A stretch of 64,000 nt of DNA from Paenibacillus sp. MAEPY2 (GTDB lineage: Bacteria; Bacillota; Bacilli; Paenibacillales; Paenibacillaceae), in NCBI RefSeq assembly GCF_000499205.1, contig NZ_AWUK01000017.1:1-64000 (forward strand), read 5' to 3'. Numbering within the stretch: the first letter of the stretch is position 1; each line of letters begins with the position of its first letter. The notes under the pieces are model-generated. The model saw nothing but the letters and a program-made list of their open reading frames with translations. It was not told where the DNA came from and ran no database searches. Below are positions 1 through 64,000 of the stretch, in pieces. The translations under genes were made by a program, and so were the position numbers.

Positions 1-200
1 ATTCGTTTTGCAGGGCTCTCTTCTAGGGTCTTTTTTGTTGTATATAGACAGGATTCATGTGAAATTTCATTGCTGTAGTAGTTATTGATAAATTGAACTA
101 ACTGACTTATTATTGTTAAGATAACTCCTAATCTAACCTGGTTTAGACTTGCATAAAAGAGGAGCACTACTTAGACTACTCAATCGTTGGAGGGAATGTA

Positions 201-470
201 ATGGCGTACTCGCAGTCAAAGACCGAAGCAGTGGCAACTCACTTAAGAAATAGATTCATGGAAGGCAATGTAGAGGGGCACGAAATCGTTGTTACTCTGA
301 TTAGTATGGTTAAAGCTCAGAAAATTAACATAGACGACGTCGCTCCCATTCTGTTTAATGTTTTTTTTGATAATCCGCAAGGCATTTTATCAGCACTTGA
401 AAAAGCCAGTACATTGGTTGATGATGAGTTAATTGATTCAATCATCAATGAGGTAAACGAGAACGCCTAA
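201..470 (+). CDS. Small hypothetical protein (89 aa)
   Basis: I do not recognise this protein. It is an acidic, mostly helical-looking 89-residue protein with no signal peptide, membrane segment or cysteine motif. The start is well supported: a strong ribosome binding site (GGAGGGAATGTA) sits directly before the ATG. It is the first of three small plus-strand genes that face the holin/amidase pair, so a phage-derived origin is possible but unproven. Confidence 0.6.
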   Translation: MAYSQSKTEAVATHLRNRFMEGNVEGHEIVVTLISMVKAQKINIDDVAPILFNVFFDNPQGILSALEKASTLVDDELIDSIINEVNENA

Positions 471-671
471 TCTTACATATTAGGGGAGATTCATTGAAAT
501 CCATCTGACCTTTTATTTTGTTTTTTTGTTCTCCCCCTCATTTCAGATTTATTTAGTTTATATTGGCTTGCTTATGTGCTTCGCGTTATTTTCCATCTCA
601 CCCTGCTTATTCTAAGAATAGACCTTGGCAGAATGACAGGAGAAAAGGAATTAACGAAGGGAGCAATACGT

Positions 672-908
672 ATGGATCAAGTAAATAAAGCAATTCTATT
701 TTTAGCAGTCATTGAAACCATGCTTGAAGCACTGCACCATATCGAAGTGGACCAGACAGAACTTGTTGATTCGCTAGTTATGCTAGGTTTCGATCCCATT
801 AACATTTTATACGAAACCAATACCATTAGATCCTTCCAGAAAGTGTGCAGAGCCTTTGCAGAACTCGATTTTGCAGATGAAGCGCTTTCCGCTTTTTTAC
901 AAGAGTAG
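672..908 (+). CDS. Small hypothetical protein (78 aa)
   Basis: Unknown 78-residue protein. The frame is open further upstream to 576, but the ATG at 672 has an AAGGGAG ribosome binding site 8 bases ahead, so I chose it. The protein is acidic and rich in Leu, Phe and Ile, with no clear motif and no obvious similarity to the 89-aa gene before it. A clear terminator follows at 976-1013, which supports this being a transcribed gene. Confidence 0.6.
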   Translation: MDQVNKAILFLAVIETMLEALHHIEVDQTELVDSLVMLGFDPINILYETNTIRSFQKVCRAFAELDFADEALSAFLQE

Positions 909-975
909 CTACACAGTTTTAGTATTTAGAAATGACCGGATATATGTTTTTTTTGGAAAACGAAGCCAAAAAAGT

Positions 976-1013
976 AGAGCCTCAAGTCATTGGACTTGGG
1001 GCTCTATTTTTTT
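976..1013 (+). terminator. Rho-independent terminator
   Basis: A 12-bp stem (GAGCCTCAAGTC paired with GACTTGGGGCTC, one G-T pair, 4-base loop) is followed by a run of seven T. It ends the transcript of the 78-aa gene. Confidence 0.85.
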
Positions 1014-1126
1014 CTATTTTACATCAGACGGCTTAACATCCATCCTCTGAACTCGTATAGAACATGTAGGAGACATCACAGATATCTCCTTCTTCAACAT
1101 GACCTATTTAACGAAAGGATGGTTAT

Positions 1127-1315
1127 ATGAACCAAGCAGGTGTAGAACATGTTACAGACCATTTAAATCACTCTGTAATTGGAGTGGTGGATTCAACCTT
1201 GTTTCACTCACAATATGAGCATGAACATCCTACCAAAATTGTGATCATACAAAATTATTATTTTTTGAAAGACGCAGCTCATTTTAATGATTGGTTAAAT
1301 GAACGTTGCGAATAA
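1127..1315 (+). CDS. Small hypothetical protein (62 aa)
   Basis: Unknown 62-residue protein, His- and Asn-rich, with no recognisable domain. A GAAAGGATGG ribosome binding site lies 4-5 bases before the ATG. It converges on the minus-strand amidase gene with only 24 bases between the stops. Its size and the lack of homology clues leave some doubt that it is expressed. Confidence 0.4.
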   Translation: MNQAGVEHVTDHLNHSVIGVVDSTLFHSQYEHEHPTKIVIIQNYYFLKDAAHFNDWLNERCE

Positions 1316-1339
1316 TCCTCTCTTTACCTTATCGTCCCC

Positions 1340-2098
1340 TCAAGCTTTTTGGCGTCTTCGTTCATCAATCAAAACCTTCAACATGAGCAATTCCCCGTAG
1401 GTGAGCTTCTTCTTGCGTACTTTCTCCACCCATGCCCATTCGTCAATGATTTTGTCGTTATAGGCATCTCCTATGTATTTATCAAGTTCATTCCAAGTCC
1501 ATTGAGCATAATCCAGCACTTTATTCATATCATCATCATCCTCTGTAGCCACTTCTTCCTTAAGTGGACTTAATTTAGAATTGACTGCTTGCTTAAATCT
1601 TTCATATTCCTCAGGTTTTTTGATCCAAGGTAATGGACATTCCTTCCACCCAACAACTTCTTTATGTGTAAAGAACACATTGGGAAAGCCACGTTCACTA
1701 ATCAAATAGACTGCAAGGTCTACAACGTTATTAAATGTATCCTCATGAATACTGCCGTCCTTCTCAATACACATTTCAATTCCCACTGTGCTATTGTTTG
1801 GATACGTTCCAAGATGGGATAAAGCTTCCTTTGTATACGTCTCACTCCCGCAATGGTATGCAAGTTCATCATCTGGAAGGCTATTATAGATGGAAATTCG
1901 ATCTACAGAGTAATGTGCACTTGCATAACGACCTTTCCCAATTTGCTGTGCTAAGCTCGCAAAATATGTACTAATGTTTCTTGCCGATGCTCCTGGAGAA
2001 GCCGTATAATGCATAACAATTCCTCGTTTAGCCTTCAGTTTCATTCCCGCTCGACTATATTTATTAACAGGTATGTAGTCCTTGGTAATCGAAAGCAT
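1340..2098 (-). CDS. N-acetylmuramoyl-L-alanine amidase (Amidase_2, phage-lysin type)
   Basis: Predicted peptidoglycan hydrolase that cleaves the bond between MurNAc and L-Ala. The N-terminal ~165 residues match the Amidase_2/T7-lysozyme fold: the zinc ligands look like His30 (in MHYTAS), His145 (in FTHKE) and Cys154 (in WKECP). A linker rich in Glu and Asp (about residues 180-191) leads to a C-terminal helical module of about 60 residues, which may bind cell wall. No signal peptide is present, as usual for endolysins that rely on a holin. The start codon overlaps the holin stop by one base, so the two are translationally coupled as a lysis cassette. No other phage genes are nearby. Confidence 0.88.
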   Translation of the reverse strand: MLSITKDYIPVNKYSRAGMKLKAKRGIVMHYTASPGASARNISTYFASLAQQIGKGRYASAHYSVDRISIYNSLPDDELAYHCGSETYTKEALSHLGTYPNNSTVGIEMCIEKDGSIHEDTFNNVVDLAVYLISERGFPNVFFTHKEVVGWKECPLPWIKKPEEYERFKQAVNSKLSPLKEEVATEDDDDMNKVLDYAQWTWNELDKYIGDAYNDKIIDEWAWVEKVRKKKLTYGELLMLKVLIDERRRQKA

Positions 2099-2550
2099 TA
2101 CATCTTCTCCTTCCCTTCTGATTGATCTTCCTCACCCCGAAGCTTGAAAAGAGCAGAAGTGATAAATTTCGGTACAGGAAGTCCTAATTTTCCCATGTTC
2201 TCGAGAATACTTATTCCTTCAGTACCGATGATGAACATCAGCATGGCATCTCTCATAAAGTCGTTGGAATTGCCCGAAACTATATCCAGTTGATGAGCAA
2301 TAATGACGAATACAAATGTCAGTGACTTGCGAGCAAGTCCCCACCATCCGACCCTACTGGAAAGTTCCTTTTTGTACCAAGCAGATAACACACCTGTCAT
2401 GTAATCCAACCCCACAAAAATCGTTACTGCAATAAACAGGTGATCCATCCCTCCAACCAAGTACACCATGGCAGACAACAGCCATCCACATAAAACCGTA
2501 AAGATCGTATCTCTTTGCAAATCGCCTTCCCCCTTCAATATCTTTTTCAT
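2098..2550 (-). CDS. Phage-type holin (Phage_holin_4 / TcdE-like)
   Basis: Small membrane protein with three to four hydrophobic segments (about residues 17-35, 39-58, 70-88 and 100-118) and a charged C-terminus, typical of the Phage_holin_4_1/toxin-secretion holin family. It should form membrane lesions that let the adjacent amidase reach the wall. The ATG at 2550 has a poor ribosome binding site; a TTG at 2520 has GGGGG 8 bases ahead and may be the real start, giving 140 aa. It lies directly upstream of the amidase with a one-base overlap. Confidence 0.85.
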   Translation of the reverse strand: MKKILKGEGDLQRDTIFTVLCGWLLSAMVYLVGGMDHLFIAVTIFVGLDYMTGVLSAWYKKELSSRVGWWGLARKSLTFVFVIIAHQLDIVSGNSNDFMRDAMLMFIIGTEGISILENMGKLGLPVPKFITSALFKLRGEEDQSEGKEKM

Positions 2551-2637
2551 GTTTAGGTTAGGCGGAACAAGGGGATAAGTCTCATGAGATGTTGTTGCCT
2601 TTGTTTATTCTCCTCAGCATTCTACTAAGTGAACAGC

Positions 2638-2676
2638 AAAAATCCCTTTCGCATATGCTCTGCGGAAGGGATTTTC
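2638..2676 (-). terminator. Terminator of ytfJ
   Basis: The minus strand shows a 13-14 bp GC-containing stem (AAAATCCCTTCCGC with its complement, 9-base loop) ending in a T-rich tract. It sits just after the ytfJ stop at 2686. Confidence 0.8.
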
Positions 2677-2685
2677 GCTGAATCA

Positions 2686-3171
2686 TTAGCTGAACGTAGA
2701 AGGATCAGGTGTGACAGGAATGCCGGACTCTGGAGTTTGTGCTGTATTCCGACTGCGGAACATATCCTGAATTCTATCCATCACATATGGGGTGGAATCG
2801 ATCAGTTTCTCGAACAGATGAGTTGAATTGTCAAGCGGAACGATGTGAACGCCCTGTTTGCCAACCACCAGGAACGCGATAGGACGAATGGATACGCCGC
2901 CCCCGCTTCCGCCTCCAAATGGTGAGGCCACCGAAGCGGAGCTTGCATGTTCAGTCGTACTGCTTCCCCCGCTTCCCCCTTTGCTGCTTCCTTCATTTAC
3001 ATGAAAATCACTGCCACCGGCAGCAAATCCGAATCCCACTTTACTAATTGGCAGGATTACGGTACCGTCAGGTGTTTCAACCGCATCGCCCACGATTGTA
3101 TTGACATCCACCATGGCCTTGATATTTTCCATTGCGGTTTCCATTAAGCCTTGAATTGGATGATCTGACAT
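2686..3171 (-). CDS. ytfJ: Sporulation protein YtfJ/GerW
   Basis: Matches the GerW/YtfJ family of spore-former proteins, linked to spore germination in B. subtilis. The N-terminus begins with the family-like stretch HPIQGLMETAMENIKAMVDVN and a GDAVETPDGTVILPISKV segment. A Gly/Ser-rich variable region (about residues 62-92) is followed by the conserved VSIRPIAFLVV block. It has no signal peptide. It lies at the end of a minus-strand run after the DUF2953 gene, the same pairing as ytfI-ytfJ in Bacillus, and has its own terminator. Confidence 0.92.
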   Translation of the reverse strand: MSDHPIQGLMETAMENIKAMVDVNTIVGDAVETPDGTVILPISKVGFGFAAGGSDFHVNEGSSKGGSGGSSTTEHASSASVASPFGGGSGGGVSIRPIAFLVVGKQGVHIVPLDNSTHLFEKLIDSTPYVMDRIQDMFRSRNTAQTPESGIPVTPDPSTFS

Positions 3172-3350
3172 TTAAATTCCCTCCAGTTTCAATTTAAGCT
3201 AGGTTTGATCTAACCATATCATCCCCAAAGTTGAAGGGACTTATGTAAGCCAGCCATTTAACAAAACCTCTAAACTTGAAACTGCTGACTCGTTAAAATA
3301 AAACCCGCCAGTTGGAACAAACTGTGGAAAATATCCGCTAATTCACATAC

Positions 3351-4079
3351 TTATGTGTGCGCTTTGCTGTGTTGTCTCTTGAGCTTTAGCTTGCGTCTGC
3401 GCCGCTGCTCTTTTAAAAGTTTTAACCACATACGCCATCCTCCCTCAACCTGGAGCACCCGGGTTAACAACGTAATTCCTGCGATTAGGACTGCTGTAAT
3501 CCGAATTTTCAGCTTCCAATCCAGCTCGGTTTGGAACTCCATTTCATCTTCCCACACAGGCACAACCTGTAACTTTGGCGTTTGCTCAAAATGGATTTGA
3601 TAAGAGAGGTATCCAATGATGATGGACTTGATACTCCACACCCAACCTATGAGAACAGCCGTATACGCTGCATCGCCGATGCCAACGCGGGTAGACCAGG
3701 ACAGATCAGTCATATGTACACGAGAAAGTGTTTGCTTGATCCAGAGCTTCAATGCTTCCGTTGCCCTGAGCATGACTTTTACATCCTTAGCCCACTTTTT
3801 GACTTTACGTTTGTTAACACGCTCTTGGCTCTGAGCTTCCCTCGAATGACTCATTCGCTGCTCCGTCTTCACCAGAAAACCTTCCTTCATATTACGAAAG
3901 ACGATGCTGGGAATTTCATAGTTAATACGCACAATACCATATAGCAGACGAACCGTAATCTTGGCATAATCATCATGATTATGTTTCCTGAATGTAAAAT
4001 GCACATGAACATACGAGATGAGGACTGCGACAAGAAGCAGTGCGATCAACAAGCCGATTCCTCCAAGCCAAATCCACAC
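3351..4079 (-). CDS. DUF2953 membrane protein (YtfI-like)
   Basis: A DUF2953-family protein of unknown function. It has an N-terminal membrane segment (about residues 5-24), a basic middle region, a hydrophobic hairpin near residues 140-160 and another hydrophobic segment around 200-215 before a very basic tail. The frame is open to a TTG at 4094, but a GTG at 4079 lies 8 bases after an excellent GGAGG, so I prefer 4079 (242 aa). It lies upstream of ytfJ, as in other spore formers. Confidence 0.85.
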   Translation of the reverse strand: MWIWLGGIGLLIALLLVAVLISYVHVHFTFRKHNHDDYAKITVRLLYGIVRINYEIPSIVFRNMKEGFLVKTEQRMSHSREAQSQERVNKRKVKKWAKDVKVMLRATEALKLWIKQTLSRVHMTDLSWSTRVGIGDAAYTAVLIGWVWSIKSIIIGYLSYQIHFEQTPKLQVVPVWEDEMEFQTELDWKLKIRITAVLIAGITLLTRVLQVEGGWRMWLKLLKEQRRRRKLKLKRQHSKAHT

Positions 4080-4211
4080 AGGCCTTACCTCCAAGCCCTC
4101 AATTCTTTTCTCGTCTAGTATGACACTCTATATAGGAAAAAATTCACGTCCGACCTGAAAATTCCATTTAATCTTTGAAACATCACCTTGCAATCCATTC
4201 CGATAACACGT

Positions 4212-4247
4212 CAAAAAAACCGGCACCCCGACAGGGTACCGGTTTTG
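4212..4247 (-). terminator. Terminator after scpB
   Basis: On the minus strand, AACCGGTACCC and GGGTGCCGGTT form an 11-bp stem (one mismatch, 5-base loop) followed by seven T. It closes the scpA-scpB transcript. Confidence 0.88.
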
Positions 4248-4266
4248 GATCGATCCAGCTTCAACT

Positions 4267-4929
4267 TTATGAATCCATAGGATCATCTTCATTAGTTATA
4301 TCGATTGTATTTGCATCGTCTTCCAGACTCGAATTGTCCAGGTCCAGATCCACATGCTGCACATCCAATTTTTCAAAGAGCAGCTGAGTTTCTTCCTCCA
4401 GATTTTCGGAATCTTCAAACAATCCTGGCTCAGGCAGATCTTTGAGCGAAGCCAAACCAAAGTAATCCAGGAAAGACTTGGTAGTGCCGTATAGAATCGG
4501 GCGTCCAATCGCTTCAGCTCGTCCCACTTCCTGAATGAGATCCTTGTTCACAAGCGTATGGATGGCGCGTTCGGATTTCACACCACGGATTTCCTCAATC
4601 TCTACCCGCGTGATAGGTTGACGATACGCCACAATAGCGAGTGTCTCCAAAGCTGCCTGGGATAAAGAGGTACGTGATGGAGAATAGGCCAATTTCTCAA
4701 AATAAGCCGCATGTTCCGGTAACGTACCTAGTTGGACTACCCCTGCAATTTTAAGAATTTGTACACCACGTCCCTGATCGGCAAATTCAGCGATCATTTC
4801 CTCTATCGCATCCGACACCAGTTCGGTACGTTGATCCACGATTTCGGCGATTTGTTTGATACTCAGACCTTCTTCTCCGGACAAAAACAGCAGGCCTTCA
4901 ATAATCGATTTCAATTTCGGAAAATCCAT
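4267..4929 (-). CDS. scpB: Segregation and condensation protein B
   Basis: ScpB is the winged-helix kleisin-binding subunit of the SMC-ScpA-ScpB condensin that compacts and separates chromosomes. The start MDFPKLKSIIEGLLFLSGEEG is the family N-terminus, so the longer frame to 4995 was rejected; GGAGAGGGG precedes this ATG. The core has the typical LSQAALETLAIVAYRQPITR block and the VKSERAIHTLVNKDLI region. The C-terminus is a long acidic tail (about residues 165-220), a common but variable feature. The gene overlaps the 3' end of scpA by 32 bases. Confidence 0.95.
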   Translation of the reverse strand: MDFPKLKSIIEGLLFLSGEEGLSIKQIAEIVDQRTELVSDAIEEMIAEFADQGRGVQILKIAGVVQLGTLPEHAAYFEKLAYSPSRTSLSQAALETLAIVAYRQPITRVEIEEIRGVKSERAIHTLVNKDLIQEVGRAEAIGRPILYGTTKSFLDYFGLASLKDLPEPGLFEDSENLEEETQLLFEKLDVQHVDLDLDNSSLEDDANTIDITNEDDPMDS

Positions 4930-5698
4930 GATTCTTTGTTTCCCCTCTCCACTCCATAACGATATCCTCAAACATCCGCTCCTGATAACAGACAATCTGC
5001 TTCATCTTCATCAGCTCCAGCACCGCCAAAAAAGTCACGACAATCTCATGCCGATAAATTTGGTTATCCAGCAGCTTGGAGAATAACAGCCTGCCTCCCG
5101 GTCCCATACTTTCCAACGCACCGATGACATCGCGAATGCGATCCTTAACCGAAATCTCATCCCGTTGGATGCGAGTTACGGTTGTACGCTTCTCCGCTTT
5201 ACGCAGCGCCTTCTGGAAGGCTGCAATCAGATCCGAAGTATGCAAACCCTCGACCGGATTCGATTGTGCTTCTACAGGCATATACGGTCGCAAATCCTCG
5301 GGCTCTTTGGAGAAAATAAGGCTGCGTTCCCACTCCCGTTCGTGCAAGTGACGCGCAATTCCCTTGTATTTGCGATATTCAATCAGACGTGCAATCAGTT
5401 CTGCACGTGGATCATAATCTTCATCTTCCATATATGCATAATCCTCAAAGTCCTCGATTACCGGTGGTTTGGGCAGTAATAGTTTGCTCTTGATCGACAG
5501 AAGAGTCGCCGCCATTACTAGAAATTCACTCGTAATATCCAGCTCCAGCTCCTGCATCGAATGCAGATACGCCATATATTGATCGGTAATATCGCTGATG
5601 GGAATATCCTGGATATGAATCTCTGCCTTATCGATCAGATGAAGCAGCAGATCCAAAGGCCCTTCAAAAGTCTCCAGTTTGTATGTAACTACCGTCAC
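4898..5698 (-). CDS. scpA: Segregation and condensation protein A (kleisin)
   Basis: ScpA bridges the SMC heads in bacterial condensin. The protein opens with TYKLETFEGPLDLLLHLIDK, the conserved SMC-binding N-terminus, and ends with a winged-helix region (FLAVLELMKMKQIVCYQE). The frame is open to 5785, but a GTG at 5698 has GGGAGG nine bases before it and gives the normal N-terminus (266 aa). It lies 102 bases after ribH and overlaps scpB. Confidence 0.95.
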   Translation of the reverse strand: MTVVTYKLETFEGPLDLLLHLIDKAEIHIQDIPISDITDQYMAYLHSMQELELDITSEFLVMAATLLSIKSKLLLPKPPVIEDFEDYAYMEDEDYDPRAELIARLIEYRKYKGIARHLHEREWERSLIFSKEPEDLRPYMPVEAQSNPVEGLHTSDLIAAFQKALRKAEKRTTVTRIQRDEISVKDRIRDVIGALESMGPGGRLLFSKLLDNQIYRHEIVVTFLAVLELMKMKQIVCYQERMFEDIVMEWRGETKNHGFSEIEIDY

Positions 5699-5800
5699 TA
5701 GACGAATCCTCCCGCCAGAAAAATAAAAACCCCCGCTAAGCCGCCGAATCCGGTCTCCCGTGTTCGTCTGCGCAAAGCAGGGCACTATATTAAATAAGCA

Positions 5801-6268
5801 CTATTTTAGCTGTTTCGTCAAGTTCGCCATTTCAATAGCGGCAGTAGCTGCATCCCAGCCTTTGTTTCCTGCCTTTGTTCCGGCACGCTCGATGGCCTGT
5901 TCGATATTCTCCGTCGTAACCAGGCCAAAGATGGTTGGCACGCCTGTTTTCAGGTTAATTGCGGCTACACCCTTAGCCATCTCATTGCACACATAATCAT
6001 AATGTGTCGTTGAACCGCGGATCACCGTTCCCAACGTAATGACAGCATCGTATTTGCCACTTTCGGCCATTTTTTGTGCAATCAACGGGATTTCGAAGGC
6101 ACCCGGAACCCAGGCTACATCCACTTCATCATCTTGAACACCGTGACGTTTGAACGCATCCAGCGCTCCGCTAAGCAATTTGCTAGTAATGAACTCGTTA
6201 AAACGTCCTACGACTACTCCATATTTTAATCCTTCCGATACCAAATGTCCTTCAAAAAAGTGTGGCAT
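5801..6268 (-). CDS. ribH: 6,7-dimethyl-8-ribityllumazine synthase
   Basis: Catalyses condensation of 5-amino-6-ribitylaminouracil with dihydroxybutanone phosphate, the penultimate riboflavin step. Family hallmarks are visible: GRFNEFIT near residue 22, VPGAFEIP near residue 54, [15 protein letters not shown] with the catalytic His near residue 89, and the [12 protein letters not shown] stretch. The 155-aa length is normal. It is the last gene of the ribD-ribE-ribBA-ribH operon controlled by the FMN riboswitch. Confidence 0.97.
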
Positions 6269-6358
6269 TCAAGTCATCTCCCTAATTATTTTTTATGATG
6301 TACACTGCTGATCTTCGGGCAAAATATTTCAACTCTTTTTTACCATCAGAAAAGCTGC

Positions 6359-7597
6359 TCAGTTTTTTTCTTCATTCTGCTCGATATCGTCGAACTTCAA
6401 CATATGACCCAGCTTCGCCTGCTTCGTGTGCAAGTAGACCGTATTATCCTCGTTCTCTTCCATCTGAATCGAAACTCGTTCCACCACTTCAAGCCCGTAA
6501 CCTTCGAGTCCTTTAATTTTGCGTGGATTGTTGGTTAACAACCTAATTTGACGAACGCCAAGATCCTTGAGAATTTGGGCTCCAATGCCATAATCACGAA
6601 GATCGGCGGCAAATCCAAGCTTCAGGTTGGCATCCACCGTGTCCAGACCTTCCTCTTGCAGCTTGTAGGCTTTGAGCTTGTTGATCAGTCCAATACCGCG
6701 GCCTTCCTGTCTCATATAAAGCAGAACGCCGTTGCCTTCGTCATGAATCTGTTTCAATGCTGCATCGAATTGCGGACCACAGTCGCAGCGATGAGAATGG
6801 AACACATCTCCAGTGAGACATTCGGAGTGTACTCGGACCAGAACAGGCTTGGAACCGTCAATTTCGCCTTTAACCAAAGCGATATGCTCTTTGTTGTCCA
6901 CCGCATTTGTATAAGCAACCGCCTGGAATTCACCGAAGTCCGTTGGCATGCGCACAGCCACTTCGCGTTGAACCAGCTGTTCCTTTTCATTCCGATAACG
7001 AATCATGTCCTGAATGCTGATCAACTTCAGATCATGTTTGCGAGCTATCTCCTGCAGATCCGGAAGTCTGGCCATCGTGCCATCTTCCTTGATCACTTCA
7101 CAGATTACACCTGCCGGATAGGAACCACACATAATGGCGAGATCTACAGCCGCTTCCGTATGTCCGGCGCGCCGCAGTACACCGCCATCTTTGGCGATGA
7201 GTGGAAACATGTGGCCCGGCTTGCGGAAATCTCCACTTTTCGCTTCGGGATCAATCAGACCTTTCACGGTAATGGAGCGTTCATGTGCCGAGATGCCGGT
7301 TGTGGTGTCTTTATGATCTACAGAGACGGTGAACGCCGTCCCATGAAAATCTGTATTTTGCTGAACCATGGGTTTCAGGTTGAGTTCGTCAGCACGTTGC
7401 TGCGTAATGGGAACACACACCAGACCTCTGCCTTCTGTAATCATGAAATTGATCACTTCAGGTGTAGCCTTTTCGGCCAAAGCGATAAAGTCGCCTTCAT
7501 TCTCCCGATCTTCATCATCCACCACGATGACGGGTTTTCCCCGCATGAGATCGTAGATAGCTTCCTCAATAGAATTCAGAATGGACTGCTCTGACAT
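6359..7597 (-). CDS. ribBA: Bifunctional 3,4-dihydroxy-2-butanone-4-phosphate synthase / GTP cyclohydrolase II
   Basis: Two-domain riboflavin enzyme that supplies both precursors of the pathway. The N-terminal half carries the DHBP synthase motif [12 protein letters not shown]; the C-terminal half has the GTP cyclohydrolase II zinc site ([18 protein letters not shown]) and the RQEGRGIGL motif. The frame stays open to 7810, overlapping ribE, but the ATG at 7597 follows a GGAGGGGGACCT site and gives the usual 412-aa protein. A 348-aa antisense open frame here is a coding shadow. Confidence 0.97.
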
Positions 7598-7652
7598 AGG
7601 TCCCCCTCCAGTTTCCATTTCAATATATTTGTATTTGTATTGAACGGATGAA

Positions 7653-8321
7653 TCAAGCAAATCCGTGGTTAGCGAGAAAATCCTCACTGATACTTCGCGG
7701 CTTACCTGCACCGTTCTCCTGATGTCCCTTACCATAGTGGAGCAGATGATCCACATATTTACCCAGAATATCACACTCGATATTGATGGTATCGCCTGTC
7801 TTTTTGACATTTAATACGGTCTCACCAATCGTATGTGGAATAATGGATACTGTGAATGCAGTCTGTGAAGTTTGCACAACCGTTAAACTGATTCCATCCA
7901 GGGTTACAGACCCCTTGGGTATTAAATATTTAAACAACTGCGTATCATCTGGTTTAATCTCGAAAACAATCGCATTCTGGTCACGTGTAATGCTGCCAAT
8001 GACTCCCGTACCATCGACATGGCCCTGAACGATATGCCCGCCAAAACGACCACCTGAGAGCATCGCTCTCTCCAAATTGACTTTGCTGCCGGATTGCAAT
8101 TGACTGAGATTGGTGTGTCGATATGTTTCAGGCATCACATCGGCAGTAAAACCACCACCCTCCAGGGTTGTCGCAGTTAAGCATACCCCGTTTACAGCTA
8201 CGCTATCGCCAATCTTCAAGTCGTTCATGATGGCGGAAGCTCCGATATTCAGGACCATCGCTTCGCCTTTCCGACCAATACGCCGGATCTGACCGACTTC
8301 TTCCACCAAACCGGTAAACAT
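7653..8321 (-). CDS. ribE: Riboflavin synthase, alpha subunit
   Basis: Dismutates two lumazine molecules to riboflavin. Two lumazine-binding repeats are visible: the first begins [10 protein letters not shown] with the [11 protein letters not shown] motif, the second begins near residue 98 ([13 protein letters not shown]) with [10 protein letters not shown]. The 222-aa length is normal; the C-terminal tail of about 20 residues after the second repeat is not conserved. It lies between ribD and ribBA. Confidence 0.97.
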
Positions 8322-8361
8322 GCTGCCGCCTCCTTTATTTATTTCGTTATAACAAGCTCAT

Positions 8362-9465
8362 TTATTCAGGCCAAACCGGAATTCCGCCAATGCTAATATT
8401 ATCTCCAACTTGCTCAATTTCCAGCTGATGTAATTGAATCGCCTGGCTCATGCGCTCAACTCCCTCGAAGCGGAAACTGCCTGGCGTATCGTATCCTCCG
8501 ACAATTTTCGGAGCAATGAACATAAGCAGCCGGTCTACCAATCGCGCTTCCAGCATGGCCCCATTCAGTGTGCCCCCGCCTTCAAGCAGAATCGATCCAA
8601 TCTCACGCTCACCGAGCTTGCTGAGTGCATTTAGTAGATCTACACGTGGTCCAGGACCACAGCGTATAATCTCCACACCGTAGGCTTCCAGCAGCTCAGC
8701 GGCTTCAGGACTCGCCTCATCCGTTGTAAGCACCCATGTCGGTACAAGTCCATCCTTGACCATTTTGGAGCCTACAGGCAGACGCAGCTTGGAATCTACT
8801 ACGATTCGCACCGGGCTGATGCCTTCCACTTGCAATCTTGTCGTGAGCTCCGGATTGTCTGCAATCACGGTTTCTACACCAACCATAATGCCCTGATGTC
8901 GATGACGAAGGGCATGCACGATCTCCCGAGCCGACTCGTTGGAGATCCATTTGCTGTCCCCGCTACGAGTTGCAATTTTGCCATCCAGTGTAGAGGCCGT
9001 CTTTAAAGTCACAAAGGGGAGACCTGTTGTAATGTATTTAATGAATTTCTCATTCATGCGTCTGCCGCGCTCACGCAGTACACCAACTTCGACTTCAATC
9101 CCTTGTTGACGCAGCATGCTGATGCCTCTGCCGGATACTTGCGGATTCGGATCTTCGCAGCATACGACGACACGTTTCACTTTTTCATGAATAAGGCGTT
9201 CGCTGCATGGTGGAGTCTTGCCATAATGACTACAAGGTTCGAGTGTAACGTACACTGTACTGCCTTCTGCATCATTGCCCGCCATGTTCAATGCATGAAC
9301 CTCTGCATGGCCCGTCCCCCGTTTGAGATGACTTCCGAGGCCCACGATACGTCCTTCTTTTACAACGACACAACCTACTACCGGATTGATTCCGGTCTGT
9401 CCTTGTGCCCGTTCTGCCATATCCAGTGCCAACGCCATATAAAATTCATCATTAATCATTTCCAA
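8362..9465 (-). CDS. ribD: Bifunctional diaminohydroxyphosphoribosylaminopyrimidine deaminase / 5-amino-6-(5-phosphoribosylamino)uracil reductase
   Basis: Second and third steps of riboflavin synthesis. The N-terminal deaminase has the zinc motif HAEVHAL and PCSHYGKTPPC; the C-terminal reductase begins near residue 150 (VTLKTASTLDGKIA) and includes LLEGGGTLNG. The start is either the TTG at 9465, well spaced after GGGGTG, or the ATG two codons later at 9459. It is the first gene of the rib operon and lies behind an FMN riboswitch and its terminator. Confidence 0.96.
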   Translation of the reverse strand: MEMINDEFYMALALDMAERAQGQTGINPVVGCVVVKEGRIVGLGSHLKRGTGHAEVHALNMAGNDAEGSTVYVTLEPCSHYGKTPPCSERLIHEKVKRVVVCCEDPNPQVSGRGISMLRQQGIEVEVGVLRERGRRMNEKFIKYITTGLPFVTLKTASTLDGKIATRSGDSKWISNESAREIVHALRHRHQGIMVGVETVIADNPELTTRLQVEGISPVRIVVDSKLRLPVGSKMVKDGLVPTWVLTTDEASPEAAELLEAYGVEIIRCGPGPRVDLLNALSKLGEREIGSILLEGGGTLNGAMLEARLVDRLLMFIAPKIVGGYDTPGSFRFEGVERMSQAIQLHQLEIEQVGDNISIGGIPVWPE

Positions 9466-9542
9466 GTCCGTTCACCCCACGGTTAAAATCTCAGTTATAG
9501 ACCTCCCTTCCAACAGAGAGGCATGTTCCATATCCAATAAAA

Positions 9543-9575
9543 AATCCCCGTCGAACAAACCGTTCGATGGGGATG
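9543..9575 (-). terminator. Riboswitch-controlled terminator before ribD
   Basis: The minus strand forms ATCCCCATCGAAC / GTTCGACGGGGAT (13 bp with one mismatch) followed by TTTTTT. It lies between the FMN aptamer and ribD, so it is the likely attenuator used when FMN is bound. Confidence 0.85.
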
Positions 9576-9820
9576 ATGAGAGACATGTGTCACCAGCAGT
9601 AGTATGGATACAGGCCAACAACACTTCGCCCAAAGCTTCATTTCAGGCAAGTGAAAGCAGACACATACCTTAATGAACTTCAATTACAGGTAAAGAGCTT
9701 CTATGATGTGGCATATGTATGAAGATTGCCGGAATTAACCGGATTTCTCCCTGCACAGGAAATGAATTCGTCACAAACTGTACAGCATCACTACTGCGGA
9801 ATGCGGCCCAATAGGACAGC

Positions 9821-9985
9821 ACCCTCTCCTTCTCCCATCCAGACTATACTGTCGGTTCTGGAATTACACCAGATCAGCCATCTGCCATAGGCAGACGGGT
9901 CACGGACTTTGCATCAATGCTGGATAGATATCCTCACATACTGCATCACCGCCGGTAGGGAATTACACCCTGCCCTGAAGGATTC
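9821..9985 (-). promoter_or_regulatory. FMN riboswitch (RFN element)
   Basis: Read on the minus strand, the conserved RFN blocks appear in order: GGGCAGGGTGTAATTCCC, ACCGGCGGTGATGC, GTCCGTGACCCG, CTGGTGTAATTCCAGAACCGACAGTATAGTC and GGATGGGAGAAGG. The closing helix pairs CCTTC at the 5' end with GAAGG at the 3' end. It controls the rib operon in response to flavin mononucleotide. The terminator lies about 245 bases after the aptamer, a long gap that holds no gene. Confidence 0.95.
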
Positions 9986-10002
9986 GTTGCGTTATTAATT
10001 GG

Positions 10003-10031
10003 ATGTTAGCACTTTAACGCCAAAAAATCAA
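10003..10031 (-). promoter_or_regulatory. Probable sigma-A promoter of the rib operon
   Basis: On the minus strand, TTGATT (10026-10031) and TAACAT (10003-10008) are separated by exactly 17 bases, just upstream of the FMN aptamer. Both boxes resemble the TTGACA/TATAAT consensus. Confidence 0.65.
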
Positions 10032-10085
10032 TTGTTTTTTGTTCCTTTTTGTCACATACTAACTTTTAATAAGCTTAAGTGTAAA

Positions 10086-10117
10086 TAAAAACCGCTTCGC
10101 TAATTGCGAAACGGTTT
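10086..10117 (-). terminator. Terminator of ppiB
   Basis: Minus-strand AAACCGTTTCGC and GCGAAGCGGTTT form a 12-bp stem (one mismatch) around a short loop, followed by TTTATTT. It lies 18 bases after the ppiB stop. Confidence 0.85.
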
Positions 10118-10134
10118 GTGTACGGTCTTATGGA

Positions 10135-10566
10135 TTAAGCTTCTACAACTTCAACAGTTTCCATTTTGTCGCGACCTTCGAAAGCGTCTACGAACTCCAT
10201 ACCTTTGGTTACTTTACCAAATACAGTATGTTGTCCATCCAAATGTGGTTGCGGTTGGTAGCAGATGTAGAACTGGCTTCCGCCTGTGTTACGGCCTGCA
10301 TGTGCCATAGCCAATGTTCCGCGCTCATGTTTGTTCGGGTTGATTTCACAGTTGATTGTGTAACCTGGACCGCCGGCACCGCTACCGTTAGGGCATCCGC
10401 CTTGAGCTACAAAGCCCGGAATAACACGGTGGAATACAAGACCGTTGTAGAAACCGGAGTTAGCCAGTTTCTCAAAGTTTGCCACTGTGTTTGGAGCTTC
10501 TTGATCGAACAGATCGATTACAACTTCTCCGCCGTTTGCCATTTTGATTTTCGCTTGTTTCGCCAT
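10135..10566 (-). CDS. ppiB: Peptidyl-prolyl cis-trans isomerase (cyclophilin)
   Basis: Cytoplasmic cyclophilin that speeds proline isomerisation during protein folding. Signature residues are present: [13 protein letters not shown] (active Arg near residue 40), [19 protein letters not shown] and the substrate-site H in [12 protein letters not shown]. The chosen ATG at 10566 follows AAAGGAG and gives the normal 143-aa cyclophilin; an open extension to 10617 was rejected. It is monocistronic, flanked by the lysA and ppiB terminators. Confidence 0.95.
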
Positions 10567-10724
10567 ATGTAAATGACTCCTTTCGTATTGACCATCGTTA
10601 ATGGTGCCAGAACGCATGACCCTGGGCCAAGCTTTATAGCACTTTTCTTAGTGTACACCGAAATTCGATTGATCGCAAAATAATCAGCAAGATTTTTTCG
10701 AAATCCTGGCTTAAAGACGCAAAA

Positions 10725-10757
10725 GAAGACAAAAAAGGATTGTCCTTTTTTGTCTTC
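10725..10757 (-). terminator. Terminator of lysA
   Basis: A nearly perfect 15-bp inverted repeat (GAAGACAAAAAAGGA and complement) with a 3-base loop, followed on the minus strand by TTTTG. It lies 35 bases after the lysA stop. Confidence 0.8.
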
Positions 10758-10791
10758 TTCATATAATAATGCTCCGCTATTTACATTTCAA

Positions 10792-12123
10792 TTAACGGAT
10801 AACTGGCTGTTTGGCAATGCGCTCAGGTACCAGATCATTCTGAATGATGTCCTGATACGTCTCACGGCGTACGACAACATCCCCTTGACCATCTTTGACA
10901 AACACCACTGCCGGACGACGGATCCGGTTATAGTTGCTGGCCATGGAGTAGTTATACGCGCCTGTGCAAGCTACTGCGAGCAAATCTCCGCTTTGCACTT
11001 TAGGCAGGTCCAGATCCCAGATCAACATATCGCCGCTCTCACAGCATTTACCTGCAACAGATACGGTCTCCTGGGCAGCTTCATTTGCACGGTTAGCCAA
11101 TACAGCTTCATATTTGGACTCATACAGTGCTGGACGTGGATTATCGGTCATCCCACCATCCACTGCCACGTATTTACGAACCCCCGGAATATCTTTGCTC
11201 GTTCCAACGGTGTAAAGCGTTGTTCCAGCTTCACCCACGATACTGCGGCCTGGTTCAACCCAGATCTCAGGCACAGCATAGCCGATTTGGGCAAAATGAT
11301 TTTTCACTGCATCCGTGATGGCTCTCACGTACTGTGAAACTTCAAGTGGCGTATCTCCATCGATATAACGGATACCGAAGCCACCGCCCAGGTTAACCAC
11401 TTTGAAAGCAACGTTAAGGCGCTCATGCACATCTGCTGCAAACTCAGCAACGCGCTGAACAGCCATTTGGAAGCCTTCAACCTCAAAAATTTGAGATCCG
11501 ATGTGTGAATGCACACCGAGCAATACCAGATTAGACTGCTTGGAAGCCAATTCGATAGCTTCAAATGCCGTTCCGTTTCCGATATCGAATCCAAATTTGG
11601 AATCTGTTTGTCCTGTCGAGATATATTCATGCGTATGCGCTTCAACACCAGGCGTCACACGCAGCAAGATGTTCACCTTGCGATTTTTGTCTGCGGCTAC
11701 AGCTTGCAGCAAGTGCAGTTCATTGAAGTTATCCACAACGAAGCAGCCAATCTCTGCATCAAGCGCCATTTCGATCTCTTCCAGCGTTTTGTTGTTACCG
11801 TGGAAGTGAATGCGCTCAGCCGGGAAGCCAGCTTGCAATGCCGTAAACAATTCCCCATCGGATACAACATCCAGGGAAAGTCCTTCTTCCGCAGCAAGAG
11901 CACACATAGCCATTACGCAGAATGCTTTACTTGCATAAGCCACCTGGAAGCCCAGGCCAGAAGCTCGGAATGCTTCCATGTACTCTCTGCAGCGCTCGCG
12001 AACCAATTGCTCGTCCACAACATACAGGGGAGTTCCAAATTGTTCTTTCAGGTCAGTTGCATCGACTCCGCCAATTTCCAGATGTCCCTGTGCATTTATT
12101 TTACTTGTACCATGTAAATACAT
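10792..12123 (-). CDS. lysA: Diaminopimelate decarboxylase
   Basis: PLP enzyme converting meso-diaminopimelate to L-lysine. Visible motifs are the PLP lysine in VAYASKAF, the HIGSQI motif, GGGFGIRY, EPGRSIVGEAG and the substrate-binding CCESGDML. The ATG at 12123 has GAGG ten bases ahead; an ATG three codons earlier (12132) has only one base spacing. As in B. subtilis, it lies immediately downstream of spoVAF, a link suited to spore metabolism because diaminopimelate and dipicolinate come from the same branch. Confidence 0.95.
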   Translation of the reverse strand: MYLHGTSKINAQGHLEIGGVDATDLKEQFGTPLYVVDEQLVRERCREYMEAFRASGLGFQVAYASKAFCVMAMCALAAEEGLSLDVVSDGELFTALQAGFPAERIHFHGNNKTLEEIEMALDAEIGCFVVDNFNELHLLQAVAADKNRKVNILLRVTPGVEAHTHEYISTGQTDSKFGFDIGNGTAFEAIELASKQSNLVLLGVHSHIGSQIFEVEGFQMAVQRVAEFAADVHERLNVAFKVVNLGGGFGIRYIDGDTPLEVSQYVRAITDAVKNHFAQIGYAVPEIWVEPGRSIVGEAGTTLYTVGTSKDIPGVRKYVAVDGGMTDNPRPALYESKYEAVLANRANEAAQETVSVAGKCCESGDMLIWDLDLPKVQSGDLLAVACTGAYNYSMASNYNRIRRPAVVFVKDGQGDVVVRRETYQDIIQNDLVPERIAKQPVIR

Positions 12124-12227
12124 ATTCTGCATTCCTCACTTTTTTATATACTGGAACAGCTGTTATTCCAATGATTTTACACCAGTATATCAAATTAGAA
12201 AATGAGAAGAATGGATTTTTCGGCTGA

Positions 12228-13895
12228 TCATTTGTGTTTTTTACTTTTTTCCAGTTTCCCGTCTGGATCATTGTCCATTTTGGTATTGTCACGCGTTTTA
12301 TTGATTGAAGGACGTTTTTTATTCTCCAACAGCGGTAAACGGAACAAAAAGTTACCCAAAGCCTTTGCATTAAACGGTATGAACGGCCAGAGATACGAAG
12401 AGTTGTAAGAGCGATGCAAGGTGAGAGCTACGATTATAAACGTCGTCCCGGCAACGAATCCAGGAACCTTGAACATCGCCACAGCCACCAACAAGAACAA
12501 CCTGACCAACCGGTTTGCCAAACCAAGCTCATAACTGGGGGTTGCAAACATGCCGATCGCGGCGATAGCCATATACAGTACAACTTCATTCACAAAATAA
12601 CCCGTTTTCACAGCGATATCCCCGACCAAAATGGCCGCAATCAAACCCATGGCCGAAGCGAGTGGAGTAGGGGTATGTACTGCTGCCATCCGTAATAAAT
12701 CCACCCCGAATTCAATAAGCAGGAACTGCAAAATTAGCGGCAATTTTGCATTCTCGTGAGGACCGATGAACTCCATTCCTGTTGGTTTGATGGCAGGGTC
12801 AATAACCATTAACAACCATAACGGCAGCAGGAAAAGCGAAATCAGAATACCTCCAAATCGTACCCAGCGCAGATAGGTTCCCATAAACGCTGTCTGTCTG
12901 TTCTCTTCCGCATGCTCGCATAAGTCAAAAAAAGTCGTCGGCAGAATCATCACACTGGGTGATGTATCTACAAAAATAACAACCCGTCCGTCCATCAGAT
13001 GGGAAGCCGTCACATCCGGTCGTTCCGAATAGCGAACCAACGGATACGGGTGCCATCCCTTGTTAATAATCGCCTCTTCAAGCTGCTTATCGGCAGCGGG
13101 GATGCCGTCGATATTCACACGTTTGATCTTTTCACGAACGGAATCCACTTGAACCTTGTCCACGATATCGTCAATATATACAACACAGACATCCGTTTGA
13201 GATCTCCGCCCAACCTGCATAATTTCAAATTTTAATCCAGGGTCCCGTATTCTTCGACGCACTAACGCCACGTTGGTCAGAAGTGTCTCCGTGAACCCGT
13301 CTCTTGAACCACGCACCACTCTCTCCAGCGAAGGTTCCTCTGGTGAACGTACCGGATAGCTACGCGTATCCATAATGATGACGGAACGATCCCCTTCAAC
13401 AAACATGGCACTCATGCCTGTGAGGACCTTGTTGATGACGGCACTCATTTTCTCCACTCGCTCAACTTGAATATGAGGAATGTAACATTCGAAATACGAC
13501 TTTAACGCATGTCCGGACACTTGCTCCGGTGTAAGATAGGTTAACCTTTTTAATACCTCGAGCAAAATCTCATCTTTCGCAAATCCAGTCAGCAGCAACA
13601 ATCCAACGCGTTTGCCGCCCAAGACCATTTCCCTCATATTCACATCAAAGGACTCTCCAAGTCCCAACACTTGCTGAAGCGTGTATTTGTTATCACTCAT
13701 GCGAGGGGAGATATCGTCGTTTTCCTGCCAATATTTCACCGATTCCTCAATACTGTCAGACATTTCATTTTGCTTCTTCTTTTCGTGAGCCTTCTTTTCT
13801 TCTTCCTCCTGAATCTCATAATTAGATTTAGGCATCTTCTCTTCGGATGCTACTTCGTTGGAGTCCTGTCCGTCTTTGCCCGATCGTACGTCCAT
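12228..13895 (-). CDS. spoVAF: Stage V sporulation protein AF (GerA-family)
   Basis: SpoVAF belongs to the GerA/SpoVAF family and affects germination in Bacillus spores. The 555-aa protein has a charged N-terminal extension (about residues 1-50), a cytoplasmic domain of about 250 residues (VNMREMVLGGKRVGLL, MDTRSYPVRSPEEPS, GSRDGFTETLL) and five to six membrane segments from about residue 345 to 490, ending in a basic tail. The ATG follows AAAGGAGGATGG. It follows spoVAB directly; spoVAC, AD and AE are not between them. Confidence 0.93.
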   Translation of the reverse strand: MDVRSGKDGQDSNEVASEEKMPKSNYEIQEEEEKKAHEKKKQNEMSDSIEESVKYWQENDDISPRMSDNKYTLQQVLGLGESFDVNMREMVLGGKRVGLLLLTGFAKDEILLEVLKRLTYLTPEQVSGHALKSYFECYIPHIQVERVEKMSAVINKVLTGMSAMFVEGDRSVIIMDTRSYPVRSPEEPSLERVVRGSRDGFTETLLTNVALVRRRIRDPGLKFEIMQVGRRSQTDVCVVYIDDIVDKVQVDSVREKIKRVNIDGIPAADKQLEEAIINKGWHPYPLVRYSERPDVTASHLMDGRVVIFVDTSPSVMILPTTFFDLCEHAEENRQTAFMGTYLRWVRFGGILISLFLLPLWLLMVIDPAIKPTGMEFIGPHENAKLPLILQFLLIEFGVDLLRMAAVHTPTPLASAMGLIAAILVGDIAVKTGYFVNEVVLYMAIAAIGMFATPSYELGLANRLVRLFLLVAVAMFKVPGFVAGTTFIIVALTLHRSYNSSYLWPFIPFNAKALGNFLFRLPLLENKKRPSINKTRDNTKMDNDPDGKLEKSKKHK

Positions 13896-13921
13896 TTCCC
13901 ATCCTCCTTTGGCCTAACGTT

Positions 13922-14350
13922 CTAACGCTGGTATACAAAAAAGTCAAACAGGGAGCCTGTCATCTTCCCCAAAATCATGGCAAGCAGCAATCCAAACAAA
14001 TAAGATTTCATGCCCAGTCGTTTCGCCAGTACAGGAAGTACATTAAGCACTTCCGTGAGTGCCGCAGCAAGCAGACCAATGAACACACCGCAAAATAGTC
14101 CGATGATCGGGCTGAGCAGCAGTACGCCATGTACTTTCCAGTGCCAAAAATCCGCAACGGTACCGAGCAGCGAACCTCCGATCAAGGCCCCTTCATACCA
14201 ATGGGTTTTATCGTAAGTACGCGTAAGCTGCGCCAATCTGGGGATCATATCGAGCACGAGAATCAGCGCAATTACACCACTTCCTACGGCGATTCCCCCC
14301 GCAATTCCCAGCACAATGCTGATTGCTCCGTTAAGAACGCTCATCCGCAT
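13922..14350 (-). CDS. spoVAB: Stage V sporulation protein AB
   Basis: Small integral membrane protein (four hydrophobic segments) of the spoVA operon, part of the system tied to dipicolinic acid movement into and out of the spore. The sequence matches SpoVAB (GGIAVGSGVIALILVLDMIPRL near the N-terminus). Its start lies inside the end of spoVAA (20-base overlap). ATG codons at 14350 and 14344 are both possible; the second has better spacing to GGGAG. Confidence 0.9.
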   Translation of the reverse strand: MRMSVLNGAISIVLGIAGGIAVGSGVIALILVLDMIPRLAQLTRTYDKTHWYEGALIGGSLLGTVADFWHWKVHGVLLLSPIIGLFCGVFIGLLAAALTEVLNVLPVLAKRLGMKSYLFGLLLAMILGKMTGSLFDFFVYQR

Positions 14351-14987
14351 TCATCTCCCTGCGTTCCTCTTCATGCATACGTTCGGTTTCTTCAATCACT
14401 ACATACTTGTCTACATTTTGCTGATATAGGAACATTTCTACTTCCAAAGGGGTAGGTTCTTCATTCCACTTTTTCTTGAATAAATGATTGAAGAACACGG
14501 CCATACCAAACCCGATCCCGATAGAATACGCCACCTGAAACAGATACGGATGCTCATCCCTGCGGCCTGTAATCATCTCTACAATTCGAATCTGAACTTC
14601 CTGCATGTTGACGTCCGCATGAAAATTCATAATAGTCAATGCTGATCCAAAGAAAAGCAGCAGCCACACCAAGATGAACAGAGATTTGGATGGCTTGCCA
14701 CTTCCCGCAACCACCTCAACAAGCGTATGGCCCGATCCGATTAATTCAACGGTGACATCTGGCAAGACCCGACGGATCTGAGGAATGATCTGCAATATAT
14801 CAATGAGGATTAGATTGCCGTCCTCCGGTCCGGGGTGTAGCAATTCGAGCTCAAGCAGCCTTCTTTCCTGTTCTTCGGGAGAGGTGAGCAAGTGAGCGAC
14901 ATCTCCAAGCTTGACGCTTCGGCCCCTCTGGATGCGAATACGGCTGCGCAAACGAACATAGACCATTGGAGTGGGTGTCAGTGACAT
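14331..14987 (-). CDS. spoVAA: Stage V sporulation protein AA
   Basis: First gene of the spoVA operon. The cytoplasmic N-terminal half (about residues 1-100) begins TPTPMVYVRLRSRIRI and is followed by two membrane segments (about residues 100-118 and 150-170), as in SpoVAA proteins. A GTG at 14996 extends the frame, but the ATG at 14987 sits 8 bases after GGAG, giving 218 aa. It overlaps spoVAB by 20 bases. In Bacillus the operon is read by sigma-G in the forespore. Confidence 0.92.
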   Translation of the reverse strand: MSLTPTPMVYVRLRSRIRIQRGRSVKLGDVAHLLTSPEEQERRLLELELLHPGPEDGNLILIDILQIIPQIRRVLPDVTVELIGSGHTLVEVVAGSGKPSKSLFILVWLLLFFGSALTIMNFHADVNMQEVQIRIVEMITGRRDEHPYLFQVAYSIGIGFGMAVFFNHLFKKKWNEEPTPLEVEMFLYQQNVDKYVVIEETERMHEEERREMNADERS

Positions 14988-15018
14988 CCGAAACACTCCT
15001 TTACTGCGTAATTTAGGT

Positions 15019-15048
15019 TAGTATTTGAAGAATGTGCAAATTTATTAC
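15019..15048 (-). promoter_or_regulatory. Candidate sigma-G promoter of spoVA
   Basis: The minus strand shows GTAATA (15043-15048), a 17-base spacer and AATACTA (15019-15025), resembling the forespore consensus TGAATA-N17/18-CATACTA. It lies 31 bases before the spoVAA start. The match is partial. Confidence 0.35.
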
Positions 15049-15059
15049 ATTCTGTTGGA

Positions 15060-15400
15060 AAAAGGTTGTGTGGACCCTGCGGGCGCTTCGGGATGGATCG
15101 GCCATCGGTCGCTGTTGCACCAGGTTAGTAGGGGAAATACACGCGGGCACTCCAGCAGCAGACCAACCTTCCGATCGCTGTTGTCTCCAAATTTTCTTGA
15201 TTTGTTTCTAATAATGTATAAATTTAGAGAAAAAGGCGAGCGCTTCGCTTCTTCAGGTTTATTCTGCCGCTTACGTTGCTAGTGTATTAGAAACCATTTC
15301 GGGCTTCGCTCCTTTGTCCGATTCCATCCCTCCGCTGCACGGGTCCCTTTTTTTCCAAAGGTCTGCAATAAATATGCTGGGGAGTGGTAGTAGGAGATTT
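15060..15400. repeat. Probable dispersed intergenic repeat region
   Basis: This part of a roughly 550-base gene-free stretch (14988-15540) has a GC-rich block unlike the flanking AT-rich DNA. A near-duplicate 12-mer occurs twice in direct orientation, CGGTCGCTGTTG at 15106 and CGATCGCTGTTG at 15172. Open frames here lack ribosome binding sites and protein-like composition. I infer a multi-copy intergenic element; only a genome-wide search would show copies. Confidence 0.35.
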
Positions 15401-15540
15401 TATAAGCTGGGAATTAAGGCTATATTTCTTTGTCAGGATCCCTTTTTTCAGATTAAAAAAAGCCGCTAATTAGCGACGTATTGAGAAGAGAAAATCTTAT
15501 GGATAGACTGGTAATAAACTTGGGGATCGGGCTTTTTTGT

Positions 15541-16452
15541 TCAATGTCTGATCCCCTCCTTATTTCTCAACTCCAATTCCCTTCTGAACTTTAACGGGGT
15601 GATTTGCATACTTTTGCGAAATTGGTTGATAAAATAACTCGTGCTATTAAAACCGACTTCATAAGCAATCTGAGTAATGCTATAATCTGGGATTTGTAAC
15701 AGCTCCACGCTCTTTCGGATGCGATAATCGATAACATATTGCATGGGTGTCGTCTTCAACATTTGCTTGAAATAACGGCATGTCTCCGAACGGCTTAACT
15801 GACCCGCCCTTGCTATATCCTCCAGTTTGATTGAATCGGCAAAGTGCATGTGAATCCATTCGACCATGTCCTTCATTCGCCTGCTTTTGAGGACTTCTGA
15901 TGGATCATATTCCAGCGCATAGCCACTCGTAATCAGATGTTTCCACATCGTCAAGAGGTGTGAAGCTACATTTATTTCGTACAATGGAGGCTGCTCATCC
16001 AGATTCTTTTTAATATCACGGATGGCGTCCAGGATTTGAGATCCCCAAGGTAGTTCCCCTTTGATCAGAAGATAAGGTAAATTCGTGGCTGAGATGTAAG
16101 GATGAACATACTGCACATATAACTCAGAAGGGACGACAAAATAGGGAGACAGGTTCAAACAGAGATAAATACAATTATTGTTCTTACGGTTGTCTTCTGC
16201 CATATGCATGGAACCACTGTTGATAAACAACCCGTCACCTTGTGACACAACGATCTTTTGATCATTCACATAAAAAAGAGCTTCTCCCTGGACAACCAAG
16301 ACAAACTGCAATTCATCATGCCAGTGTAAAGGAATATGCCCGTGAACATTGCGTACAATTGTGGTTTTATAACACGCCACAGGCAGTGTAACCGTACGAT
16401 GCTCCGTCAGCTCCCTCCCGTTTTGATCAATCCTGAATTCTGTCTTAAGCAT
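15541..16452 (-). CDS. AraC-family transcriptional regulator with cupin N-terminus
   Basis: 303-aa regulator: an N-terminal cupin sensor (about residues 20-100, with [20 protein letters not shown]) and a C-terminal AraC double helix-turn-helix (about residues 190-295, with [20 protein letters not shown]-type and [22 protein letters not shown] segments). It starts about 110 bases from the divergently transcribed DMT exporter, so it probably controls that gene in response to a small ligand; the ligand cannot be read from sequence. Confidence 0.9.
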
Positions 16453-16560
16453 ATTCTCTCATCTCAATATATTTATATTTATCTGTGCAATATTGATATT
16501 ATTATAGCCTATTTCATCTTAAGATATCACTATTCTTATATTAAGGTGAGGGCACTATCC

Positions 16561-17499
16561 ATGAAAATACCTATTCAAAGATCTAGAAAAACAGGCATCT
16601 TCTTCGTTCTTACAGGAGCGATATGCTGGGGCATTGGCGGAACGGTTTCTCAGAAGCTGTTTCAACAATACGGAATCGAAGTCAACTGGTTTGTAACGGT
16701 ACGACTGCTGATTGCCGGCATACTGCTTCTCGGAGTGCAATCCTTAACACCACGCCGCTGGCAAATTTTTGATATGTGGAAAAGCAGAAAAACAGCCTTG
16801 CAGCTAATCATTTTCGGTTTATTCGGGATGCTGGCTGTTCAGTATACGTACATGGCGTCCATTCAACATGGCAACTCCGCAGTAGCTACACTCCTTCAAT
16901 ATCTGTCACCTGTCATGATCATGATTTATATGATCTGGCGAAGACAGGCTGCTCTGACCAGAAAGGATGTTACATCAGCGATTCTGGCACTAAGCGGGTG
17001 TTTTCTTCTGCTGACAAATGGTTCTCTCTCCCAATTGTCTGTGGCGTTACCCGCAGTATTGTGGGGACTTTTATCCGGAGTTGCTGCTGCCTTCTATACC
17101 CTCTATGCTGTGAAACTGATTGAAAAGTTTGATTCACTGGTTGTGGTAGGCTGGGCAATGATTATCGGAGGGGCTGCACTGAGTCTCATCCACCCACCGT
17201 GGAAAATGGACTTTGTCAGCTTGCGTATGGAAACCTACGGATACTTGGCATTTACCATTATTTTTGGAACGATGATTGCATTCTGGTTCTATATCGAAAG
17301 TTTAAAAAGCCTGACAGCAAAAGAAACAAGTCTAATGGGAAGCGCTGAACCTCTTGCTGCCGTTGGCACGACAGTGATCTTGTTGAATGAACCTTTTGGT
17401 TTATTTCAATGGCTGGGGACCGCATGTATCATTGGATTGATCATACTGTTGCAGTCAAATCGCTCCAAACCCAAACCCATTCAAGTCAACGACAAATAA
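16561..17499 (+). CDS. DMT-superfamily transporter (EamA domains)
   Basis: 312-aa membrane protein with ten predicted hydrophobic segments arranged as two EamA repeats (about residues 10-145 and 155-300). Typical family traits are GxxWGxxG near residue 20 in the first segment and the Glu-Pro motif SAEPLAAVG near residue 262. Members export or import amino acids and metabolites; the substrate here is unknown. The ATG at 16561 follows AAGGTGAGG; the frame is open upstream into the AraC gene but that extension is not protein-like. Confidence 0.88.
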
Positions 17500-17535
17500 C
17501 CTTCTTCGCATATAAATGCGCGATAGAAGGTTGTT
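17499..17535. terminator. Hairpin between DMT gene and sigF
   Basis: AACCTTCT...AGAAGGTT with an inner CGCAT/ATGCG stem lies between the convergent DMT and sigF genes. It has no good T-run on either strand, so a terminator role is only probable. Confidence 0.4.
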
Positions 17536-17588
17536 AGTTGTCGTATATTGCTGGTTTAACACCAATATTGTTGTCTGCAATCCAAAAA

Positions 17589-18344
17589 TCACTGTGCGAT
17601 CTGGTCGCGGATGGATTGAAGTATTTTTTTCTCCAGCCGTGACACCTGCACCTGGGATATGCCCAGCCTGCTGGCGACCTCGGACTGGGTCTGATCCCGA
17701 TAATACCGGAGGTATACAATCAGCCGTTCCCGTTCACTGAGACCGCCAATCGCTTCGTTAAGCGCAAGTTTGTCAAACCACCGTTCCTGAGACTCGTCGG
17801 CAATCTGGTCCATGAGTGTAATCGGATCGCCGTCATTCTCAAACACTGTCTCATGAATGGATGTCGGCGGTTTGTTGGCTTCCTGGGCAAATACCACTTC
17901 CTCCGGAGTTACCCCCAGTTCTGCAGCTACTTCCTTAATCGTTGGCAGACGATCGAGGTGTTTGGACAGTTCGTCCCTTTTTTTACGGACTTTATTCGCC
18001 ATTTCCTTGAGTGAACGACTGACCTTGAGTGTACCGTCATCCCGCAGGAAACGCTGAATTTCTCCGATAATCATCGGGACAGCATAGGTGGAAAACTTCA
18101 CATCATAACTGAGATCGAATTTATCCACCGATTTGAGCAGCCCGATACAACCAATCTGGAACAGATCTTCCGGCTCATATCCCCTGTTCATAAAACGTTG
18201 TACGACGGACCAGACGAGTCTGATGTTGCAGTTCACCAGCGTATCCCGCGCGACATGGTCACCCGACTGACTGAGCGCAATCAGCCGTTTGACCTCGGCA
18301 TCGTCCAAATAGGTCTGTGAAGACTGTTTCACTTCAGCATCCAT
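17589..18344 (-). CDS. sigF: RNA polymerase sporulation sigma factor F
   Basis: Forespore-specific sigma factor, the first compartment-specific regulator of sporulation. Regions are clear: 1.2/2 (about residues 14-100, with GYEPEDLFQIGCIGLLK and KFSTYAVPMIIGEIQRFLRD), 3 (residues 105-150) and 4 with the final HTH (TQSEVASRLGISQVQVSRLEKK, about residues 215-237). Length 251 aa is normal. It follows spoIIAB by 14 bases and ends the spoIIA operon; SpoIIAB holds it inactive until SpoIIAA releases it. Confidence 0.97.
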   Translation of the reverse strand: MDAEVKQSSQTYLDDAEVKRLIALSQSGDHVARDTLVNCNIRLVWSVVQRFMNRGYEPEDLFQIGCIGLLKSVDKFDLSYDVKFSTYAVPMIIGEIQRFLRDDGTLKVSRSLKEMANKVRKKRDELSKHLDRLPTIKEVAAELGVTPEEVVFAQEANKPPTSIHETVFENDGDPITLMDQIADESQERWFDKLALNEAIGGLSERERLIVYLRYYRDQTQSEVASRLGISQVQVSRLEKKILQSIRDQIAQ

Positions 18345-18358
18345 AAGAACACCAACCC

Positions 18359-18814
18359 CTAATTATACAATGCTTTCTTGGATTCGATCCTCTTCTTCAT
18401 CTTGATGGAGGTGCCTCTGCCGGGCTCACTGCTGACTTCGAATTCATCCATGAAGTTTTCCATAATGGTGAAACCCATGCCCGAGCGCTCAAGTTCGGGT
18501 TTGGACGTATACAGCGGCTGTTTGGCCAGTTCAAGATCTTCGATGCCTTCACCACGGTCTTCCACAATAATGGTAATCATGTCATCGCGAATCTCGGCTT
18601 GAATGGACACGACACCTTCCGGATTGTTATTGTAACCGTGGATGATGCTGTTCGTTACGGCTTCCGAGATGACCGTCTTCAGATCACTGAGCTCGTCCAT
18701 CGTAGGATCAAGCTGGGAGATGAAGGCAGCAACCGTCACCCGGGCGAACGATTCGTTCTCCGACTTGGCCGCGAATTGCAGATTCATGAAATTTGCCCCC
18801 GTTCCTTCATTCAT
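18359..18814 (-). CDS. spoIIAB: Anti-sigma F factor (serine kinase)
   Basis: GHKL-type ATPase that binds and inhibits sigma F and phosphorylates SpoIIAA. ATP-binding motifs are visible: the N-box [11 protein letters not shown] near residue 47, the G1 box [10 protein letters not shown] near residue 87, and [12 protein letters not shown] near residue 117. The ATG overlaps the spoIIAA stop (ATGA), has GGAGG seven bases ahead, and implies coupled translation. A second ATG nine codons in (18787) would match the shorter Bacillus N-terminus. Confidence 0.97.
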
Positions 18815-19164
18815 GAGACGACCTCCAGACCTGAGAGAGCAGTTCCCTCATTTTCGTAAATCGGCATAATCTTGAACAATCCCGACATTTCCAGCAAACG
18901 ATACACTGGCGGATTAACATCACAGACAACCATCTTGCCGCCTTTATTCTTAATGAGCTTGTATCTTCCCAAAATGACACCCAGACCCGAACTGTCCATA
19001 AATTGCAGATCTTTCAGGCTGAGTACCAGATGCTCGCATTGTCTGCGCTGAATAGCTTCATCCATCTGCATCCGTACCATGTCAGCTGTATGGTGATCCA
19101 GCTCCCCGGATAATCGCACAATCAGAATCCCGCGGTGATGTTCCATTTCCACATGCAAGTTCAC
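18811..19164 (-). CDS. spoIIAA: Anti-sigma F factor antagonist
   Basis: STAS-domain protein that, when unphosphorylated, frees sigma F from SpoIIAB. The phosphorylated serine lies in the hallmark [14 protein letters not shown] (Ser58 or 59). Start is GTG at 19164 behind GGGAGGAG. First gene of the spoIIAA-spoIIAB-sigF set; a sigma-H-like promoter precedes it, separate from dacF upstream. Confidence 0.96.
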
Positions 19165-19198
19165 GTTTGCTCACTCTCCTCCCTGTCTTGAACAAAGA

Positions 19199-19226
19199 TT
19201 TCTACGTTTCCGAAGGCTTTTCCTGC
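19199..19226 (-). promoter_or_regulatory. Probable sigma-H promoter of the spoIIA operon
   Basis: Minus strand: GCAGGAAAA (19218-19226) fits the sigma-H -35 RNAGGAWWW exactly, then 12 bases and GTAGAAA (19199-19205) against RNNGAAT. Spacing is right and it lies 35 bases before spoIIAA, as expected because the spoIIA operon is read by sigma-H with Spo0A in Bacillus. Confidence 0.7.
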
Positions 19227-19307
19227 CCCCCGACAAAACTAGAAGAAAACCCCTATTTAACTACAAAATATGTTCAAAGGATGTACGTACCCTGCATCAA
19301 TCGCCAC

Positions 19308-20483
19308 TTAATCGAACAACTTGGAGGTTGTGCGTTTAAACAGCTTCCACCAGCCAGCCTTGTTCACATCCTGAGGAGCCTGAATGTCGAATTCCTTAAT
19401 TACCTCGTTGCCCTGGTAGACGACAAGCTTACCTACACTCTGACCTGCTTTAACCGGAGCTTTTAATTCTTTTGCCATCAGCAATTCATGACGAATCTCA
19501 TCCGATTTCGCACCTTTGCGCATCAGCACACTATAATTTTGCGTTGCATTCAGCGGCAATTCGGACACTTCACCTTTTTCAATTTTCAGGCTGCCCAGCA
19601 GGTCCCCTGACTTGTAAAGAGCTTTCATCGTGTATTGCCCAAAAGCATAGTCAAACATCGAGGACACTTCACTGTTCCGTGTTTTCGTATTGGGTTCTCC
19701 AAGTACAACCGCGATGGTACGCAGCCCGTCCTTCATCGCGGTAGCCGAAAGACAGAACTTGGCTTCGGATGTATATCCTGTCTTCAATCCGTCCGCACCG
19801 GAGTAGAAACGAACTAATTTGTTGGTATTCACCAGCCAAAATGGCTTCTCGCTATCTTTACGAAGGTAGTCCTGGTATGCTCCTGTATATTTCGTGATCC
19901 CGGGATGCTTCAGCAGCTCACGACTCATGACCGCAATGTCATGGGCGGAAGAATAATGGTTCTCTACCGGCAAGCCGTTACAGTTGGAAAAATGAGTATC
20001 CTTCATGCCGAGCTCCTTCGCGCGCTCATTCATTAGCTGCACAAAGGCTTCCTCGGAGCCGGCAATTTTTTCGGCCATCGCTACAGAGGCATCATTACCG
20101 GATGCCATGGCAATGCCTTTTAACATATCATCGACCGTCATCTCTTCTCCAGGCTCCAGAAAAATCTGTGATCCACCCATGGATGCGGCATATTCACTCG
20201 TTCTCACTTTATCCGTCATCTTAAGCTTGCCCGAGTCGACCGCTTCAATGGTGAGCAGCATGGTCATAATCTTCGTAATGCTCGCCGGAGGCAGCTGATC
20301 ATGACTGTTTTTTTCAAAAATAACCGTGCCCGTATCCGCATCCATCAAAATGGCGGAGCGTGCCGACGGGGCCAGATCTGCTCCTCCCGCAGCTTTCGGT
20401 TTTTCTTCAGCCAGCGCTGTTGATGCCACCAGGGGCAGCAGAATACAAAGGGTCATGAACGATGCCATTATTCGTTTCTTCAC
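19308..20483 (-). CDS. dacF: D-alanyl-D-alanine carboxypeptidase (DacF-type PBP)
   Basis: Penicillin-binding carboxypeptidase that trims peptidoglycan pentapeptides; DacF acts on the spore cortex in Bacillus. From the chosen GTG (20483, after GAGGAGG) the 391-aa protein has a signal peptide (about residues 1-26), the active SxxK as SITK at 68-71, SGN at 128-130 and KTG at 234-236, plus the C-terminal PBP5 beta domain. An open extension to 20543 was rejected. It sits directly upstream of spoIIAA, as in B. subtilis. Confidence 0.94.
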   Translation of the reverse strand: MKKRIMASFMTLCILLPLVASTALAEEKPKAAGGADLAPSARSAILMDADTGTVIFEKNSHDQLPPASITKIMTMLLTIEAVDSGKLKMTDKVRTSEYAASMGGSQIFLEPGEEMTVDDMLKGIAMASGNDASVAMAEKIAGSEEAFVQLMNERAKELGMKDTHFSNCNGLPVENHYSSAHDIAVMSRELLKHPGITKYTGAYQDYLRKDSEKPFWLVNTNKLVRFYSGADGLKTGYTSEAKFCLSATAMKDGLRTIAVVLGEPNTKTRNSEVSSMFDYAFGQYTMKALYKSGDLLGSLKIEKGEVSELPLNATQNYSVLMRKGAKSDEIRHELLMAKELKAPVKAGQSVGKLVVYQGNEVIKEFDIQAPQDVNKAGWWKLFKRTTSKLFD

Positions 20484-20674
20484 TAGGGTTACCTCCTCAA
20501 ATGACTTGCTTACTGCATGTTCCATGCATGTACTGCTAATCATTGTCGGCCCGTTTGGACTAAATTATTCCATGTAAAGAATGATTTCCCGAACTTTTTA
20601 TCTAATCGGTGTGAAACACAAAAAAAGTACCTGCACCCACTTCGTTGATGAGCAGCTTGTTACAGCAAATCAAT

Positions 20675-20721
20675 AAAAAAAGCAATCTGCCCCAATGATT
20701 CTCACGAGGGAAGATTGCTTC
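20675..20721 (-). terminator. Terminator of the purine nucleoside phosphorylase gene
   Basis: Minus strand AAGCAATCT ... AGATTGCTT forms the outer stem with a further CC/GG pair inside, followed by TTTTTTT. It lies 14 bases after the phosphorylase stop. Confidence 0.85.
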
Positions 20722-20734
20722 TCTATATTACAAC

Positions 20735-21559
20735 TTACATTTGTGGAATAACAGCCAGAACAAGGGCCAAGAAAGACTCACGAACACGCTCTGTCGTCTC
20801 CATAACCTCATCATGCGATAACGGCTGGTCCAGAATGCCGGCAGCCATGTTGCTGATACAGGAGATACCGAGCACTTCCAGGCCGGCGTGGCGTGCCACG
20901 ATGACTTCGGAAACCGTCGACATGCCCACAGCATCTGCACCCAGTGTACGCAGCATCACGATCTCAGCTGGTGTCTCATAGTTCGGACCGAGCATCCCTG
21001 CATATACACCTTCACGTACATCAAAACCTTGTGAAGCGGCCGTGTCCTTCGCCAGCGCGCGCAAACGGCGGCTATAGGCTTCGGACAGATCCGGGAAGCG
21101 CACACCCAAGGCGGAGTCATTCGGTCCGATTAACGGATTCTTGCCTGTGAGATTCAGATGATCCGAGATCAGCATCAGGTCACCAGCTTCATATGAGGTG
21201 TTCACACCACCTGCTGCGTTCGTTACGAGCAAGGAAGTCACACCCAGTTCTTTCATAACACGTACCGGGAAAGCTGTCAGTTCCGGACCATATCCTTCGT
21301 ACATATGGAAACGACCTTTCATCATGACGACCGGACGGCCTTTAATGGTTCCCACCAATAATTCGCCTTCATGTCCCTCGACTGTGGACACTGGAAAATG
21401 CGGAATATCCTGATAAGCGATGCTGACGCCATCTTCAATCAGTTCTGCCAAAATGCCAAGTCCTGAACCTAAAATCAAACCGACTTCCGGTTTAATGGAA
21501 CTTTTGCTTTGAATGTAAGATGCCGCTTCCAAAATCATCTGTTGGTTTAATCCTGTCAT
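20735..21559 (-). CDS. punA: Purine nucleoside phosphorylase (trimeric PNP family)
   Basis: Cleaves (deoxy)guanosine and inosine to base plus ribose-1-phosphate for purine salvage. Motifs include LGSGLG (phosphate site) near residue 32, GRFHMYEGY near residue 82, NAAGG near 114 and MSTVSE(V) near 215, where the family normally has MSTVPE. The ATG at 21559 follows GGGGGAA and gives 274 aa; the longer frame to 21640 was rejected. Its place between xerD and dacF is conserved in Bacilli (drm-pupG region), although no phosphopentomutase gene is present here. Confidence 0.93.
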   Translation of the reverse strand: MTGLNQQMILEAASYIQSKSSIKPEVGLILGSGLGILAELIEDGVSIAYQDIPHFPVSTVEGHEGELLVGTIKGRPVVMMKGRFHMYEGYGPELTAFPVRVMKELGVTSLLVTNAAGGVNTSYEAGDLMLISDHLNLTGKNPLIGPNDSALGVRFPDLSEAYSRRLRALAKDTAASQGFDVREGVYAGMLGPNYETPAEIVMLRTLGADAVGMSTVSEVIVARHAGLEVLGISCISNMAAGILDQPLSHDEVMETTERVRESFLALVLAVIPQM

Positions 21560-21738
21560 AAGATGTTCCCCCTTGAGTTGAAACGTTCCGTCTGTTTCCG
21601 CAAATGCATCAATTGAAACATACACACTGAATCGATGCATTTGCTTATGTATAACGGCGTTTACGTGTGTTCAATTTATTTTATCCTAAATCGGTCTATT
21701 GTTCCGCTTTTTTTTGCAGATTTATATCCAAGTAGAAA

Positions 21739-22629
21739 CTATTTTGCCCGCGGATGATGAGATTCATAAATCTCTTTCATCGTTTTGCGACCATGATGTC
21801 CATACTGCTGCCCAGGCTGCTCCACATGACCAAGCATGTCCTGCACCGCACGTGTATCTGCCCCACTGGCAATCAGATGAGCGGCAAAGGAGTGACGCAG
21901 CGTATGTGGCGTAATTTCACCTGAGATTCCCGCATCCACCGCTGCTTTTTTGAGCAGCTTCCAGAAGCCCTGACGGGTTAATCTTCTGCCGGACACGTTG
22001 ACAAAGAGAGCCTGCTCGTCCGCCTCATTTTTGACTAACAGGTTGCGATACTCATTCACATAAACACTCGCCCACTGTGCTGCGGGCGCACCTATAGGCA
22101 AAATTCGTTCTTTGCCGGCACCTCCACAGCGGATAAAGCGCATACCTGGTTGTACATCCCTAACGTCCAGCGCAATCAGTTCGGAGACGCGAATGCCTGT
22201 TGCATACAATAGTTCCAGCATGGCCCGGTCACGAACACCCTGCGGTGAACGAGTATCAGGGGATGCGAGCAACAATTCGATCTCTTGGATGGTTAACACC
22301 TGTGGTGGTGTCTTGTCTGCTTTTGGAGCCTCCACATCAAACGTGGGGTCCTGTAATATCTCACCACGCCGCATCAAAAAATGAAAATAGGAGCGCAGGG
22401 ATACGACACTGCGAGCAATAGTAGCATTCGCACGACCTGCCTGTTTCAGCTGACCTATAAACAGGATCACATGCGTCCGGCGTACCTGCTCCGCTTCCCG
22501 GATACCGTATTCTTTATCCGCAAATTCGATGAACTTGTCCACGTCCCGAAGATACGATTCCAGCGTGCTGCTCGACATCCCTTTATCCTCTTCCAAGTAT
22601 AAGGCATAGGCGTGTATCGTCTGCTTCAT
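21739..22629 (-). CDS. xerD: Site-specific tyrosine recombinase XerD
   Basis: Tyrosine recombinase that resolves chromosome dimers at dif with a XerC partner. The N-terminal SAM-like domain (residues 1-95) precedes the catalytic domain; predicted catalytic residues are Arg147 (ATGIRVSEL), Lys173, His242 and Arg245 (HTLRHSFAAH), His268 (MLGH) and Tyr276 (QQYGHH). The segment between the second His and the Tyr is one residue shorter than usual and lacks the common ISTTQIYTH wording. The ATG at 22629 has AGGAG eight bases ahead; a TTG two codons earlier is less likely. Genomic order fur-yqzK-xerD is typical for Bacilli. Confidence 0.9.
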   Translation of the reverse strand: MKQTIHAYALYLEEDKGMSSSTLESYLRDVDKFIEFADKEYGIREAEQVRRTHVILFIGQLKQAGRANATIARSVVSLRSYFHFLMRRGEILQDPTFDVEAPKADKTPPQVLTIQEIELLLASPDTRSPQGVRDRAMLELLYATGIRVSELIALDVRDVQPGMRFIRCGGAGKERILPIGAPAAQWASVYVNEYRNLLVKNEADEQALFVNVSGRRLTRQGFWKLLKKAAVDAGISGEITPHTLRHSFAAHLIASGADTRAVQDMLGHVEQPGQQYGHHGRKTMKEIYESHHPRAK

Positions 22630-22702
22630 GCACAACGCTCCTCATCTGACAGGACTGCCACACGGGCAACCTGCTTCCGTATTTGCATCCCTGGCTGTCC
22701 AG

Positions 22703-22945
22703 CTACTCTCCGTACCAATAGAATAAACGGAGACGCTCTGCCATCGTAGGACGTCCTTCCCCGTTACTAGGCCAAACCGTTTCCTGAAATACTTTAACCG
22801 CATTTCCTGTTGGCATCTGATATTGGTCCACAGGTGAGATCCAGCCGTTGAACAAATCCAGGACATGATAAAACAGATAAACTAATGCAGCAAAAAATAC
22901 GATAAATCGAATAAAACGGAGCCCTCTCCGTAGCGATATAATCAT
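22703..22945 (-). CDS. yqzK: DUF4227 family protein (YqzK-like)
   Basis: 80-aa protein with one hydrophobic segment (about residues 13-32) and a conserved-looking C-terminus ending MAERLRLFYWYGE, matching the DUF4227/YqzK family found between fur and xerD in Bacilli. Function unknown. The ATG at 22945 follows GGAGGGGG eight bases ahead; the open frame reaches 23035 but without a better start. Confidence 0.85.
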   Translation of the reverse strand: MIISLRRGLRFIRFIVFFAALVYLFYHVLDLFNGWISPVDQYQMPTGNAVKVFQETVWPSNGEGRPTMAERLRLFYWYGE

Positions 22946-23050
22946 GGGTTGTACCCCCTCCTGGTTCGAACTGATTCGTCTAGAATCAGGGTATGTCCGC
23001 AAACACAGGAATATGACATTCAGGGTAAACCTCACATCACACGCTGGACC

Positions 23051-23089
23051 AAAAAAGCTCTCCCGTCAAAACCGCCGGTGAGAGCTTGA
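23051..23089 (-). terminator. Terminator of fur
   Basis: Minus strand AAGCTCTCACCG ... CGGGAGAGCTT forms an 11-bp stem followed by TTTTTT, 13 bases after the fur stop. Confidence 0.88.
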
Positions 23090-23101
23090 AGATATGCTAT
23101 G

Positions 23102-23569
23102 TTATTCTTCATCTTTGGGCTTCTGGTCATTTTTAGCTTTGCAACGGTAACAAATCCCATGGAAATCCAGTCGGTGATCTACTACCGAAAAGTTAAATTC
23201 CCGCTCCAGTCGCTCTTCAAGCGGTCCAAGCCAGTCTTCACGTATTTCATCCATACTTCCGCATTGAACACAGATTAAGTGATGATGGTGATGCTTGGAT
23301 GTATCTCCGCGTAGATCATAACGCGCTACACCGTCGCCGAAGTTGATTTTCTCTACAACATGCAGCTCACTCAGCAGTTCGAGGGTACGGTACACGGTTG
23401 CCAGACCGATTTCGGGAGCCTTTTCTTTCACGAGCATGAATACGTCTTCTGCGCTCAGATGATCTTCTTCATTCTCAAGAAGTACTCTTACGGTGGCTTC
23501 CCGCTGGGGCGTTAATTTATATCCTTGGGACTGTAGTTGCTGCTTAATTTTATCGATCCGTGCTTCCAT
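23102..23569 (-). CDS. fur: Ferric uptake regulator (Fur family)
   Basis: Metal-dependent repressor of about normal length (155 aa). The winged helix spans about residues 1-85 (ATVYRTLELL recognition helix); the metal-binding region includes HHHHHLICVQCG near 92 and CYRC near 141, so both CxxC pairs of the structural zinc site are present. Its position next to yqzK and xerD matches the Bacillus fur (yqkL) locus. It is the best candidate to act on the five Fur-like boxes at 39.2-43.5 kb in this window. Confidence 0.92.
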   Translation of the reverse strand: MEARIDKIKQQLQSQGYKLTPQREATVRVLLENEEDHLSAEDVFMLVKEKAPEIGLATVYRTLELLSELHVVEKINFGDGVARYDLRGDTSKHHHHHLICVQCGSMDEIREDWLGPLEERLEREFNFSVVDHRLDFHGICYRCKAKNDQKPKDEE

Positions 23570-23677
23570 TTTCTCCCTCCCCCTAGGAAATCACTGCACA
23601 CTGCAACTTAACCCACTTCTTTCATTATAGGGGGAGTACATAATTAAAGTCAACATTTTACACGTTCACAGCGCAAG

Positions 23678-24307
23678 CTAAGCAGGTAGTAACATCGGCG
23701 TGACCCAACGCATCATCGCAGGTGTGACCCATGTTTCAAATGACGCAACCCCTAACAGCAGCGCTGCCATAACGAGAGTCAACACCATGTAAGAAGCAAA
23801 AGGTTTCTGACGGCCTGGCGTCCGCTGCATCAGAACACGGTTCCGAATAATATATAAGGAAAAGGTCATGGCCGACACACTGCAAATCAGCAGTACCGGA
23901 ATCACAAATAAATTATGAGGTGCAACGGAAACCAGAGCAAACAATAACCCTTTCCAGGAATACTGTCCGACAAGGTAACCCACTGTAAATCCAATAAGCA
24001 CACCTTTCAGAAAATCCAGAACCAGTATGCCCGGCAGGCCGATGACCGATAAACCCAGAATGAAGATCAGACCTACCCATTTTAGATGAAGCATGGCAAT
24101 GTCCCAATAGGTCCCGGTTTCAACAACTTGTCCGCTATGCTGTACCGTCATGAAAAAATTGCCCAGATATCCTTCAAGATCCTGGCGTTGTTCAAGGGAC
24201 AGGGCGTTGACCATCAGGGCGCCAAAAATGACACCCACCAGAAACAAAACAGCCACGAATACATATAACGAGCTTTGGCCTTTGAATGTGAAGTAGGCAG
24301 AGCGCAT
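23678..24307 (-). CDS. spoIIM: Stage II sporulation protein M
   Basis: Membrane component of the DMP (SpoIID-M-P) complex that thins septal peptidoglycan and drives engulfment. About five membrane segments are visible, with the SpoIIM-like PGILVLDFLKGVLIGFTVGYLVGQYSWKG region split across segments 3-4 and VAPHNLFVIP. The frame is open to 24394; I chose the ATG at 24307 (209 aa), close to the Bacillus length, because a sigma-E-like promoter lies inside the extension. The ribosome binding site (AAGGGG, 12 bases away) is only fair. Confidence 0.9.
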   Translation of the reverse strand: MRSAYFTFKGQSSLYVFVAVLFLVGVIFGALMVNALSLEQRQDLEGYLGNFFMTVQHSGQVVETGTYWDIAMLHLKWVGLIFILGLSVIGLPGILVLDFLKGVLIGFTVGYLVGQYSWKGLLFALVSVAPHNLFVIPVLLICSVSAMTFSLYIIRNRVLMQRTPGRQKPFASYMVLTLVMAALLLGVASFETWVTPAMMRWVTPMLLPA

Positions 24308-24371
24308 ACAGGTGCGAGTCCCCTTTCCGGTTATCATGCTGCAAGGATTTCGAATGTAATCCTCATAGTCA

Positions 24372-24401
24372 TTCTTATGAACCGGAATGCACACGTATGA
24401 C
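24372..24401 (-). promoter_or_regulatory. Candidate sigma-E promoter of spoIIM
   Basis: Minus strand GTCATAC (24395-24401), 15 bases, CATAAGAA (24372-24379). This resembles the mother-cell sigma-E pattern (ATA-type -35, CATA-type -10), and spoIIM is a sigma-E gene in Bacillus. The -10 matches at only five of eight positions. Confidence 0.4.
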
Positions 24402-24492
24402 TCTTGTCCAAGATTCAGCTTCCTTCTTCAAGACCAATGTCGTTTCAACACCCCATTTGCTAAATCACTTTATGAGCCTACTACAAATTTCT

Positions 24493-25710
24493 CTACTCCG
24501 ATCTTTCCTTGTTAGACACCTTTCCGTACGTGCCTCCGCCTCCGGATGACAATTCCAGTTGACCATTCCGTGCCGCCACGATAAGGCCTGCGAGAACAGG
24601 TCCAACGACCTCTGCAAGTTCAACCTCACTTGTACGATGCAATACGTTCATTTCCGTTCCAAAGCGGTCCAGCAGCTGGCGCAGCTTGGCTTTCCCCAAA
24701 CCTGGAATGAATTCCAACGGTACCTGATAGTGATAAGCAGGCCGGTTTGCTGGAACATGCGGGCTCTCCCGATCAGCGATGGCCAATATGCGATCAAGTA
24801 CACCCTGCACTAGCTTCACACTGCCACAGTGTGGACAGCGTTCAGCCGACATCGCTTGCTCATCCATAATGCTTCCACAGGCTGCACAATAGGTACGGTG
24901 GTATTTGCCAAGTCTCGGATCCAAGCCATAGTTGGCCATAATACTTCTGCCTTCCTGTCCCTTGAGTGCCATGTTGAATTCTTCAAAGGAAGGCTTTGCG
25001 AGCTGCAACTCGTTATACTCTCGTCCAATCTTACCCAGAGAATGAGCATCCGAGTTGGTCAGAAAAGGAACTTGATCCAGCTCCCGAATGTAGCTGGCCA
25101 TGGATGAATCGGAGCTGAGTCCAAGCTCGACGGCATCGATCAGGCTTGGGTCCAGCACATCAGCCATACGAGGGGCTGTGCTGCCATATATGCCTTTATG
25201 CGGGGTAAAAGCATGCGCTGGCACAATAAGCCCACCCCGCGCTTTAATCTCAGCCTGCATCTCAAGCGCAGGTACATACACCCGCTGAGAGCTCAGGTTC
25301 ACATTTTTCATATAACGTTTCATCCAGTCCGTGAAGGACTTCATCGTTTTCAGATCACGGAAGTAGGCCAGCATATGAAACTCCCGCATCCCCGGTTCAC
25401 GCAGCTCCAATTCCGTACCCAGCAGGATGGTTGTGTCCTGATAAGCAATGCCCCCTCCCTCAAGTTCGGACATCGTGCCGTTCTCCAGCAGCTGTTCGAT
25501 GTCCATTTGCACAACCGGAGAGTGGCAATCAATGACACCGAGTAGATGAATTCCTTTGCGATCCGAGGCTTCCCTGGCAATGTTCTCAAATGTCAGATCA
25601 CGGCTGCCGCTGATTTTGACAGCTTCACCACGTGAGGTTCGGCCAATGTGAATGTGGAGGTCTGCATAACAGGGATCCCAACCCGCAGACGCTGCCCGTT
25701 GCTCATTCAT
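24493..25710 (-). CDS. PHP-domain protein, endonuclease Q-like (YqxK family)
   Basis: 405-aa protein. The N-terminus is a PHP metal-binding domain (ADLHIHIGRTSRG near residue 16, VIDCHSP near 59, HAFTPHKGIYG near 166, TNSDAHS near 219). A zinc ribbon follows (CAACG near 276 and CPHCG near 294), then a helix-hairpin-helix-like segment (FIPGLGKAKLRQLLDRFG near 343). This order is that of EndoQ/TIGR00375 proteins, which cut DNA next to deaminated bases in archaea and some Bacilli. Two bases separate it from nudF, so both are cotranscribed; the pair suggests nucleotide/DNA quality control. Confidence 0.85.
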   Translation of the reverse strand: MNEQRAASAGWDPCYADLHIHIGRTSRGEAVKISGSRDLTFENIAREASDRKGIHLLGVIDCHSPVVQMDIEQLLENGTMSELEGGGIAYQDTTILLGTELELREPGMREFHMLAYFRDLKTMKSFTDWMKRYMKNVNLSSQRVYVPALEMQAEIKARGGLIVPAHAFTPHKGIYGSTAPRMADVLDPSLIDAVELGLSSDSSMASYIRELDQVPFLTNSDAHSLGKIGREYNELQLAKPSFEEFNMALKGQEGRSIMANYGLDPRLGKYHRTYCAACGSIMDEQAMSAERCPHCGSVKLVQGVLDRILAIADRESPHVPANRPAYHYQVPLEFIPGLGKAKLRQLLDRFGTEMNVLHRTSEVELAEVVGPVLAGLIVAARNGQLELSSGGGGTYGKVSNKERSE

Positions 25711-25712
25711 CG

Positions 25713-26288
25713 TTAAAACCGTCCTGTCGTTCTGTAAAGATCCCAGGCATACACAGCCATCATCGTTTTGGCATCACTAATCCGATTCTGATCCATCAAC
25801 TCGTATGCCTCTTCAATCGTAATCTCGGACACTTCGAGAAATTCATCTTCGTCCAAAGCCATGTCTCCTGCTTCCAGCTCTTCGGCGATGTACAAATGGA
25901 TGATCTCATCCGCAAATCCGGGTGACGTATAAAATGAACGCAGATGCCGCAGTGATTTAGCTACATAACCAGTCTCTTCACGCAATTCGCGTGCTGCTGC
26001 CACTTCAGGTTCTTCTCCCGGGTCCAGCTTGCCTGCCGGAATTTCCACTTCGGTACGTCCCATGGCCTGACGATACTGATCTACCACCAACATGCGATCG
26101 CCATTCAGGGCGAGCACTGCGACTGCTCCAGGATGACGGATAATCTCACGGGTAGCGGTTTGGCCGTTGGGCAGCTTCACGGTATCAACCTGTAGCGAAA
26201 TGACTTTACCCTTGAAAATGGGCTCTGTGGATATCGTCTCTTCATCAAGTTTTGGATTGGCCAGGTGCTTAGGATTGGTTGAGTTCAT
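25713..26288 (-). CDS. nudF: ADP-ribose pyrophosphatase (Nudix hydrolase)
   Basis: Hydrolyses ADP-ribose to AMP and ribose-5-phosphate. The Nudix box is complete (GKLDPGEEPEVAAARELREETGYV split over residues ~86-109, with the REL-REETG core). Length 191 aa is normal for YqkG/NudF. It is directly upstream of the EndoQ-like gene and divergent from the mciZ-like gene, the same neighbourhood as in Bacillus. Confidence 0.95.
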   Translation of the reverse strand: MNSTNPKHLANPKLDEETISTEPIFKGKVISLQVDTVKLPNGQTATREIIRHPGAVAVLALNGDRMLVVDQYRQAMGRTEVEIPAGKLDPGEEPEVAAARELREETGYVAKSLRHLRSFYTSPGFADEIIHLYIAEELEAGDMALDEDEFLEVSEITIEEAYELMDQNRISDAKTMMAVYAWDLYRTTGRF

Positions 26289-26332
26289 CTGATTTTCAAC
26301 TCCACTTCTTCAAATTTTGGTTCTCTTTATAC

Positions 26333-26361
26333 GTATAAACCTCTGTTTTTTGGCATATGGT
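26333..26361 (+). promoter_or_regulatory. Candidate sigma-E promoter of the mciZ-like gene
   Basis: GTATAAA (26333-26339), 14 bases, CATATGGT (26354-26361) resembles a sigma-E promoter and lies 48 bases before the ATG. mciZ is a mother-cell gene in B. subtilis, which fits; the sequence match is partial. Confidence 0.35.
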
Positions 26362-26409
26362 GAGCTTATAGCCATTTCAAGCCAATATAGCGAATCAGGG
26401 GGACAACCA

Positions 26410-26544
26410 ATGAACAGTTATTTAACACCGCAATCCGTACACGTGGTCGGACAAGCCAGACAAGTCCAGCTCATCCTCAAACAATGGGTTCGTGAGTGGG
26501 GTCCCGAAGCCAAATTAATCGATATGCTCGCTGGACGCAAATGA
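26410..26544 (+). CDS. mciZ: MciZ-like inhibitor of FtsZ ring assembly (44 aa)
   Basis: 44-residue protein with a strong ribosome binding site (CAGGGGGAC). The pattern V-x-x-VGxA-x-x-x-x-x-x-LK near residues 10-24 followed by a basic/amphipathic tail resembles B. subtilis MciZ (GVVLVGKAWEIRAKLKEYGR), a mother-cell peptide that caps FtsZ filaments. It is divergent from nudF, where mciZ also lies in Bacillus. Similarity is short, so context carries much of the call. Followed by a terminator. Confidence 0.7.
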   Translation: MNSYLTPQSVHVVGQARQVQLILKQWVREWGPEAKLIDMLAGRK

Positions 26545-26590
26545 TTCTGTTCAGGGTCTGTCGTACCCATGAATATAACATGGTTTTGCC

Positions 26591-26630
26591 AAAAAGTCCG
26601 AACTCGGTTTGTACCGGATTCGGACTTTTC
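26591..26630 (-). terminator. Terminator of the PepT-like gene
   Basis: AAAAGTCCGAA...TTCGGACTTTT with an inner GGT/ACC pair; on the minus strand it ends in TTTTTGG. It follows the PepT-like stop at 26669. Confidence 0.75.
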
Positions 26631-26638
26631 GGTTGAAG

Positions 26639-26665
26639 GACGGGGAGTTTAAGCCCCGTCTTTTT
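26639..26665 (+). terminator. Terminator of the mciZ-like gene
   Basis: GACGGGG...CCCCGTC (7-bp perfect stem, 8-base loop) followed by TTTTT on the plus strand. Confidence 0.7.
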
Positions 26666-26668
26666 GAA

Positions 26669-27802
26669 TTACTTTTTACTTGTAGCCGTTTCCTGAATAA
26701 TGGCCACAACCACTTGGGACAGCTTCACAATATCCTCGGCGCGGATGCGTTCTTTCGTCGTATGGATATATTCATAGCCAACAGCCAGGTTGACCGTAGG
26801 TATGTTGAACCCATTAAAGATGTTGGCATCACTGCCACCACCGGATGCAAACGTGCTGGTCTCCAGACCCAGGCTTCGAATAGCACGCTGCGCAAGCTGA
26901 ACAACCTCGTGTTCATCATGGAAGCCAAATGCAGGATACAGGATCTCACTTCGGAATTCAGCGGTTGCACCATATTTGCGGCATGTCGTTTCCAGAGCTT
27001 CACGCATCTGAGCTACTTGCAGTTCTACCTTTTCCTGCACAATACTGCGTGCCTCAGCCTCGATCTGTACAAAATCACAGACAACGTTCAGTGCTGAACC
27101 GCCCTGGAATTTGCCGATGTTCGCCGTAGTCTCATCATCAATTCGTCCCAGCTTCATCGCCGCAATTGCTTTGGCAGCCACTTGAATGGCACTGATCCCA
27201 TCTTCCGGATTCACACCCGCATGTGCGGATTTTCCATAGATGTTCATTTGAATTTCCGCTCTGGCTGGAGCAGCCACACAAATTGTACCCACCGCTCCGT
27301 TGGAATCCAGGGCATAACCGAACTCGGCTTCAATATCCTTCGGATTCATTGCACGTGCACCAACCAGACCCGATTCTTCACCGACAGTAATTACGAATTG
27401 AATTTTCCCGTGAGGGATGTTGTTCTCTTGAATGGCTCGAATCGCTTCAAATAAAGCGGCAATCCCCGCCTTGTCATCTGCACCCAGAATGGTCGTGCCA
27501 TCACTGCGAATCCAGCCGTCTTCACCCAGCTCAGGTTTAATTCCCTGTCCAGGTGTTACGGTATCCATATGACAGGTGAAAAAGATGGGCGCTACTTCTT
27601 CCGCACCCTCGGCTTCCCAGGTAATCACGAGATTACCCGCGCCATGTCCGGTTTTCTCCATCGTGTCGTCCTCATATACGCTGAGGCCAAGCTGAGTAAA
27701 TTGTTCTTTTAACACTTTTGATATATTCTGTTCATGGGTTGTCTCACTATCAATCTGCACCAGTTCCATAAACTGATCAATAACGCGCTGCTGTTTTATC
27801 AT
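26669..27802 (-). CDS. PepT-like M20 metallopeptidase (YqjE-like)
   Basis: 377-aa member of the M20/M25 zinc peptidase family. Metal and catalytic signatures: FTCHMDTVTPG near residue 75, LGADDKAGIA near 106, VGEESGLVGA near 141 (catalytic Glu), ALDSNG near 164 and a C-terminal His near IHTTKE 350. Closest by wording to peptidase T-like YqjE of Bacillus, which probably cleaves small peptides. The gene stands between the convergent mciZ-like gene and the divergent Prli42-like gene. Confidence 0.9.
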   Translation of the reverse strand: MIKQQRVIDQFMELVQIDSETTHEQNISKVLKEQFTQLGLSVYEDDTMEKTGHGAGNLVITWEAEGAEEVAPIFFTCHMDTVTPGQGIKPELGEDGWIRSDGTTILGADDKAGIAALFEAIRAIQENNIPHGKIQFVITVGEESGLVGARAMNPKDIEAEFGYALDSNGAVGTICVAAPARAEIQMNIYGKSAHAGVNPEDGISAIQVAAKAIAAMKLGRIDDETTANIGKFQGGSALNVVCDFVQIEAEARSIVQEKVELQVAQMREALETTCRKYGATAEFRSEILYPAFGFHDEHEVVQLAQRAIRSLGLETSTFASGGGSDANIFNGFNIPTVNLAVGYEYIHTTKERIRAEDIVKLSQVVVAIIQETATSKK

Positions 27803-27885
27803 AGGACTTTCCTACCTTTCGTCAATACGTTACAATACAATTACTATGGTCTGTTTATTCATTTGTTGAAAGGAGTTCTCTCATC

Positions 27886-27987
27886 ATGCAAAAAAAGAAA
27901 TGGTTCCGCATCATTATCTATCTCATGCTGCTCGCCATGATTGGGTCCACCCTTTTCATTGCGCTCGAACCTTTATTGTTCGGATAG
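27886..27987 (+). CDS. Prli42-like stressosome-anchoring miniprotein (33 aa)
   Basis: 33-residue protein: a basic start (MQKKKWFR) followed by a single hydrophobic helix (about residues 9-27) and a short tail. This is the layout of Prli42, the tiny membrane protein that tethers the stressosome through RsbR in Listeria and is widespread in Firmicutes. An AGGAG lies ten bases before the ATG and a terminator follows the stop. Family assignment rests on size, charge pattern and hydrophobicity only. Confidence 0.65.
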   Translation: MQKKKWFRIIIYLMLLAMIGSTLFIALEPLLFG

Positions 27988-27992
27988 AAACC

Positions 27993-28040
27993 TGAAGCCT
28001 TTTGACTGTCTGACTTACAGACGGAGAAGGGCTTCTTTTT
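27993..28040 (+). terminator. Terminator of the Prli42-like gene
   Basis: GAAGCCTTTTGACTGTCTG and CAGACGGAGAAGGGCTTC pair imperfectly around a short loop, followed by TTTTT. The 3' arm overlaps the last codons of the convergent lipB gene. Confidence 0.7.
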
Positions 28041-28722
28041 CTGTAATCCAGGTAATCTCATACGGGAAAATCCGATTGAAGTATGGAACGATATCCTGTG
28101 CAACCTGTTCCACAGTGTAGGTTTTGCCTGTAATATCCTCGAGCGAGGTCACACCATACTGCTCAATGCCGCAAGGAATAATTCCCTGGAAACCTGCGTG
28201 CTGAATGCCGGAGGTGATATTAAAAGCAAATCCGTGACTCGTCACGAAGCCACGCCGATGTTTACACCGATTGAACTTTACACCGATGGCGGCAATTTTC
28301 AGATCTTCGATCCATACACCCGTGTAACCCTCTTTGCGTCCCGCTTCAATACCCTGATCAGCCAGATAATCAATAATCATCTGTTCCAGACAGCGTAAAT
28401 AGCCATGTAAATCCAAAGCTTCATCCCGTCCAAGAACAAGCAGCGGGTAACCTACCAATTGGCCAGGGCCATGATAAGTAATATCACCGCCGCGGTCAAT
28501 TTGAAACAAGGAGATGCCTTGCTCCCGCAGTTCATCTTCACTGAGAAGCAGGTGCTCCGGGTGATTCTGTGAACCGATCGTATACGTCGGTGGATGCTGG
28601 AGCAACAGCATCTGTTCCGCTCCTTCTCCCTCATCCAGTTGCTGCACAATCGCTTTCTGGCGGTTCCAAGCCTCTTCATAATCAAGCATCGGTATGTATA
28701 CAACATCCAGCGGCTTGCTCAT
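28015..28722 (-). CDS. lipB: Octanoyl-[ACP]:protein N-octanoyltransferase LipB
   Basis: Transfers octanoate from acyl carrier protein to lipoyl domains. Motifs: RGGDITYHGPGQLVGYP near residue 75, the catalytic Lys in IAAIGVK near 143 and the catalytic Cys in IIPCGIEQYGVTSL near 178. The ATG at 28722 gives the normal 235 aa; the open frame to 28821 is not family-like. It lies downstream of the bkd genes whose E2 carries a lipoyl domain. B. subtilis uses LipM/LipL instead of LipB. Confidence 0.94.
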   Translation of the reverse strand: MSKPLDVVYIPMLDYEEAWNRQKAIVQQLDEGEGAEQMLLLQHPPTYTIGSQNHPEHLLLSEDELREQGISLFQIDRGGDITYHGPGQLVGYPLLVLGRDEALDLHGYLRCLEQMIIDYLADQGIEAGRKEGYTGVWIEDLKIAAIGVKFNRCKHRRGFVTSHGFAFNITSGIQHAGFQGIIPCGIEQYGVTSLEDITGKTYTVEQVAQDIVPYFNRIFPYEITWITEKEALLRL

Positions 28723-28882
28723 GATTTCTCCACACCCTTCTGTTTCAATGTTCATTGCCTGATGAGCATTATTGAAGAAAACGGGAAAAGTGCACGGCCT
28801 TTGGCACATACACTTTCCCATTATCCATCTATTCAGCGCCGGGCATCATTAGTAACTCATTGAAATGATGCATACGCTCTCC

Positions 28883-30334
28883 TTAATAAACTTTCGTTTC
28901 CATCGTGTATCCTTCAAGGTTCTCTTTTACACGTTGCAGGAAGCGTCCGCTGATGACCCCATCCAAAATACGATGATCCAGGGAAAGACAAAGGTTCGCC
29001 ATGGAACGGACAGCAATCATGTCATTGATGACCACAGGTTTCTTCACGATGGACTCAAATGTAAGAATCGCTGCCTGCGGGTAGTTAATAATAGGTTGCG
29101 ACAGAATCGAACCAAATGATCCCGTATTGTTCACCGTGAACGTACCGCCCTGCATATGGTCCAGCTTCAAAGTACCTTCACGTGTTTTACGTGCCAGCTC
29201 ATCCACTTCCCGGGCTAACCCTGCAATATTGCGCTGATCCGCGTGTTTGATTACAGGTGTCAGTACAGAATCTTCTGTACCGACTGCCATGGACAGGTTG
29301 ATATCCCGTTTCACAATAATTTTGTCGACAGCCCAAACGGAGTTCATGATTGGATAGTCTTTAATGGCGTTGACGACGCCCTTCATCATGAAGGACAGAT
29401 ACGTCAGGTTAATGCCTTCCTTACGCTTGAACTCATCCTTGAGTTTGTTGCGGAGCATTACCAGATTGGTCACGTCCACTTCAATCATCGTCCATGCGTG
29501 CGGAATTTCCGATACACTTTGACGCATATTACGTGCAATAGCATTACGAACGGGGGTAACGTCGATGAAATATTCGGATCTTCCCTGGCCGCCACCCTCG
29601 ACTTCGATTTGCGGGATTTTCGGACTTTCAGTCAGATGTATGCCGGAATGTCTTACAGGAACGCCTGCATCAGCTGCAGGGATAGACTCCGCATTAGATG
29701 GGCCGGTTTCTCCGACGCTCCGGTTCAGGCCGCTGAACGGTGAAGAAGAAGGCGCTCCTGAAGGTGCATGCTGCCCTGAAACAGAAGACTCTGCAGGAAC
29801 AGCACTTGTGTTACCTCCTTGTGCAACGTAAGCCAGCACATCCTTACGGGTAATCCGACCACCTGCTCCGGAACCCTGAATATTCTGCAAGTTCAAGCCA
29901 TGTTCGGCTGCGAGTGTCTGCACCGCAGGGGAATACCGGTTACGCATTGGCTGATTGGGATCATGAACTGCCGTACTCACTGCACCTGCCGCAGGTGTGT
30001 AACTCGCACGTTGTTGTACATGGCCTTGGGCCTCATTATGTTGCTGCGTGGTTGGTGTTACCTGCTCTGAGGCCTCCTCATCGGTAGCAGCAACCTGCAT
30101 ACGGCAGATCGCTTCTCCAACAGCAATGGTCGTGCCTTCTTCGACCAACAGGTCACCCATAATTCCATCAACGGTTGATGGAATCTCTGCGTTGACTTTA
30201 TCCGTAATGACTTCACAGATTGGCTCGTATTGTTCAACCCGGTCACCCGGTTTTTTCAACCATTTGGCAATGGTAGCCGAGACCAGCGATTCCGCCAGCT
30301 GCGGCATAATGACCTCGATCCATTTCATACTCAT
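28883..30334 (-). CDS. bkdB: Branched-chain 2-oxoacid dehydrogenase E2 (dihydrolipoyl acyltransferase)
   Basis: Core E2 subunit. One lipoyl domain (about residues 3-78, lipoyl Lys in ITDKVNAEIPS), a Gln/Ser/Pro-rich linker, a peripheral E3-binding domain (RYSPAVQTLAAEHGLNL, then GSGAGGRITRKDVLAYV) and a C-terminal catalytic domain with LSLDHRILDGVISGRFL. The GTG at 30346 abuts the Shine-Dalgarno; the ATG at 30334 is better placed. Last of lpdV-bkdAA-bkdAB-bkdB. A pyruvate-type substrate cannot be excluded, but E1 alpha wording and the layout favour branched-chain acids. Confidence 0.93.
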   Translation of the reverse strand: MSMKWIEVIMPQLAESLVSATIAKWLKKPGDRVEQYEPICEVITDKVNAEIPSTVDGIMGDLLVEEGTTIAVGEAICRMQVAATDEEASEQVTPTTQQHNEAQGHVQQRASYTPAAGAVSTAVHDPNQPMRNRYSPAVQTLAAEHGLNLQNIQGSGAGGRITRKDVLAYVAQGGNTSAVPAESSVSGQHAPSGAPSSSPFSGLNRSVGETGPSNAESIPAADAGVPVRHSGIHLTESPKIPQIEVEGGGQGRSEYFIDVTPVRNAIARNMRQSVSEIPHAWTMIEVDVTNLVMLRNKLKDEFKRKEGINLTYLSFMMKGVVNAIKDYPIMNSVWAVDKIIVKRDINLSMAVGTEDSVLTPVIKHADQRNIAGLAREVDELARKTREGTLKLDHMQGGTFTVNNTGSFGSILSQPIINYPQAAILTFESIVKKPVVINDMIAVRSMANLCLSLDHRILDGVISGRFLQRVKENLEGYTMETKVY

Positions 30335-30382
30335 TGGTTTTATCACTCCAAACTTTGCTTTTAAACGATCTCACTACACGAA

Positions 30383-31369
30383 TTAATACTCGGCAAGCGT
30401 ACGCATCGCTTCCTTGGCTTTATCCTTGCTCAGCATATAAAATTTCTCCAATGTTGGGCTAATCGGCATTGCCGGTACATCCGGTCCGCAGAGACGCTGA
30501 ATCGGCGCATCCAGTTCGAACAGGCATTCTTCACTAATGATAGCTGCCACTTCAGCTCCTACACCACCGGTTTTATTATCTTCGTGCACAATCAACACTT
30601 TTCCTGTCAGACGAGCCGATGCAATGATGGCTTCGCGATCAAGCGGCTGTAATGTGCGCAGATCCAGAACGTGAGCAGTAATGCCTTCTTCACGCTCCAG
30701 CTCCTCGGCAGCCTGCATGACAAAATGAAGTGGCTGGCTGTAACCGATAACTGTAATATCTGCTCCTTCACGAAGCACGTTGGCTTTACCAATTGGAACG
30801 ATGTAATCATCCTCAGGCACATCTTCCTTGATCAGCTTGTAGCATTTTTTGTTCTCAAAAAAGAGTACCGGATCCGGGTCGCGAATGGCTGCTTTGAGCA
30901 GTCCCTTCGCATCGTATGCCGAGTAAGGAGCTATAATTTTCAGACCCGGTGTGCCAAAGAAGATCGATTCCGGACATTGGGAATGATACAACCCACCGAA
31001 AATACCGCCGCCAATCGGCGCACGAATAACGATCGGACAACTCCAGTCATTGTTGGAGCGATAGCGAATTTTGGCCGCTTCACTAATAATCTGATTCGTT
31101 GCAGGCAGCATGAAATCCGAATATTGCATTTCGGCAATAGGTTTCATGCCATACATCGCAGCACCAATGGCTACACCTGCAATGGCTGATTCGGACAAAG
31201 GTGTGTCCATGACACGCATTTCACCGAACTGATCCTGCAACCCTTTGGTTGTAGTGAACACGCCGCCTTTGACCCCTACATCCTCACCAAGGATAAAGAC
31301 ATTTTCATCCCGCTCCATCTCTTCTTTCATCGCGAGACGGATTGCATCAATATATTCCATAACCGCCAT
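30383..31369 (-). CDS. bkdAB: Branched-chain 2-oxoacid dehydrogenase E1 beta
   Basis: 328-aa beta subunit forming the thiamine diphosphate active site with E1 alpha. Typical stretches are ILGEDVGVKGGVF near residue 26, DTPLSESAIAGVAIGAA near 55, APIGGGIFGGLYHSQ near 117 and the transketolase C-terminal domain from about residue 200. It follows bkdAA after two bases and precedes bkdB by 48 bases, consistent with one transcript. Confidence 0.95.
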   Translation of the reverse strand: MAVMEYIDAIRLAMKEEMERDENVFILGEDVGVKGGVFTTTKGLQDQFGEMRVMDTPLSESAIAGVAIGAAMYGMKPIAEMQYSDFMLPATNQIISEAAKIRYRSNNDWSCPIVIRAPIGGGIFGGLYHSQCPESIFFGTPGLKIIAPYSAYDAKGLLKAAIRDPDPVLFFENKKCYKLIKEDVPEDDYIVPIGKANVLREGADITVIGYSQPLHFVMQAAEELEREEGITAHVLDLRTLQPLDREAIIASARLTGKVLIVHEDNKTGGVGAEVAAIISEECLFELDAPIQRLCGPDVPAMPISPTLEKFYMLSKDKAKEAMRTLAEY

Positions 31370-31371
31370 GC

Positions 31372-32400
31372 TTACCGTCCCCCTTCTTCGCTGTCCGCAT
31401 ATACGTGCGTCAGAGTGTCCTCAGGTTTTGGATATGGCGCGTTGTCTGCATATTCAGTCGCTTCTTTCATTTCCAACGCAAGCTGGGAAGCCAGATCCGC
31501 ATCCCGGGCTTCGTCCCAGATGCCGCAGTCGATCAGATAGTTCTTCATGCGAAGGACGCCGTCCTTCTTCCAGTTCTCTTCAACCTCTTCCTTCGTCCGG
31601 TAAGCCAGATCATTGTCGGAAGTGGAATGCGGAGACAAACGATACATCATCGCTTCAATAAGCGTAGGTCCTTCACCAGCGATTGCGCGGCGGCGAGCTT
31701 CTTTAACTGCACCGTATACTTCCAGCGCATCGTTTCCGTCTACACGAAGTCCGGGGAACCCGTAACCAAGTGCACGATCCGATATTTTACCACTAAGCTG
31801 CTTGTGGATCGGAACCGAGATGGCATACTGATTGTTCTCACACATAATAATCACGGGAAGTTTATGAACCCCTGCGAAATTGGCACCTTCGTGGAAATCG
31901 CCCTGGTTGCTTGACCCTTCGCCAAAAGTTACAAAAGAAACGAATTCTTTCTTCTTCATTTTGGCAGCAAGTGCAAACCCTACAGCGTGCGGAACCTGTG
32001 TGGTAACCGGGCTGGAGCCCGTAACAATCCGCAGCTTTTTGTGCCCAAAGTGACCCGGCATTTGCCGTCCGCCACTATTCGGATCTTCCGCCTTTGCAAA
32101 AGCAGACAGCATCAGCTCACGTGGCGTCATGCCCACTGCCAGTACAAAGCCATAATCCCGGTAATACGGTAAATAATAATCGTGATCCCGGTCCAGACCG
32201 AAGGCAGCGCCTACTTGCGCAGCTTCCTGTCCTACACCGGATACGTGAAAGTTAATTTTGCCGGCCCGTTGCAAGAGCAAGCAACGCTCGTCGAACTTAC
32301 GTGCGAGCAGCATGTATTTGTACATATCCAATACTTCACCATCGCTAAGTCCCAGCTGTTCATGCCGATGGACCGCGTCTGCAGTACCTTGTGAACTCAT
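31372..32400 (-). CDS. bkdAA: Branched-chain 2-oxoacid dehydrogenase E1 alpha
   Basis: 342-aa thiamine diphosphate-binding subunit that decarboxylates the 2-oxoacids of Leu, Ile and Val; the product acyl-CoAs prime the branched fatty acids typical of Bacilli. Visible are the TPP-binding region FGEGSSNQGDFHEGANFAG (with GEG in place of the usual GDG) near residue 170, and the YRLSPHSTSDND phosphorylation-loop-like stretch near 272, characteristic of branched-chain rather than pyruvate E1. 139 bases separate it from lpdV. Confidence 0.94.
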   Translation of the reverse strand: MSSQGTADAVHRHEQLGLSDGEVLDMYKYMLLARKFDERCLLLQRAGKINFHVSGVGQEAAQVGAAFGLDRDHDYYLPYYRDYGFVLAVGMTPRELMLSAFAKAEDPNSGGRQMPGHFGHKKLRIVTGSSPVTTQVPHAVGFALAAKMKKKEFVSFVTFGEGSSNQGDFHEGANFAGVHKLPVIIMCENNQYAISVPIHKQLSGKISDRALGYGFPGLRVDGNDALEVYGAVKEARRRAIAGEGPTLIEAMMYRLSPHSTSDNDLAYRTKEEVEENWKKDGVLRMKNYLIDCGIWDEARDADLASQLALEMKEATEYADNAPYPKPEDTLTHVYADSEEGGR

Positions 32401-32539
32401 ATGAGGTACCTCCTTTTAATCAGAGCCTGTGCCCGTCTTACTACCCGATCTTATAACCTGGTACTAAGACTTGGCTTAACCTTATTATAATCCCATTTAC
32501 CCAAAAAAGGAAAGGACCTTTCTCATAAGCCTGTCCGGC

Positions 32540-33964
32540 TTACATTCCAATCGCTTTTCCGTCAACTGCCAACATAGCTTCACCCATGATTTCCGATAAA
32601 GAAGGGTGAGGATGGATCGTCTGTCCCACTTCCCAAGGTGTGGCATCCAGCATCTGAGCCAGAGAGGCCTCAGCGATCAGTTCCGTCACATGGGTACCGA
32701 TCATATGTACACCCAATATATCATTCGTCTTGGCATCGGCGATTACCTTCACGAATCCATCCCGGCTTCCATGAACCAAGGATTTTCCAATCGCCTGGAA
32801 CGGGAACTTGCCTGTTTTGACTTCGTAACCGCGCTCTTTGGCTTCACGCTCCGTGAATCCGATACTCGCTGCTTCCGGACGTGTATAGACACAACGCGGG
32901 ATTCGATGCGATTCGACGGCATGTACCGTTTCACCCGCCAGATGATTCACAGCCAGAATACCTTCATGACTCGCCGCATGTGCAAGCTGTAATCCGCCGA
33001 TAACATCGCCGATGGCATAAATATGTCCCTCACCGGTTTGCAAATGGTTGTTCACGGCAATGAAGCCACGTTCAAGCTTGATATCCGTATTTTCGAGTCC
33101 GATATTTTCGATATTGGCCTGACGACCAACTGACACCAGCATCTTGTCTGCTCTCAGGGTCTCGTGCTTCTCGTCCCCCAGCTTGACATCAATCTGAATA
33201 CCGTCTTTCTCCACGCTATATGTCTCCGTCAGGACGCTGGCCCCTGTCAGGAAACGAACACCGCGTTTGCCAAGCAGTCTCTGCATTTCCTTCGCTACAT
33301 CTTCATCCTCTGCTGGCAATACATGAGCGGCGGCTTCAACAACTGTAACTTCAACCCCAAAATCATTCAGCATGGAGGCCCATTCGAGGCCTATAACACC
33401 ACCACCTACAATGATCAGAGATGCAGGAAGTTCGTCCATTCGCAGAGCCTCATCACTGCTCATGATGTACCTGCCGTCTGGCTCAAGACCTGGCAGCACC
33501 CGCGGGCGAGAGCCGGTTGCAATAATGAGATTGGTTGGCACCACTGTATCCATCTCGCCATCTTCGAACTCGACAGCGACTGCACCGCTCTGAGGAGAGA
33601 AAATGGAAGGTCCGATCACGCGCCCATTGGCGTGCACGACCTGAATTTTATTTTTTTTCATTAAATACTGCACACCTTGATGAAGCTGCTCCACAATCGC
33701 ATCCTTGCGCGCCTGCACTTTTGGAAATACAAGTGTTGCCCCAGCTGTCTCAATACCGTAAGCTTCACTCTCTTGAATCTCCGCATACACTTCCGCACTT
33801 CGCAGCAATGCCTTACTCGGAATACAGCCACGATGCAGACAGGTGCCCCCCAGCTTATCCTTCTCGATAATAACGACCTGTTTCCCTAACTGTGCAGCAC
33901 GGATGGCAGCAACGTACCCTCCGGTTCCTCCTCCAAGAATGGCAACATCACATGTAATTGGCAT
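32540..33964 (-). CDS. lpdV: Dihydrolipoyl dehydrogenase (E3) of the bkd complex
   Basis: FAD disulfide oxidoreductase that re-oxidises dihydrolipoamide. FAD-binding GGGTGGYVAAIRAAQLG near residue 10, redox disulfide GGTCLHRGCIPSKAL near 39, NAD-binding GGGVIGLEWASM near 186, AIGDVIGG near 315, and the active-site His/Glu motif HPHPSLSE near the C-terminus. Length 474 aa is normal. First gene of the bkd set here; no ptb/buk/bcd or bkdR gene is in the window. Confidence 0.95.
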   Translation of the reverse strand: MPITCDVAILGGGTGGYVAAIRAAQLGKQVVIIEKDKLGGTCLHRGCIPSKALLRSAEVYAEIQESEAYGIETAGATLVFPKVQARKDAIVEQLHQGVQYLMKKNKIQVVHANGRVIGPSIFSPQSGAVAVEFEDGEMDTVVPTNLIIATGSRPRVLPGLEPDGRYIMSSDEALRMDELPASLIIVGGGVIGLEWASMLNDFGVEVTVVEAAAHVLPAEDEDVAKEMQRLLGKRGVRFLTGASVLTETYSVEKDGIQIDVKLGDEKHETLRADKMLVSVGRQANIENIGLENTDIKLERGFIAVNNHLQTGEGHIYAIGDVIGGLQLAHAASHEGILAVNHLAGETVHAVESHRIPRCVYTRPEAASIGFTEREAKERGYEVKTGKFPFQAIGKSLVHGSRDGFVKVIADAKTNDILGVHMIGTHVTELIAEASLAQMLDATPWEVGQTIHPHPSLSEIMGEAMLAVDGKAIGM

Positions 33965-34204
33965 CTCTTATGTTCTCCTCTATAAATGTAATTTCGATGA
34001 ATTTGTAAGATGATGATTCGGATGATTCTCTGTTTCATAGACATTTATCTGTATTCCATTGTACTCCCCTTGAGCAGCCAACTCAAAATTTGACTCTGAA
34101 ACGCATGGACAGCTTCTGGAAACCAAGCTATGATGGAATCAGGTATGACCTGTAAGCGCAACCTTTATTTTACGTCAACTTCAACCAGAAGGAGTTTAAT
34201 GGTG

Positions 34205-34522
34205 ATGAATACTAGACTTGTCTTTGCACGATTTGTGGCGATTCTTGTTCTGGTCATTCCCGGGTTAATGGCCATGAAGGGATTTCTGATGATGAAAGAC
34301 GCCCTTTTCCTGTATTATGCCGAGCATGGGAACGAGCAGATCTCCCCAGGTTTTCAATGGCTCTCCTTTGGCGGAGGACTTGTCCTGTTTGCCGCAGGCA
34401 TGAGCTTTCTGGGAGGCTGGATTCTATTCCGTGACCGCAAGCGTAATTATGTAGGACCCCGTTTTCGGTCCAAAAGCGCACCCGCAGCCGATAAAGCAGA
34501 CACGCCCGGTACGACTTCCTGA
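34205..34522 (+). CDS. DUF2627 membrane protein (YqzF-like)
   Basis: Small membrane protein with two hydrophobic helices (about residues 6-24 and 48-70) followed by RDRKRN and a variable tail, the pattern of DUF2627/YqzF proteins found near bkd genes in Bacillus. Function unknown. ATG (34199), GTG (34202) and ATG (34205) are all near AAGGAG; 34205 gives the family-like MNTRLVFARFVAILVLVIPG start. Length about 105 aa. A terminator begins inside its last codons. Confidence 0.8.
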   Translation: MNTRLVFARFVAILVLVIPGLMAMKGFLMMKDALFLYYAEHGNEQISPGFQWLSFGGGLVLFAAGMSFLGGWILFRDRKRNYVGPRFRSKSAPAADKADTPGTTS

Positions 34523-34536
34523 GTCCGGGCTTTTTG
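34503..34536 (+). terminator. Terminator of the DUF2627 gene
   Basis: GCCCGG...CCGGGC stem with TTTTTG tail; the 5' arm is in the last codons of the gene. Confidence 0.75.
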
Positions 34537-34705
34537 TCATTTTTTCTGGCTGCACTTTTCATCATCCGGACCTTATAACTACCTTTATATACCTCGCACG
34601 ATCAGGTATAATGCTTATTTATTCAAACACATATTTTGCATAAATTCAGAGTTAGTATCTTGAATATGCACAATGCCCACTCTTCCATAGTCAGGATGGA
34701 TCAAC

Positions 34706-35053
34706 ATGGTATCGTTTATCATTACGCTAAAAAGATTGCTCAAAGGCATTTTCCATGCCTTCAAGGACCAGAAGTTCCTGGCTTTGTTTGTATTAACTGC
34801 TGCGACACTTCTCTCGGGCACGTTATTTTATACCCGCGTTGAAGGGCTGCACTGGATTGATGCCCTGTATTTCTGTGCAGTAACTCTAACCACGGTGGGA
34901 CATCCGGATTTTGTACCGTCGACCGGATTCGGCAAGGCATTTACGGTCATCTATATGTTTGCAGGCATCGGCCTCACCTTCGCCATGATTGCCAGAATTA
35001 CAGCAGGTATTCTATTTCCCCGTAAATTGCAGACAGAAGAGAACCCGGAGTAG
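34706..35053 (+). CDS. Two-TM ion channel protein (Ion_trans_2)
   Basis: 115-aa protein with two membrane helices (about residues 26-44 and 76-98) flanking a pore loop, as in minimal potassium channels. The filter region reads TLTTVGHPDFVP; the usual TVGYGD becomes TVGHPD, so potassium selectivity is uncertain. No RCK or other regulatory domain is present. The start follows AGGATGG six bases ahead. It stands alone, convergent with the 70-aa gene behind a shared hairpin. Confidence 0.82.
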   Translation: MVSFIITLKRLLKGIFHAFKDQKFLALFVLTAATLLSGTLFYTRVEGLHWIDALYFCAVTLTTVGHPDFVPSTGFGKAFTVIYMFAGIGLTFAMIARITAGILFPRKLQTEENPE

Positions 35054-35062
35054 TCTCCGGGT
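35042..35062. terminator. Bidirectional hairpin between convergent genes
   Basis: AACCCGGAG/CTCCGGGTT, a perfect 9-bp stem with a 4-base loop, spans the ends of the channel gene and the convergent 70-aa gene. T-tracts are short on both sides. Confidence 0.6.
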
Positions 35063-35274
35063 TATTCGTATAATGCATCCCGCAGCTTGGTGGACATGCG
35101 TGACTCTTTGGAAGAGGACTTCAGAATCGTTCTGCGCAACGTCAGATTACTGGCTTGCAGCCGCTCCGCTTCAGCGAATAAATCTGCAAACAACATCTGC
35201 GCAGCTTCGTCAAGGGTCGACTGCCCTTTCAAACGTTCATATCGCTCCTGCAATTCGGATAATGCTTCACTCAT
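35062..35274 (-). CDS. Small hypothetical coiled-coil protein (70 aa)
   Basis: Unknown 70-residue, highly charged, helical protein (SEALSELQERYERLKGQ start, Leu heptads in the middle), probably cytoplasmic. The ATG at 35274 has GAGGTG six bases ahead and is preferred to the GTG at 35283. No function can be assigned. Confidence 0.65.
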   Translation of the reverse strand: MSEALSELQERYERLKGQSTLDEAAQMLFADLFAEAERLQASNLTLRRTILKSSSKESRMSTKLRDALYE

Positions 35275-35458
35275 CGTTAACACCTCTTTTCAATCGCTCC
35301 TGGTTCATCCACTACACTGACGTAACCAACAGCTTAACAATCCATATAGTAACACAAAGCTGCTCAGATTAGTTCTGGCTCTTACTAAAGATTTTGTGGT
35401 ACTCTGTAATGGTCGCTTTTTTTTGTTGAATCCCGTATGTGAGAGGAGTAGCAGAACT

Positions 35459-36052
35459 GTGCAAACAGGACGAATTACTGTAATTACAGGACCTATGTTT
35501 AGTGAAAAATCCGGTGAACTCATTCGCCGTTGTCAAAAATTAATACAATTTGGCCGTAAAAAGGTCGTTGCCTACAAACCTGCTGAAGATGATCGATTTG
35601 CCCAAGACGAGATTGTTAGCCGTATCGGCTATCGTTTGCCTGCCCATTCCATTCCCCGGCAATTGACCCCGGAATCTGTGGAAATGATCCTGACTCAGAC
35701 CAAAGATGCTGATGTTGTTGCATTTGATGAAGTGCAATTTTTCAGCAGTGCCATCATGGAACTGGTCTCCGAGCTTGCCTACTGTGGCAAACATGTCATC
35801 GTGGATGGATTGAATATGGATTACCGTGGCAAGGAATTCGGATATGTTGGCGGTTTACTCGCCATGGCGGATGACATCGAGAAGCTGTCGGCATTCTGTG
35901 CCGTATGTGGAAGCCCGGATGCAGCTTTTACCCAGCGTATCGTTAATGGAGAGCCTGTGACGCTTGGCCCGGTTGTCATGATTGGCGATTCAGAGGCTTA
36001 CGAGCCACGCTGCCGCTGCTGCTTCATCCCTCCTCACAAAGTTGAATGCTGA
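35459..36052 (+). CDS. tdk: Thymidine kinase-like protein with altered P-loop
   Basis: 197-aa protein matching type II thymidine kinase along its length: P-loop region near residue 11, DEVQFF near 85 (the catalytic Glu family motif), the VDGLNMDYRGKEFG stretch near 106 and the zinc lasso (CAVC near 139, CRCC near 187). The Walker A motif, normally GPMFSGKSEE, reads GPMFSEKSGE: the last conserved Gly is Glu and the following Glu is Gly. Start is a GTG behind AGAGGAG. It may be a divergent second copy, an altered kinase or inactive. Confidence 0.82.
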   Translation: MQTGRITVITGPMFSEKSGELIRRCQKLIQFGRKKVVAYKPAEDDRFAQDEIVSRIGYRLPAHSIPRQLTPESVEMILTQTKDADVVAFDEVQFFSSAIMELVSELAYCGKHVIVDGLNMDYRGKEFGYVGGLLAMADDIEKLSAFCAVCGSPDAAFTQRIVNGEPVTLGPVVMIGDSEAYEPRCRCCFIPPHKVEC

Positions 36053-36128
36053 GCTGATTCAGCTTACAATGATTCGTCTATAGATTCTGATCAGCGGTAT
36101 CTGCTGCTACAGTTTTCCTTGAAATTTT

Positions 36129-36156
36129 AAAAAAAGCCCCTTAGGGCTTTTTTTGC
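36129..36156. terminator. Terminator after tdk
   Basis: AAAAAGCCCCTTAGGGCTTTTTTT: short 7-bp-plus GC stem with A-run before and T-run after, usable on both strands. Confidence 0.8.
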
Positions 36157-36228
36157 TATAGCTCCTATTTTACCAGCATACCCTTAATATACCTCTCCTT
36201 ATCTAGTTTGTTAATTCTTTCTGTACAC

Positions 36229-36257
36229 AAAAAAGCACCGCCTTGCAGCGATGCTTC
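36229..36257 (-). terminator. Terminator of the 158-aa zinc-ribbon gene
   Basis: Minus strand AAGCATCGC ... GGCGGTGCTT with one mismatch, followed by TTTT, 18 bases after the stop. Confidence 0.65.
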
Positions 36258-36274
36258 CCATCCGTCATCTCCCG

Positions 36275-36751
36275 CTAGTCCCGGGAAACAAAATATTTGT
36301 TGGTCATGTAGTAAGCGTCGCCACGCGACGTTTCTACCATTCCTTTTTTGGCATCCAAAAATACAATTTCTTTGCACTTGGTGCAGTACCATTTGGTGCG
36401 CTTATATGGAGATTCCGTAACATATGCCGTGCCACATTTGCAATCAATCTTCATTAATAACTCGGTTGATTTATATGCGCTGGACAAACGTTCCATGTTA
36501 TCCTGCTGCTGTGTAGGCATAATTGTCTGCTGATAATCCGATAAATGATTCTGAACTTTAAAATCTGCTACCAATCCTGCATTCAATCCAAAAAACTCCT
36601 TGCCGATTTCGGTCACGAAGCGCTTCTCATTTCTGTAGCAATCCAGCCACTCAATAATCTGCTTATTTGACAGTGGAACCGTACCCTTGATACCGCTGTT
36701 TAAGGTGTAGGTCATGATGTATAAAGTATCGTCTTGTCTACCTGAGTACAT
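36275..36751 (-). CDS. Hypothetical protein with C-terminal zinc ribbon (158 aa)
   Basis: Unknown protein. The N-terminal half has an IIEWLDCYRNEKRFVTEIG segment; the C-terminal half carries a zinc ribbon, CKCG near residue 104 and CTKC near 122, followed by a tail with a second MxTNKYFVSRD end. AAGGAGG sits 6 bases before the ATG, so it is expressed. It is next to another small CxxC protein, and the stretch is AT-rich with no recognised partners. Nucleic-acid binding is plausible for a zinc ribbon but unproven. Confidence 0.7.
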   Translation of the reverse strand: MYSGRQDDTLYIMTYTLNSGIKGTVPLSNKQIIEWLDCYRNEKRFVTEIGKEFFGLNAGLVADFKVQNHLSDYQQTIMPTQQQDNMERLSSAYKSTELLMKIDCKCGTAYVTESPYKRTKWYCTKCKEIVFLDAKKGMVETSRGDAYYMTNKYFVSRD

Positions 36752-36841
36752 TAGAATCCTCCTTCGAATACATTTGCTAATGTACTACAAAAACGCTCAT
36801 AAATCAAAGCAATGTTATTTCCTGAGCGTATCTCTTCCTTA

Positions 36842-37057
36842 TTAAATGGGTAACATTCCTCGATGTTCCGCCAATGATTTACAAGAACTGCATACACCTG
36901 TAACATTTCCCTGGGAAGTCGCATAATGCACGATGGACTTCACTTTTTTATTACAAATGGAACAATGGTACCTCCTTTCCTTTTTGGGAGTATAATCGGA
37001 TAGTTTTACTACATTTGAGTTTGATTTGAATCTACGCACGAAGTTCAGCCATTTCAT
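36842..37057 (-). CDS. Small zinc-finger hypothetical protein (71 aa)
   Basis: 71 residues: a basic N-terminus (MKWLNFVRRFKSNSN) and a four-cysteine finger, CSIC near residue 33 and CSSC near 57. The open frame runs to 37159, but the ATG at 37057 is preceded by a purine-rich GGAAGAGAGAGAAAGAG site and gives a more protein-like start. Function unknown; it lies upstream of, and on the same strand as, the 158-aa zinc-ribbon gene. Confidence 0.6.
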   Translation of the reverse strand: MKWLNFVRRFKSNSNVVKLSDYTPKKERRYHCSICNKKVKSIVHYATSQGNVTGVCSSCKSLAEHRGMLPI

Positions 37058-37221
37058 CTCTTTCTCTCTCTTCCTTGATTGCCTTCTAAGGGGAGAATTG
37101 CTTATGCTTGGGCAATAATTGATCCTACAATGGGTTATGTATACGATTCCAAGTTGCATGTCTATCTCATAAACTATTCGACGTTTTGAGCCTTTTTCCT
37201 GTTTTTAATCACTAGGCATAT

Positions 37222-37284
37222 AAAAAAAACCGACAGAACCTGCTCCAGCTTCTTAATCAAGAATAGAGCAGGCGTCATCGGTGG
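37222..37284 (-). terminator. Terminator of the YiiX-like gene
   Basis: Minus strand: an ACCGA/TCGGT base stem plus a 7-bp CCTGCTC/GAGCAGG stem, followed by eight T. It begins 5 bases after the YiiX-like stop. Confidence 0.78.
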
Positions 37285-37288
37285 AGCT

Positions 37289-37942
37289 TTATTTATAAAA
37301 CGTCCCAAGAACTTCAAGCTCAGGGGAGCGCTCAATTCGAAATGGATAGATATATCCCAGATTCAGCTTGGCAAACTTGCGACTCCACAGGTCAAGACCA
37401 GATGTAAATTGGTACGCCTGATAGACAAACTTGGAACAATAATTGCGTTCAATACTATGCAAATTCGTCTGCAGACGATAGTATTTCACCTGTTTGTAAT
37501 GTTCCTGTACCCACTCCGCAGCCTTTACCCCCGCCTGATTCAATCTGGAGCGAAATACAATAAAACGATCCCCTTCATAAAAGCGGGTAATGTACCAGTC
37601 CATCGAATCGGCAAATACAGGCCCGTAAGGGTGAACGTGATACACTTTACCATCGAGCCCAATAATCCCCATATGCCCGGCGTAATAAGTCGATTCCGAA
37701 CTTGGCGTATACACAATATCCCCCGGCTCCAGCTTCATCTGGCCCAAAGCGGTAATTGGCAAATCCTGATGCAGCCTTCTCGCCGCTGAACGTGTGCGAC
37801 GTCCTTCCACCAGCAGTCGGTGCATTTTCCCAGCAACAGCGAGATAAATTTCAGACCATTTGATTCTTTTTTTCTCAGGGTCTTTGAACCAACGATGAAT
37901 CAATGTGGATATACGTTGAAATTCTTTTTTCATATTCTGCAC
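37289..37942 (-). CDS. YiiX/YebB-like permuted NlpC/P60 cysteine hydrolase
   Basis: 217-aa protein with the wording of the permuted papain-like YiiX family: LEPGDIVYT near residue 71, then GHMGIIG (His) near 89 and NYCSKFVYQAY (Cys near 168). Such proteins usually act as peptidases or lipid/wall hydrolases. It has no signal peptide and a basic N-terminus of about 60 residues. It lies alone between terminators. Confidence 0.75.
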   Translation of the reverse strand: MQNMKKEFQRISTLIHRWFKDPEKKRIKWSEIYLAVAGKMHRLLVEGRRTRSAARRLHQDLPITALGQMKLEPGDIVYTPSSESTYYAGHMGIIGLDGKVYHVHPYGPVFADSMDWYITRFYEGDRFIVFRSRLNQAGVKAAEWVQEHYKQVKYYRLQTNLHSIERNYCSKFVYQAYQFTSGLDLWSRKFAKLNLGYIYPFRIERSPELEVLGTFYK

Positions 37943-38080
37943 TCCACTCTAATCTGTTTTACATTTTTTGATGTTTTTTTCACTTCTATGGCTCATTATA
38001 GACAGTTGATGATGCGTGTTCAATTCCGGTGCCTATTCTATGTTGTGCAATTAGGGGAAGTTCATACCCAAACCGATGCT

Positions 38081-38112
38081 AAAAAAAGCAGTTCCGGCAT
38101 TAGCCGGAACTA
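38081..38112 (-). terminator. Terminator of the YumC-like reductase gene
   Basis: Minus strand GTAGTTCCGGC/GCCGGAACTGC (11 bp, one mismatch) around TAAT, followed by TTTTTTT. Confidence 0.88.
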
Positions 38113-38145
38113 CTTCGTTTGAGTTAAACTTAGTATGAAGAGATT

Positions 38146-39183
38146 CTATTCTTCCACAACACCAAGCGCTTTATTTTTCTCCTTAAAACGGCTGTTATGG
38201 GAAGACACATAAGCAACTTTCTCTGCTTCAGGATCCATATACAGTTTGGCGCTGTTTACCGCGAGTGCTGCATCCGTAAATGTACCAGCAATCAGATACA
38301 GTTTACTTCCGTAATCGACAAAGTCTCCTGCGGCGAAGACACCTGGGATATTCGTTTGCAGCTTCTCTGTTGTACTGACATGCCATTCACCAAGATCAAG
38401 TCCCCAATCCCGGATCGGACCAAAATCGCTCTTCATGCCATGGTTGACGATAATCGCATCCACATCAAGAATTTCGCTATCACCTGTCTCCACATGGGAT
38501 ATTGTCACCTGTTCGATGCTTTCACCACTTTGACTGTGCAAAGTATCAACGGCATACGGTGTACGAATATCCACTGAGGATTCTCTCATCCTCAGTACAT
38601 TGCGCTCCAATCCGCCAAAGCGGTCACGACGATGTACAACCGTTACTTGTTCTGCCAGTGCTTCAAGCTCATTCGCCCAATCCACAGCGGAGTCACCTCC
38701 ACCAGAGATCAGTACACGTTTGCCACGGAAGGGTTCCAGCTCTTGTACCGTATAGTGAAGATTGGTAACCTCATAACGGTCAGCGCCTTCAAGCTCCAGC
38801 TTGGCCATTTTATATATACCATACCCGATCGCCAATATGACGGTACGTGTCCAGTGTTGTTCTCCTGTAGCCGATGTCAGCAGAATCGTGCCATCTGGCT
38901 GACGCTCAAATCCTTCAATTTGCTGTTCAAACACAATCGTTGGCTCAAATGTTCTCGCCTGTTCTTCCAGCTGTTTTATTAAATTTTCACACAGAATGGG
39001 GGTAACTCCGCCAACATCCCAGATCATTTTCTCTGGATAAAAGAGCATGCGACCACCCAATTTATCCCGCGCCTCAATCAATTTGGTCTTCATATCACGC
39101 ATCCCGCTGTAAAATGCAGAATACATGCCGGCAGGTCCCCCGCCGATAATTGTTACATCATATAATTCCAAATGCTGATCCAT
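38146..39183 (-). CDS. Ferredoxin/flavodoxin--NADP+ reductase (YumC type)
   Basis: 345-aa thioredoxin-reductase-like FAD enzyme: FAD motif [16 protein letters not shown] near residue 13, NADPH motif [13 protein letters not shown] near 160, and [12 protein letters not shown] near 286. It has no CxxC redox pair, which separates it from true thioredoxin reductase and fits YumC-type reductases that pass electrons to ferredoxin or flavodoxin. The ATG at 39183 has GGAGG seven bases ahead; the longer frame was rejected. A Fur-like box lies upstream, suggesting iron control. Confidence 0.9.
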
Positions 39184-39225
39184 TTCGTTACCTCCATCAG
39201 TTCGATCCAAAGCGCTCGACTATTT

Positions 39226-39244
39226 GATATCGATTCTCATTATC
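39226..39244. promoter_or_regulatory. Fur box upstream of the YumC-like gene
   Basis: GATATCGATTCTCATTATC matches 15 of 19 positions of GATAATGATAATCATTATC and lies 43 bases before the start codon. It suggests Fur repression under iron-replete conditions. Confidence 0.7.
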
Positions 39245-39334
39245 ACTATTTTTCTAGTCTAATGGGAAACTTATCAAATTACAATGGCTAAAATTCAAAC
39301 ATTTCTTATACAAAACTGCCATCCCGTTGGTCCG

Positions 39335-40357
39335 CTATTTCACTTTGGGAGCTGCCAGTAAATGTTCGACGACAAAATCGAGCTGTTTGTTGATTGAATA
39401 TACATCCGAATAATAGAAAAAATCAAAATCAATTTCAATTAAACGACCTTCTTTGACAGCAGGTACACTGCTCCATACCGGGTTATCCGTCAGATTGTCC
39501 GCCCCTTCATATACCGAACGAAACACGTAGTCGCCCAAGTATTGGGGAAGAACTTCCATGGATACCGTTGAAGCTGCAGCTTCTGATACTTTATCTATTT
39601 TTTGTTGAACCTTTTCGGGTGCTTCCATTTCCAAGTACTCATAAATGGCTTGTGAGCCTCGTCCATATTGCTTGCTTTCTGCAATCGACATGCTTTTGAG
39701 ACCACCCTCGACAATGGAAACCGTTTTGTCCAATATTCCAGCATCTGCCAGCTTTTGTTTGCTTTCCTCTACTTTGCTGTTGAGATTATTAATTAAAACG
39801 TCAGCTTCCTGCTCTTTGCCAAAAATGCTGGCTATACTGTGGAGTCTTTCTTCTGTTGTCATTTTCTCATATGGGACATACACCGTTGGTGCAATATCTT
39901 TTAATAACGTGTAAGTCTCTTCTGAAGGAACAATAATCAAATCTGGGTCCAGATCAATGACAGCTTCAGGATTTGGTTCAAACCAGGTGCCCAGTGAATT
40001 TACACCTTCAAGCTCATTCTTATATGCAGCTCCGTCGTATACGTCCGATGTAGCAATGGGCTTAATTCCAAGTGCAACGACGTCTCCTTGGAGATAGAGT
40101 ACAACAACCCGTTTAGGATTTGCCGGAACAACAACATCACCCTTAACCGTGGGAACCGTGCGCGTTCCATTTTCATTATTCGTTTGGCTACCTGATTCTG
40201 ATGACGAGGATGCCGCTGTGCTGCTGGATGAGTTCGCATTGGTGCCTTCTCCCGTTGTCGGCGTTGTTGCGGAACCTGTTGAACAGGCTGATAAAAGCAA
40301 TGTGATGCTCAAAAGTGCAACCATAATCATGCTGGAGCTTGTTTTTCTTCTTTTCAT
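39335..40357 (-). CDS. Iron-siderophore ABC transporter substrate-binding lipoprotein A
   Basis: 340-aa lipoprotein read from the ATG at 40357, which has GGAGGG nine bases ahead. A type II signal peptide with lipobox LLSAC (Cys near residue 28) is followed by a Ser/Thr/Asn-rich linker and a FecB/FhuD-type periplasmic-binding fold (VVVPANPKRVVVL, VALGIKPIA, DPDLIIVPSEETY, ending in WSSVPAVKEGRLIEID). It should deliver ferric siderophores to a permease that is not in this window. The reading frame continues upstream without a stop into the AraC gene, and a Fur box lies 27 bases upstream inside that frame. Confidence 0.85.
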   Translation of the reverse strand: MKRRKTSSSMIMVALLSITLLLSACSTGSATTPTTGEGTNANSSSSTAASSSSESGSQTNNENGTRTVPTVKGDVVVPANPKRVVVLYLQGDVVALGIKPIATSDVYDGAAYKNELEGVNSLGTWFEPNPEAVIDLDPDLIIVPSEETYTLLKDIAPTVYVPYEKMTTEERLHSIASIFGKEQEADVLINNLNSKVEESKQKLADAGILDKTVSIVEGGLKSMSIAESKQYGRGSQAIYEYLEMEAPEKVQQKIDKVSEAAASTVSMEVLPQYLGDYVFRSVYEGADNLTDNPVWSSVPAVKEGRLIEIDFDFFYYSDVYSINKQLDFVVEHLLAAPKVK

Positions 40358-41290
40358 TAATGTAGACCCTCCGTCTATATATTGATAATGATTCTCATAA
40401 TCAATATATCCTCGCATCCATCTCCAGCCAATGGACGATTCGGAGAATTGTAATGGACGATCCTCTGCCAGACTCTGATCTCTTATTTTTCGCTGATAGA
40501 GCGTGGGAGAAAGGCCTACATGTTTTTTGAAAATACGGCTGAAATAATACACATCCGCGTATCCCACTTCTGCCGCGATTTCACGTAGGGTTGCATCCGA
40601 TCGCATAAGCAGATTCCGGGCCTCGGCCAGTCTTGTTTGAATGAGATAATCAATCGGACTGTGTCCTGTCTTTCGTTTAAATTGCATGGATAAATGACGG
40701 GAGCTGTAATTGAATTGTTCAGCCAGAAAATCCAAAGTGACCTGTTCCCTATAATGCTGCTGTATGTAGCGGAGTGTTTGCTCAATAGGGTCTGGAAGCA
40801 CCGTTCTTATCTCCTGCTGTGCCAATTGAAACGATAATTCATGAATAAATTGGTAGAACAAACTTTTCACTTGAAGTAAGTCCAGGCTGTCTGCCTGATC
40901 CCAAGCTTTCTCCAGCGCACCAAAATAGCGCATTAAAGTAAGCGGATCACTCGGCGTAAACCCGTATTGCAAAGAAAACGGAGCAACCTGAGGTTGTGGC
41001 AACTGCCATGTTTTACGATGACTTGGAAACACAAGGAATGCCCTGTAGAACAGCAAAAAATATTCAAACTTTTCGCTTACCCGAATATCCAGTGATGATC
41101 CTTTACCACCATGCAGAATACAGAATCGCTGTGCTTCATGTGCATTTCCATCCAATTTAAGTTGAGCTGCTGTATATAAAGGCGTTTGCCGGAAGCAAAT
41201 ATGACTCCTGTATTTCCCCTGCCTCCATGACGATCCGGCGTATATCCAGAATTTTAACAGCCGCTTGATTCCAGCATTGCATCTGTTCAT
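39335..41290 (-). CDS. Fused open frame: AraC-type regulator continuing into lipoprotein A (5' end frameshifted)
   Basis: A single 651-codon frame. Residues ~50-270 are an AraC regulator (LHGGKGSSLDI cupin end; HTH pieces LDFLAEQFNYSSRHLSMQFK and LREIAAEVGYADVYYFSRIFKK); residues 271-311 are a linker partly encoded by a Fur box; from residue 312 it is the lipoprotein. No stop separates the parts. The first ~45 residues of this frame are not family-like, because the real N-terminus (start 41300) lies in another frame. The regulator may be made as a fusion, or the lipoprotein only from its own start. Confidence 0.6.
   Translation of the reverse strand: MNRCNAGIKRLLKFWIYAGSSWRQGKYRSHICFRQTPLYTAAQLKLDGNAHEAQRFCILHGGKGSSLDIRVSEKFEYFLLFYRAFLVFPSHRKTWQLPQPQVAPFSLQYGFTPSDPLTLMRYFGALEKAWDQADSLDLLQVKSLFYQFIHELSFQLAQQEIRTVLPDPIEQTLRYIQQHYREQVTLDFLAEQFNYSSRHLSMQFKRKTGHSPIDYLIQTRLAEARNLLMRSDATLREIAAEVGYADVYYFSRIFKKHVGLSPTLYQRKIRDQSLAEDRPLQFSESSIGWRWMRGYIDYENHYQYIDGGSTLMKRRKTSSSMIMVALLSITLLLSACSTGSATTPTTGEGTNANSSSSTAASSSSESGSQTNNENGTRTVPTVKGDVVVPANPKRVVVLYLQGDVVALGIKPIATSDVYDGAAYKNELEGVNSLGTWFEPNPEAVIDLDPDLIIVPSEETYTLLKDIAPTVYVPYEKMTTEERLHSIASIFGKEQEADVLINNLNSKVEESKQKLADAGILDKTVSIVEGGLKSMSIAESKQYGRGSQAIYEYLEMEAPEKVQQKIDKVSEAAASTVSMEVLPQYLGDYVFRSVYEGADNLTDNPVWSSVPAVKEGRLIEIDFDFFYYSDVYSINKQLDFVVEHLLAAPKVK
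40384..40402. promoter_or_regulatory. Fur box inside the AraC-lipoprotein A frame
   Basis: GATAATGATTCTCATAATC matches 16 of 19 consensus positions, is nearly palindromic, and lies 27 bases before the lipoprotein ATG. Its codons read DYENHYQY in the fused frame. Confidence 0.8.
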
Positions 41291-41300
41291 TTAATTGCAT
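41157..41300 (-). pseudogene. 5' fragment of AraC regulator A (out of frame with the rest)
   Basis: From the ATG at 41300 (GGAGAG six bases ahead) a 47-codon frame reads WNQAAVKILDIRRIV and LLPANAFIY before a TAA at 41157-41159. It aligns with WNYAAVNIADIRYME and FPASTFVF at the same place in the neighbouring AraC protein B. The alignment then jumps to the 39335-41290 frame near 41171-41174 with about four to five residues missing. This shows a frameshifting deletion, or a sequence error, in the N-terminal cupin domain. Confidence 0.75.
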
Positions 41301-41419
41301 CGATTACTCTCCAATCCCAGTCTCACCCGGAACAAAGACCATGTACAGGCCAACGTTCTGTAAACCATCCTCTAACCAAAGTGTTAGCAGAGGTTCACTA
41401 TTATGCCTTCATTATAGAT

Positions 41420-41438
41420 GATAATAATTTTCATTATC
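41420..41438. promoter_or_regulatory. Fur box upstream of AraC regulator A
   Basis: GATAATAATTTTCATTATC matches 16 of 19 Fur consensus positions, 120 bases before the 41300 start and 55 bases after the end of lipoprotein B. Confidence 0.7.
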
Positions 41439-41492
41439 AACTGGTTTTTAACCAGGATTAGATTTCGCCAAATTACATTCCACTTAGGTCCA

Positions 41493-42497
41493 TTATTTTT
41501 TATTCGAAATTTTTGTGAACCAAGCTGCCAATTCCTCGGTCTGATCCAACGTTGCGATCGGGTCAAAGTACCATGAACGATCTGGACTCCATATATACAC
41601 TCGATCATTCTTGACAGCCTCAAGCGAACTCCACACCGGTTTTGTTTTCAACTCATCCACAGTTAGATTATCTGCTGTCAGAATAATGTAATCCCCAGCA
41701 AATTCAGGAATCGCCTCGGAAGACACTTCAACAAGCTGATCCTTCATTAATAGCTCTTTTTTATCTGTTGGAGGATTTAATCCAAGTGCACTGTATACGG
41801 CCTGACCTCCCCGACCAAAATTATCACCAAAGGCCAAGGGTCCTTTATCATAAAACTGCATGATCGAAACTTCTGCATCCACATCAATGGCATCATGAAC
41901 TTGCTTCTTTGCGTCTGCAATACGTGAGTCATAGTTGGCTAACCATGCCTCAGCCTCCTTTTCTTTATTCAGTGCTTTACCAAAATAAGCAATCTCCTCA
42001 TGGGTATTTTTCAACTCTCCATAAGGAACAACCAGAGTCGGAGCAATTTTGCTAAAAGAATCAAACAAATCCGGATCACCGGTGACAATCAGATCTGGTT
42101 GCAGTTCCAACACCTTTTCAAGAGAAATCGTTTCGTATTCCCCAATATTCTCTACGCCCTCAAGTGATTCGATAAAGTAGGGATTCTTCAGGTTCATCTC
42201 CGGTGTACCTACTGGCTTGATACCCAAAGCAATCAGGCTGCCCAAATATAAATCAACCACAATTCGTTTGGGTTCAGCCGGGACCGTGATATCTCCCTTG
42301 ACCGTCGTGATGGTACGAGGCTCGGAAGTGTTCGATTGGCTATCTGCCGTTACTGTGCTGGTGGCACTCGAAGTCCCTTTGCCTCCAGCTGCTTCTCCCC
42401 CAGAATTACTAGTTGCGCCTGGCGAGCAGGCACTAAGCAGTAAAGTAAGACTTAATAAAATAGTAAGCAGCATTCCCGTTCTTGTCTGTCTATTCAT
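41493..42497 (-). CDS. Iron-siderophore ABC transporter substrate-binding lipoprotein B
   Basis: 334-aa lipoprotein from the ATG at 42497 (or two codons earlier, 42503), behind CGGAGGAATA. Type II signal peptide with lipobox LLSAC, a Gly/Ser/Thr linker, then a FecB/FhuD-type binding domain (ITVPAEPKRIVVDLY, IALGIKPVG, LQPDLIVTGDPD, FGRGGQAVYSALGL, VWSSLEAVKNDRVYIW). Clearly a paralogue of lipoprotein A. No permease or ATPase gene is nearby, so it probably serves a transporter encoded elsewhere. It is in frame with the AraC gene upstream. Confidence 0.87.
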   Translation of the reverse strand: MNRQTRTGMLLTILLSLTLLLSACSPGATSNSGGEAAGGKGTSSATSTVTADSQSNTSEPRTITTVKGDITVPAEPKRIVVDLYLGSLIALGIKPVGTPEMNLKNPYFIESLEGVENIGEYETISLEKVLELQPDLIVTGDPDLFDSFSKIAPTLVVPYGELKNTHEEIAYFGKALNKEKEAEAWLANYDSRIADAKKQVHDAIDVDAEVSIMQFYDKGPLAFGDNFGRGGQAVYSALGLNPPTDKKELLMKDQLVEVSSEAIPEFAGDYIILTADNLTVDELKTKPVWSSLEAVKNDRVYIWSPDRSWYFDPIATLDQTEELAAWFTKISNKK

Positions 42498-43451
42498 GTA
42501 CATTATTCCTCCGTGTTTATATTGATAATGATTATCATCATCGTTATAAACATACCTTCTGGCTCTGCCACTGGAAATGTCATTTCGCGCCAAGGCCGAT
42601 GTCAGATCAGGCCATTTTAGCGTTCCAGACGTCTTTTCCTTGTATTGAAGGGGAGAAACACCTGTATGTTTTTTGAACATGCGTCCCAAATAATATCCGT
42701 CCGGATAACCGATGCCAGCTGCAATCTCATCCAAAGTAGCGTCGGTGTGCAGCAGCATCTCCTTGGCCTTGAACAAGCGAAACTGGGTCAAGTAGTCGAT
42801 TGGACTATAACCCGTCGCTTGCTTGAACTTGCGAGACAGACTTCTGGAACTGCTGCCGATCTTCTCTGCCAAAACGTGCAGCGTTAGCGGCTCGGCATAG
42901 GAGGATTCCACAATTTCAATGACATGGCTGACTTGATTCTTATATGAATAGCGATTCGCAGATTGCGGAATCTGTGCTGATATTTGTTCTACGAAGGGAT
43001 AGAATAGACTTTTTGCCTGAAAATGATGAATAGGGTTCTTTTGATCCCACAAAATGTGCATCTGTTTCACCTGCTCATAAAGCTCAACTGGTGACTTGGG
43101 AGCAAAACCATAAGTTAGCTGAAATGGATTCAGGTGCTCCATCATTTTCCCCAGATCGGTCCTTCCTCCACTTGGCAAGCTTGCTCTGTATATAAGGTAA
43201 AACAGGTTCAATCCAGATTGTCCAGCCTCAATATGCAGCATACTTCCCTTTCCACCATGGAGAACATAAAAACGACTCACCTCATGCTTCTGGTCATTCA
43301 TTGTCACATAGGCCTTCCCCTTGATGGTGAATACAAACGTGCTCGCAGGAAATGTATATGTTAGCTCCTCATAGGGGCTTAACTCCATATAACGTATATC
43401 CGCAATATTCACAGCAGCATAGTTCCAGAGTATGTAATAATTATTCCACAT
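41493..43451 (-). CDS. Fused open frame: AraC-type regulator B continuing into lipoprotein B
   Basis: An uninterrupted 652-codon frame. Residues 1-180 are the cupin/sensor part (WNYAAVNIADIRYME, RFYVLHGGKGSMLHI), residues 180-272 the AraC HTH domain (LHVLAEKIGSSSRSLSRKFK, LDEIAAGIGYPDGYYLGRMFKK), residues 273-318 a linker including DDDNHYQYKHGG encoded by a Fur box and a Shine-Dalgarno, and the rest lipoprotein B. B. subtilis Btr also joins an AraC domain to a siderophore-binding domain, but without a lipoprotein signal in between. Either a membrane-spanning sensor fusion or two nested genes. Confidence 0.7.
   Translation of the reverse strand: MWNNYYILWNYAAVNIADIRYMELSPYEELTYTFPASTFVFTIKGKAYVTMNDQKHEVSRFYVLHGGKGSMLHIEAGQSGLNLFYLIYRASLPSGGRTDLGKMMEHLNPFQLTYGFAPKSPVELYEQVKQMHILWDQKNPIHHFQAKSLFYPFVEQISAQIPQSANRYSYKNQVSHVIEIVESSYAEPLTLHVLAEKIGSSSRSLSRKFKQATGYSPIDYLTQFRLFKAKEMLLHTDATLDEIAAGIGYPDGYYLGRMFKKHTGVSPLQYKEKTSGTLKWPDLTSALARNDISSGRARRYVYNDDDNHYQYKHGGIMYMNRQTRTGMLLTILLSLTLLLSACSPGATSNSGGEAAGGKGTSSATSTVTADSQSNTSEPRTITTVKGDITVPAEPKRIVVDLYLGSLIALGIKPVGTPEMNLKNPYFIESLEGVENIGEYETISLEKVLELQPDLIVTGDPDLFDSFSKIAPTLVVPYGELKNTHEEIAYFGKALNKEKEAEAWLANYDSRIADAKKQVHDAIDVDAEVSIMQFYDKGPLAFGDNFGRGGQAVYSALGLNPPTDKKELLMKDQLVEVSSEAIPEFAGDYIILTADNLTVDELKTKPVWSSLEAVKNDRVYIWSPDRSWYFDPIATLDQTEELAAWFTKISNKK
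42524..42542. promoter_or_regulatory. Fur box inside the AraC-lipoprotein B frame
   Basis: GATAATGATTATCATCATC matches 17 of 19 consensus positions (18 of 19 when the minus strand is read), 27 bases before the lipoprotein ATG, the same place as in unit A. Confidence 0.85.
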
Positions 43452-43504
43452 TTCACTAACCCAACCCCGTCTAAATAGATTGTGACTAAACTATCCCTCA
43501 CTCA

Positions 43505-43521
43505 TTGATAACCATTATCAA
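43505..43521. promoter_or_regulatory. Fur box upstream of AraC regulator B
   Basis: TTGATAACCATTATCAA is a perfect 7-3-7 inverted repeat resembling the Bacillus Fur 7-1-7 motif, 53 bases before the start of regulator B. A second overlapping half-site (ATTATTATCA) follows. Confidence 0.75.
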
Positions 43522-43649
43522 TTATTATCAGTAAGTAAGCAAATCCACAAGTGAAAGTGAATTTATTAGCCTCCGTATATTCATTTGCTTCGTGTAACAT
43601 CCGATATATGTAAGGAGATCCATGATATAACGAAGAAGGGGAAAAGATC

Positions 43650-44459
43650 ATGAACTCAATTTCACCTGCCGCCAAAAGCAGCGTCACCCCCGGGAGCCAA
43701 GTCTCCAGCAGAGATAAGGAAATTCAGGGACTTATGAAACAAAAAATCAGGCTTAATGAAGAACTGCAATCTGTCAAATCCAATGATCAATTGGACTCCA
43801 AAATTAAGGCTGAACGAGTTAAATCTATAACGAGTTTCATCCAACAGGTCGATAATCAAATGGCCCAAATCAAAAGCGAGGAGCTTCAAGAAAAAAATAA
43901 ATTAAAACAGTCTGATCAACCTAAGCAACAACAGCCTCAACCGTCTGAGGTCACCGACGAAAATCACGCTCCGGCAATGGGTCATCTAATCAAAAATAGC
44001 CAGACTTATGATCAGTTAGGTAAACTTGTCGGTTTGCGTGATCGCATGCACGGGTCTATTCAAACATTAGAGGGTGAAACCAGATTCGACCGGATCGTTC
44101 TCGATAGCGACTCGGGAAATGACATGGGCAAGTCAATGATGTTGGAAAACGCAGAACAAACTGTTTTTCAAATGAAGCGTGAGATGGTCCAAGAGATTGA
44201 TTCTCAAATTCGCAAGGTTGATGAGTCAATTGGAGAAAAATTAAAAGAAATAAACCAACCGGTACCAACAGAAGTTGCTGATTCGATTCCACCATCTCAT
44301 GCAAATGAAGTTCAGGAAGTGAATAAAGAAAACAAGGCAGAAAATAAATCGAAGATTTCCAATGGTTCACAGAATGATAACGACCTGGGAAAAATTCAAG
44401 AAACGCAATCAAATGCATTCTCTGCCCCTTCCTATGTTTCACTCGACATTCGGGTTTAA
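43650..44459 (+). CDS. FlxA-like coiled-coil protein (269 aa)
   Basis: Highly charged, Gln/Asn/Lys-rich protein without membrane segments. Residues ~20-80 ([21 protein letters not shown] then [15 protein letters not shown]) resemble the FlxA-like family; a second coiled coil spans about 165-210. Function unknown; no flagellar genes are near. Start follows GAAGGGG nine bases ahead, and a strong terminator follows the stop. Composition is unlike the housekeeping neighbours. Confidence 0.65.
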
Positions 44460-44490
44460 CCAGTTACATAAAAGGATTGTATTCTCAGTA

Positions 44491-44538
44491 AAAAACCGTT
44501 ATTTACAGGCCAATTTCCCCTGATAAATAACGGTTTTT
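44491..44538. terminator. Bidirectional terminator between flxA-like and GGDEF genes
   Basis: AAAAACCGTTATTTA paired with TAAATAACGGTTTTT, a perfect 15-bp stem with T-runs usable on both strands. Confidence 0.85.
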
Positions 44539-44570
44539 CCACATCCGATGAATCTCTCCCACAATTATCG

Positions 44571-45410
44571 TTATACAGCTTCCTCATTTCCGCAAATGAT
44601 GCTGCCATTCACCGATTTACATACTTTTTTAATCCGGGTCGCCTCACTCACAATTTGATCGATATTTTCATACTGTTGTCCACGGTTCGTAACCACAGCG
44701 ATTGATACCGACACGAGTGGTATAGGTCGATTCAGTCCAGAACGTCCTTCGCCCAAAACATATTGATTATCCAAGTCATCCTGATTGTAGAACATTCGCT
44801 TGATCTTCTCAAAACCTGCTATCACCTCTTCACAGACATCCCTAAAGTCATGATGATTTAATATTCCAATAAAATCGTCGCCGCCGATATGGCCCAGAAA
44901 AGCTTCTGGAAAAACAAAAAGCTTCCGGAGCAGATTAGCAGTAGCTTGAATAAGCTGATCCCCCATTTTGAACCCATAGCTATCATTGTAGGATTTAAAG
45001 TGATCCAAATCTATGTATAGAACACTAAAATAATCAAGCTGGAGTAACTGATCTAATCGTTCATCTATGATTCGGTTACCCGGAAGCCCTGTCAAGGGAT
45101 TCATGAAAATCGCCATCTCGGCTCGAACATCCGCAACTGCAAGCAGCAAACGTCGGATACTAACCGCTCCATACAAAACGCCTTCAGCCGTTATAAGCAC
45201 CAGATCGTATAATTCTTCTTCAGATCGATTCATCGCCAGCACGCTGACATCCGTAATCTGTTCAGCGTAATCGACGACCAGTGCCCGAACGTTCATAACC
45301 AGTTCCACCGGGCGTCCCATGTACAAATTATAGCCGTATTGTGTCCCAATCTGCTGGAAGAAACGAGCTCGCATCATTAATGAGACGCCCTGTTCTCCCA
45401 TAATCGCCAC
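44571..45410 (-). CDS. GGDEF diguanylate cyclase with CBS-like N-terminus; apparent 5' frameshift
   Basis: The C-terminal ~170 residues form a GGDEF domain (LTGLPGNRIIDERL, then DLDHFKSYND, catalytic GGDDF near residue 175), which makes cyclic di-GMP. The part before it looks like the end of a CBS-type sensor (GVSLMMRARFFQQIG...GRPVELVM). In-frame DNA upstream continues to encode IGEIADTIPVVAPETKC, but no start codon exists in that frame; the natural start is an ATG at 45521-45523 behind GAGGAGG, one base out of frame. A lost A near 45507 in CGCAAATAGG would explain this. Given coordinates cover the frame as it stands. Confidence 0.75.
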   Translation of the reverse strand: MAIMGEQGVSLMMRARFFQQIGTQYGYNLYMGRPVELVMNVRALVVDYAEQITDVSVLAMNRSEEELYDLVLITAEGVLYGAVSIRRLLLAVADVRAEMAIFMNPLTGLPGNRIIDERLDQLLQLDYFSVLYIDLDHFKSYNDSYGFKMGDQLIQATANLLRKLFVFPEAFLGHIGGDDFIGILNHHDFRDVCEEVIAGFEKIKRMFYNQDDLDNQYVLGEGRSGLNRPIPLVSVSIAVVTNRGQQYENIDQIVSEATRIKKVCKSVNGSIICGNEEAV

Positions 45411-45567
45411 ACCTTCCAGATTGGGATTGGACTTAAAAAGATTATAGACGATATCACATTTTGTTTCTGGCGCTACTACAGGAATCGTATCGGCTATCTC
45501 ACCTATTTGCGTAAATATACCATTCGCCTCCTCTATACATAGCTATACCATCTACTTTTTCAAATCT

Positions 45568-46443
45568 TTAATTACCCTTGGGAAAAGATAAGGGAGACGG
45601 CTTTAATACGGTGTCTGGCCTTCCAAGTGCGTAACCCTGACCGTATTCAATACCTTCACGACGCAAAAATTGAATTTCTTCGTAACGCTCGATACCTTCT
45701 GCGATGATACTGGTCCCCGAGTCGACTGCAAATTGTTTAAGGATCCTTACAATGTGCTGCTGATCCGGATGTGTGTCCACTCGACTAATCAACGCTCTAT
45801 CTAATTTAATAAAATCCGGTTTGAGGCTTACAATCGCTTTGAGACTGCTGTAACCAGAACCTGCATCATCAATGGCAATCCGAAAGCCCTGAGATCGATA
45901 ATTTGAGAGGATCCGTTCGAATTCCACATAATCATGAACGGCCTGTTTTTCGGTTAGCTCGAAGACCACTTGTTCAGGGGATAGACCATAACTGTTCAGC
46001 AGACTGATGGTTTCTCCACTGCGGTAGGTTGAATCGGCTAAAACCTGAGGATGTATATTTAAAAAAACGACAGTATTTTCGGGATACCGCTCTGTAGTTA
46101 AAGAGGCTCTGAATCTTTCAATCGAAATCTCACGACAGAAACGTTCAAACGCAAAAACCTGATCCGTATGACCAATGAATTGATAAAAAGCTTCTGCATT
46201 TGGAAAAAGATTAGATATGGGCGGACGGTTCAATATTTCGTAACCAAGACATCTCCCGTTCTGCAGATTCAAGATTGGCTGAAAATATGTAGTAAGCATT
46301 CTATCCCGCATAATTTTTTGCAGTCCGGTGAATTGCCTGTAACTAAGAATAGATTGTTGAAGCGATTTATGTACATATCTCAGAGAATTGTATAGTTCGT
46401 TTTTGTATGTATAGAGAAAAGTGGTTCTCTTCATATCATTCAT
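45568..46443 (-). CDS. EAL-domain cyclic di-GMP phosphodiesterase
   Basis: 291-aa protein. A short N-terminal region (about residues 1-48) is followed by an EAL domain: the signature is EIL in GYEILNRP near residue 68, FLNIHP near 127, FELTEKQ near 160, DDAGSGYSSLK near 191, KLDR near 211 and AEGIER near 248, so metal and catalytic residues look intact. It lies 45 bases upstream of the GGDEF gene's natural start on the same strand, a make-and-break pair for cyclic di-GMP. ATGs at 46443 and 46434 are both possible starts. Confidence 0.87.
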   Translation of the reverse strand: MNDMKRTTFLYTYKNELYNSLRYVHKSLQQSILSYRQFTGLQKIMRDRMLTTYFQPILNLQNGRCLGYEILNRPPISNLFPNAEAFYQFIGHTDQVFAFERFCREISIERFRASLTTERYPENTVVFLNIHPQVLADSTYRSGETISLLNSYGLSPEQVVFELTEKQAVHDYVEFERILSNYRSQGFRIAIDDAGSGYSSLKAIVSLKPDFIKLDRALISRVDTHPDQQHIVRILKQFAVDSGTSIIAEGIERYEEIQFLRREGIEYGQGYALGRPDTVLKPSPLSFPKGN

Positions 46444-46636
46444 CCTTTATACCTATAATGTGATCTAGTCAGTGGTCACATCGTACCACTTTCTCGCTGA
46501 GAAAGCGTTAACTGCAAGTAAAAGTTTGTAAAAAATTTCACCATTCGAAGTACACATTCAGAGAAATTCATACTTATTCGCTTCTGTTTAATAAAGATTG
46601 CTCCACTCCTTGAAGGAAAGTACAAAATTGTAGGTG

Positions 46637-46690
46637 AAAAAAACACCACGCTTCTATCGGCCTTGGAAGACTCAATAAAAATGTGGTGTT
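46637..46690 (-). terminator. Terminator of spo0A
   Basis: Minus strand AACACCAC and GTGGTGTT (8 bp) enclose a 38-base loop and are followed by TTTTT. The rest of the 305-base gap between EAL and spo0A genes (46444-46748) shows nothing else I can identify. Confidence 0.6.
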
Positions 46691-46748
46691 CACTTATCCA
46701 TACAGAAGTTCAATTATTTGTTTCAGATTACCCTTATTCCTGATCCTT

Positions 46749-47564
46749 TCAGGACACCTTATGCTCAATTCTGAGCTTGTCAGCGACCATCGCGATGAAT
46801 TCGGAGTTCGTCGGTTTCGACTTGCTGATGTTGATCGTATAGCCAAACAGGTGGCTGATGCTGTCGATGTTGCCACGGGTCCAAGCCACTTCAATGGCAT
46901 GACGGATCGCACGTTCGACGCGAGACGGCGTTGTTTTGAACTTTTCGGCAATCGCTGGATATAGGGTTTTGGTGATGGCTCCCAAAATTTCGATATTGTT
47001 ATACACCATGGTGATGGCTTCGCGTAAATACTGATATCCTTTAATATGCGCAGGAACGCCGATTTCATGTATGATGGACGTAATACTTGCATCCAAATTT
47101 TTGTGTTTACCCATCGGCACCACGTTGGACTTGTTCATAAACATCGATGAACCGCTACCACCGCCTGTGGAGATCGTGGTTTGTGTGCCAACCAGTTGAC
47201 GAACACGATTCGCGAGTACTTCCATGTCAAACGGTTTCAGGATGTAATAAGAAGCTCCGAGTTGCACGGCACGCTGCGTGATATTCTCTTGTCCGAAAGC
47301 CGTAAGCATAATGACTTTGGGCTGTGGAGACAGATTCAGGTTGCGCAGACGCTCCAACACACCCAGTCCATCCAGGTGAGGCATAATAATATCCAGAATC
47401 AGTACATCTGGTACATCGCGTGTTTGCTCCAGCAGCTGCAGCACTTCTTCTCCATTGTAAGCAATCCCAGTCACTTCCATATCTTCCTGTTCGGATATAT
47501 ATTCGGCAAGCAAATTCGTAAATTCACGATTATCATCGGCCAGCAGTACCTCAATTTTTTGCAA
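46749..47564 (-). CDS. spo0A: Sporulation master response regulator Spo0A
   Basis: Receiver domain at residues 1-125 (acidic pocket DD at 10-11, phospho-Asp in [10 protein letters not shown] near residue 58, Lys in ILKPFD near 109) and the Spo0A-specific DNA-binding domain from about residue 150 ([24 protein letters not shown], then [15 protein letters not shown]). It controls entry into sporulation. Upstream DNA carries a sigma-H-like promoter and two 0A boxes, implying autoregulation. Placed directly after spoIVB, as in other endospore formers. Confidence 0.98.
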
Positions 47565-47621
47565 AACGGTTATCCTCCTTTAATTTAAACATCGTTTCGT
47601 ACATTTCCTTACAGGTTAAAT

Positions 47622-47655
47622 TTTCGACACAGGAGAGGAAATTCCTTCTGTCGAA
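47622..47655 (-). promoter_or_regulatory. Sigma-H-like promoter with paired 0A boxes upstream of spo0A
   Basis: Minus strand GAAGGAATT (47640-47648) fits the sigma-H -35 exactly; after 11 bases GTCGAAA (47622-47628) is the -10. TGTCGAA-type Spo0A boxes lie at 47649-47655 and 47623-47629 in inverted orientation, the second overlapping the -10. Confidence 0.7.
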
Positions 47656-47739
47656 TATTATTTTTCTTTATTTTTTTTTCTAGTTGCTATATAATAAATA
47701 TTTTATTTCATTATCTGATGTTTTATGTTTCCATTCGAC

Positions 47740-47779
47740 AAAAAAACCTTAAGGAGGTTAACCCGCCTTAAGGTTTTTT
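47740..47779 (-). terminator. Terminator of spoIVB
   Basis: A palindromic AAAAACCTTAAGG/CCTTAAGGTTTTT stem with an 11-12 base loop; the spoIVB stop codon (47758-47760) lies in the loop region. T-run follows on the minus strand. Confidence 0.85.
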
Positions 47780-49089
47780 GCATTATCCTTCTTCATCATG
47801 ACTCCTGCATCCTGTAACATCCATTCAATGAAACAGCCATAACCTGATTTCGGATCATTGACGAATACATGGGTCACAGCACCAATCAATTTTCCATTTT
47901 GAACAATTGGACTGCCACTCATGCCTTGTACAATGCCTCCGGTTTTATCCAACAGCTTCGGATCTGTAATACGAAGCACCAAACCTTTCGTTGCCGGTTC
48001 GGATTGGTCGGCAACATGAACAATATCAATCGCGAAACGTTCCACTTGCTGGCCCTCAACGACAGTGAGAATTTCTGCAGGACCTTCCTTTACTTCATGG
48101 GAGAAAGCAACGGGAATGCCTTTGGAATACAAACTATGTTCAGGATTACCGGACATTTTACCAAAGATACCAAAAGCCGTATTGCGTTCAATATTGCCCA
48201 AAATTTTACTTTCTTTCAGGAAATGAGCACGTTTCTCACCCGGATCACCGGATTCGCTCTTGGAAATCGACGTTACATTGGACTGAACGATCTGACCACT
48301 ACCGACAACGATGGAGGTTTGAGTGTTCATATCCGTAATGACATGTCCCAGCGCGCCATACACGCCCTGATCCGGAGCATAGAAGGTTAATGTCCCTACA
48401 CCTGCTGCGGAGTCACGAATGTACAATCCAAGCCTCCAGGCTTTATCTTCAGCATCATAAGCAGGTGTCAAACGCGTTTTAACCGTTTCTTTGCCACGTT
48501 TTAATACGACATCAATTCCTTTTTTGTTCTTGCCTGCAAGCTCAACAGCTTCAGCGACACCCGATACACCATCCAGACGCTTACCGTCCATATGGGTAAT
48601 CAGATCTCCAAGCTTGATGCCTGCTGATTCTCCAGGGGATACACGTTCATCCTGACCAGAACGGACCAGATGGTGCCCTACAACCAGAATCCCTGCAGAT
48701 TTTACTTTAACGCCAATGGTTTGACCACCGGGCACTACACGCAAATCCGGAATCACGTTTACGTTAACCGTTTTTACCGGAATTTTGCCCCACAACTTTA
48801 ACGTTAATTTGGCCTGTCCCGTTTGTTGGGGATGAAGATGCAAAGGTTGTTGCTTCGTTACGTGGACCGCAGTTTCCTTTCCATCGAAACCGACGATGTC
48901 AGGGCGATCCACAACAGCGCTTGAAGCAGCCGGTACAGCTAGATGAACATCAGCCTGCCTGCCTGCAAATACCTGTACCTCATCAGGTAATGAAGCATAA
49001 CTTTGCACAGGCTGAATGGCCTGGCTGATCACACATAGAAAGAAGGCAAATAAAAGACCTAGCAATTTCTTCCTGAGGGGGGAATTCAA
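47758..49089 (-). CDS. spoIVB: SpoIVB serine peptidase
   Basis: Forespore-secreted protease that triggers pro-sigma-K processing. An N-terminal membrane/signal segment (residues 6-28), a PDZ domain (about 125-200, SAGIKLGDLITHMDGK) and the S55 peptidase domain, with the catalytic Ser in VQGMSGSPIVQNGKLIGAVTHV near residue 395 and His in GALGHVI near 248. The start is a TTG (49089) 11 bases after GGGAG, the only fitting start. Followed by spo0A. Confidence 0.95.
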   Translation of the reverse strand: MNSPLRKKLLGLLFAFFLCVISQAIQPVQSYASLPDEVQVFAGRQADVHLAVPAASSAVVDRPDIVGFDGKETAVHVTKQQPLHLHPQQTGQAKLTLKLWGKIPVKTVNVNVIPDLRVVPGGQTIGVKVKSAGILVVGHHLVRSGQDERVSPGESAGIKLGDLITHMDGKRLDGVSGVAEAVELAGKNKKGIDVVLKRGKETVKTRLTPAYDAEDKAWRLGLYIRDSAAGVGTLTFYAPDQGVYGALGHVITDMNTQTSIVVGSGQIVQSNVTSISKSESGDPGEKRAHFLKESKILGNIERNTAFGIFGKMSGNPEHSLYSKGIPVAFSHEVKEGPAEILTVVEGQQVERFAIDIVHVADQSEPATKGLVLRITDPKLLDKTGGIVQGMSGSPIVQNGKLIGAVTHVFVNDPKSGYGCFIEWMLQDAGVMMKKDNAKNLKAG

Positions 49090-49209
49090 TGGCTGTCACA
49101 CTCCCTTTGCTTCTTTCGCTTGACGAAAGGTGGTCGCCAATTGCGTACCTATAAGATAACCTCGCCCCCAGGCTTTTATTACTGTCAATCATTACGCCAG
49201 TCGCTCGTT

Positions 49210-50928
49210 TCACCCTTTTTTGGCTTCCGCCAAATTCAACATTTCCTGTGCGTGATGCAGCGTTTTTTCTGTAATTTCCACACCGCCCAGCATACGTGCC
49301 AATTCTTTCACTCTGCCTTCGTCTGACAGCGATTCCACTTGTGTCATTGTGCGACCGTCATAGACATGCTTCTCGATGAGATACTGATGATCCGCCATAC
49401 AAGCCACTTGCGGCAAGTGAGTAATAGAGAAAACTTGGCAAGTGGAGGACAGACGGTATAATTTCTCCGCAATGGATTGTGCTGCTCTTCCACTCACACC
49501 CGTATCAACCTCGTCAAAGATCAATACCGGTATCCGATCATGACGTGCGAAGATACTCTTCATCGCCAGCATCATTCGGGACAACTCTCCACCAGAGGCA
49601 ATCTTGCCGAGCGGACGTAAAGGCTCACCTGGATTCGGAGAAATGAGGAATTCCGCATTATCTGCACCCTGACGCGTTAGACGAATGCGACGCCCATTCC
49701 ATTCGATCCCTTTTGAATCTTCAAAAGGAGTAATCTGAACTCGTAACGTTGTTCTCTCCATCTGTAAATCCTTAAGCTCACTTTCCACCTGTGCTGCAAG
49801 TTCTTCTGCACATTGTTTACGAACACGGCTAAGATCCTCGGCAGACTCCATAACCAATTTGAGCAATTTGTCTCGTTCATTACGCAGCTTCTCCAGACGT
49901 TCATCCTTGTTCTCCAGCTGGTCGGTTTCATGGCTAATTTGTTCATAATAATTCAAAATAAGTTCCACACTGTCGCCGTATTTCCGTCTGAGGCCAGAAA
50001 TCAGATTCAGTCGCTGTTCCACTTCTTCCAATCTACCTGGGTTAAATTCGATCTTCTCGCGATAATCGCGTAACTGAAACGTGGCGTCTTCCAGCTGATA
50101 AAATGCTGACTGGAGCTGTTCAACAATAGGCTGCAGCCCCTTGCTGTCATAGCCCGATATATCTTCAATGCGTGACAGAGCGATGCTCACAGCTTCTAAC
50201 CCACGTTGACCGCTAAGCAGATCATAGGCACCGGCTACACTGTCCATCATTTTCTCACTATGGGATAGTTTGACCCGTTCTTCTCCGAGTAATTCATCCT
50301 CACCCTGTGTTAAAGAAGCAGCTGCAATCTCTTCCAGCTGAAAGCGATACATGTCCAGCAATTGATATGCCCGTTGACTGGATTCCTGAAGCGCACGCAG
50401 TTCTTTTTCCGCAGTAATAAATTTACTGTAGCGCTCCTGATACTCCGCTTTGACTGGACCTATGATGGCTGCCCCGTATGTATCCAGAAGTCCCAGATGA
50501 CTCTCTGCACGCAACAAACTTTGGTGCTCATGCTGCCCATGAATATTAATTAATTTCTCTCCGACTTCACGAAGCATCGTCAAATTGACCAGTTGGCCGT
50601 TAATACGAGATGTGCTTTTACCTTGCGTGTTCAATTCACGACGGATCACCAGATGCTCCTCCGGCTCACAATGGATACCAAGCTTCTCCAGCGTCTCCCA
50701 TACGGGATGGCTTGGCTCCATTTCAAACAGAGCCTCCATCTCGGCCTTCTCACATCCATACCGGATCAGATCGGCCGAGCTTCGTCCACCTGCAATTAAA
50801 CCCAGCGCATCAATAATGATTGATTTACCCGCCCCTGTTTCGCCAGACAAGACATGAAATCCCGGGTGAAAAACAACATCAACCTCTTCCACAACAGCCA
50901 GATTACGAATCGATAATGTAACTAACAT
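49210..50928 (-). CDS. recN: DNA repair protein RecN
   Basis: SMC-like ATPase that acts early in double-strand break repair. Walker A GETGAGKS near residue 30, coiled coils in the middle (about 150-370), signature ASGGELSRMMLAMK near 432 and Walker B VLIFDEVDTGVSG near 463. The ATG at 50928 has GGAGG 11 bases ahead; a GTG four codons earlier abuts the Shine-Dalgarno. Located between argR and spoIVB as in Bacillus. Confidence 0.96.
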   Translation of the reverse strand: MLVTLSIRNLAVVEEVDVVFHPGFHVLSGETGAGKSIIIDALGLIAGGRSSADLIRYGCEKAEMEALFEMEPSHPVWETLEKLGIHCEPEEHLVIRRELNTQGKSTSRINGQLVNLTMLREVGEKLINIHGQHEHQSLLRAESHLGLLDTYGAAIIGPVKAEYQERYSKFITAEKELRALQESSQRAYQLLDMYRFQLEEIAAASLTQGEDELLGEERVKLSHSEKMMDSVAGAYDLLSGQRGLEAVSIALSRIEDISGYDSKGLQPIVEQLQSAFYQLEDATFQLRDYREKIEFNPGRLEEVEQRLNLISGLRRKYGDSVELILNYYEQISHETDQLENKDERLEKLRNERDKLLKLVMESAEDLSRVRKQCAEELAAQVESELKDLQMERTTLRVQITPFEDSKGIEWNGRRIRLTRQGADNAEFLISPNPGEPLRPLGKIASGGELSRMMLAMKSIFARHDRIPVLIFDEVDTGVSGRAAQSIAEKLYRLSSTCQVFSITHLPQVACMADHQYLIEKHVYDGRTMTQVESLSDEGRVKELARMLGGVEITEKTLHHAQEMLNLAEAKKG

Positions 50929-50984
50929 CTGCAAAAACACCTCCGGATGACTCCTCAGAAATTATGTTTTTGAACCATTATATT

Positions 50985-51434
50985 CTAGGAAATATAACCC
51001 ATAATCCGTTCAATAACGGTCACACTGTTACCTTCCGTCCGGCAAATGATGAGTATAGTATCATCTCCACAGATAGTCCCCATCACTTCGGTCCACTCGA
51101 TATTATCGAGCAAAGCAGCAATGGAGTTCGCTGTGCCAGGCAAACACTTCATCACAACCAGATTGTTTGAATGATCAATGTGTAAGAAGTTATCCACCAG
51201 AGCACGTTTCAGCTTCTGAATCGGATTATATCGTTGGTCTGTCGGTAACGAATACTTGTAACGTCCATCATCCATCGGGATCTTGATTAAAAGGAGTTCC
51301 TTGATATCCCGGGATACTGTAGCTTGAGTCACTTGAAATCCGGATTTACGCAAAGCTTCAACCAGATCATCCTGGGTTTCTATTTCGTTTTGACTAATAA
51401 TTTCACGTATCTTAATGTGTCGTTGTCCTTTCAT
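50985..51434 (-). CDS. argR: Arginine repressor ArgR/AhrC
   Basis: Hexameric arginine-responsive regulator of arginine synthesis and breakdown. Winged helix N-terminus ([22 protein letters not shown], with [13 protein letters not shown] near residue 38) and C-terminal arginine-binding domain with [10 protein letters not shown] near 123. Length 149 aa is typical. It sits upstream of recN; the pairing is conserved in Firmicutes. Confidence 0.96.
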
Positions 51435-51557
51435 ACATGCCTCCAGTTAAAAGTTCAATATATTGCAATAGACGGCAAATTTTAATTTTCCGTATACTTT
51501 GCCATGCTGCAATTCGTTATTCGTTATATAAGCAACTTCCAGGTTATATAAATACCC

Positions 51558-52046
51558 TTAGTCCAGATCATCTCCATCGTATACGTCTTCCTGATAATCC
51601 ATGAGCCTGATGATCTTAATATCCGATTCCTCCATGTCCACATACAGCAAGCCTTCACAGCCGGGATATAACAACAAATAATACAGGAAACGGTCTCGCA
51701 GGGCTGGTCCAGTAAGTTCAAGAGGTTGCCTGCGACGCGACGTCTTTACCAGATATCTTTCCTCATCACGCTCTGCCACATAATCAATGAACAGCCTGCT
51801 GTAATAAACGGATTCATTCGCTTCAAAGGCAAGTGGAACCTTCATTTTACCTCCGATGACTTCATATCCTTCCGCTTCAAGTAGATCCAATGCCGGTGAG
51901 TCCTGGATTTCTGAATTCAGTTGCATACCCGACAAACTTACCGGAATTGGACGATTAACCCAATTCCGCAAGCCAAAGAACAGCCATAATATCAAGCAGA
52001 CAGCAAGTACACCAATAACAATTGTGTCATATTGCCCATCCATCAT
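51558..52046 (-). CDS. Hypothetical membrane-anchored protein (162 aa)
   Basis: Not recognised. One N-terminal membrane helix (about residues 9-26) anchors an acidic soluble domain (conserved-looking YEVIGGKMKVPLAFEAN and DRFLYYLLLYPGCEGLLYVDMEE). The acidic C-terminus ends DVYDGDDLD. It lies between argR and tlyA in a region that is otherwise syntenic with Bacillus. Confidence 0.7.
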   Translation of the reverse strand: MMDGQYDTIVIGVLAVCLILWLFFGLRNWVNRPIPVSLSGMQLNSEIQDSPALDLLEAEGYEVIGGKMKVPLAFEANESVYYSRLFIDYVAERDEERYLVKTSRRRQPLELTGPALRDRFLYYLLLYPGCEGLLYVDMEESDIKIIRLMDYQEDVYDGDDLD

Positions 52047-52127
52047 CGCTCACCTCGAAGACATATTCGAGATTCGACAACCGATTTCCTTTTAGAATGT
52101 CACCTTTCCAGCGAAAAGAAACCCATC

Positions 52128-52973
52128 TTATGATGAGTTTCCTGTAAAAGTATGAGCAGCTTCCATTGCAACTTGATCTGCAAGTGCATCAAGTGAAGCC
52201 TGAACGTTCTCTTGTTGTGTTGCCTCTGGTTCTTCCAGACGCCAGTGCGCGAGAAATTCGATATTGCCTTCTCCGCCTGTAATCGGCGAGAAAGTTAAAC
52301 CCTTCAGCTTCAATCCAAGTTCATTGGCGAAACGGAGCATCGTCTGCAAAACATCCTTGTGAACCTTAGAATCACGAACGACGCCAGACTTGCCGACTTT
52401 CTCACGGCCTGCTTCAAACTGAGGTTTAATCAACGCTACAATGTCTGCCGGCTGCTTCAGAAGTGCCAGCAACGGGGGCAAAATAATTCTCAGCGAAATA
52501 AAGGATACATCGATACTGGAAAAATTCGGTACAGGTCCATTTAAATCTTCCGGAGTCACATAACGGAAATTCGTTCGTTCCATTACAGTAACTCGTTCAT
52601 CATTACGGAGTGACCAATCCAGCTGGTTATATCCTACATCGATGGCATATACATGAGATGCACCATGTTGTAGAGCACAATCGGTAAATCCACCAGTCGA
52701 TGAACCGATATCAAGCATCACAAGTCCATTCATATTGAGGTCGAAGTGACGGATCGCTTTTTCAAGCTTTAATCCGCCTCTACCGACATAGGGGTGTACT
52801 GAACCCTTTACTTTAAGTTCGGCTTCCCTTGGAATCTTCATGCCCGCTTTTTCAATCCGCTCATTGTTGGCATATACCAGTCCAGCCATGATTGCAGCTT
52901 TTGCCTTCTCACGACTTTCGTAATATCCCTGCTCAACCAGCAGAACATCAATTCGTTCTTTCGGGAGTGACAT
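52128..52973 (-). CDS. tlyA: TlyA-family rRNA methyltransferase (YqxC)
   Basis: 281-aa protein: S4 RNA-binding domain at the N-terminus (ERIDVLLVEQGYYESREKAKAAI), then an FtsJ-like SAM methyltransferase fold (LDIGSSTGGFTDCALQHGA near residue 83, VDVSFISLRIILPPL near 147, ALIKPQFEAG near 172). TlyA proteins 2'-O-methylate rRNA cytidines; some were first called haemolysins. It is located between dxs and argR as in B. subtilis. Confidence 0.94.
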   Translation of the reverse strand: MSLPKERIDVLLVEQGYYESREKAKAAIMAGLVYANNERIEKAGMKIPREAELKVKGSVHPYVGRGGLKLEKAIRHFDLNMNGLVMLDIGSSTGGFTDCALQHGASHVYAIDVGYNQLDWSLRNDERVTVMERTNFRYVTPEDLNGPVPNFSSIDVSFISLRIILPPLLALLKQPADIVALIKPQFEAGREKVGKSGVVRDSKVHKDVLQTMLRFANELGLKLKGLTFSPITGGEGNIEFLAHWRLEEPEATQQENVQASLDALADQVAMEAAHTFTGNSS

Positions 52974-53041
52974 GTCTTTCTCCTATCATGTAGTAATCCT
53001 AATTAATCAATCATGTGTTCCAGTTACTCTAATTGCTCCTG

Positions 53042-54949
53042 TTACGAAGGGAACCGAGTTCTGGACATGCCATATGAAGATTGGGCTGCCATACTGCGCA
53101 GCTCGGAGCTCACATTCTCGACCGTGAGTCCCACTTCTGCTCTCTGATCCTCAATGCTGCCATGTTCAATGAATCGATCCGGTATCCCCATCAGTTGCAC
53201 GTGAACATCATGCAGCCCTTGTTCTGCATAGAATTCCAGAACTGCACTGCCCATACTGCCAGCTTGTGATGCTTCTTCAAGCACAATCAACTTCGTGCCT
53301 CGGACTGCCAGATCACGCAGCATCTGCTCATCAAGTGGCTTAAGGAAGCGTGCGTTAATTACACCAACCGTAATACCTTCTCTTTTAACCGTCTCCGCAG
53401 CTTCTTCAGCAAGCTGTACCATCGATCCCGATGCGATAATCGCATAACCTTCAGATGGACGAAGCTGTTCCCATGTACCGATTGGAATCGGAATAAGTTC
53501 ATCGTCAAGAGGTACGCCTACAACATTGTTTCGTGGATAACGATAAGCAATTGGACCTTCATTATATTCAAGCGCCGTCTTCATCATATGACGCAGTTCA
53601 TTCTCATCCTTCGGCATCATCAGAACGATATTTGGAATATGACGCATAAACGCCACATCGTACACACCCTGATGCGTTTCGCCATCCGGCCCGACAAATC
53701 CGGCACGGTCAATAGCGAACATAACATTGGCGTTATGACGACAAATATCATGTACAATCTGATCATATGCACGCTGCATAAACGTCGAATAAACAGCAAA
53801 TACGGGTTTTAACCCTTCCATAGCCAGTGCAGCACACATGGTTGCCGCATGCTGTTCAGCAATACCCACGTCAATCATGCGATCAGGGAATTCCTTGCTG
53901 AAAGGAATAAGTCCCGAACCTGTTGGCATGGCTGGTGTCACCGCTACAATTCGTTTATCCTGCTTGGCAAGATCAATCAACGTTTTACCAAACACTTCAG
54001 TATACATTGGTTTGCCTACAGCTTTTAGTACTTGACCTGATTCAATCTTGTACGGAGAAATGCCGTGCCATTTGTGTGAATCGGCCTCAGCTGGCTGATA
54101 ACCTTTACCTTTGGTGGTAAGTACATGCACCATGACAGGGCCATCCACGTTATCCGCCTGTTTGAACGTTTCAATCAATTTAGGAATGTCGTGTCCATCA
54201 ATAGGTCCCAAATAGGTGAAGCCCAGCTCTTCGAACAGAACTCCTGGAACCATCATGTATTTCACACTATCTTTAATCCAGCTCGCTGATTTGGCCAAAC
54301 GATCCCCGATGGCAGGAATTTTTTTGAGCATTCCTTCCACTTCGTCCTTGGCTTTCAAATAATGACGATCCGAACGGATTTTGCTCAAATATTTATGCAT
54401 AGCCCCAACATTCGGAGCAATGGACATTTCATTATCATTGAGGATGACCATCAGTTTTTTCTGCTCATGACCAATGTGATTGAGAGCTTCAAAAGCCATA
54501 CCACCTGTAAGCGCTCCATCCCCGATCATCGCAATAACCTGATTGTCTTCACCTTTAAGATCACGGGCAAGCGCCATTCCCATTGCAGCAGACAACGATG
54601 TACTGCTGTGGCCGGCTTCCCATACATCATGTTCACTTTCGTTACGTTTAACAAATCCGCACATGCCGTTGTGCTGACGCAGTGTATCAAAGCGATCCAT
54701 CCGCCCCGTTAGAACCTTGTGCACATAAGCCTGATGCCCTACATCGAAAATCATTTTGTCCACAGGACTGTTATAGCAATAATGCAGGGCTACCGTGAGC
54801 TCAACCACTCCTAAGTTTGGTGCAAGATGGCCCCCTGTAACGGACAGCTTCTCAATCAGAAACTGCCGGATCTCTGCCGACAAAAGGACGAGATCATCCT
54901 GAGACATCGACTTTAGATCACTGGGTTGTTTAATTTGTGGAAGCAGCAC
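53042..54949 (-). CDS. dxs: 1-deoxy-D-xylulose-5-phosphate synthase
   Basis: First enzyme of the MEP isoprenoid pathway, condensing pyruvate and glyceraldehyde-3-phosphate with thiamine diphosphate. Visible: [17 protein letters not shown] near residue 41, TPP motif [15 protein letters not shown] near 143, the transketolase domain with the active-site Glu in [14 protein letters not shown] near 361 and [13 protein letters not shown] near 415. Length 635 aa. It and ispA, downstream in the same direction of synteny, feed prenyl chains. Confidence 0.97.
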
Positions 54950-55027
54950 GAGAATCTCCCCGCTTTCCTAGATTGTTTGATTGTTTTGTAAACGATATAT
55001 ACACAGTTTATTAAATCACATTAAAAC

Positions 55028-55056
55028 ATTATAACATAAAAGAACAAGAATCATAA
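55028..55056 (-). promoter_or_regulatory. Candidate extended -10 promoter of dxs
   Basis: Minus strand TGTTATAAT contains a perfect TATAAT (55028-55033) and the TGn extension; a weak TTATGA (55051-55056) sits 17 bases upstream. It lies 79 bases before dxs. The rest of the 279-base dxs-ispA gap shows no other feature. Confidence 0.5.
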
Positions 55057-55228
55057 TTTACGGCACTATACTCCAGATAACGAGCATTTTCGCCAGCAAA
55101 GTACGTATGATCTTCCTCCATATGTATTCCCCATTTCATTTGGGACAATCTACTCATGAACCCAGAAAAAGCACATTAAAAGGATTACACTATTCTGAGT
55201 GATTTGAAACAGTGATGTTCTCCAGAAC

Positions 55229-56134
55229 CTAATGATCACGACTCATCAGATAATCAGCAATCTCCATCAGTCTGGAAGGGTCAGGTAACTCCGCTCTATC
55301 AAGCGCATCTTTTGCAGATTGCGTAAGGGATTTCACCTCATGAAGAGATGCATCCATACCAATAAAATAAGGATATGTAACCTTTTGCTGATTCACATCA
55401 CTTTGCGTCTTCTTGCCCATTTTCTGCTCGTCACCCGTCAGGTCCAGAATATCATCCTGAATCTGAAAAGCCAGCCCCAGGTCTCTGCCAAACACCCGCA
55501 GTGCTTCCAATTGGCCTTCTGTTGCACCACCAATGCGAGCTCCAGCAATGAGGGAAAACACAATTAAATCTCCGGTCTTATGCAGATGAATGTACTGCAG
55601 TTGGGCAAGATCAGTCATACCCTGCTCGCCTTCCATATCAGCCACTTGTCCGCCAACCATGCCTCTGGCTCCAGCCAGTTCGGACAATTCCTCCACAATG
55701 GACAACAATGCATCTGCTGACACACCGCTGCGACGACCTGCCTGAACGATACTATAAAAAGCATGCGTTAACAGTGCATCACCAGCCAATATAGCTGTCG
55801 CTTCACCAAACACTTTGTGATTCGTTAATTTTCCCCTGCGATAGTCGTCATTATCCATTGCAGGGAGGTCATCGTGGATCAACGAATAGGTATGAACCAT
55901 CTCCACGGCGCAGGCTACCGGCAGTGCAGCTGAACGCTGTGCACCGAAGGCTTCCGCCGCAGCAACGACCAGAAGTGGACGAAGGCGTTTGCCCCCGGCC
56001 ATAAGTGAATACTGCATCGCGTCAACCAGTGACTGAGGCACATCCCAGTGAACAGGAAGAGTCTGCTTCAACTCTCCCGTCACTTCAGCTGTGACTTCCT
56101 CAAGATACATTTCAAACGAAGGACGATTACTCAT
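55229..56134 (-). CDS. ispA: Farnesyl/geranyl diphosphate synthase (polyprenyl synthetase)
   Basis: Chain-lengthening prenyltransferase. First Asp-rich motif DDLPAMDND near residue 85, second motif QDDILDLTGD near 225, GGKRLRPLL near 47. The ATG at 56134 follows GGTGAAG and overlaps the end of xseB by 8 bases, so it is cotranscribed with xseA-xseB; the open frame to 56191 was rejected. 301 aa is normal for IspA. Confidence 0.94.
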   Translation of the reverse strand: MSNRPSFEMYLEEVTAEVTGELKQTLPVHWDVPQSLVDAMQYSLMAGGKRLRPLLVVAAAEAFGAQRSAALPVACAVEMVHTYSLIHDDLPAMDNDDYRRGKLTNHKVFGEATAILAGDALLTHAFYSIVQAGRRSGVSADALLSIVEELSELAGARGMVGGQVADMEGEQGMTDLAQLQYIHLHKTGDLIVFSLIAGARIGGATEGQLEALRVFGRDLGLAFQIQDDILDLTGDEQKMGKKTQSDVNQQKVTYPYFIGMDASLHEVKSLTQSAKDALDRAELPDPSRLMEIADYLMSRDH

Positions 56135-56384
56135 TGACTTCACCGCTTTCGTCGACGGCAGTGCCGAACGGTTTCTTGCGAAGTTCCCCATCCTCTTCTA
56201 CGATCATCTCGATCTTACGTTCCACTTGTTCCAGCTTCAAACCGCAAAGTTGTGAGAGCTTCATTCCACGCTGAAACAAATCAATGGCCTGTTCCAGTGG
56301 AACATCACCATGCTCTAGCTGACCTACGATGTCTTCCAATGCCGCCATTGCCTCTTCAAAATTCAATTCCGGTTCATTCGCCAT
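56127..56384 (-). CDS. xseB: Exodeoxyribonuclease VII small subunit
   Basis: 85-aa helical small subunit of ExoVII, which degrades single-stranded DNA. The family pattern FEEAMAALEDIVGQLEHGDVPLEQA is split over residues 9-33, followed by the FQRGMKLSQLC segment. It overlaps xseA (11 bases) and ispA (8 bases). Confidence 0.95.
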   Translation of the reverse strand: MANEPELNFEEAMAALEDIVGQLEHGDVPLEQAIDLFQRGMKLSQLCGLKLEQVERKIEMIVEEDGELRKKPFGTAVDESGEVNE

Positions 56385-57738
56385 GGGTATTGTCGTCCTC
56401 CTTCATTCCCCAAACCTGACAGTCCAGCTGCCCGTCTGTTAATTTAATCTTTATCGAATCTCCAGGCTGTACATCCTTCATCGATTTGATCAATCGTTGC
56501 TCCTGTTCGTCATATACAAGGCTGTAACCTCGTGACATGACTTTGAGCGGGCTAAGCGCATCCAGATGCCGCACAGATGATTTCCATTGCTGCTGCTTCG
56601 CTCTCGTAATAGATCGGATGGCAACCTCCAGCTGACGCCGGGCTGATGCATTCTCGCGTCTTGCTGCATTTACCTGTTCACGAGGATTAAACCGCTGCAA
56701 TGCCGCACGCAGACGCTCCTGCTTCTCAGCTGTCCATTTCATACGCGTATTTACCGTTCTCAGAAGTCGTTGTTGCAGCATGTCCAGTCGCTCCGTATGC
56801 TGCATCAAGGTTCGTCTTGGGTGCACAAGTACAGGTGAACGTTGCAACCTGGCCAGTCGCTCGCGATTATGAACAGCACGCTGCCGTAAGCTGTGCTGCA
56901 GCTGACGCTGACGCTGAGCAATCTGATCAAGCAGTTCAGCTCGATTGGGCACTGCCAGTTCGGCAGCAGCCGTAGGCGTTGCTGCACGCAGATCCGCAGC
57001 AAAATCGGCAATCGTAAAATCCGTTTCATGCCCGACTGCTGAGATCACTGGAATGGCCGAGCCCACAATCGCTCTTGCCACGATCTCCTCGTTGAAAGCC
57101 CACAACTCCTCCAATGATCCACCGCCTCGTCCGACAATCAGCACATCGGCTTCGCCCATTCGGTTCAGGTTGTTGATGGCCTTCACAATGGAAGGAGCCG
57201 CGCCTTTACCCTGAACTAGAACAGGATATAGAATCACTTGGGCAGAGGGATATCTGCGTTGTAAGGTAATCATGATATCCCTTACCGCTGCACCTGTAGG
57301 AGAAGTGACCACACCAATTGTCTGTGGGAAACGGGGAATCTGCCTTTTCCGTGATGCAGAGAACAGTCCCTCGTCCTCCAGCTTTTTTTTCAGCTGCTCA
57401 TAGGCCAAATACAGACTTCCGATACCATCCGGTTGCATGTGTGTGGCGTAGAATTGATATTGTCCATCCCGTTCATACACTGAGACATTGCCACGAGCAA
57501 TAACCCTTGCACCCTCCTTCGGTACAAAGGGCAATCGTTGATTATGGGAAGCAAACATAATGGATTTAATTCGGCTGTCCTTGTCCTTCAATGTGAAATA
57601 CATATGACCACTGGAGTGATGTGTAAAGTTGGAGATCTCTCCGCGCAGCCATACATCCGACAGTACCTGATCCGATTCCAGCTTCATCCGGATGTATCGG
57701 TTCAGGTCTTTAATGGAGTAGATTTTTTGATCTGCCAC
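56374..57738 (-). CDS. xseA: Exodeoxyribonuclease VII large subunit
   Basis: Catalytic subunit with N-terminal OB-fold (residues 5-100, VWLRGEISNFTHHSSGHMYF), the catalytic domain with GVVTSPTGAAVRDI near residue 142 and GRGGGSLEELWAFN near 204 (core motifs), and a long basic coiled coil (about 265-390) that assembles with XseB. Starts at GTG 57738 after TAGG. It lies 9 bases after folD. Confidence 0.95.
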   Translation of the reverse strand: MADQKIYSIKDLNRYIRMKLESDQVLSDVWLRGEISNFTHHSSGHMYFTLKDKDSRIKSIMFASHNQRLPFVPKEGARVIARGNVSVYERDGQYQFYATHMQPDGIGSLYLAYEQLKKKLEDEGLFSASRKRQIPRFPQTIGVVTSPTGAAVRDIMITLQRRYPSAQVILYPVLVQGKGAAPSIVKAINNLNRMGEADVLIVGRGGGSLEELWAFNEEIVARAIVGSAIPVISAVGHETDFTIADFAADLRAATPTAAAELAVPNRAELLDQIAQRQRQLQHSLRQRAVHNRERLARLQRSPVLVHPRRTLMQHTERLDMLQQRLLRTVNTRMKWTAEKQERLRAALQRFNPREQVNAARRENASARRQLEVAIRSITRAKQQQWKSSVRHLDALSPLKVMSRGYSLVYDEQEQRLIKSMKDVQPGDSIKIKLTDGQLDCQVWGMKEDDNTHGE

Positions 57739-57747
57739 AGATTCGAC

Positions 57748-58605
57748 CTAGGCCAATCCGTGAGCGCGTTTGGCAGCGATCAGTGTATTTTGCATCAACA
57801 TAGTAATCGTCATTGGACCTACGCCTCCAGGAACGGGTGTAATTGGACCAGATACCGTCTTCACGCTTTCGAAATCCACATCCCCTGCCAGTTTGCCGTT
57901 ATCCAAGCGGTTCATCCCAACATCAATTACAACCGCACCTGGTTTAACGAAATCGGCATCCACAAAGTTTGCACGTCCAATGGCAACCACAAGAATATCT
58001 GCTTGGCGCGTGATCTCTTTCATGTTCGCTGTGCGGGAATGACACATGGTTACCGTTGCGTTCTCACGTTGAAGTAGCAAGGATACCGGTTTGCCGACAA
58101 TGTTGCTGCGTCCGATAACTACAGCATGTTTGCCCGACATTTCGAGACCCGTACGCTTGATCAGCTCGATTACGCCCGCAGGGGTACATGGCAACAGGCT
58201 ATCATCACCAATGACGAGATTACCCACATTAACCGGGTGGAAGCCGTCCACATCTTTGTCCACGGCGATCGCATCGATAACCGCTTTCTCTTGGATATGC
58301 TTCGGTAGTGGGAGCTGAACCAAAATGCCATTAATGGATTCCTGCTTGTTCAGCTTGTCCACCAGAGCGAGAAGTTCCTCTTGGGACGTGCTTGCATCCA
58401 GACGATGAACTTCGGAATAGAAACCGAGGTCGTGACATGCTTTTTCTTTATTACGCACATATACTTGGGATGCCGGATCTTCCCCGACGAGCACAACAGC
58501 CAGACCAGGTACTACTCCCTGTTCGCTAAGCTGTTTTACTTCAGTTGTCATGCTTGCGCGGATTTCTTGGGATACTTCTTTACCGTTAATAATAGATGCT
58601 GTCAC
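57748..58605 (-). CDS. folD: Bifunctional methylene-THF dehydrogenase / methenyl-THF cyclohydrolase
   Basis: 285-aa FolD interconverting one-carbon folates. Visible are the substrate-site Tyr/Lys stretch [14 protein letters not shown] near residue 50, PLPKHI near 99, DGFHPVNVG near 121, NADP-site [11 protein letters not shown] near 164 and [14 protein letters not shown] near 258. It precedes xseA on the same strand. Confidence 0.97.
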
Positions 58606-58693
58606 TGTACTCTCTCTCCCTTATGTGAACATATGATTTAGAATCGGTACTGAAAACCGGTCTTTTTGAAAACAAACTATAGTTAATTGTAAC

Positions 58694-59146
58694 TTAAGAC
58701 ATTTTTGCTTTGATGGTGTCGACTTCCTGAATCATGCGCCCAAGTACACCATTAACGAATTTACCGGATTCATCTGTACCAAAATATTTGGACAATTCAA
58801 TCGCTTCATTGACGGATACCTTTGCCGGAATATCATCACGGAACACCATTTCATACGTTGAAAGCCGTAAAATCTGGCGATCTACCCGCGACAGACGACT
58901 TATCTGCCAGCCTTTCAAATAATCGACGAGTAAGCCGTCAATCGCTTCTTTATTGTTCCATGCGCCCTGTACCATTTCGGTCACGTAGGTACGCATCACA
59001 TCTGCATCACGAATAACCACTTCGGTTTCATTGTCTTCAGCGGCTTCATTGATCAACATATTCACGGCTTCAGCTGCGCCCACTTCATTCATTTCCATCT
59101 GATACAGACTTTGTACTGCAATTTCCCTTGCCAAACGTCTTTTCAT
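58694..59146 (-). CDS. nusB: Transcription antitermination protein NusB
   Basis: 150-aa NusB, partner of NusE in rRNA antitermination. Opens MKRRLAREIAVQSLYQMEMN; C-terminal hallmark AIELSKYFGTDESGKFVNGVLG near residue 113. The ATG at 59146 follows GGAGGCAGG; the open frame to 59278 was rejected. Between folD and the Asp23/AmaP set as in Bacillus. Confidence 0.95.
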   Translation of the reverse strand: MKRRLAREIAVQSLYQMEMNEVGAAEAVNMLINEAAEDNETEVVIRDADVMRTYVTEMVQGAWNNKEAIDGLLVDYLKGWQISRLSRVDRQILRLSTYEMVFRDDIPAKVSVNEAIELSKYFGTDESGKFVNGVLGRMIQEVDTIKAKMS

Positions 59147-59341
59147 TTCCTGCCTCCTGCAGCGCTCCCTCTGGAGCGTCATCATGCTTATTTTAAAATA
59201 TAAAATCTTTGATGGAATCAGAGATCTTATTATATTGTTATCCCTTTTCACAAAAAAACCTGCAATCGTTTCCTCCAAAAAACGGGCAACCTAAACTACA
59301 GCTCTATTTTCGGAAGAAACATATTGCAGGGTTCAGGTGGC

Positions 59342-59575
59342 TCACTTAAAGGGACGCCAGCGATCGCCGAGCCATTGCCCCCATTCCCTCCAGGGAATGA
59401 ACGAGCCCAGCTTCGAGTCGCTTCGTCTGCCTAACGTATAACCGATGAACACCAAGAGTGCAAAGAACAACATATCCCAAAAACCGATCCATACATAAAG
59501 AAATCCAAAAAAGATGCCGCCGATAATTCCGGTAATTCGGCCCCTGTGACTATCCCAAATCTCTCTCAACAGCAT
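59342..59575 (-). CDS. DUF2273 membrane protein
   Basis: 77-aa protein with a glycine-rich first membrane helix (ITGIIGGIFFGFLYVW near residues 14-29) and a second at about 30-48, then a short basic/Trp-rich tail. DUF2273 proteins accompany AmaP and Asp23 in cell-envelope stress clusters. Adjacent to amaP (14 bases). Confidence 0.88.
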   Translation of the reverse strand: MLLREIWDSHRGRITGIIGGIFFGFLYVWIGFWDMLFFALLVFIGYTLGRRSDSKLGSFIPWREWGQWLGDRWRPFK

Positions 59576-59589
59576 CAGTGAAACTCACC

Positions 59590-60138
59590 TCATTCCACTC
59601 GACTCTTGTAGTTAGGCGACTGGGTAACGTTGGCGATATACACGGTGACAAAAGAAACCGGGATACCCGTAATCTCCTGTACATGATCATGTATTGCCTT
59701 CTGCAGATCGGATGTCAGCGTCGGGATTGGCGTCTCGCCATCCACTACCGCGCGAATCATAATCTCCAGTCCGGATTCAACCACACGAATACGAGCTTTG
59801 ACATCACGCACTCCCCGGAAACGGGAAGTTGCTTTGAGACAGAGATTTTCAATCGTTTCCATCGAAATCTGTACATCACCATACTCGGTACGCTGATCTA
59901 CAGACGGCAATGAAGCACGATCACGCCGAACCGAGATGTAGAAAAATCGCAAACTCAGGATAAACAAAATCGCCGCTGCAACAACCGCCGCAACAATAAC
60001 GTTTTGTTCCTGCTGGTAATTCAATTCGTAAGGCAGCACACCACTGATAAGAAGTATGACTGCTGCCGATATTGCTCCAACGCTTATGCTGTATATAAAC
60101 AACAGAAGCCGATCCAGTATTTTAGCCACGAACTGCAC
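59590..60138 (-). CDS. amaP: Alkaline shock response membrane anchor AmaP
   Basis: 182-aa protein with two membrane helices (about residues 9-33 and 48-67) and a cytoplasmic Asp23-like C-terminal domain (ETIENLCLKATSRFRGVRDVKARI). AmaP anchors Asp23 at the membrane in staphylococci. A GTG at 60138 is close to GGGAGG; the GTG at 60129 has better spacing. Cotranscribed with Asp23 and DUF2273. Confidence 0.88.
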   Translation of the reverse strand: MQFVAKILDRLLLFIYSISVGAISAAVILLISGVLPYELNYQQEQNVIVAAVVAAAILFILSLRFFYISVRRDRASLPSVDQRTEYGDVQISMETIENLCLKATSRFRGVRDVKARIRVVESGLEIMIRAVVDGETPIPTLTSDLQKAIHDHVQEITGIPVSFVTVYIANVTQSPNYKSRVE

Positions 60139-60239
60139 AGCCTCCCTTGCTCACTAACATTGCTTAACCTGCCCATTGGCAAAAAGTGATCCTCAGGTGC
60201 AAGCTTTCGCTTTCTATGAAGACCTGTCCAAGACGGGAT

Positions 60240-60270
60240 AACCCCCGACAGTGATGCCGGGGGAATCTGT
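60240..60270 (-). terminator. Hairpin after the Asp23 gene
   Basis: CCCCCGGC...GTCGGGGG stem on the minus strand with a weak T-tail (TTATCC). May reduce read-through into amaP rather than end transcription. Confidence 0.4.
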
Positions 60271-60276
60271 CTTCTT

Positions 60277-60687
60277 TTATTTTACGCGCTGACTGTTCAG
60301 GTCGATTTCTTCTACTTTCTCGGTGCTCTTGAACTGTACGTCATGAATGTGCACGTTCACTTCATTCACATTCAATCCAGTCATGTTCTCAATGGAGCGC
60401 TTCACGTTCTGTTGAATTTCGGTAGCCACCTGTGGCAGACGGTACCCATATTCAATAATAACGGAAACATCCACTGCAGCTTCACGCTGACCTACTTCAA
60501 CCTTAACGCCTTTGGAAAGGTTTTTGCGACCAAGCAATTCAGCAAATCCACCAGCGAATCCGCCGCTCATGCCTGCAACACCTTTGACTTCAACTGTAGC
60601 CAGCCCAGCGATCACTTCAATAACTTCAGGTGCGATCTGGATTTCACCGATATCCGTTCGTTCAAATTCTGTCGGCAGTGTACTCAT
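60277..60687 (-). CDS. Asp23/Gls24 family envelope stress protein
   Basis: 136-aa member of the Asp23 (DUF322) family: IQIAPEVIEVIAGLATVEV near residue 16, VDVSVIIEYGYRLPQVA near 71 and the conserved VKRSIENMTGLNVNEVNVHI split near 94. Cytoplasmic, usually abundant and tied to alkaline or envelope stress. First of the asp23-amaP-DUF2273 set, upstream of nusB. Confidence 0.93.
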   Translation of the reverse strand: MSTLPTEFERTDIGEIQIAPEVIEVIAGLATVEVKGVAGMSGGFAGGFAELLGRKNLSKGVKVEVGQREAAVDVSVIIEYGYRLPQVATEIQQNVKRSIENMTGLNVNEVNVHIHDVQFKSTEKVEEIDLNSQRVK

Positions 60688-60913
60688 AACTGTTCAACAC
60701 ACCTTTCGCGAAATAAGTTTGCGGCCATCCGTCAGGGTGATGGTATTCAGGCCAATCTGACCTTCAGAACCCTTCCGGTCCGGCTTTACCGGAACTCCTG
60801 CAACCTTCATCCGCTTATTACCTACGGCTTATCCTCTGCAGGAGACATGCGCTCTTATTATTACATACTATATCATTTGGGCTACATTATGACAAACAAG
60901 CCCAATATACCTT

Positions 60914-62257
60914 TTAAATCTCATTTTCCTCAAGAAATTTGATATCAAAGTCACCACGAACGAACGTTGGATGCTCCAGCAATTTCTGATGAAAAGGAAT
61001 CGTAGTGGAAATGCCTTCAATCGCAAATTCAGCCAATGCACGCTTCATCTTCGCGATGGCCTCTTCCCGATTTGCTCCCCACACGATCAATTTGGCAATC
61101 ATGGAGTCATAGTAAGGAGAGATGGTGTAGCCCGGATAAGCTGCACTATCTACACGTACACCCGGACCTCCTGGTGCAAGGTAGAAACCAATTTTACCTG
61201 GTGAAGGCATAAAGTTACGGTCTGGATCTTCTGCGTTGATACGGCATTCAATGGACCAACCGTTGATCACAACATCTTCCTGACGGAAAGAAAGCGGATT
61301 GCCTTCAGCTACCGAGATCATTTCGCGGATCAGATCCACTCCTGTAACCATCTCTGTTACGGGGTGTTCCACCTGAATACGTGTATTCATTTCCATGAAA
61401 TAGAATTCACCGTTAGGGCTGAGCAAGAACTCAAGCGTACCTGCTCCAGAGTAATCCACGGCAAGTGCTGCCCGGACTGCGGCTTCTCCCATCAATGTAC
61501 GCACGTCTTCAGAGATAATTGGACAAGGTGCTTCTTCCACCAGCTTTTGACGTCGACGCTGAACGGAACAATCACGCTCGCCCAGATGCACTGCATTTCC
61601 ATGTTTGTCTGCAATGATCTGAATCTCTACGTGTTTCATGCCTGTCAGGAATTTCTCCAGATAAACTCCGGCATTGCCAAAAGCTTTCTGTGCTTCCTGC
61701 TGGGCAGCTGTAATTTGCTTGATCAGCGTTTCCTCATCTTCAGCGATACGAATCCCTTTACCTCCACCACCAGCGGTAGCTTTGATAATGACAGGATATC
61801 CAATATCTCTAGCAATCATAATGGCTTCATTCATATTTTCAACCAAACCGTCGGATCCCGGAATTACAGGTACACCTGCATCCTTCATCGTTTGTTTGGC
61901 GACAGCCTTATCTCCCATTTTGGTAATAGCTTCCGGAGAAGGGCCGATGAACGTAATATTGCAGGAACCACAGATTTCTGCAAAATCAGCGTTCTCTGCC
62001 AGGAATCCGTACCCGGGATGGATCGCATCACATTCCGTCAGTGTAGCTACACTCATCAGGTTTGTGAAGTTTAGATAACTGTCTTTCGAAAGTGTAGGCC
62101 CGATACAATACGCTTCATCTGCAAGACGAACATGCAGGGAGTCTTTATCCGCTTCCGAATAGACTGCTACCGTCGAAATGCCGATTTCACGACAGGCACG
62201 AATAATACGTACCGCGATTTCACCACGGTTCGCAATCAGTATTTTTTGAAATTTCAT
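60914..62257 (-). CDS. accC: Acetyl-CoA carboxylase, biotin carboxylase subunit
   Basis: 447-aa ATP-grasp enzyme that carboxylates biotin on BCCP. N-terminal [20 protein letters not shown], glycine-rich ATP loop [12 protein letters not shown] near residue 158, and [14 protein letters not shown] near 288 with the catalytic Arg. Second gene after accB (54-base gap). Downstream 226 bases to asp23 hold only a weak TCCGGT/ACCGGA hairpin with no T-run. Confidence 0.97.
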
Positions 62258-62311
62258 TTCGTTTTTGTCCTCCTTCGAAGCTCATGCAGTTGCGTTATGC
62301 GGCTATAACCG

Positions 62312-62782
62312 TTATTCCGGTTTTACCAGGAACAGGGGTTGTCCATACTCAACCAGCTGTCCGTTCTCAACCAGCACTTCAACGATTTCTCCCTTGATGT
62401 CAGCATCAAGCTCGTTCATCAGCTTCATCGCCTCAATGATACATACCGTTGTTTTCTCAACAACTTTATCACCAGCGCTTACAAAAGGACCTACTTCCGG
62501 CGAGGAAGCTCTGTAAAAAGTACCCACCATCGGTGATACGATTTTATGTAAATGACTTGTAGTATCGACTTGCGGAGCAGCCTCAGCTACCACTGCAGCC
62601 GGTTGCACCTGTGGTGCAGCAATCATTTGCGGTTGAATAGCAGCTGCCTGCACATACTCGGTTTTACCCGGTTTGCGAATCGACAACCGTGATCCTTCGT
62701 TTTCAATTTCCAACTCTTGAACGGAACTTTCATCTACCAGTTTGATCAGTTCTTTGATCTCACTCAATTTAAACATTTCCAT
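62312..62782 (-). CDS. accB: Acetyl-CoA carboxylase, biotin carboxyl carrier protein
   Basis: 156-aa BCCP. N-terminal helix ([21 protein letters not shown]), an Ala/Gln/Pro/Val-rich linker (about residues 45-75) and the C-terminal biotinyl domain with the biotin Lys in [11 protein letters not shown] near residue 119 and [20 protein letters not shown] precedes the ATG. Feeds fatty acid synthesis together with accC. Confidence 0.97.
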
Positions 62783-62838
62783 TATTCACTCCTTCGGCAT
62801 CATGCCAGTCTCACTAGGACGGTCATATGGCTTTATGT

Positions 62839-62847
62839 ATTATATCA
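62839..62847 (-). promoter_or_regulatory. Candidate extended -10 of the accBC promoter
   Basis: Minus strand TGATATAAT includes a perfect TATAAT with a TGn extension 57 bases before accB. No good -35 at 17 bases. It overlaps the tail of the spoIIIAH terminator. Confidence 0.4.
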
Positions 62848-62855
62848 TAATCGAT

Positions 62856-62898
62856 AAAAATGGAAAGAGCCCGAGATCTGATCCAGCTCTCGGGGCTA
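62856..62898 (-). terminator. Terminator of spoIIIAH
   Basis: Minus strand AGCCCCGAGAG and CTCGGGCT form an 8-9 bp stem, followed by CTTTCCATTTTT. It lies 18 bases after the spoIIIAH stop and before accB. Confidence 0.75.
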
Positions 62899-62915
62899 CT
62901 TTTCCATGATTTGGA

Positions 62916-63755
62916 TTACTGTTCTGTCACGTATTGCACGCTGATTTTATTTTGGGATACAGCCAGTTCTTTCATCACCAGATCCACAATGGAAACCGCC
63001 TGTTTTACATCCAGTTTGTCACTAAGAACAACAACTTTATACTTGTCTGCATCCTCTTGAACGATGGCATTGGCAAACTGCTGCGACAGTGTTTCTTCAA
63101 TGCCATTGATTTTGGCTTCTTTTTCTTCAAGCGTACGAAGCTGCTCTGTTGCCTTGGCATTTTCCTCTGGCGTTTTGCTTAGATCGCCCGCAACGGTCAT
63201 GAGTTCCTCATATTTGCGGTTATTGCTCTCCTCACGCTGCCACTGGTAGTTTTGGAACTGGCTGCTCGCGGACGCCGCCGTATTCTGCTCCTCCATCTCT
63301 TTAAGGACGTCCTCATCGGTTTTCGTTGCACTACCGTCTGTTCCGGCATTTGTCTCAGGGGTGGTTGCTGTGCCTTTGTCTGTCCCTTTTTCGCTGCCTT
63401 TACCTGCCTCACCTTGTTTCTCTCCCGATTCCGCAGCCGGTGATTTCCCGGTGTCTCCAGCTTCTTTACCGTCTACAACCGCAGGATTATCAACAGATTC
63501 AGTTGCAGCTTGGTCTCCTTCAGTCCCTGTAACTTCACCGCCATTGACCACTTCATTCACAACCAAACCTTCTGTCGGATCAAGGATTCCAGCTGTTTCC
63601 TTTGTTTCTCCCTGCTTCATCCCATCCACCTGCGTGCTCTCAGCTACAGGCGTATTAACCGGACCGGAATCTTCAGTGAACAGGTAATAGGCGGACAAAA
63701 TGACCATCAGACTCAGCATGGATACGAGCCATACCGTTTGACGTTTGTTATTCAT
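62916..63755 (-). CDS. spoIIIAH: Stage III sporulation protein AH
   Basis: Mother-cell membrane protein that pairs with SpoIIQ across the septum and forms part of the feeding-tube channel. A membrane helix at residues 8-27, a long low-complexity Gly/Thr/Glu/Lys linker (about 30-155, longer than in Bacillus) and the conserved C-terminal YscJ-like domain (about 165-279, ending VQYVTEQ; QREESNNRKYEELMTVAGD stretch). Last gene of the spoIIIA operon, followed by accB as in Bacillus. Confidence 0.93.
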   Translation of the reverse strand: MNNKRQTVWLVSMLSLMVILSAYYLFTEDSGPVNTPVAESTQVDGMKQGETKETAGILDPTEGLVVNEVVNGGEVTGTEGDQAATESVDNPAVVDGKEAGDTGKSPAAESGEKQGEAGKGSEKGTDKGTATTPETNAGTDGSATKTDEDVLKEMEEQNTAASASSQFQNYQWQREESNNRKYEELMTVAGDLSKTPEENAKATEQLRTLEEKEAKINGIEETLSQQFANAIVQEDADKYKVVVLSDKLDVKQAVSIVDLVMKELAVSQNKISVQYVTEQ

Positions 63756-63821
63756 TAGAACTTCCTCCTCGAATTGGCTTCATTCTTGTGACGATCAAAT
63801 CTTGTGATACAGGGTCCCGGA

Positions 63822-64000
63822 CTAATCCTGCTTGCGCGGAACAACCGAAATTCGGTAGGCCGCAACATTCAGTCCTTTTTCCACAGCATCTGTAATCAGG
63901 TCCTTCACAACCTTGTTCTCTGCACCTCTGGCAACGACAAGCACGCCCCGGATCTGCGGTTTGAGCTTTTTCGTGACAATCGGCGTCTGATCCCCTGATA
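63822..64000 (-). CDS. spoIIIAG: Stage III sporulation protein AG (3' part)
   Basis: The window ends inside this gene. The visible 59 C-terminal residues read GDQTPIVTKKLKPQIRGVLVV, ARGAENKVVKDLITDAVEKGL, then NVAAYRISVVPRKQD, with the PxIxGVLVVARGA motif of SpoIIIAG ring-forming proteins. The stop is a TAG at 63822-63824, 66 bases before the spoIIIAH start, so the two are an operon. Confidence 0.88.
   Translation of the reverse strand, partial: SGDQTPIVTKKLKPQIRGVLVVARGAENKVVKDLITDAVEKGLNVAAYRISVVPRKQD

What the first reader, a model, noticed from the sequence alone, without database searches (positions are those of the whole stretch)
39335..43451. Two tandem AraC-Fur box-siderophore lipoprotein units, each in one uninterrupted reading frame
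In both units the AraC frame has no stop before the lipoprotein. It runs through a near-consensus Fur box (40384-40402, 42524-42542), a GGAGG site and an in-frame ATG with a full type II signal peptide (LLSAC). In both, Fur box codons read NHYQY. This happens twice, so it may be maintained. Options: (a) a nested pair where the lipoprotein has its own iron-controlled promoter inside the regulator gene; (b) a membrane-spanning one-component sensor, HTH inside and siderophore-binding domain outside; (c) both products. B. subtilis Btr joins AraC and binding domains but without a secretion signal between them.
Basis: partly seen in the sequence, partly recalled or inferred. Interest (0 to 1): 0.78.

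Follow-up and report, generated by a model that had tools for sequence, protein, structure and literature searches.

The report
Regulator gene hiding a lipoprotein gene
A family of soil-bacterium genes reads straight through from an iron-uptake regulator into a siderophore-binding surface lipoprotein, and the codons joining the two also spell what looks like a complete iron-controlled promoter for the lipoprotein alone, so one stretch of DNA appears to make both a fused sensor and a free receptor.

Summary
Both units are single frames: AraC HTH, in-frame Fur box, Shine-Dalgarno site, ATG, lipobox, siderophore-binding domain. The architecture recurs across Paenibacillaceae and in four other Bacilli families. 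With the AraC half alone as query, the frame is broken between AraC and the lipoprotein start in 2 of 150 printed rows within the genus and 5 of 147 outside it. In 17 divergent linker clusters the AraC frame has no stop, against 26 and 91 in the other two frames. The linker carries a second layer of information. In 35 of 38 clusters a -35/N17/-10 pattern can be anchored, 34 of them within 12 bases of the Fur box, with third codon positions fixed there. A Shine-Dalgarno site persists while amino acids and phase change. Best reading: one gene, two products: a full-length AraC/signal-anchor/binding-protein fusion (likely a membrane-tethered relative of Btr) and a free Fur-controlled lipoprotein. 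The fate and function of the fusion are inferred. Correction: unit 1 here carries an 11-bp deletion near its true AraC start, so the 651-aa ORF does not begin at an authentic start.

The parts
41493..43451 (-). Unit 2: 652-aa AraC / signal-anchor / siderophore-binding fusion ORF
   Evidence: 24 orthologous sequences including this one share the linker frame
42636..42872 (-). Unit 2 AraC-type HTH_18 (residues 194-272)
42572..42577 (-). Unit 2 presumed -35 (TTTCCA, weak) in frame
42549..42554 (-). Unit 2 presumed -10 (TATGTT), 17-bp spacer, in frame
42524..42542 (-). Unit 2 internal Fur box, read as codons DDDNHY
   Evidence: no synonymous change in 24 sequences
42508..42512 (-). Unit 2 internal Shine-Dalgarno GGAGG
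42495..42497 (-). Unit 2 internal start ATG of the lipoprotein
   Evidence: Met 319, invariant in 21 close relatives
42426..42428 (-). Unit 2 lipobox cysteine (LLSAC, Cys342)
41583..42245 (-). Unit 2 Peripla_BP_2 siderophore-binding domain (FhuD-like)
39335..41290 (-). Unit 1: 651-aa ORF, same architecture; its N-terminal start lies out of the authentic frame
41298..41300 (-). Unit 1 authentic AraC start codon by comparison with orthologues; frame broken at about 41170/41171 by an 11-bp deletion
40490..40726 (-). Unit 1 AraC-type HTH_18 (residues 189-267)
40426..40431 (-). Unit 1 presumed -35 (TTGGCT) in frame
40403..40408 (-). Unit 1 presumed -10 (TATATT), 17-bp spacer, in frame
40384..40402 (-). 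Unit 1 internal Fur box
40368..40372 (-). Unit 1 internal Shine-Dalgarno GGAGG
40355..40357 (-). Unit 1 internal start ATG of the lipoprotein
40283..40285 (-). Unit 1 lipobox cysteine
39425..40042 (-). Unit 1 Peripla_BP_2 domain
41420..41438 (-). Fur-box-like site upstream of unit 1 AraC start

Best explanation
One gene, two products, with a doubly coding linker. From the upstream promoter the cell makes the full-length protein: N-terminal AraC regulator, flexible linker, one hydrophobic signal-anchor with a lipobox, and a FhuD-like siderophore-binding domain. The simplest topology is N-in/C-out, so the regulator is tethered under the membrane and its binding domain lies outside. It would act as a membrane relative of the one-component regulator Btr and report which ferric siderophore has arrived. 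The codons joining the two halves also form a sigmaA-type promoter, a Fur operator, a Shine-Dalgarno site and a start codon. When iron is short and Fur leaves, this internal promoter makes the binding domain alone as an ordinary lipoprotein for an ABC importer. Shown by sequence: the open frame and its maintenance, promoter/operator/RBS/start-like elements and their positional conservation, and conserved residues that I take to be transport-type. Inferred: that both products exist, topology, lipobox processing of the fusion, siderophore sensing, and target promoters.
For: Frame: AraC-half searches find the linker broken in 2 of 150 printed rows in the genus and 5 of 147 rows in 23 other genomes. 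In 17 linker clusters under 60% identical, stops by frame are 0/26/91, with 9 linker lengths, all in frame. Linker pN/pS between HTH and Fur box is 0.38 (24 unit 2 sequences) and 0.48 (27 unit 1 sequences). Internal expression: 35 of 38 clusters fit the -35/N17/-10 anchor; 34 of 35 have TATNNT, 26 of 35 TTG, and 34 of 35 end within 12 bases of the best Fur match. The second -10 codon ends in T 35 of 35 (16.5 expected from its amino acids, z 6.6); the first -35 codon ends in T 33 of 35 (15.6 expected, z 6.2). Fur codons show no synonymous change in either orthologue set. The SD reaches 5 or more of 6 at 23 of 37 internal starts against 31 of 486 other in-frame Met codons, with GTG replacing ATG in 2. 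The two glutamates that I recall as permease-docking residues are both present in 54 of 57 aligned rows from 56 fused units and 14 of 15 stand-alone lipoproteins, but in 1 of 9 AraC-SBP proteins without lipobox in the same genome. Four natural splits keep a lipoprotein with signal peptide (L065, L170, L172, L173); in L172 the AraC stop overlaps the lipoprotein ATG. The model has AraC and SBP as separate folds, with a low-confidence stretch 281-374 holding a helix at 325-339 (mean pLDDT 65).
Against: No transcript, protein or topology data were available. Against synonymous shuffles of the whole linker, the best promoter score separates in 0 of 38 clusters at p<=0.05, the SD in 1 of 38 and the Fur match in 5 of 38 (only Fur is clearly raised in combination), so the DNA-level case rests on position-specific tests, and my anchor pattern fixed the promoter spacing and the Tyr/His and Ile/Val/Leu/Met positions. 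The first -10 codon (z 3.8) and the Fur codons (z 3.6-4.5) are little above the most conserved HTH codon (z 3.9). Linker pS (0.28-0.32) is below that of the HTH (0.45-0.46), so pN/pS there partly reflects DNA constraint, and between Fur box and ATG the ratio is 0.31 in unit 2 but 1.32 in unit 1 (7 codons each). Internal Fur match is weak (13-14 of 19) in 5 of 38 clusters. Unit 2's own -35 is poor. In unit 1 of this genome the AraC frame is broken, so the full-length product is doubtful for that copy. L155 lacks the lipobox cysteine. No paper found describes it, but the library held is partial.
Confidence: 0.77

Rival explanations
1. Polyprotein: the fusion is a precursor. Lgt and signal peptidase II process the internal lipobox, yielding the mature lipoprotein and an AraC regulator left on a signal-peptide stub, perhaps later freed by a stub protease, so regulator release reports secretion.
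For: Among full-length loci read, L155 alone kept the fusion but lacked the cysteine, apart from signal-less Btr-like relatives; the model's helix is short (325-339), like a signal peptide. My 38 clusters were selected for a lipobox, so they do not count here.
Against: The same lipobox is needed by the separately made lipoprotein, so its conservation does not speak for processing of the fusion; I know of no precedent for processing after a ~320-residue cytosolic domain (recalled).
Confidence: 0.3
2. Cytosolic Btr-like sensor: the fusion stays in the cytoplasm with the signal peptide as a linker and senses imported siderophore; the free lipoprotein does transport.
For: Nine AraC-SBP proteins without lipobox (430-593 aa) occur in the same genome; L175-L178 are signal-less relatives, L177 keeping a NENYYH remnant.
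Against: A hydrophobic stretch before the cysteine with Lys or Arg ahead of it is kept in 38 of 38 clusters (clusters were selected for the lipobox, not for the charge), and the fused domains keep the presumed docking glutamates that 8 of 9 lipobox-less proteins do not both have.
Confidence: 0.15
3. Only the lipoprotein matters at the C-terminal part; the fusion is a tolerated by-product of a regulator gene that never had its own stop codon.
For: Four natural splits keep the lipoprotein apart from AraC (L065, L170, L172, L173), and unit 1 of this genome kept the lipoprotein part while the AraC N-terminus broke.
Against: Linker breaks are 7 of 297 AraC halves, three of them degenerate copies (L064, L169, L174); stops are frequent in the other frames and the different linker lengths all preserve frame.
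Confidence: 0.15

Closest known systems
Btr (YbbB), B. [quoted passage not shown] paper not held, described in a passage of PMC9609785 that I read)
   Same: AraC-type HTH fused to a Peripla_BP_2 domain in iron-siderophore uptake
   Different: Signal-anchor, lipobox, in-frame Fur box, promoter and RBS between the halves; NCBIfam Btr model scores 111.7 and 87.9 bits against a cut-off of 900; presumed docking glutamates kept
FhuD/FhuD2-type ferric hydroxamate-binding lipoproteins
   Same: Closest solved structures by sequence to the unit 2 binding domain (3hxp, E 3e-47; 4b8y); lipobox; Fur box
   Different: Ordinary genes; here the same reading frame continues upstream into a regulator
ToxR/CadC-like membrane one-component regulators (recalled)
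   Same: Cytosolic DNA-binding domain, one membrane helix, outer sensor domain
   Different: AraC-type HTH, a lipobox at the helix end, and a nested free sensor-domain product
In-frame internal start genes (recalled, e.g. short CheA, IF2 and ClpB forms)
   Same: C-terminal part made alone from an internal start
   Different: Here a regulated promoter and operator plus a signal peptide lie inside the codons, and the two products would be in different compartments

Membership tests
Btr (NF049932 equivalog) | score over curated cut-off of 900 bits | tested here: not met
   111.7 and 87.9 bits, best stretch in the AraC part
Btr-type AraC-SBP one-component regulator | AraC HTH followed in frame by Peripla_BP_2 | tested here: met
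Btr-type AraC-SBP one-component regulator | no secretion signal between domains (cytosolic; recalled for Btr) | tested here: not met
   signal peptide and lipobox in frame
Siderophore-binding lipoprotein (PF01497) | Peripla_BP_2 over Pfam cut-off | tested here: met
   71.2 and 93.3 bits, cut-off 27.5
Siderophore-binding lipoprotein (PF01497) | type II signal peptide after a start codon with RBS | tested here: met
   by motif, no signal-peptide predictor was run
Siderophore-binding lipoprotein (PF01497) | two permease-docking glutamates (recalled) | tested here: met
   54 of 57 aligned rows from 56 fused units
Siderophore-binding lipoprotein (PF01497) | binds a ferric siderophore and delivers it to a permease | not testable with these tools
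   no binding or transport data; I recognised no permease by eye among the ORFs listed at 36-47 kb
Fur-regulated promoter | Fur box overlapping or abutting -35/-10 | tested here: met
   by sequence only, unit 2 -35 weak
Membrane one-component (ToxR-like) regulator | HTH inside, single helix, sensor outside | tested here: inconclusive
   layout fits; topology not measured
In-frame nested gene | both long and short products detected | not testable with these tools
   needs protein or ribosome data

The most novel reading that the evidence does not exclude
A widespread class of genes in which a transcription factor and the surface receptor it reads through are one polypeptide. Maturation or secretion of the receptor (lipobox cleavage, then stub proteolysis) releases or reorients the regulator, while the codons at the joint are a complete iron-controlled promoter that makes extra receptor. 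Receptor supply and receptor sensing would be wired into one doubly coded DNA segment, multiplied to ten or so copies in some genomes for different siderophores.
Probability: 0.3. Interest if true: 0.88.

Novelty: new variant of a known kind. Interest (0 to 1): 0.76.

Why it matters
A regulated promoter, operator, ribosome site, start codon and signal peptide kept inside a translated linker across several bacterial families would be an unusually clear case of overlapping regulatory and protein code. It would also change how these genes are annotated: read as an 'AraC regulator' the cell's siderophore receptors are hidden, and read as lipoproteins the regulators are. Among genera averaging more than 0.5 siderophore clusters per genome, Paenibacillus is reported to have the highest ratio of PBP2 receptor genes to clusters (29.43; PMC13293324, passage read), and several of these receptors appear to carry their own regulator. 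It makes the question of how Gram-positive cells sense which foreign siderophore is present directly testable.

Tried and rejected
Chance open frame: rejected by stops in the other frames and shuffles. Stop codons reported inside some relatives: of those fetched, L149-L155 have them at the C-terminal end of the match and L070 inside the binding domain. Split gene pairs as the norm: rejected. Of 19 frames fetched for this test (nine in L059-L067; ten in L169-L178), eight break in the signal peptide or later, four are whole frames without a lipobox that I could see, and seven break between AraC and the lipoprotein start. A generic promoter score over the whole linker had no power. Upstream Fur box as the main control: 15 or more of 19 in only 10 of 38 clusters, taking the first Met of the frame as start. 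Plasmid records: 3 matches, none covering 80% of the query, no informative annotation. Literature searches listed no paper whose title or abstract describes this; the Btr paper is not held. A first alignment read 16 of 30 loci on the wrong strand and was redone.

Bias: loci L129-L168 were chosen because a full-length profile matched in one frame, so they show spread and linker anatomy, not frequency; the frequency counts come from AraC-half searches. One search printed 150 rows while its genome table sums to about 290 matches (summed by hand). In one search the match column sums to 147 and no truncation was reported; frames over 600 aa were not all read, and at least L177 and L178 among them lack a lipobox. 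The 125 units and 38 clusters were selected for a lipobox. Four loci (L131, L132, L155, L168) were dropped from the cluster set by my pattern and looked at by eye. Three clusters (L067, L160, L166) did not fit the anchor, and in L167 the anchor is misplaced, far from the Fur match. L167 also gave no internal start.
Full report
WHAT IS THERE. On the minus strand two tandem units each form one open frame (39335-41290, 651 aa; 41493-43451, 652 aa). Each carries an AraC-type HTH and a Peripla_BP_2 domain over the Pfam cut-offs. Between them, in the same frame, lie a Fur box, GGAGG, an ATG and a type II signal peptide ending LLSAC. In the host genome (G000, 7.47 Mb) 27 Peripla_BP_2 matches were found. 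By my frame and lipobox patterns only these two combine a ~650-aa frame with an internal lipobox. Of the others, 15 are lipoprotein frames of 320-456 aa, nine are AraC-SBP proteins without lipobox (430-593 aa; HTH_18 over cut-off in nine of nine, Peripla_BP_2 in eight, the ninth 0.2 bits under), and one is a 117-aa fragment. Named near relatives of unit 2 include Paenibacillus xylanivorans, P. taichungensis, P. amylolyticus and P. xylanexedens.

A CORRECTION. Unit 1 of this genome has lost 11 bp relative to the two intact orthologues aligned, at about 41170/41171. From the authentic start at 41300 the AraC frame hits a stop. The ORF's listed start at 41290 is in another frame there, and the AraC profile matches this copy only from position 47. 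The rest of the unit, including the internal promoter-like elements and lipoprotein, is open.

IS THE FRAME KEPT? Searching 75 genomes of the genus with the AraC half alone printed 150 rows: 139 have frames of 600 aa or more and 11 shorter. The nine that looked split were fetched. Seven break within the signal peptide, after the lipobox or in the binding domain; two break the linker (L064, a degenerate copy; L065). The other two short rows break in the AraC N-terminus (L022) and the binding domain (L024). The same query in 24 genomes of other genera and families gave 147 rows in 23 genomes: 137 of 600 aa or more, four of 596, six shorter. The six shorter, two of the four 596, and two more of 609 and 612 were read. 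Five break between AraC and the lipoprotein start: L170, L172 and L173 keep a lipoprotein of 333-355 aa with signal peptide (in L172 the AraC stop overlaps the lipoprotein ATG), while L169 and L174 are degenerate. L171 breaks in the binding domain. L175-L178 are whole frames in which I saw no lipobox. So 7 of 297 AraC halves are broken in the linker. In 17 linker clusters below 60% identity the AraC frame has no stop, the other two forward frames 26 and 91, with 9 linker lengths from 40 to 56 codons. The product of shuffle probabilities of no stop is about 1e-26, treating clusters as independent, which overstates it. Those clusters were taken from open frames, so the AraC-half counts are the less biased ones. 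Within orthologues the linker between HTH and Fur box has pN/pS 0.38 (24 sequences) and 0.48 (27), against 0.07 and 0.15 in the HTH; between Fur box and ATG (7 codons) it is 0.31 and 1.32.

THE SECOND LAYER. Aligning 38 clusters from 125 units, 35 fit an anchor of Ile/Val/Leu/Met, seven residues, Tyr/His. At that anchor 34 of 35 read TATNNT, 26 of 35 read TTGNNN 17 bases before it, and 34 of 35 lie within 12 bases of the best Fur match. Amino acids vary over the -10 (Tyr or His, then Ile, Ser, Asn, Thr, Val, Pro, His or Asp), but the last base is T in 35 of 35 (16.5 expected from amino acids and codon use, z 6.6), and the -35 codon ends in T in 33 of 35 (15.6 expected, z 6.2). The first -10 codon (z 3.8) and the Fur codons (z 3.6-4.5) are less striking: conserved HTH codons range from z -0.7 to 3.9. 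In the orthologue sets the Fur codons have no synonymous change at all. The Shine-Dalgarno site reaches 5 or 6 matches of AGGAGG at 23 of 37 internal starts against 31 of 486 other in-frame Met codons, the start having been chosen as the candidate with the best site. It sits in codon phase 2, 1 or 0 in 25, 10 and 2 clusters, and two clusters use GTG where others have ATG. A Fur match of 15 or more of 19 upstream of the AraC start is present in 10 of 38, against 33 of 38 internally. Against synonymous shuffles of the whole linker, promoter, Fur and SD scores separate at p<=0.05 in 0, 5 and 1 of 38 clusters; the positional tests carry the argument.

THE BINDING DOMAIN. The nearest solved structures by sequence to unit 2 are ferric hydroxamate-binding proteins (3hxp, 3g9q, FhuD2). 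The two glutamates that I recall as docking residues for the permease are both present in 54 of 57 aligned rows from 56 fused units (many of them close orthologues) and 14 of 15 stand-alone lipoproteins of G000, but in 1 of 9 of its AraC-SBP proteins without lipobox. The fused domain therefore looks fit for transport, unlike most of the lipobox-less ones. A shallow AlphaFold model (21 sequences, mean pLDDT 65) shows AraC and binding domains as separate folds, residues 281-374 below pLDDT 50, and a helix at 325-339.

SPREAD. With a full-length profile, 303 of 394 Paenibacillaceae genomes match at E 1e-80, a count that probably also includes binding-domain-only and Btr-type matches (such matches are seen). 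In a sample of 348 Bacilli genomes, strong full-length frames occur in 17 genomes of four other families. Loci from 16 of these were read; they were chosen for a full-length match, so the open linker is expected, and the lipobox cysteine is missing only in L155. The AraC-half profile matches up to 14 places in one genome of the genus and 15 outside it, some of which may be Btr-type.

HOW IT PROBABLY WORKS. Since AraC has no stop of its own, any ribosome finishing AraC makes the fusion; that follows from the sequence. That a separate lipoprotein is made from the internal promoter is strongly implied by the promoter-like elements, Fur box, RBS and start, and by four natural splits that keep the lipoprotein. 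That the fusion lies N-in/C-out, senses siderophore and controls uptake genes is inference from Btr (PMC9609785, passage, citing Gaballa and Helmann 2007) and from layout.

WHAT IS KNOWN. A 2026 survey lists 229 Peripla_BP_2 genes with a second domain inside siderophore clusters of five genera, 98.7% of them HTH_18, and gives Paenibacillus the highest receptor to cluster ratio among the genera it compared (PMC13293324; outline, sections 22 and 24 and passages read). In what I read it does not mention a signal peptide or promoter between the domains. My nine literature searches listed no paper that describes the arrangement in its title or abstract; the library is partial.

Noticed in passing
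window 41160-41300: Unit 1 AraC N-terminus is broken by an 11-bp deletion relative to intact orthologues, while its HTH, linker and lipoprotein remain open.
   Followed up: yes
window 38146-39244: A Pyr_redox_2 oxidoreductase (by eye like ferredoxin-NADP reductase) next to the units has a Fur-box-like site (39226-39244, 3 mismatches) upstream: a possible iron-release partner.
   Followed up: partly
L155 (G511:C58): Relative from another Bacilli family that keeps the frame but lacks the lipobox cysteine.
   Followed up: partly
L175, L176, L177, L178: 596-612 aa relatives in which no signal peptide or lipobox was seen; L177 keeps NENYYH where the Fur box codons would be, suggesting a step between the lipobox fusion and the cytosolic Btr type.
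   Followed up: partly
L170, L172, L173 and L065: Natural splits in which AraC ends before the lipoprotein but the lipoprotein keeps its signal peptide; in L172 the AraC stop overlaps the lipoprotein start codon. Useful for comparing function.
   Followed up: partly
L035, L038, L039, L040 (host genome): AraC-SBP frames of 547-556 aa without lipobox lie directly beside free siderophore-binding lipoprotein genes, the unfused counterpart of this layout.
   Followed up: partly
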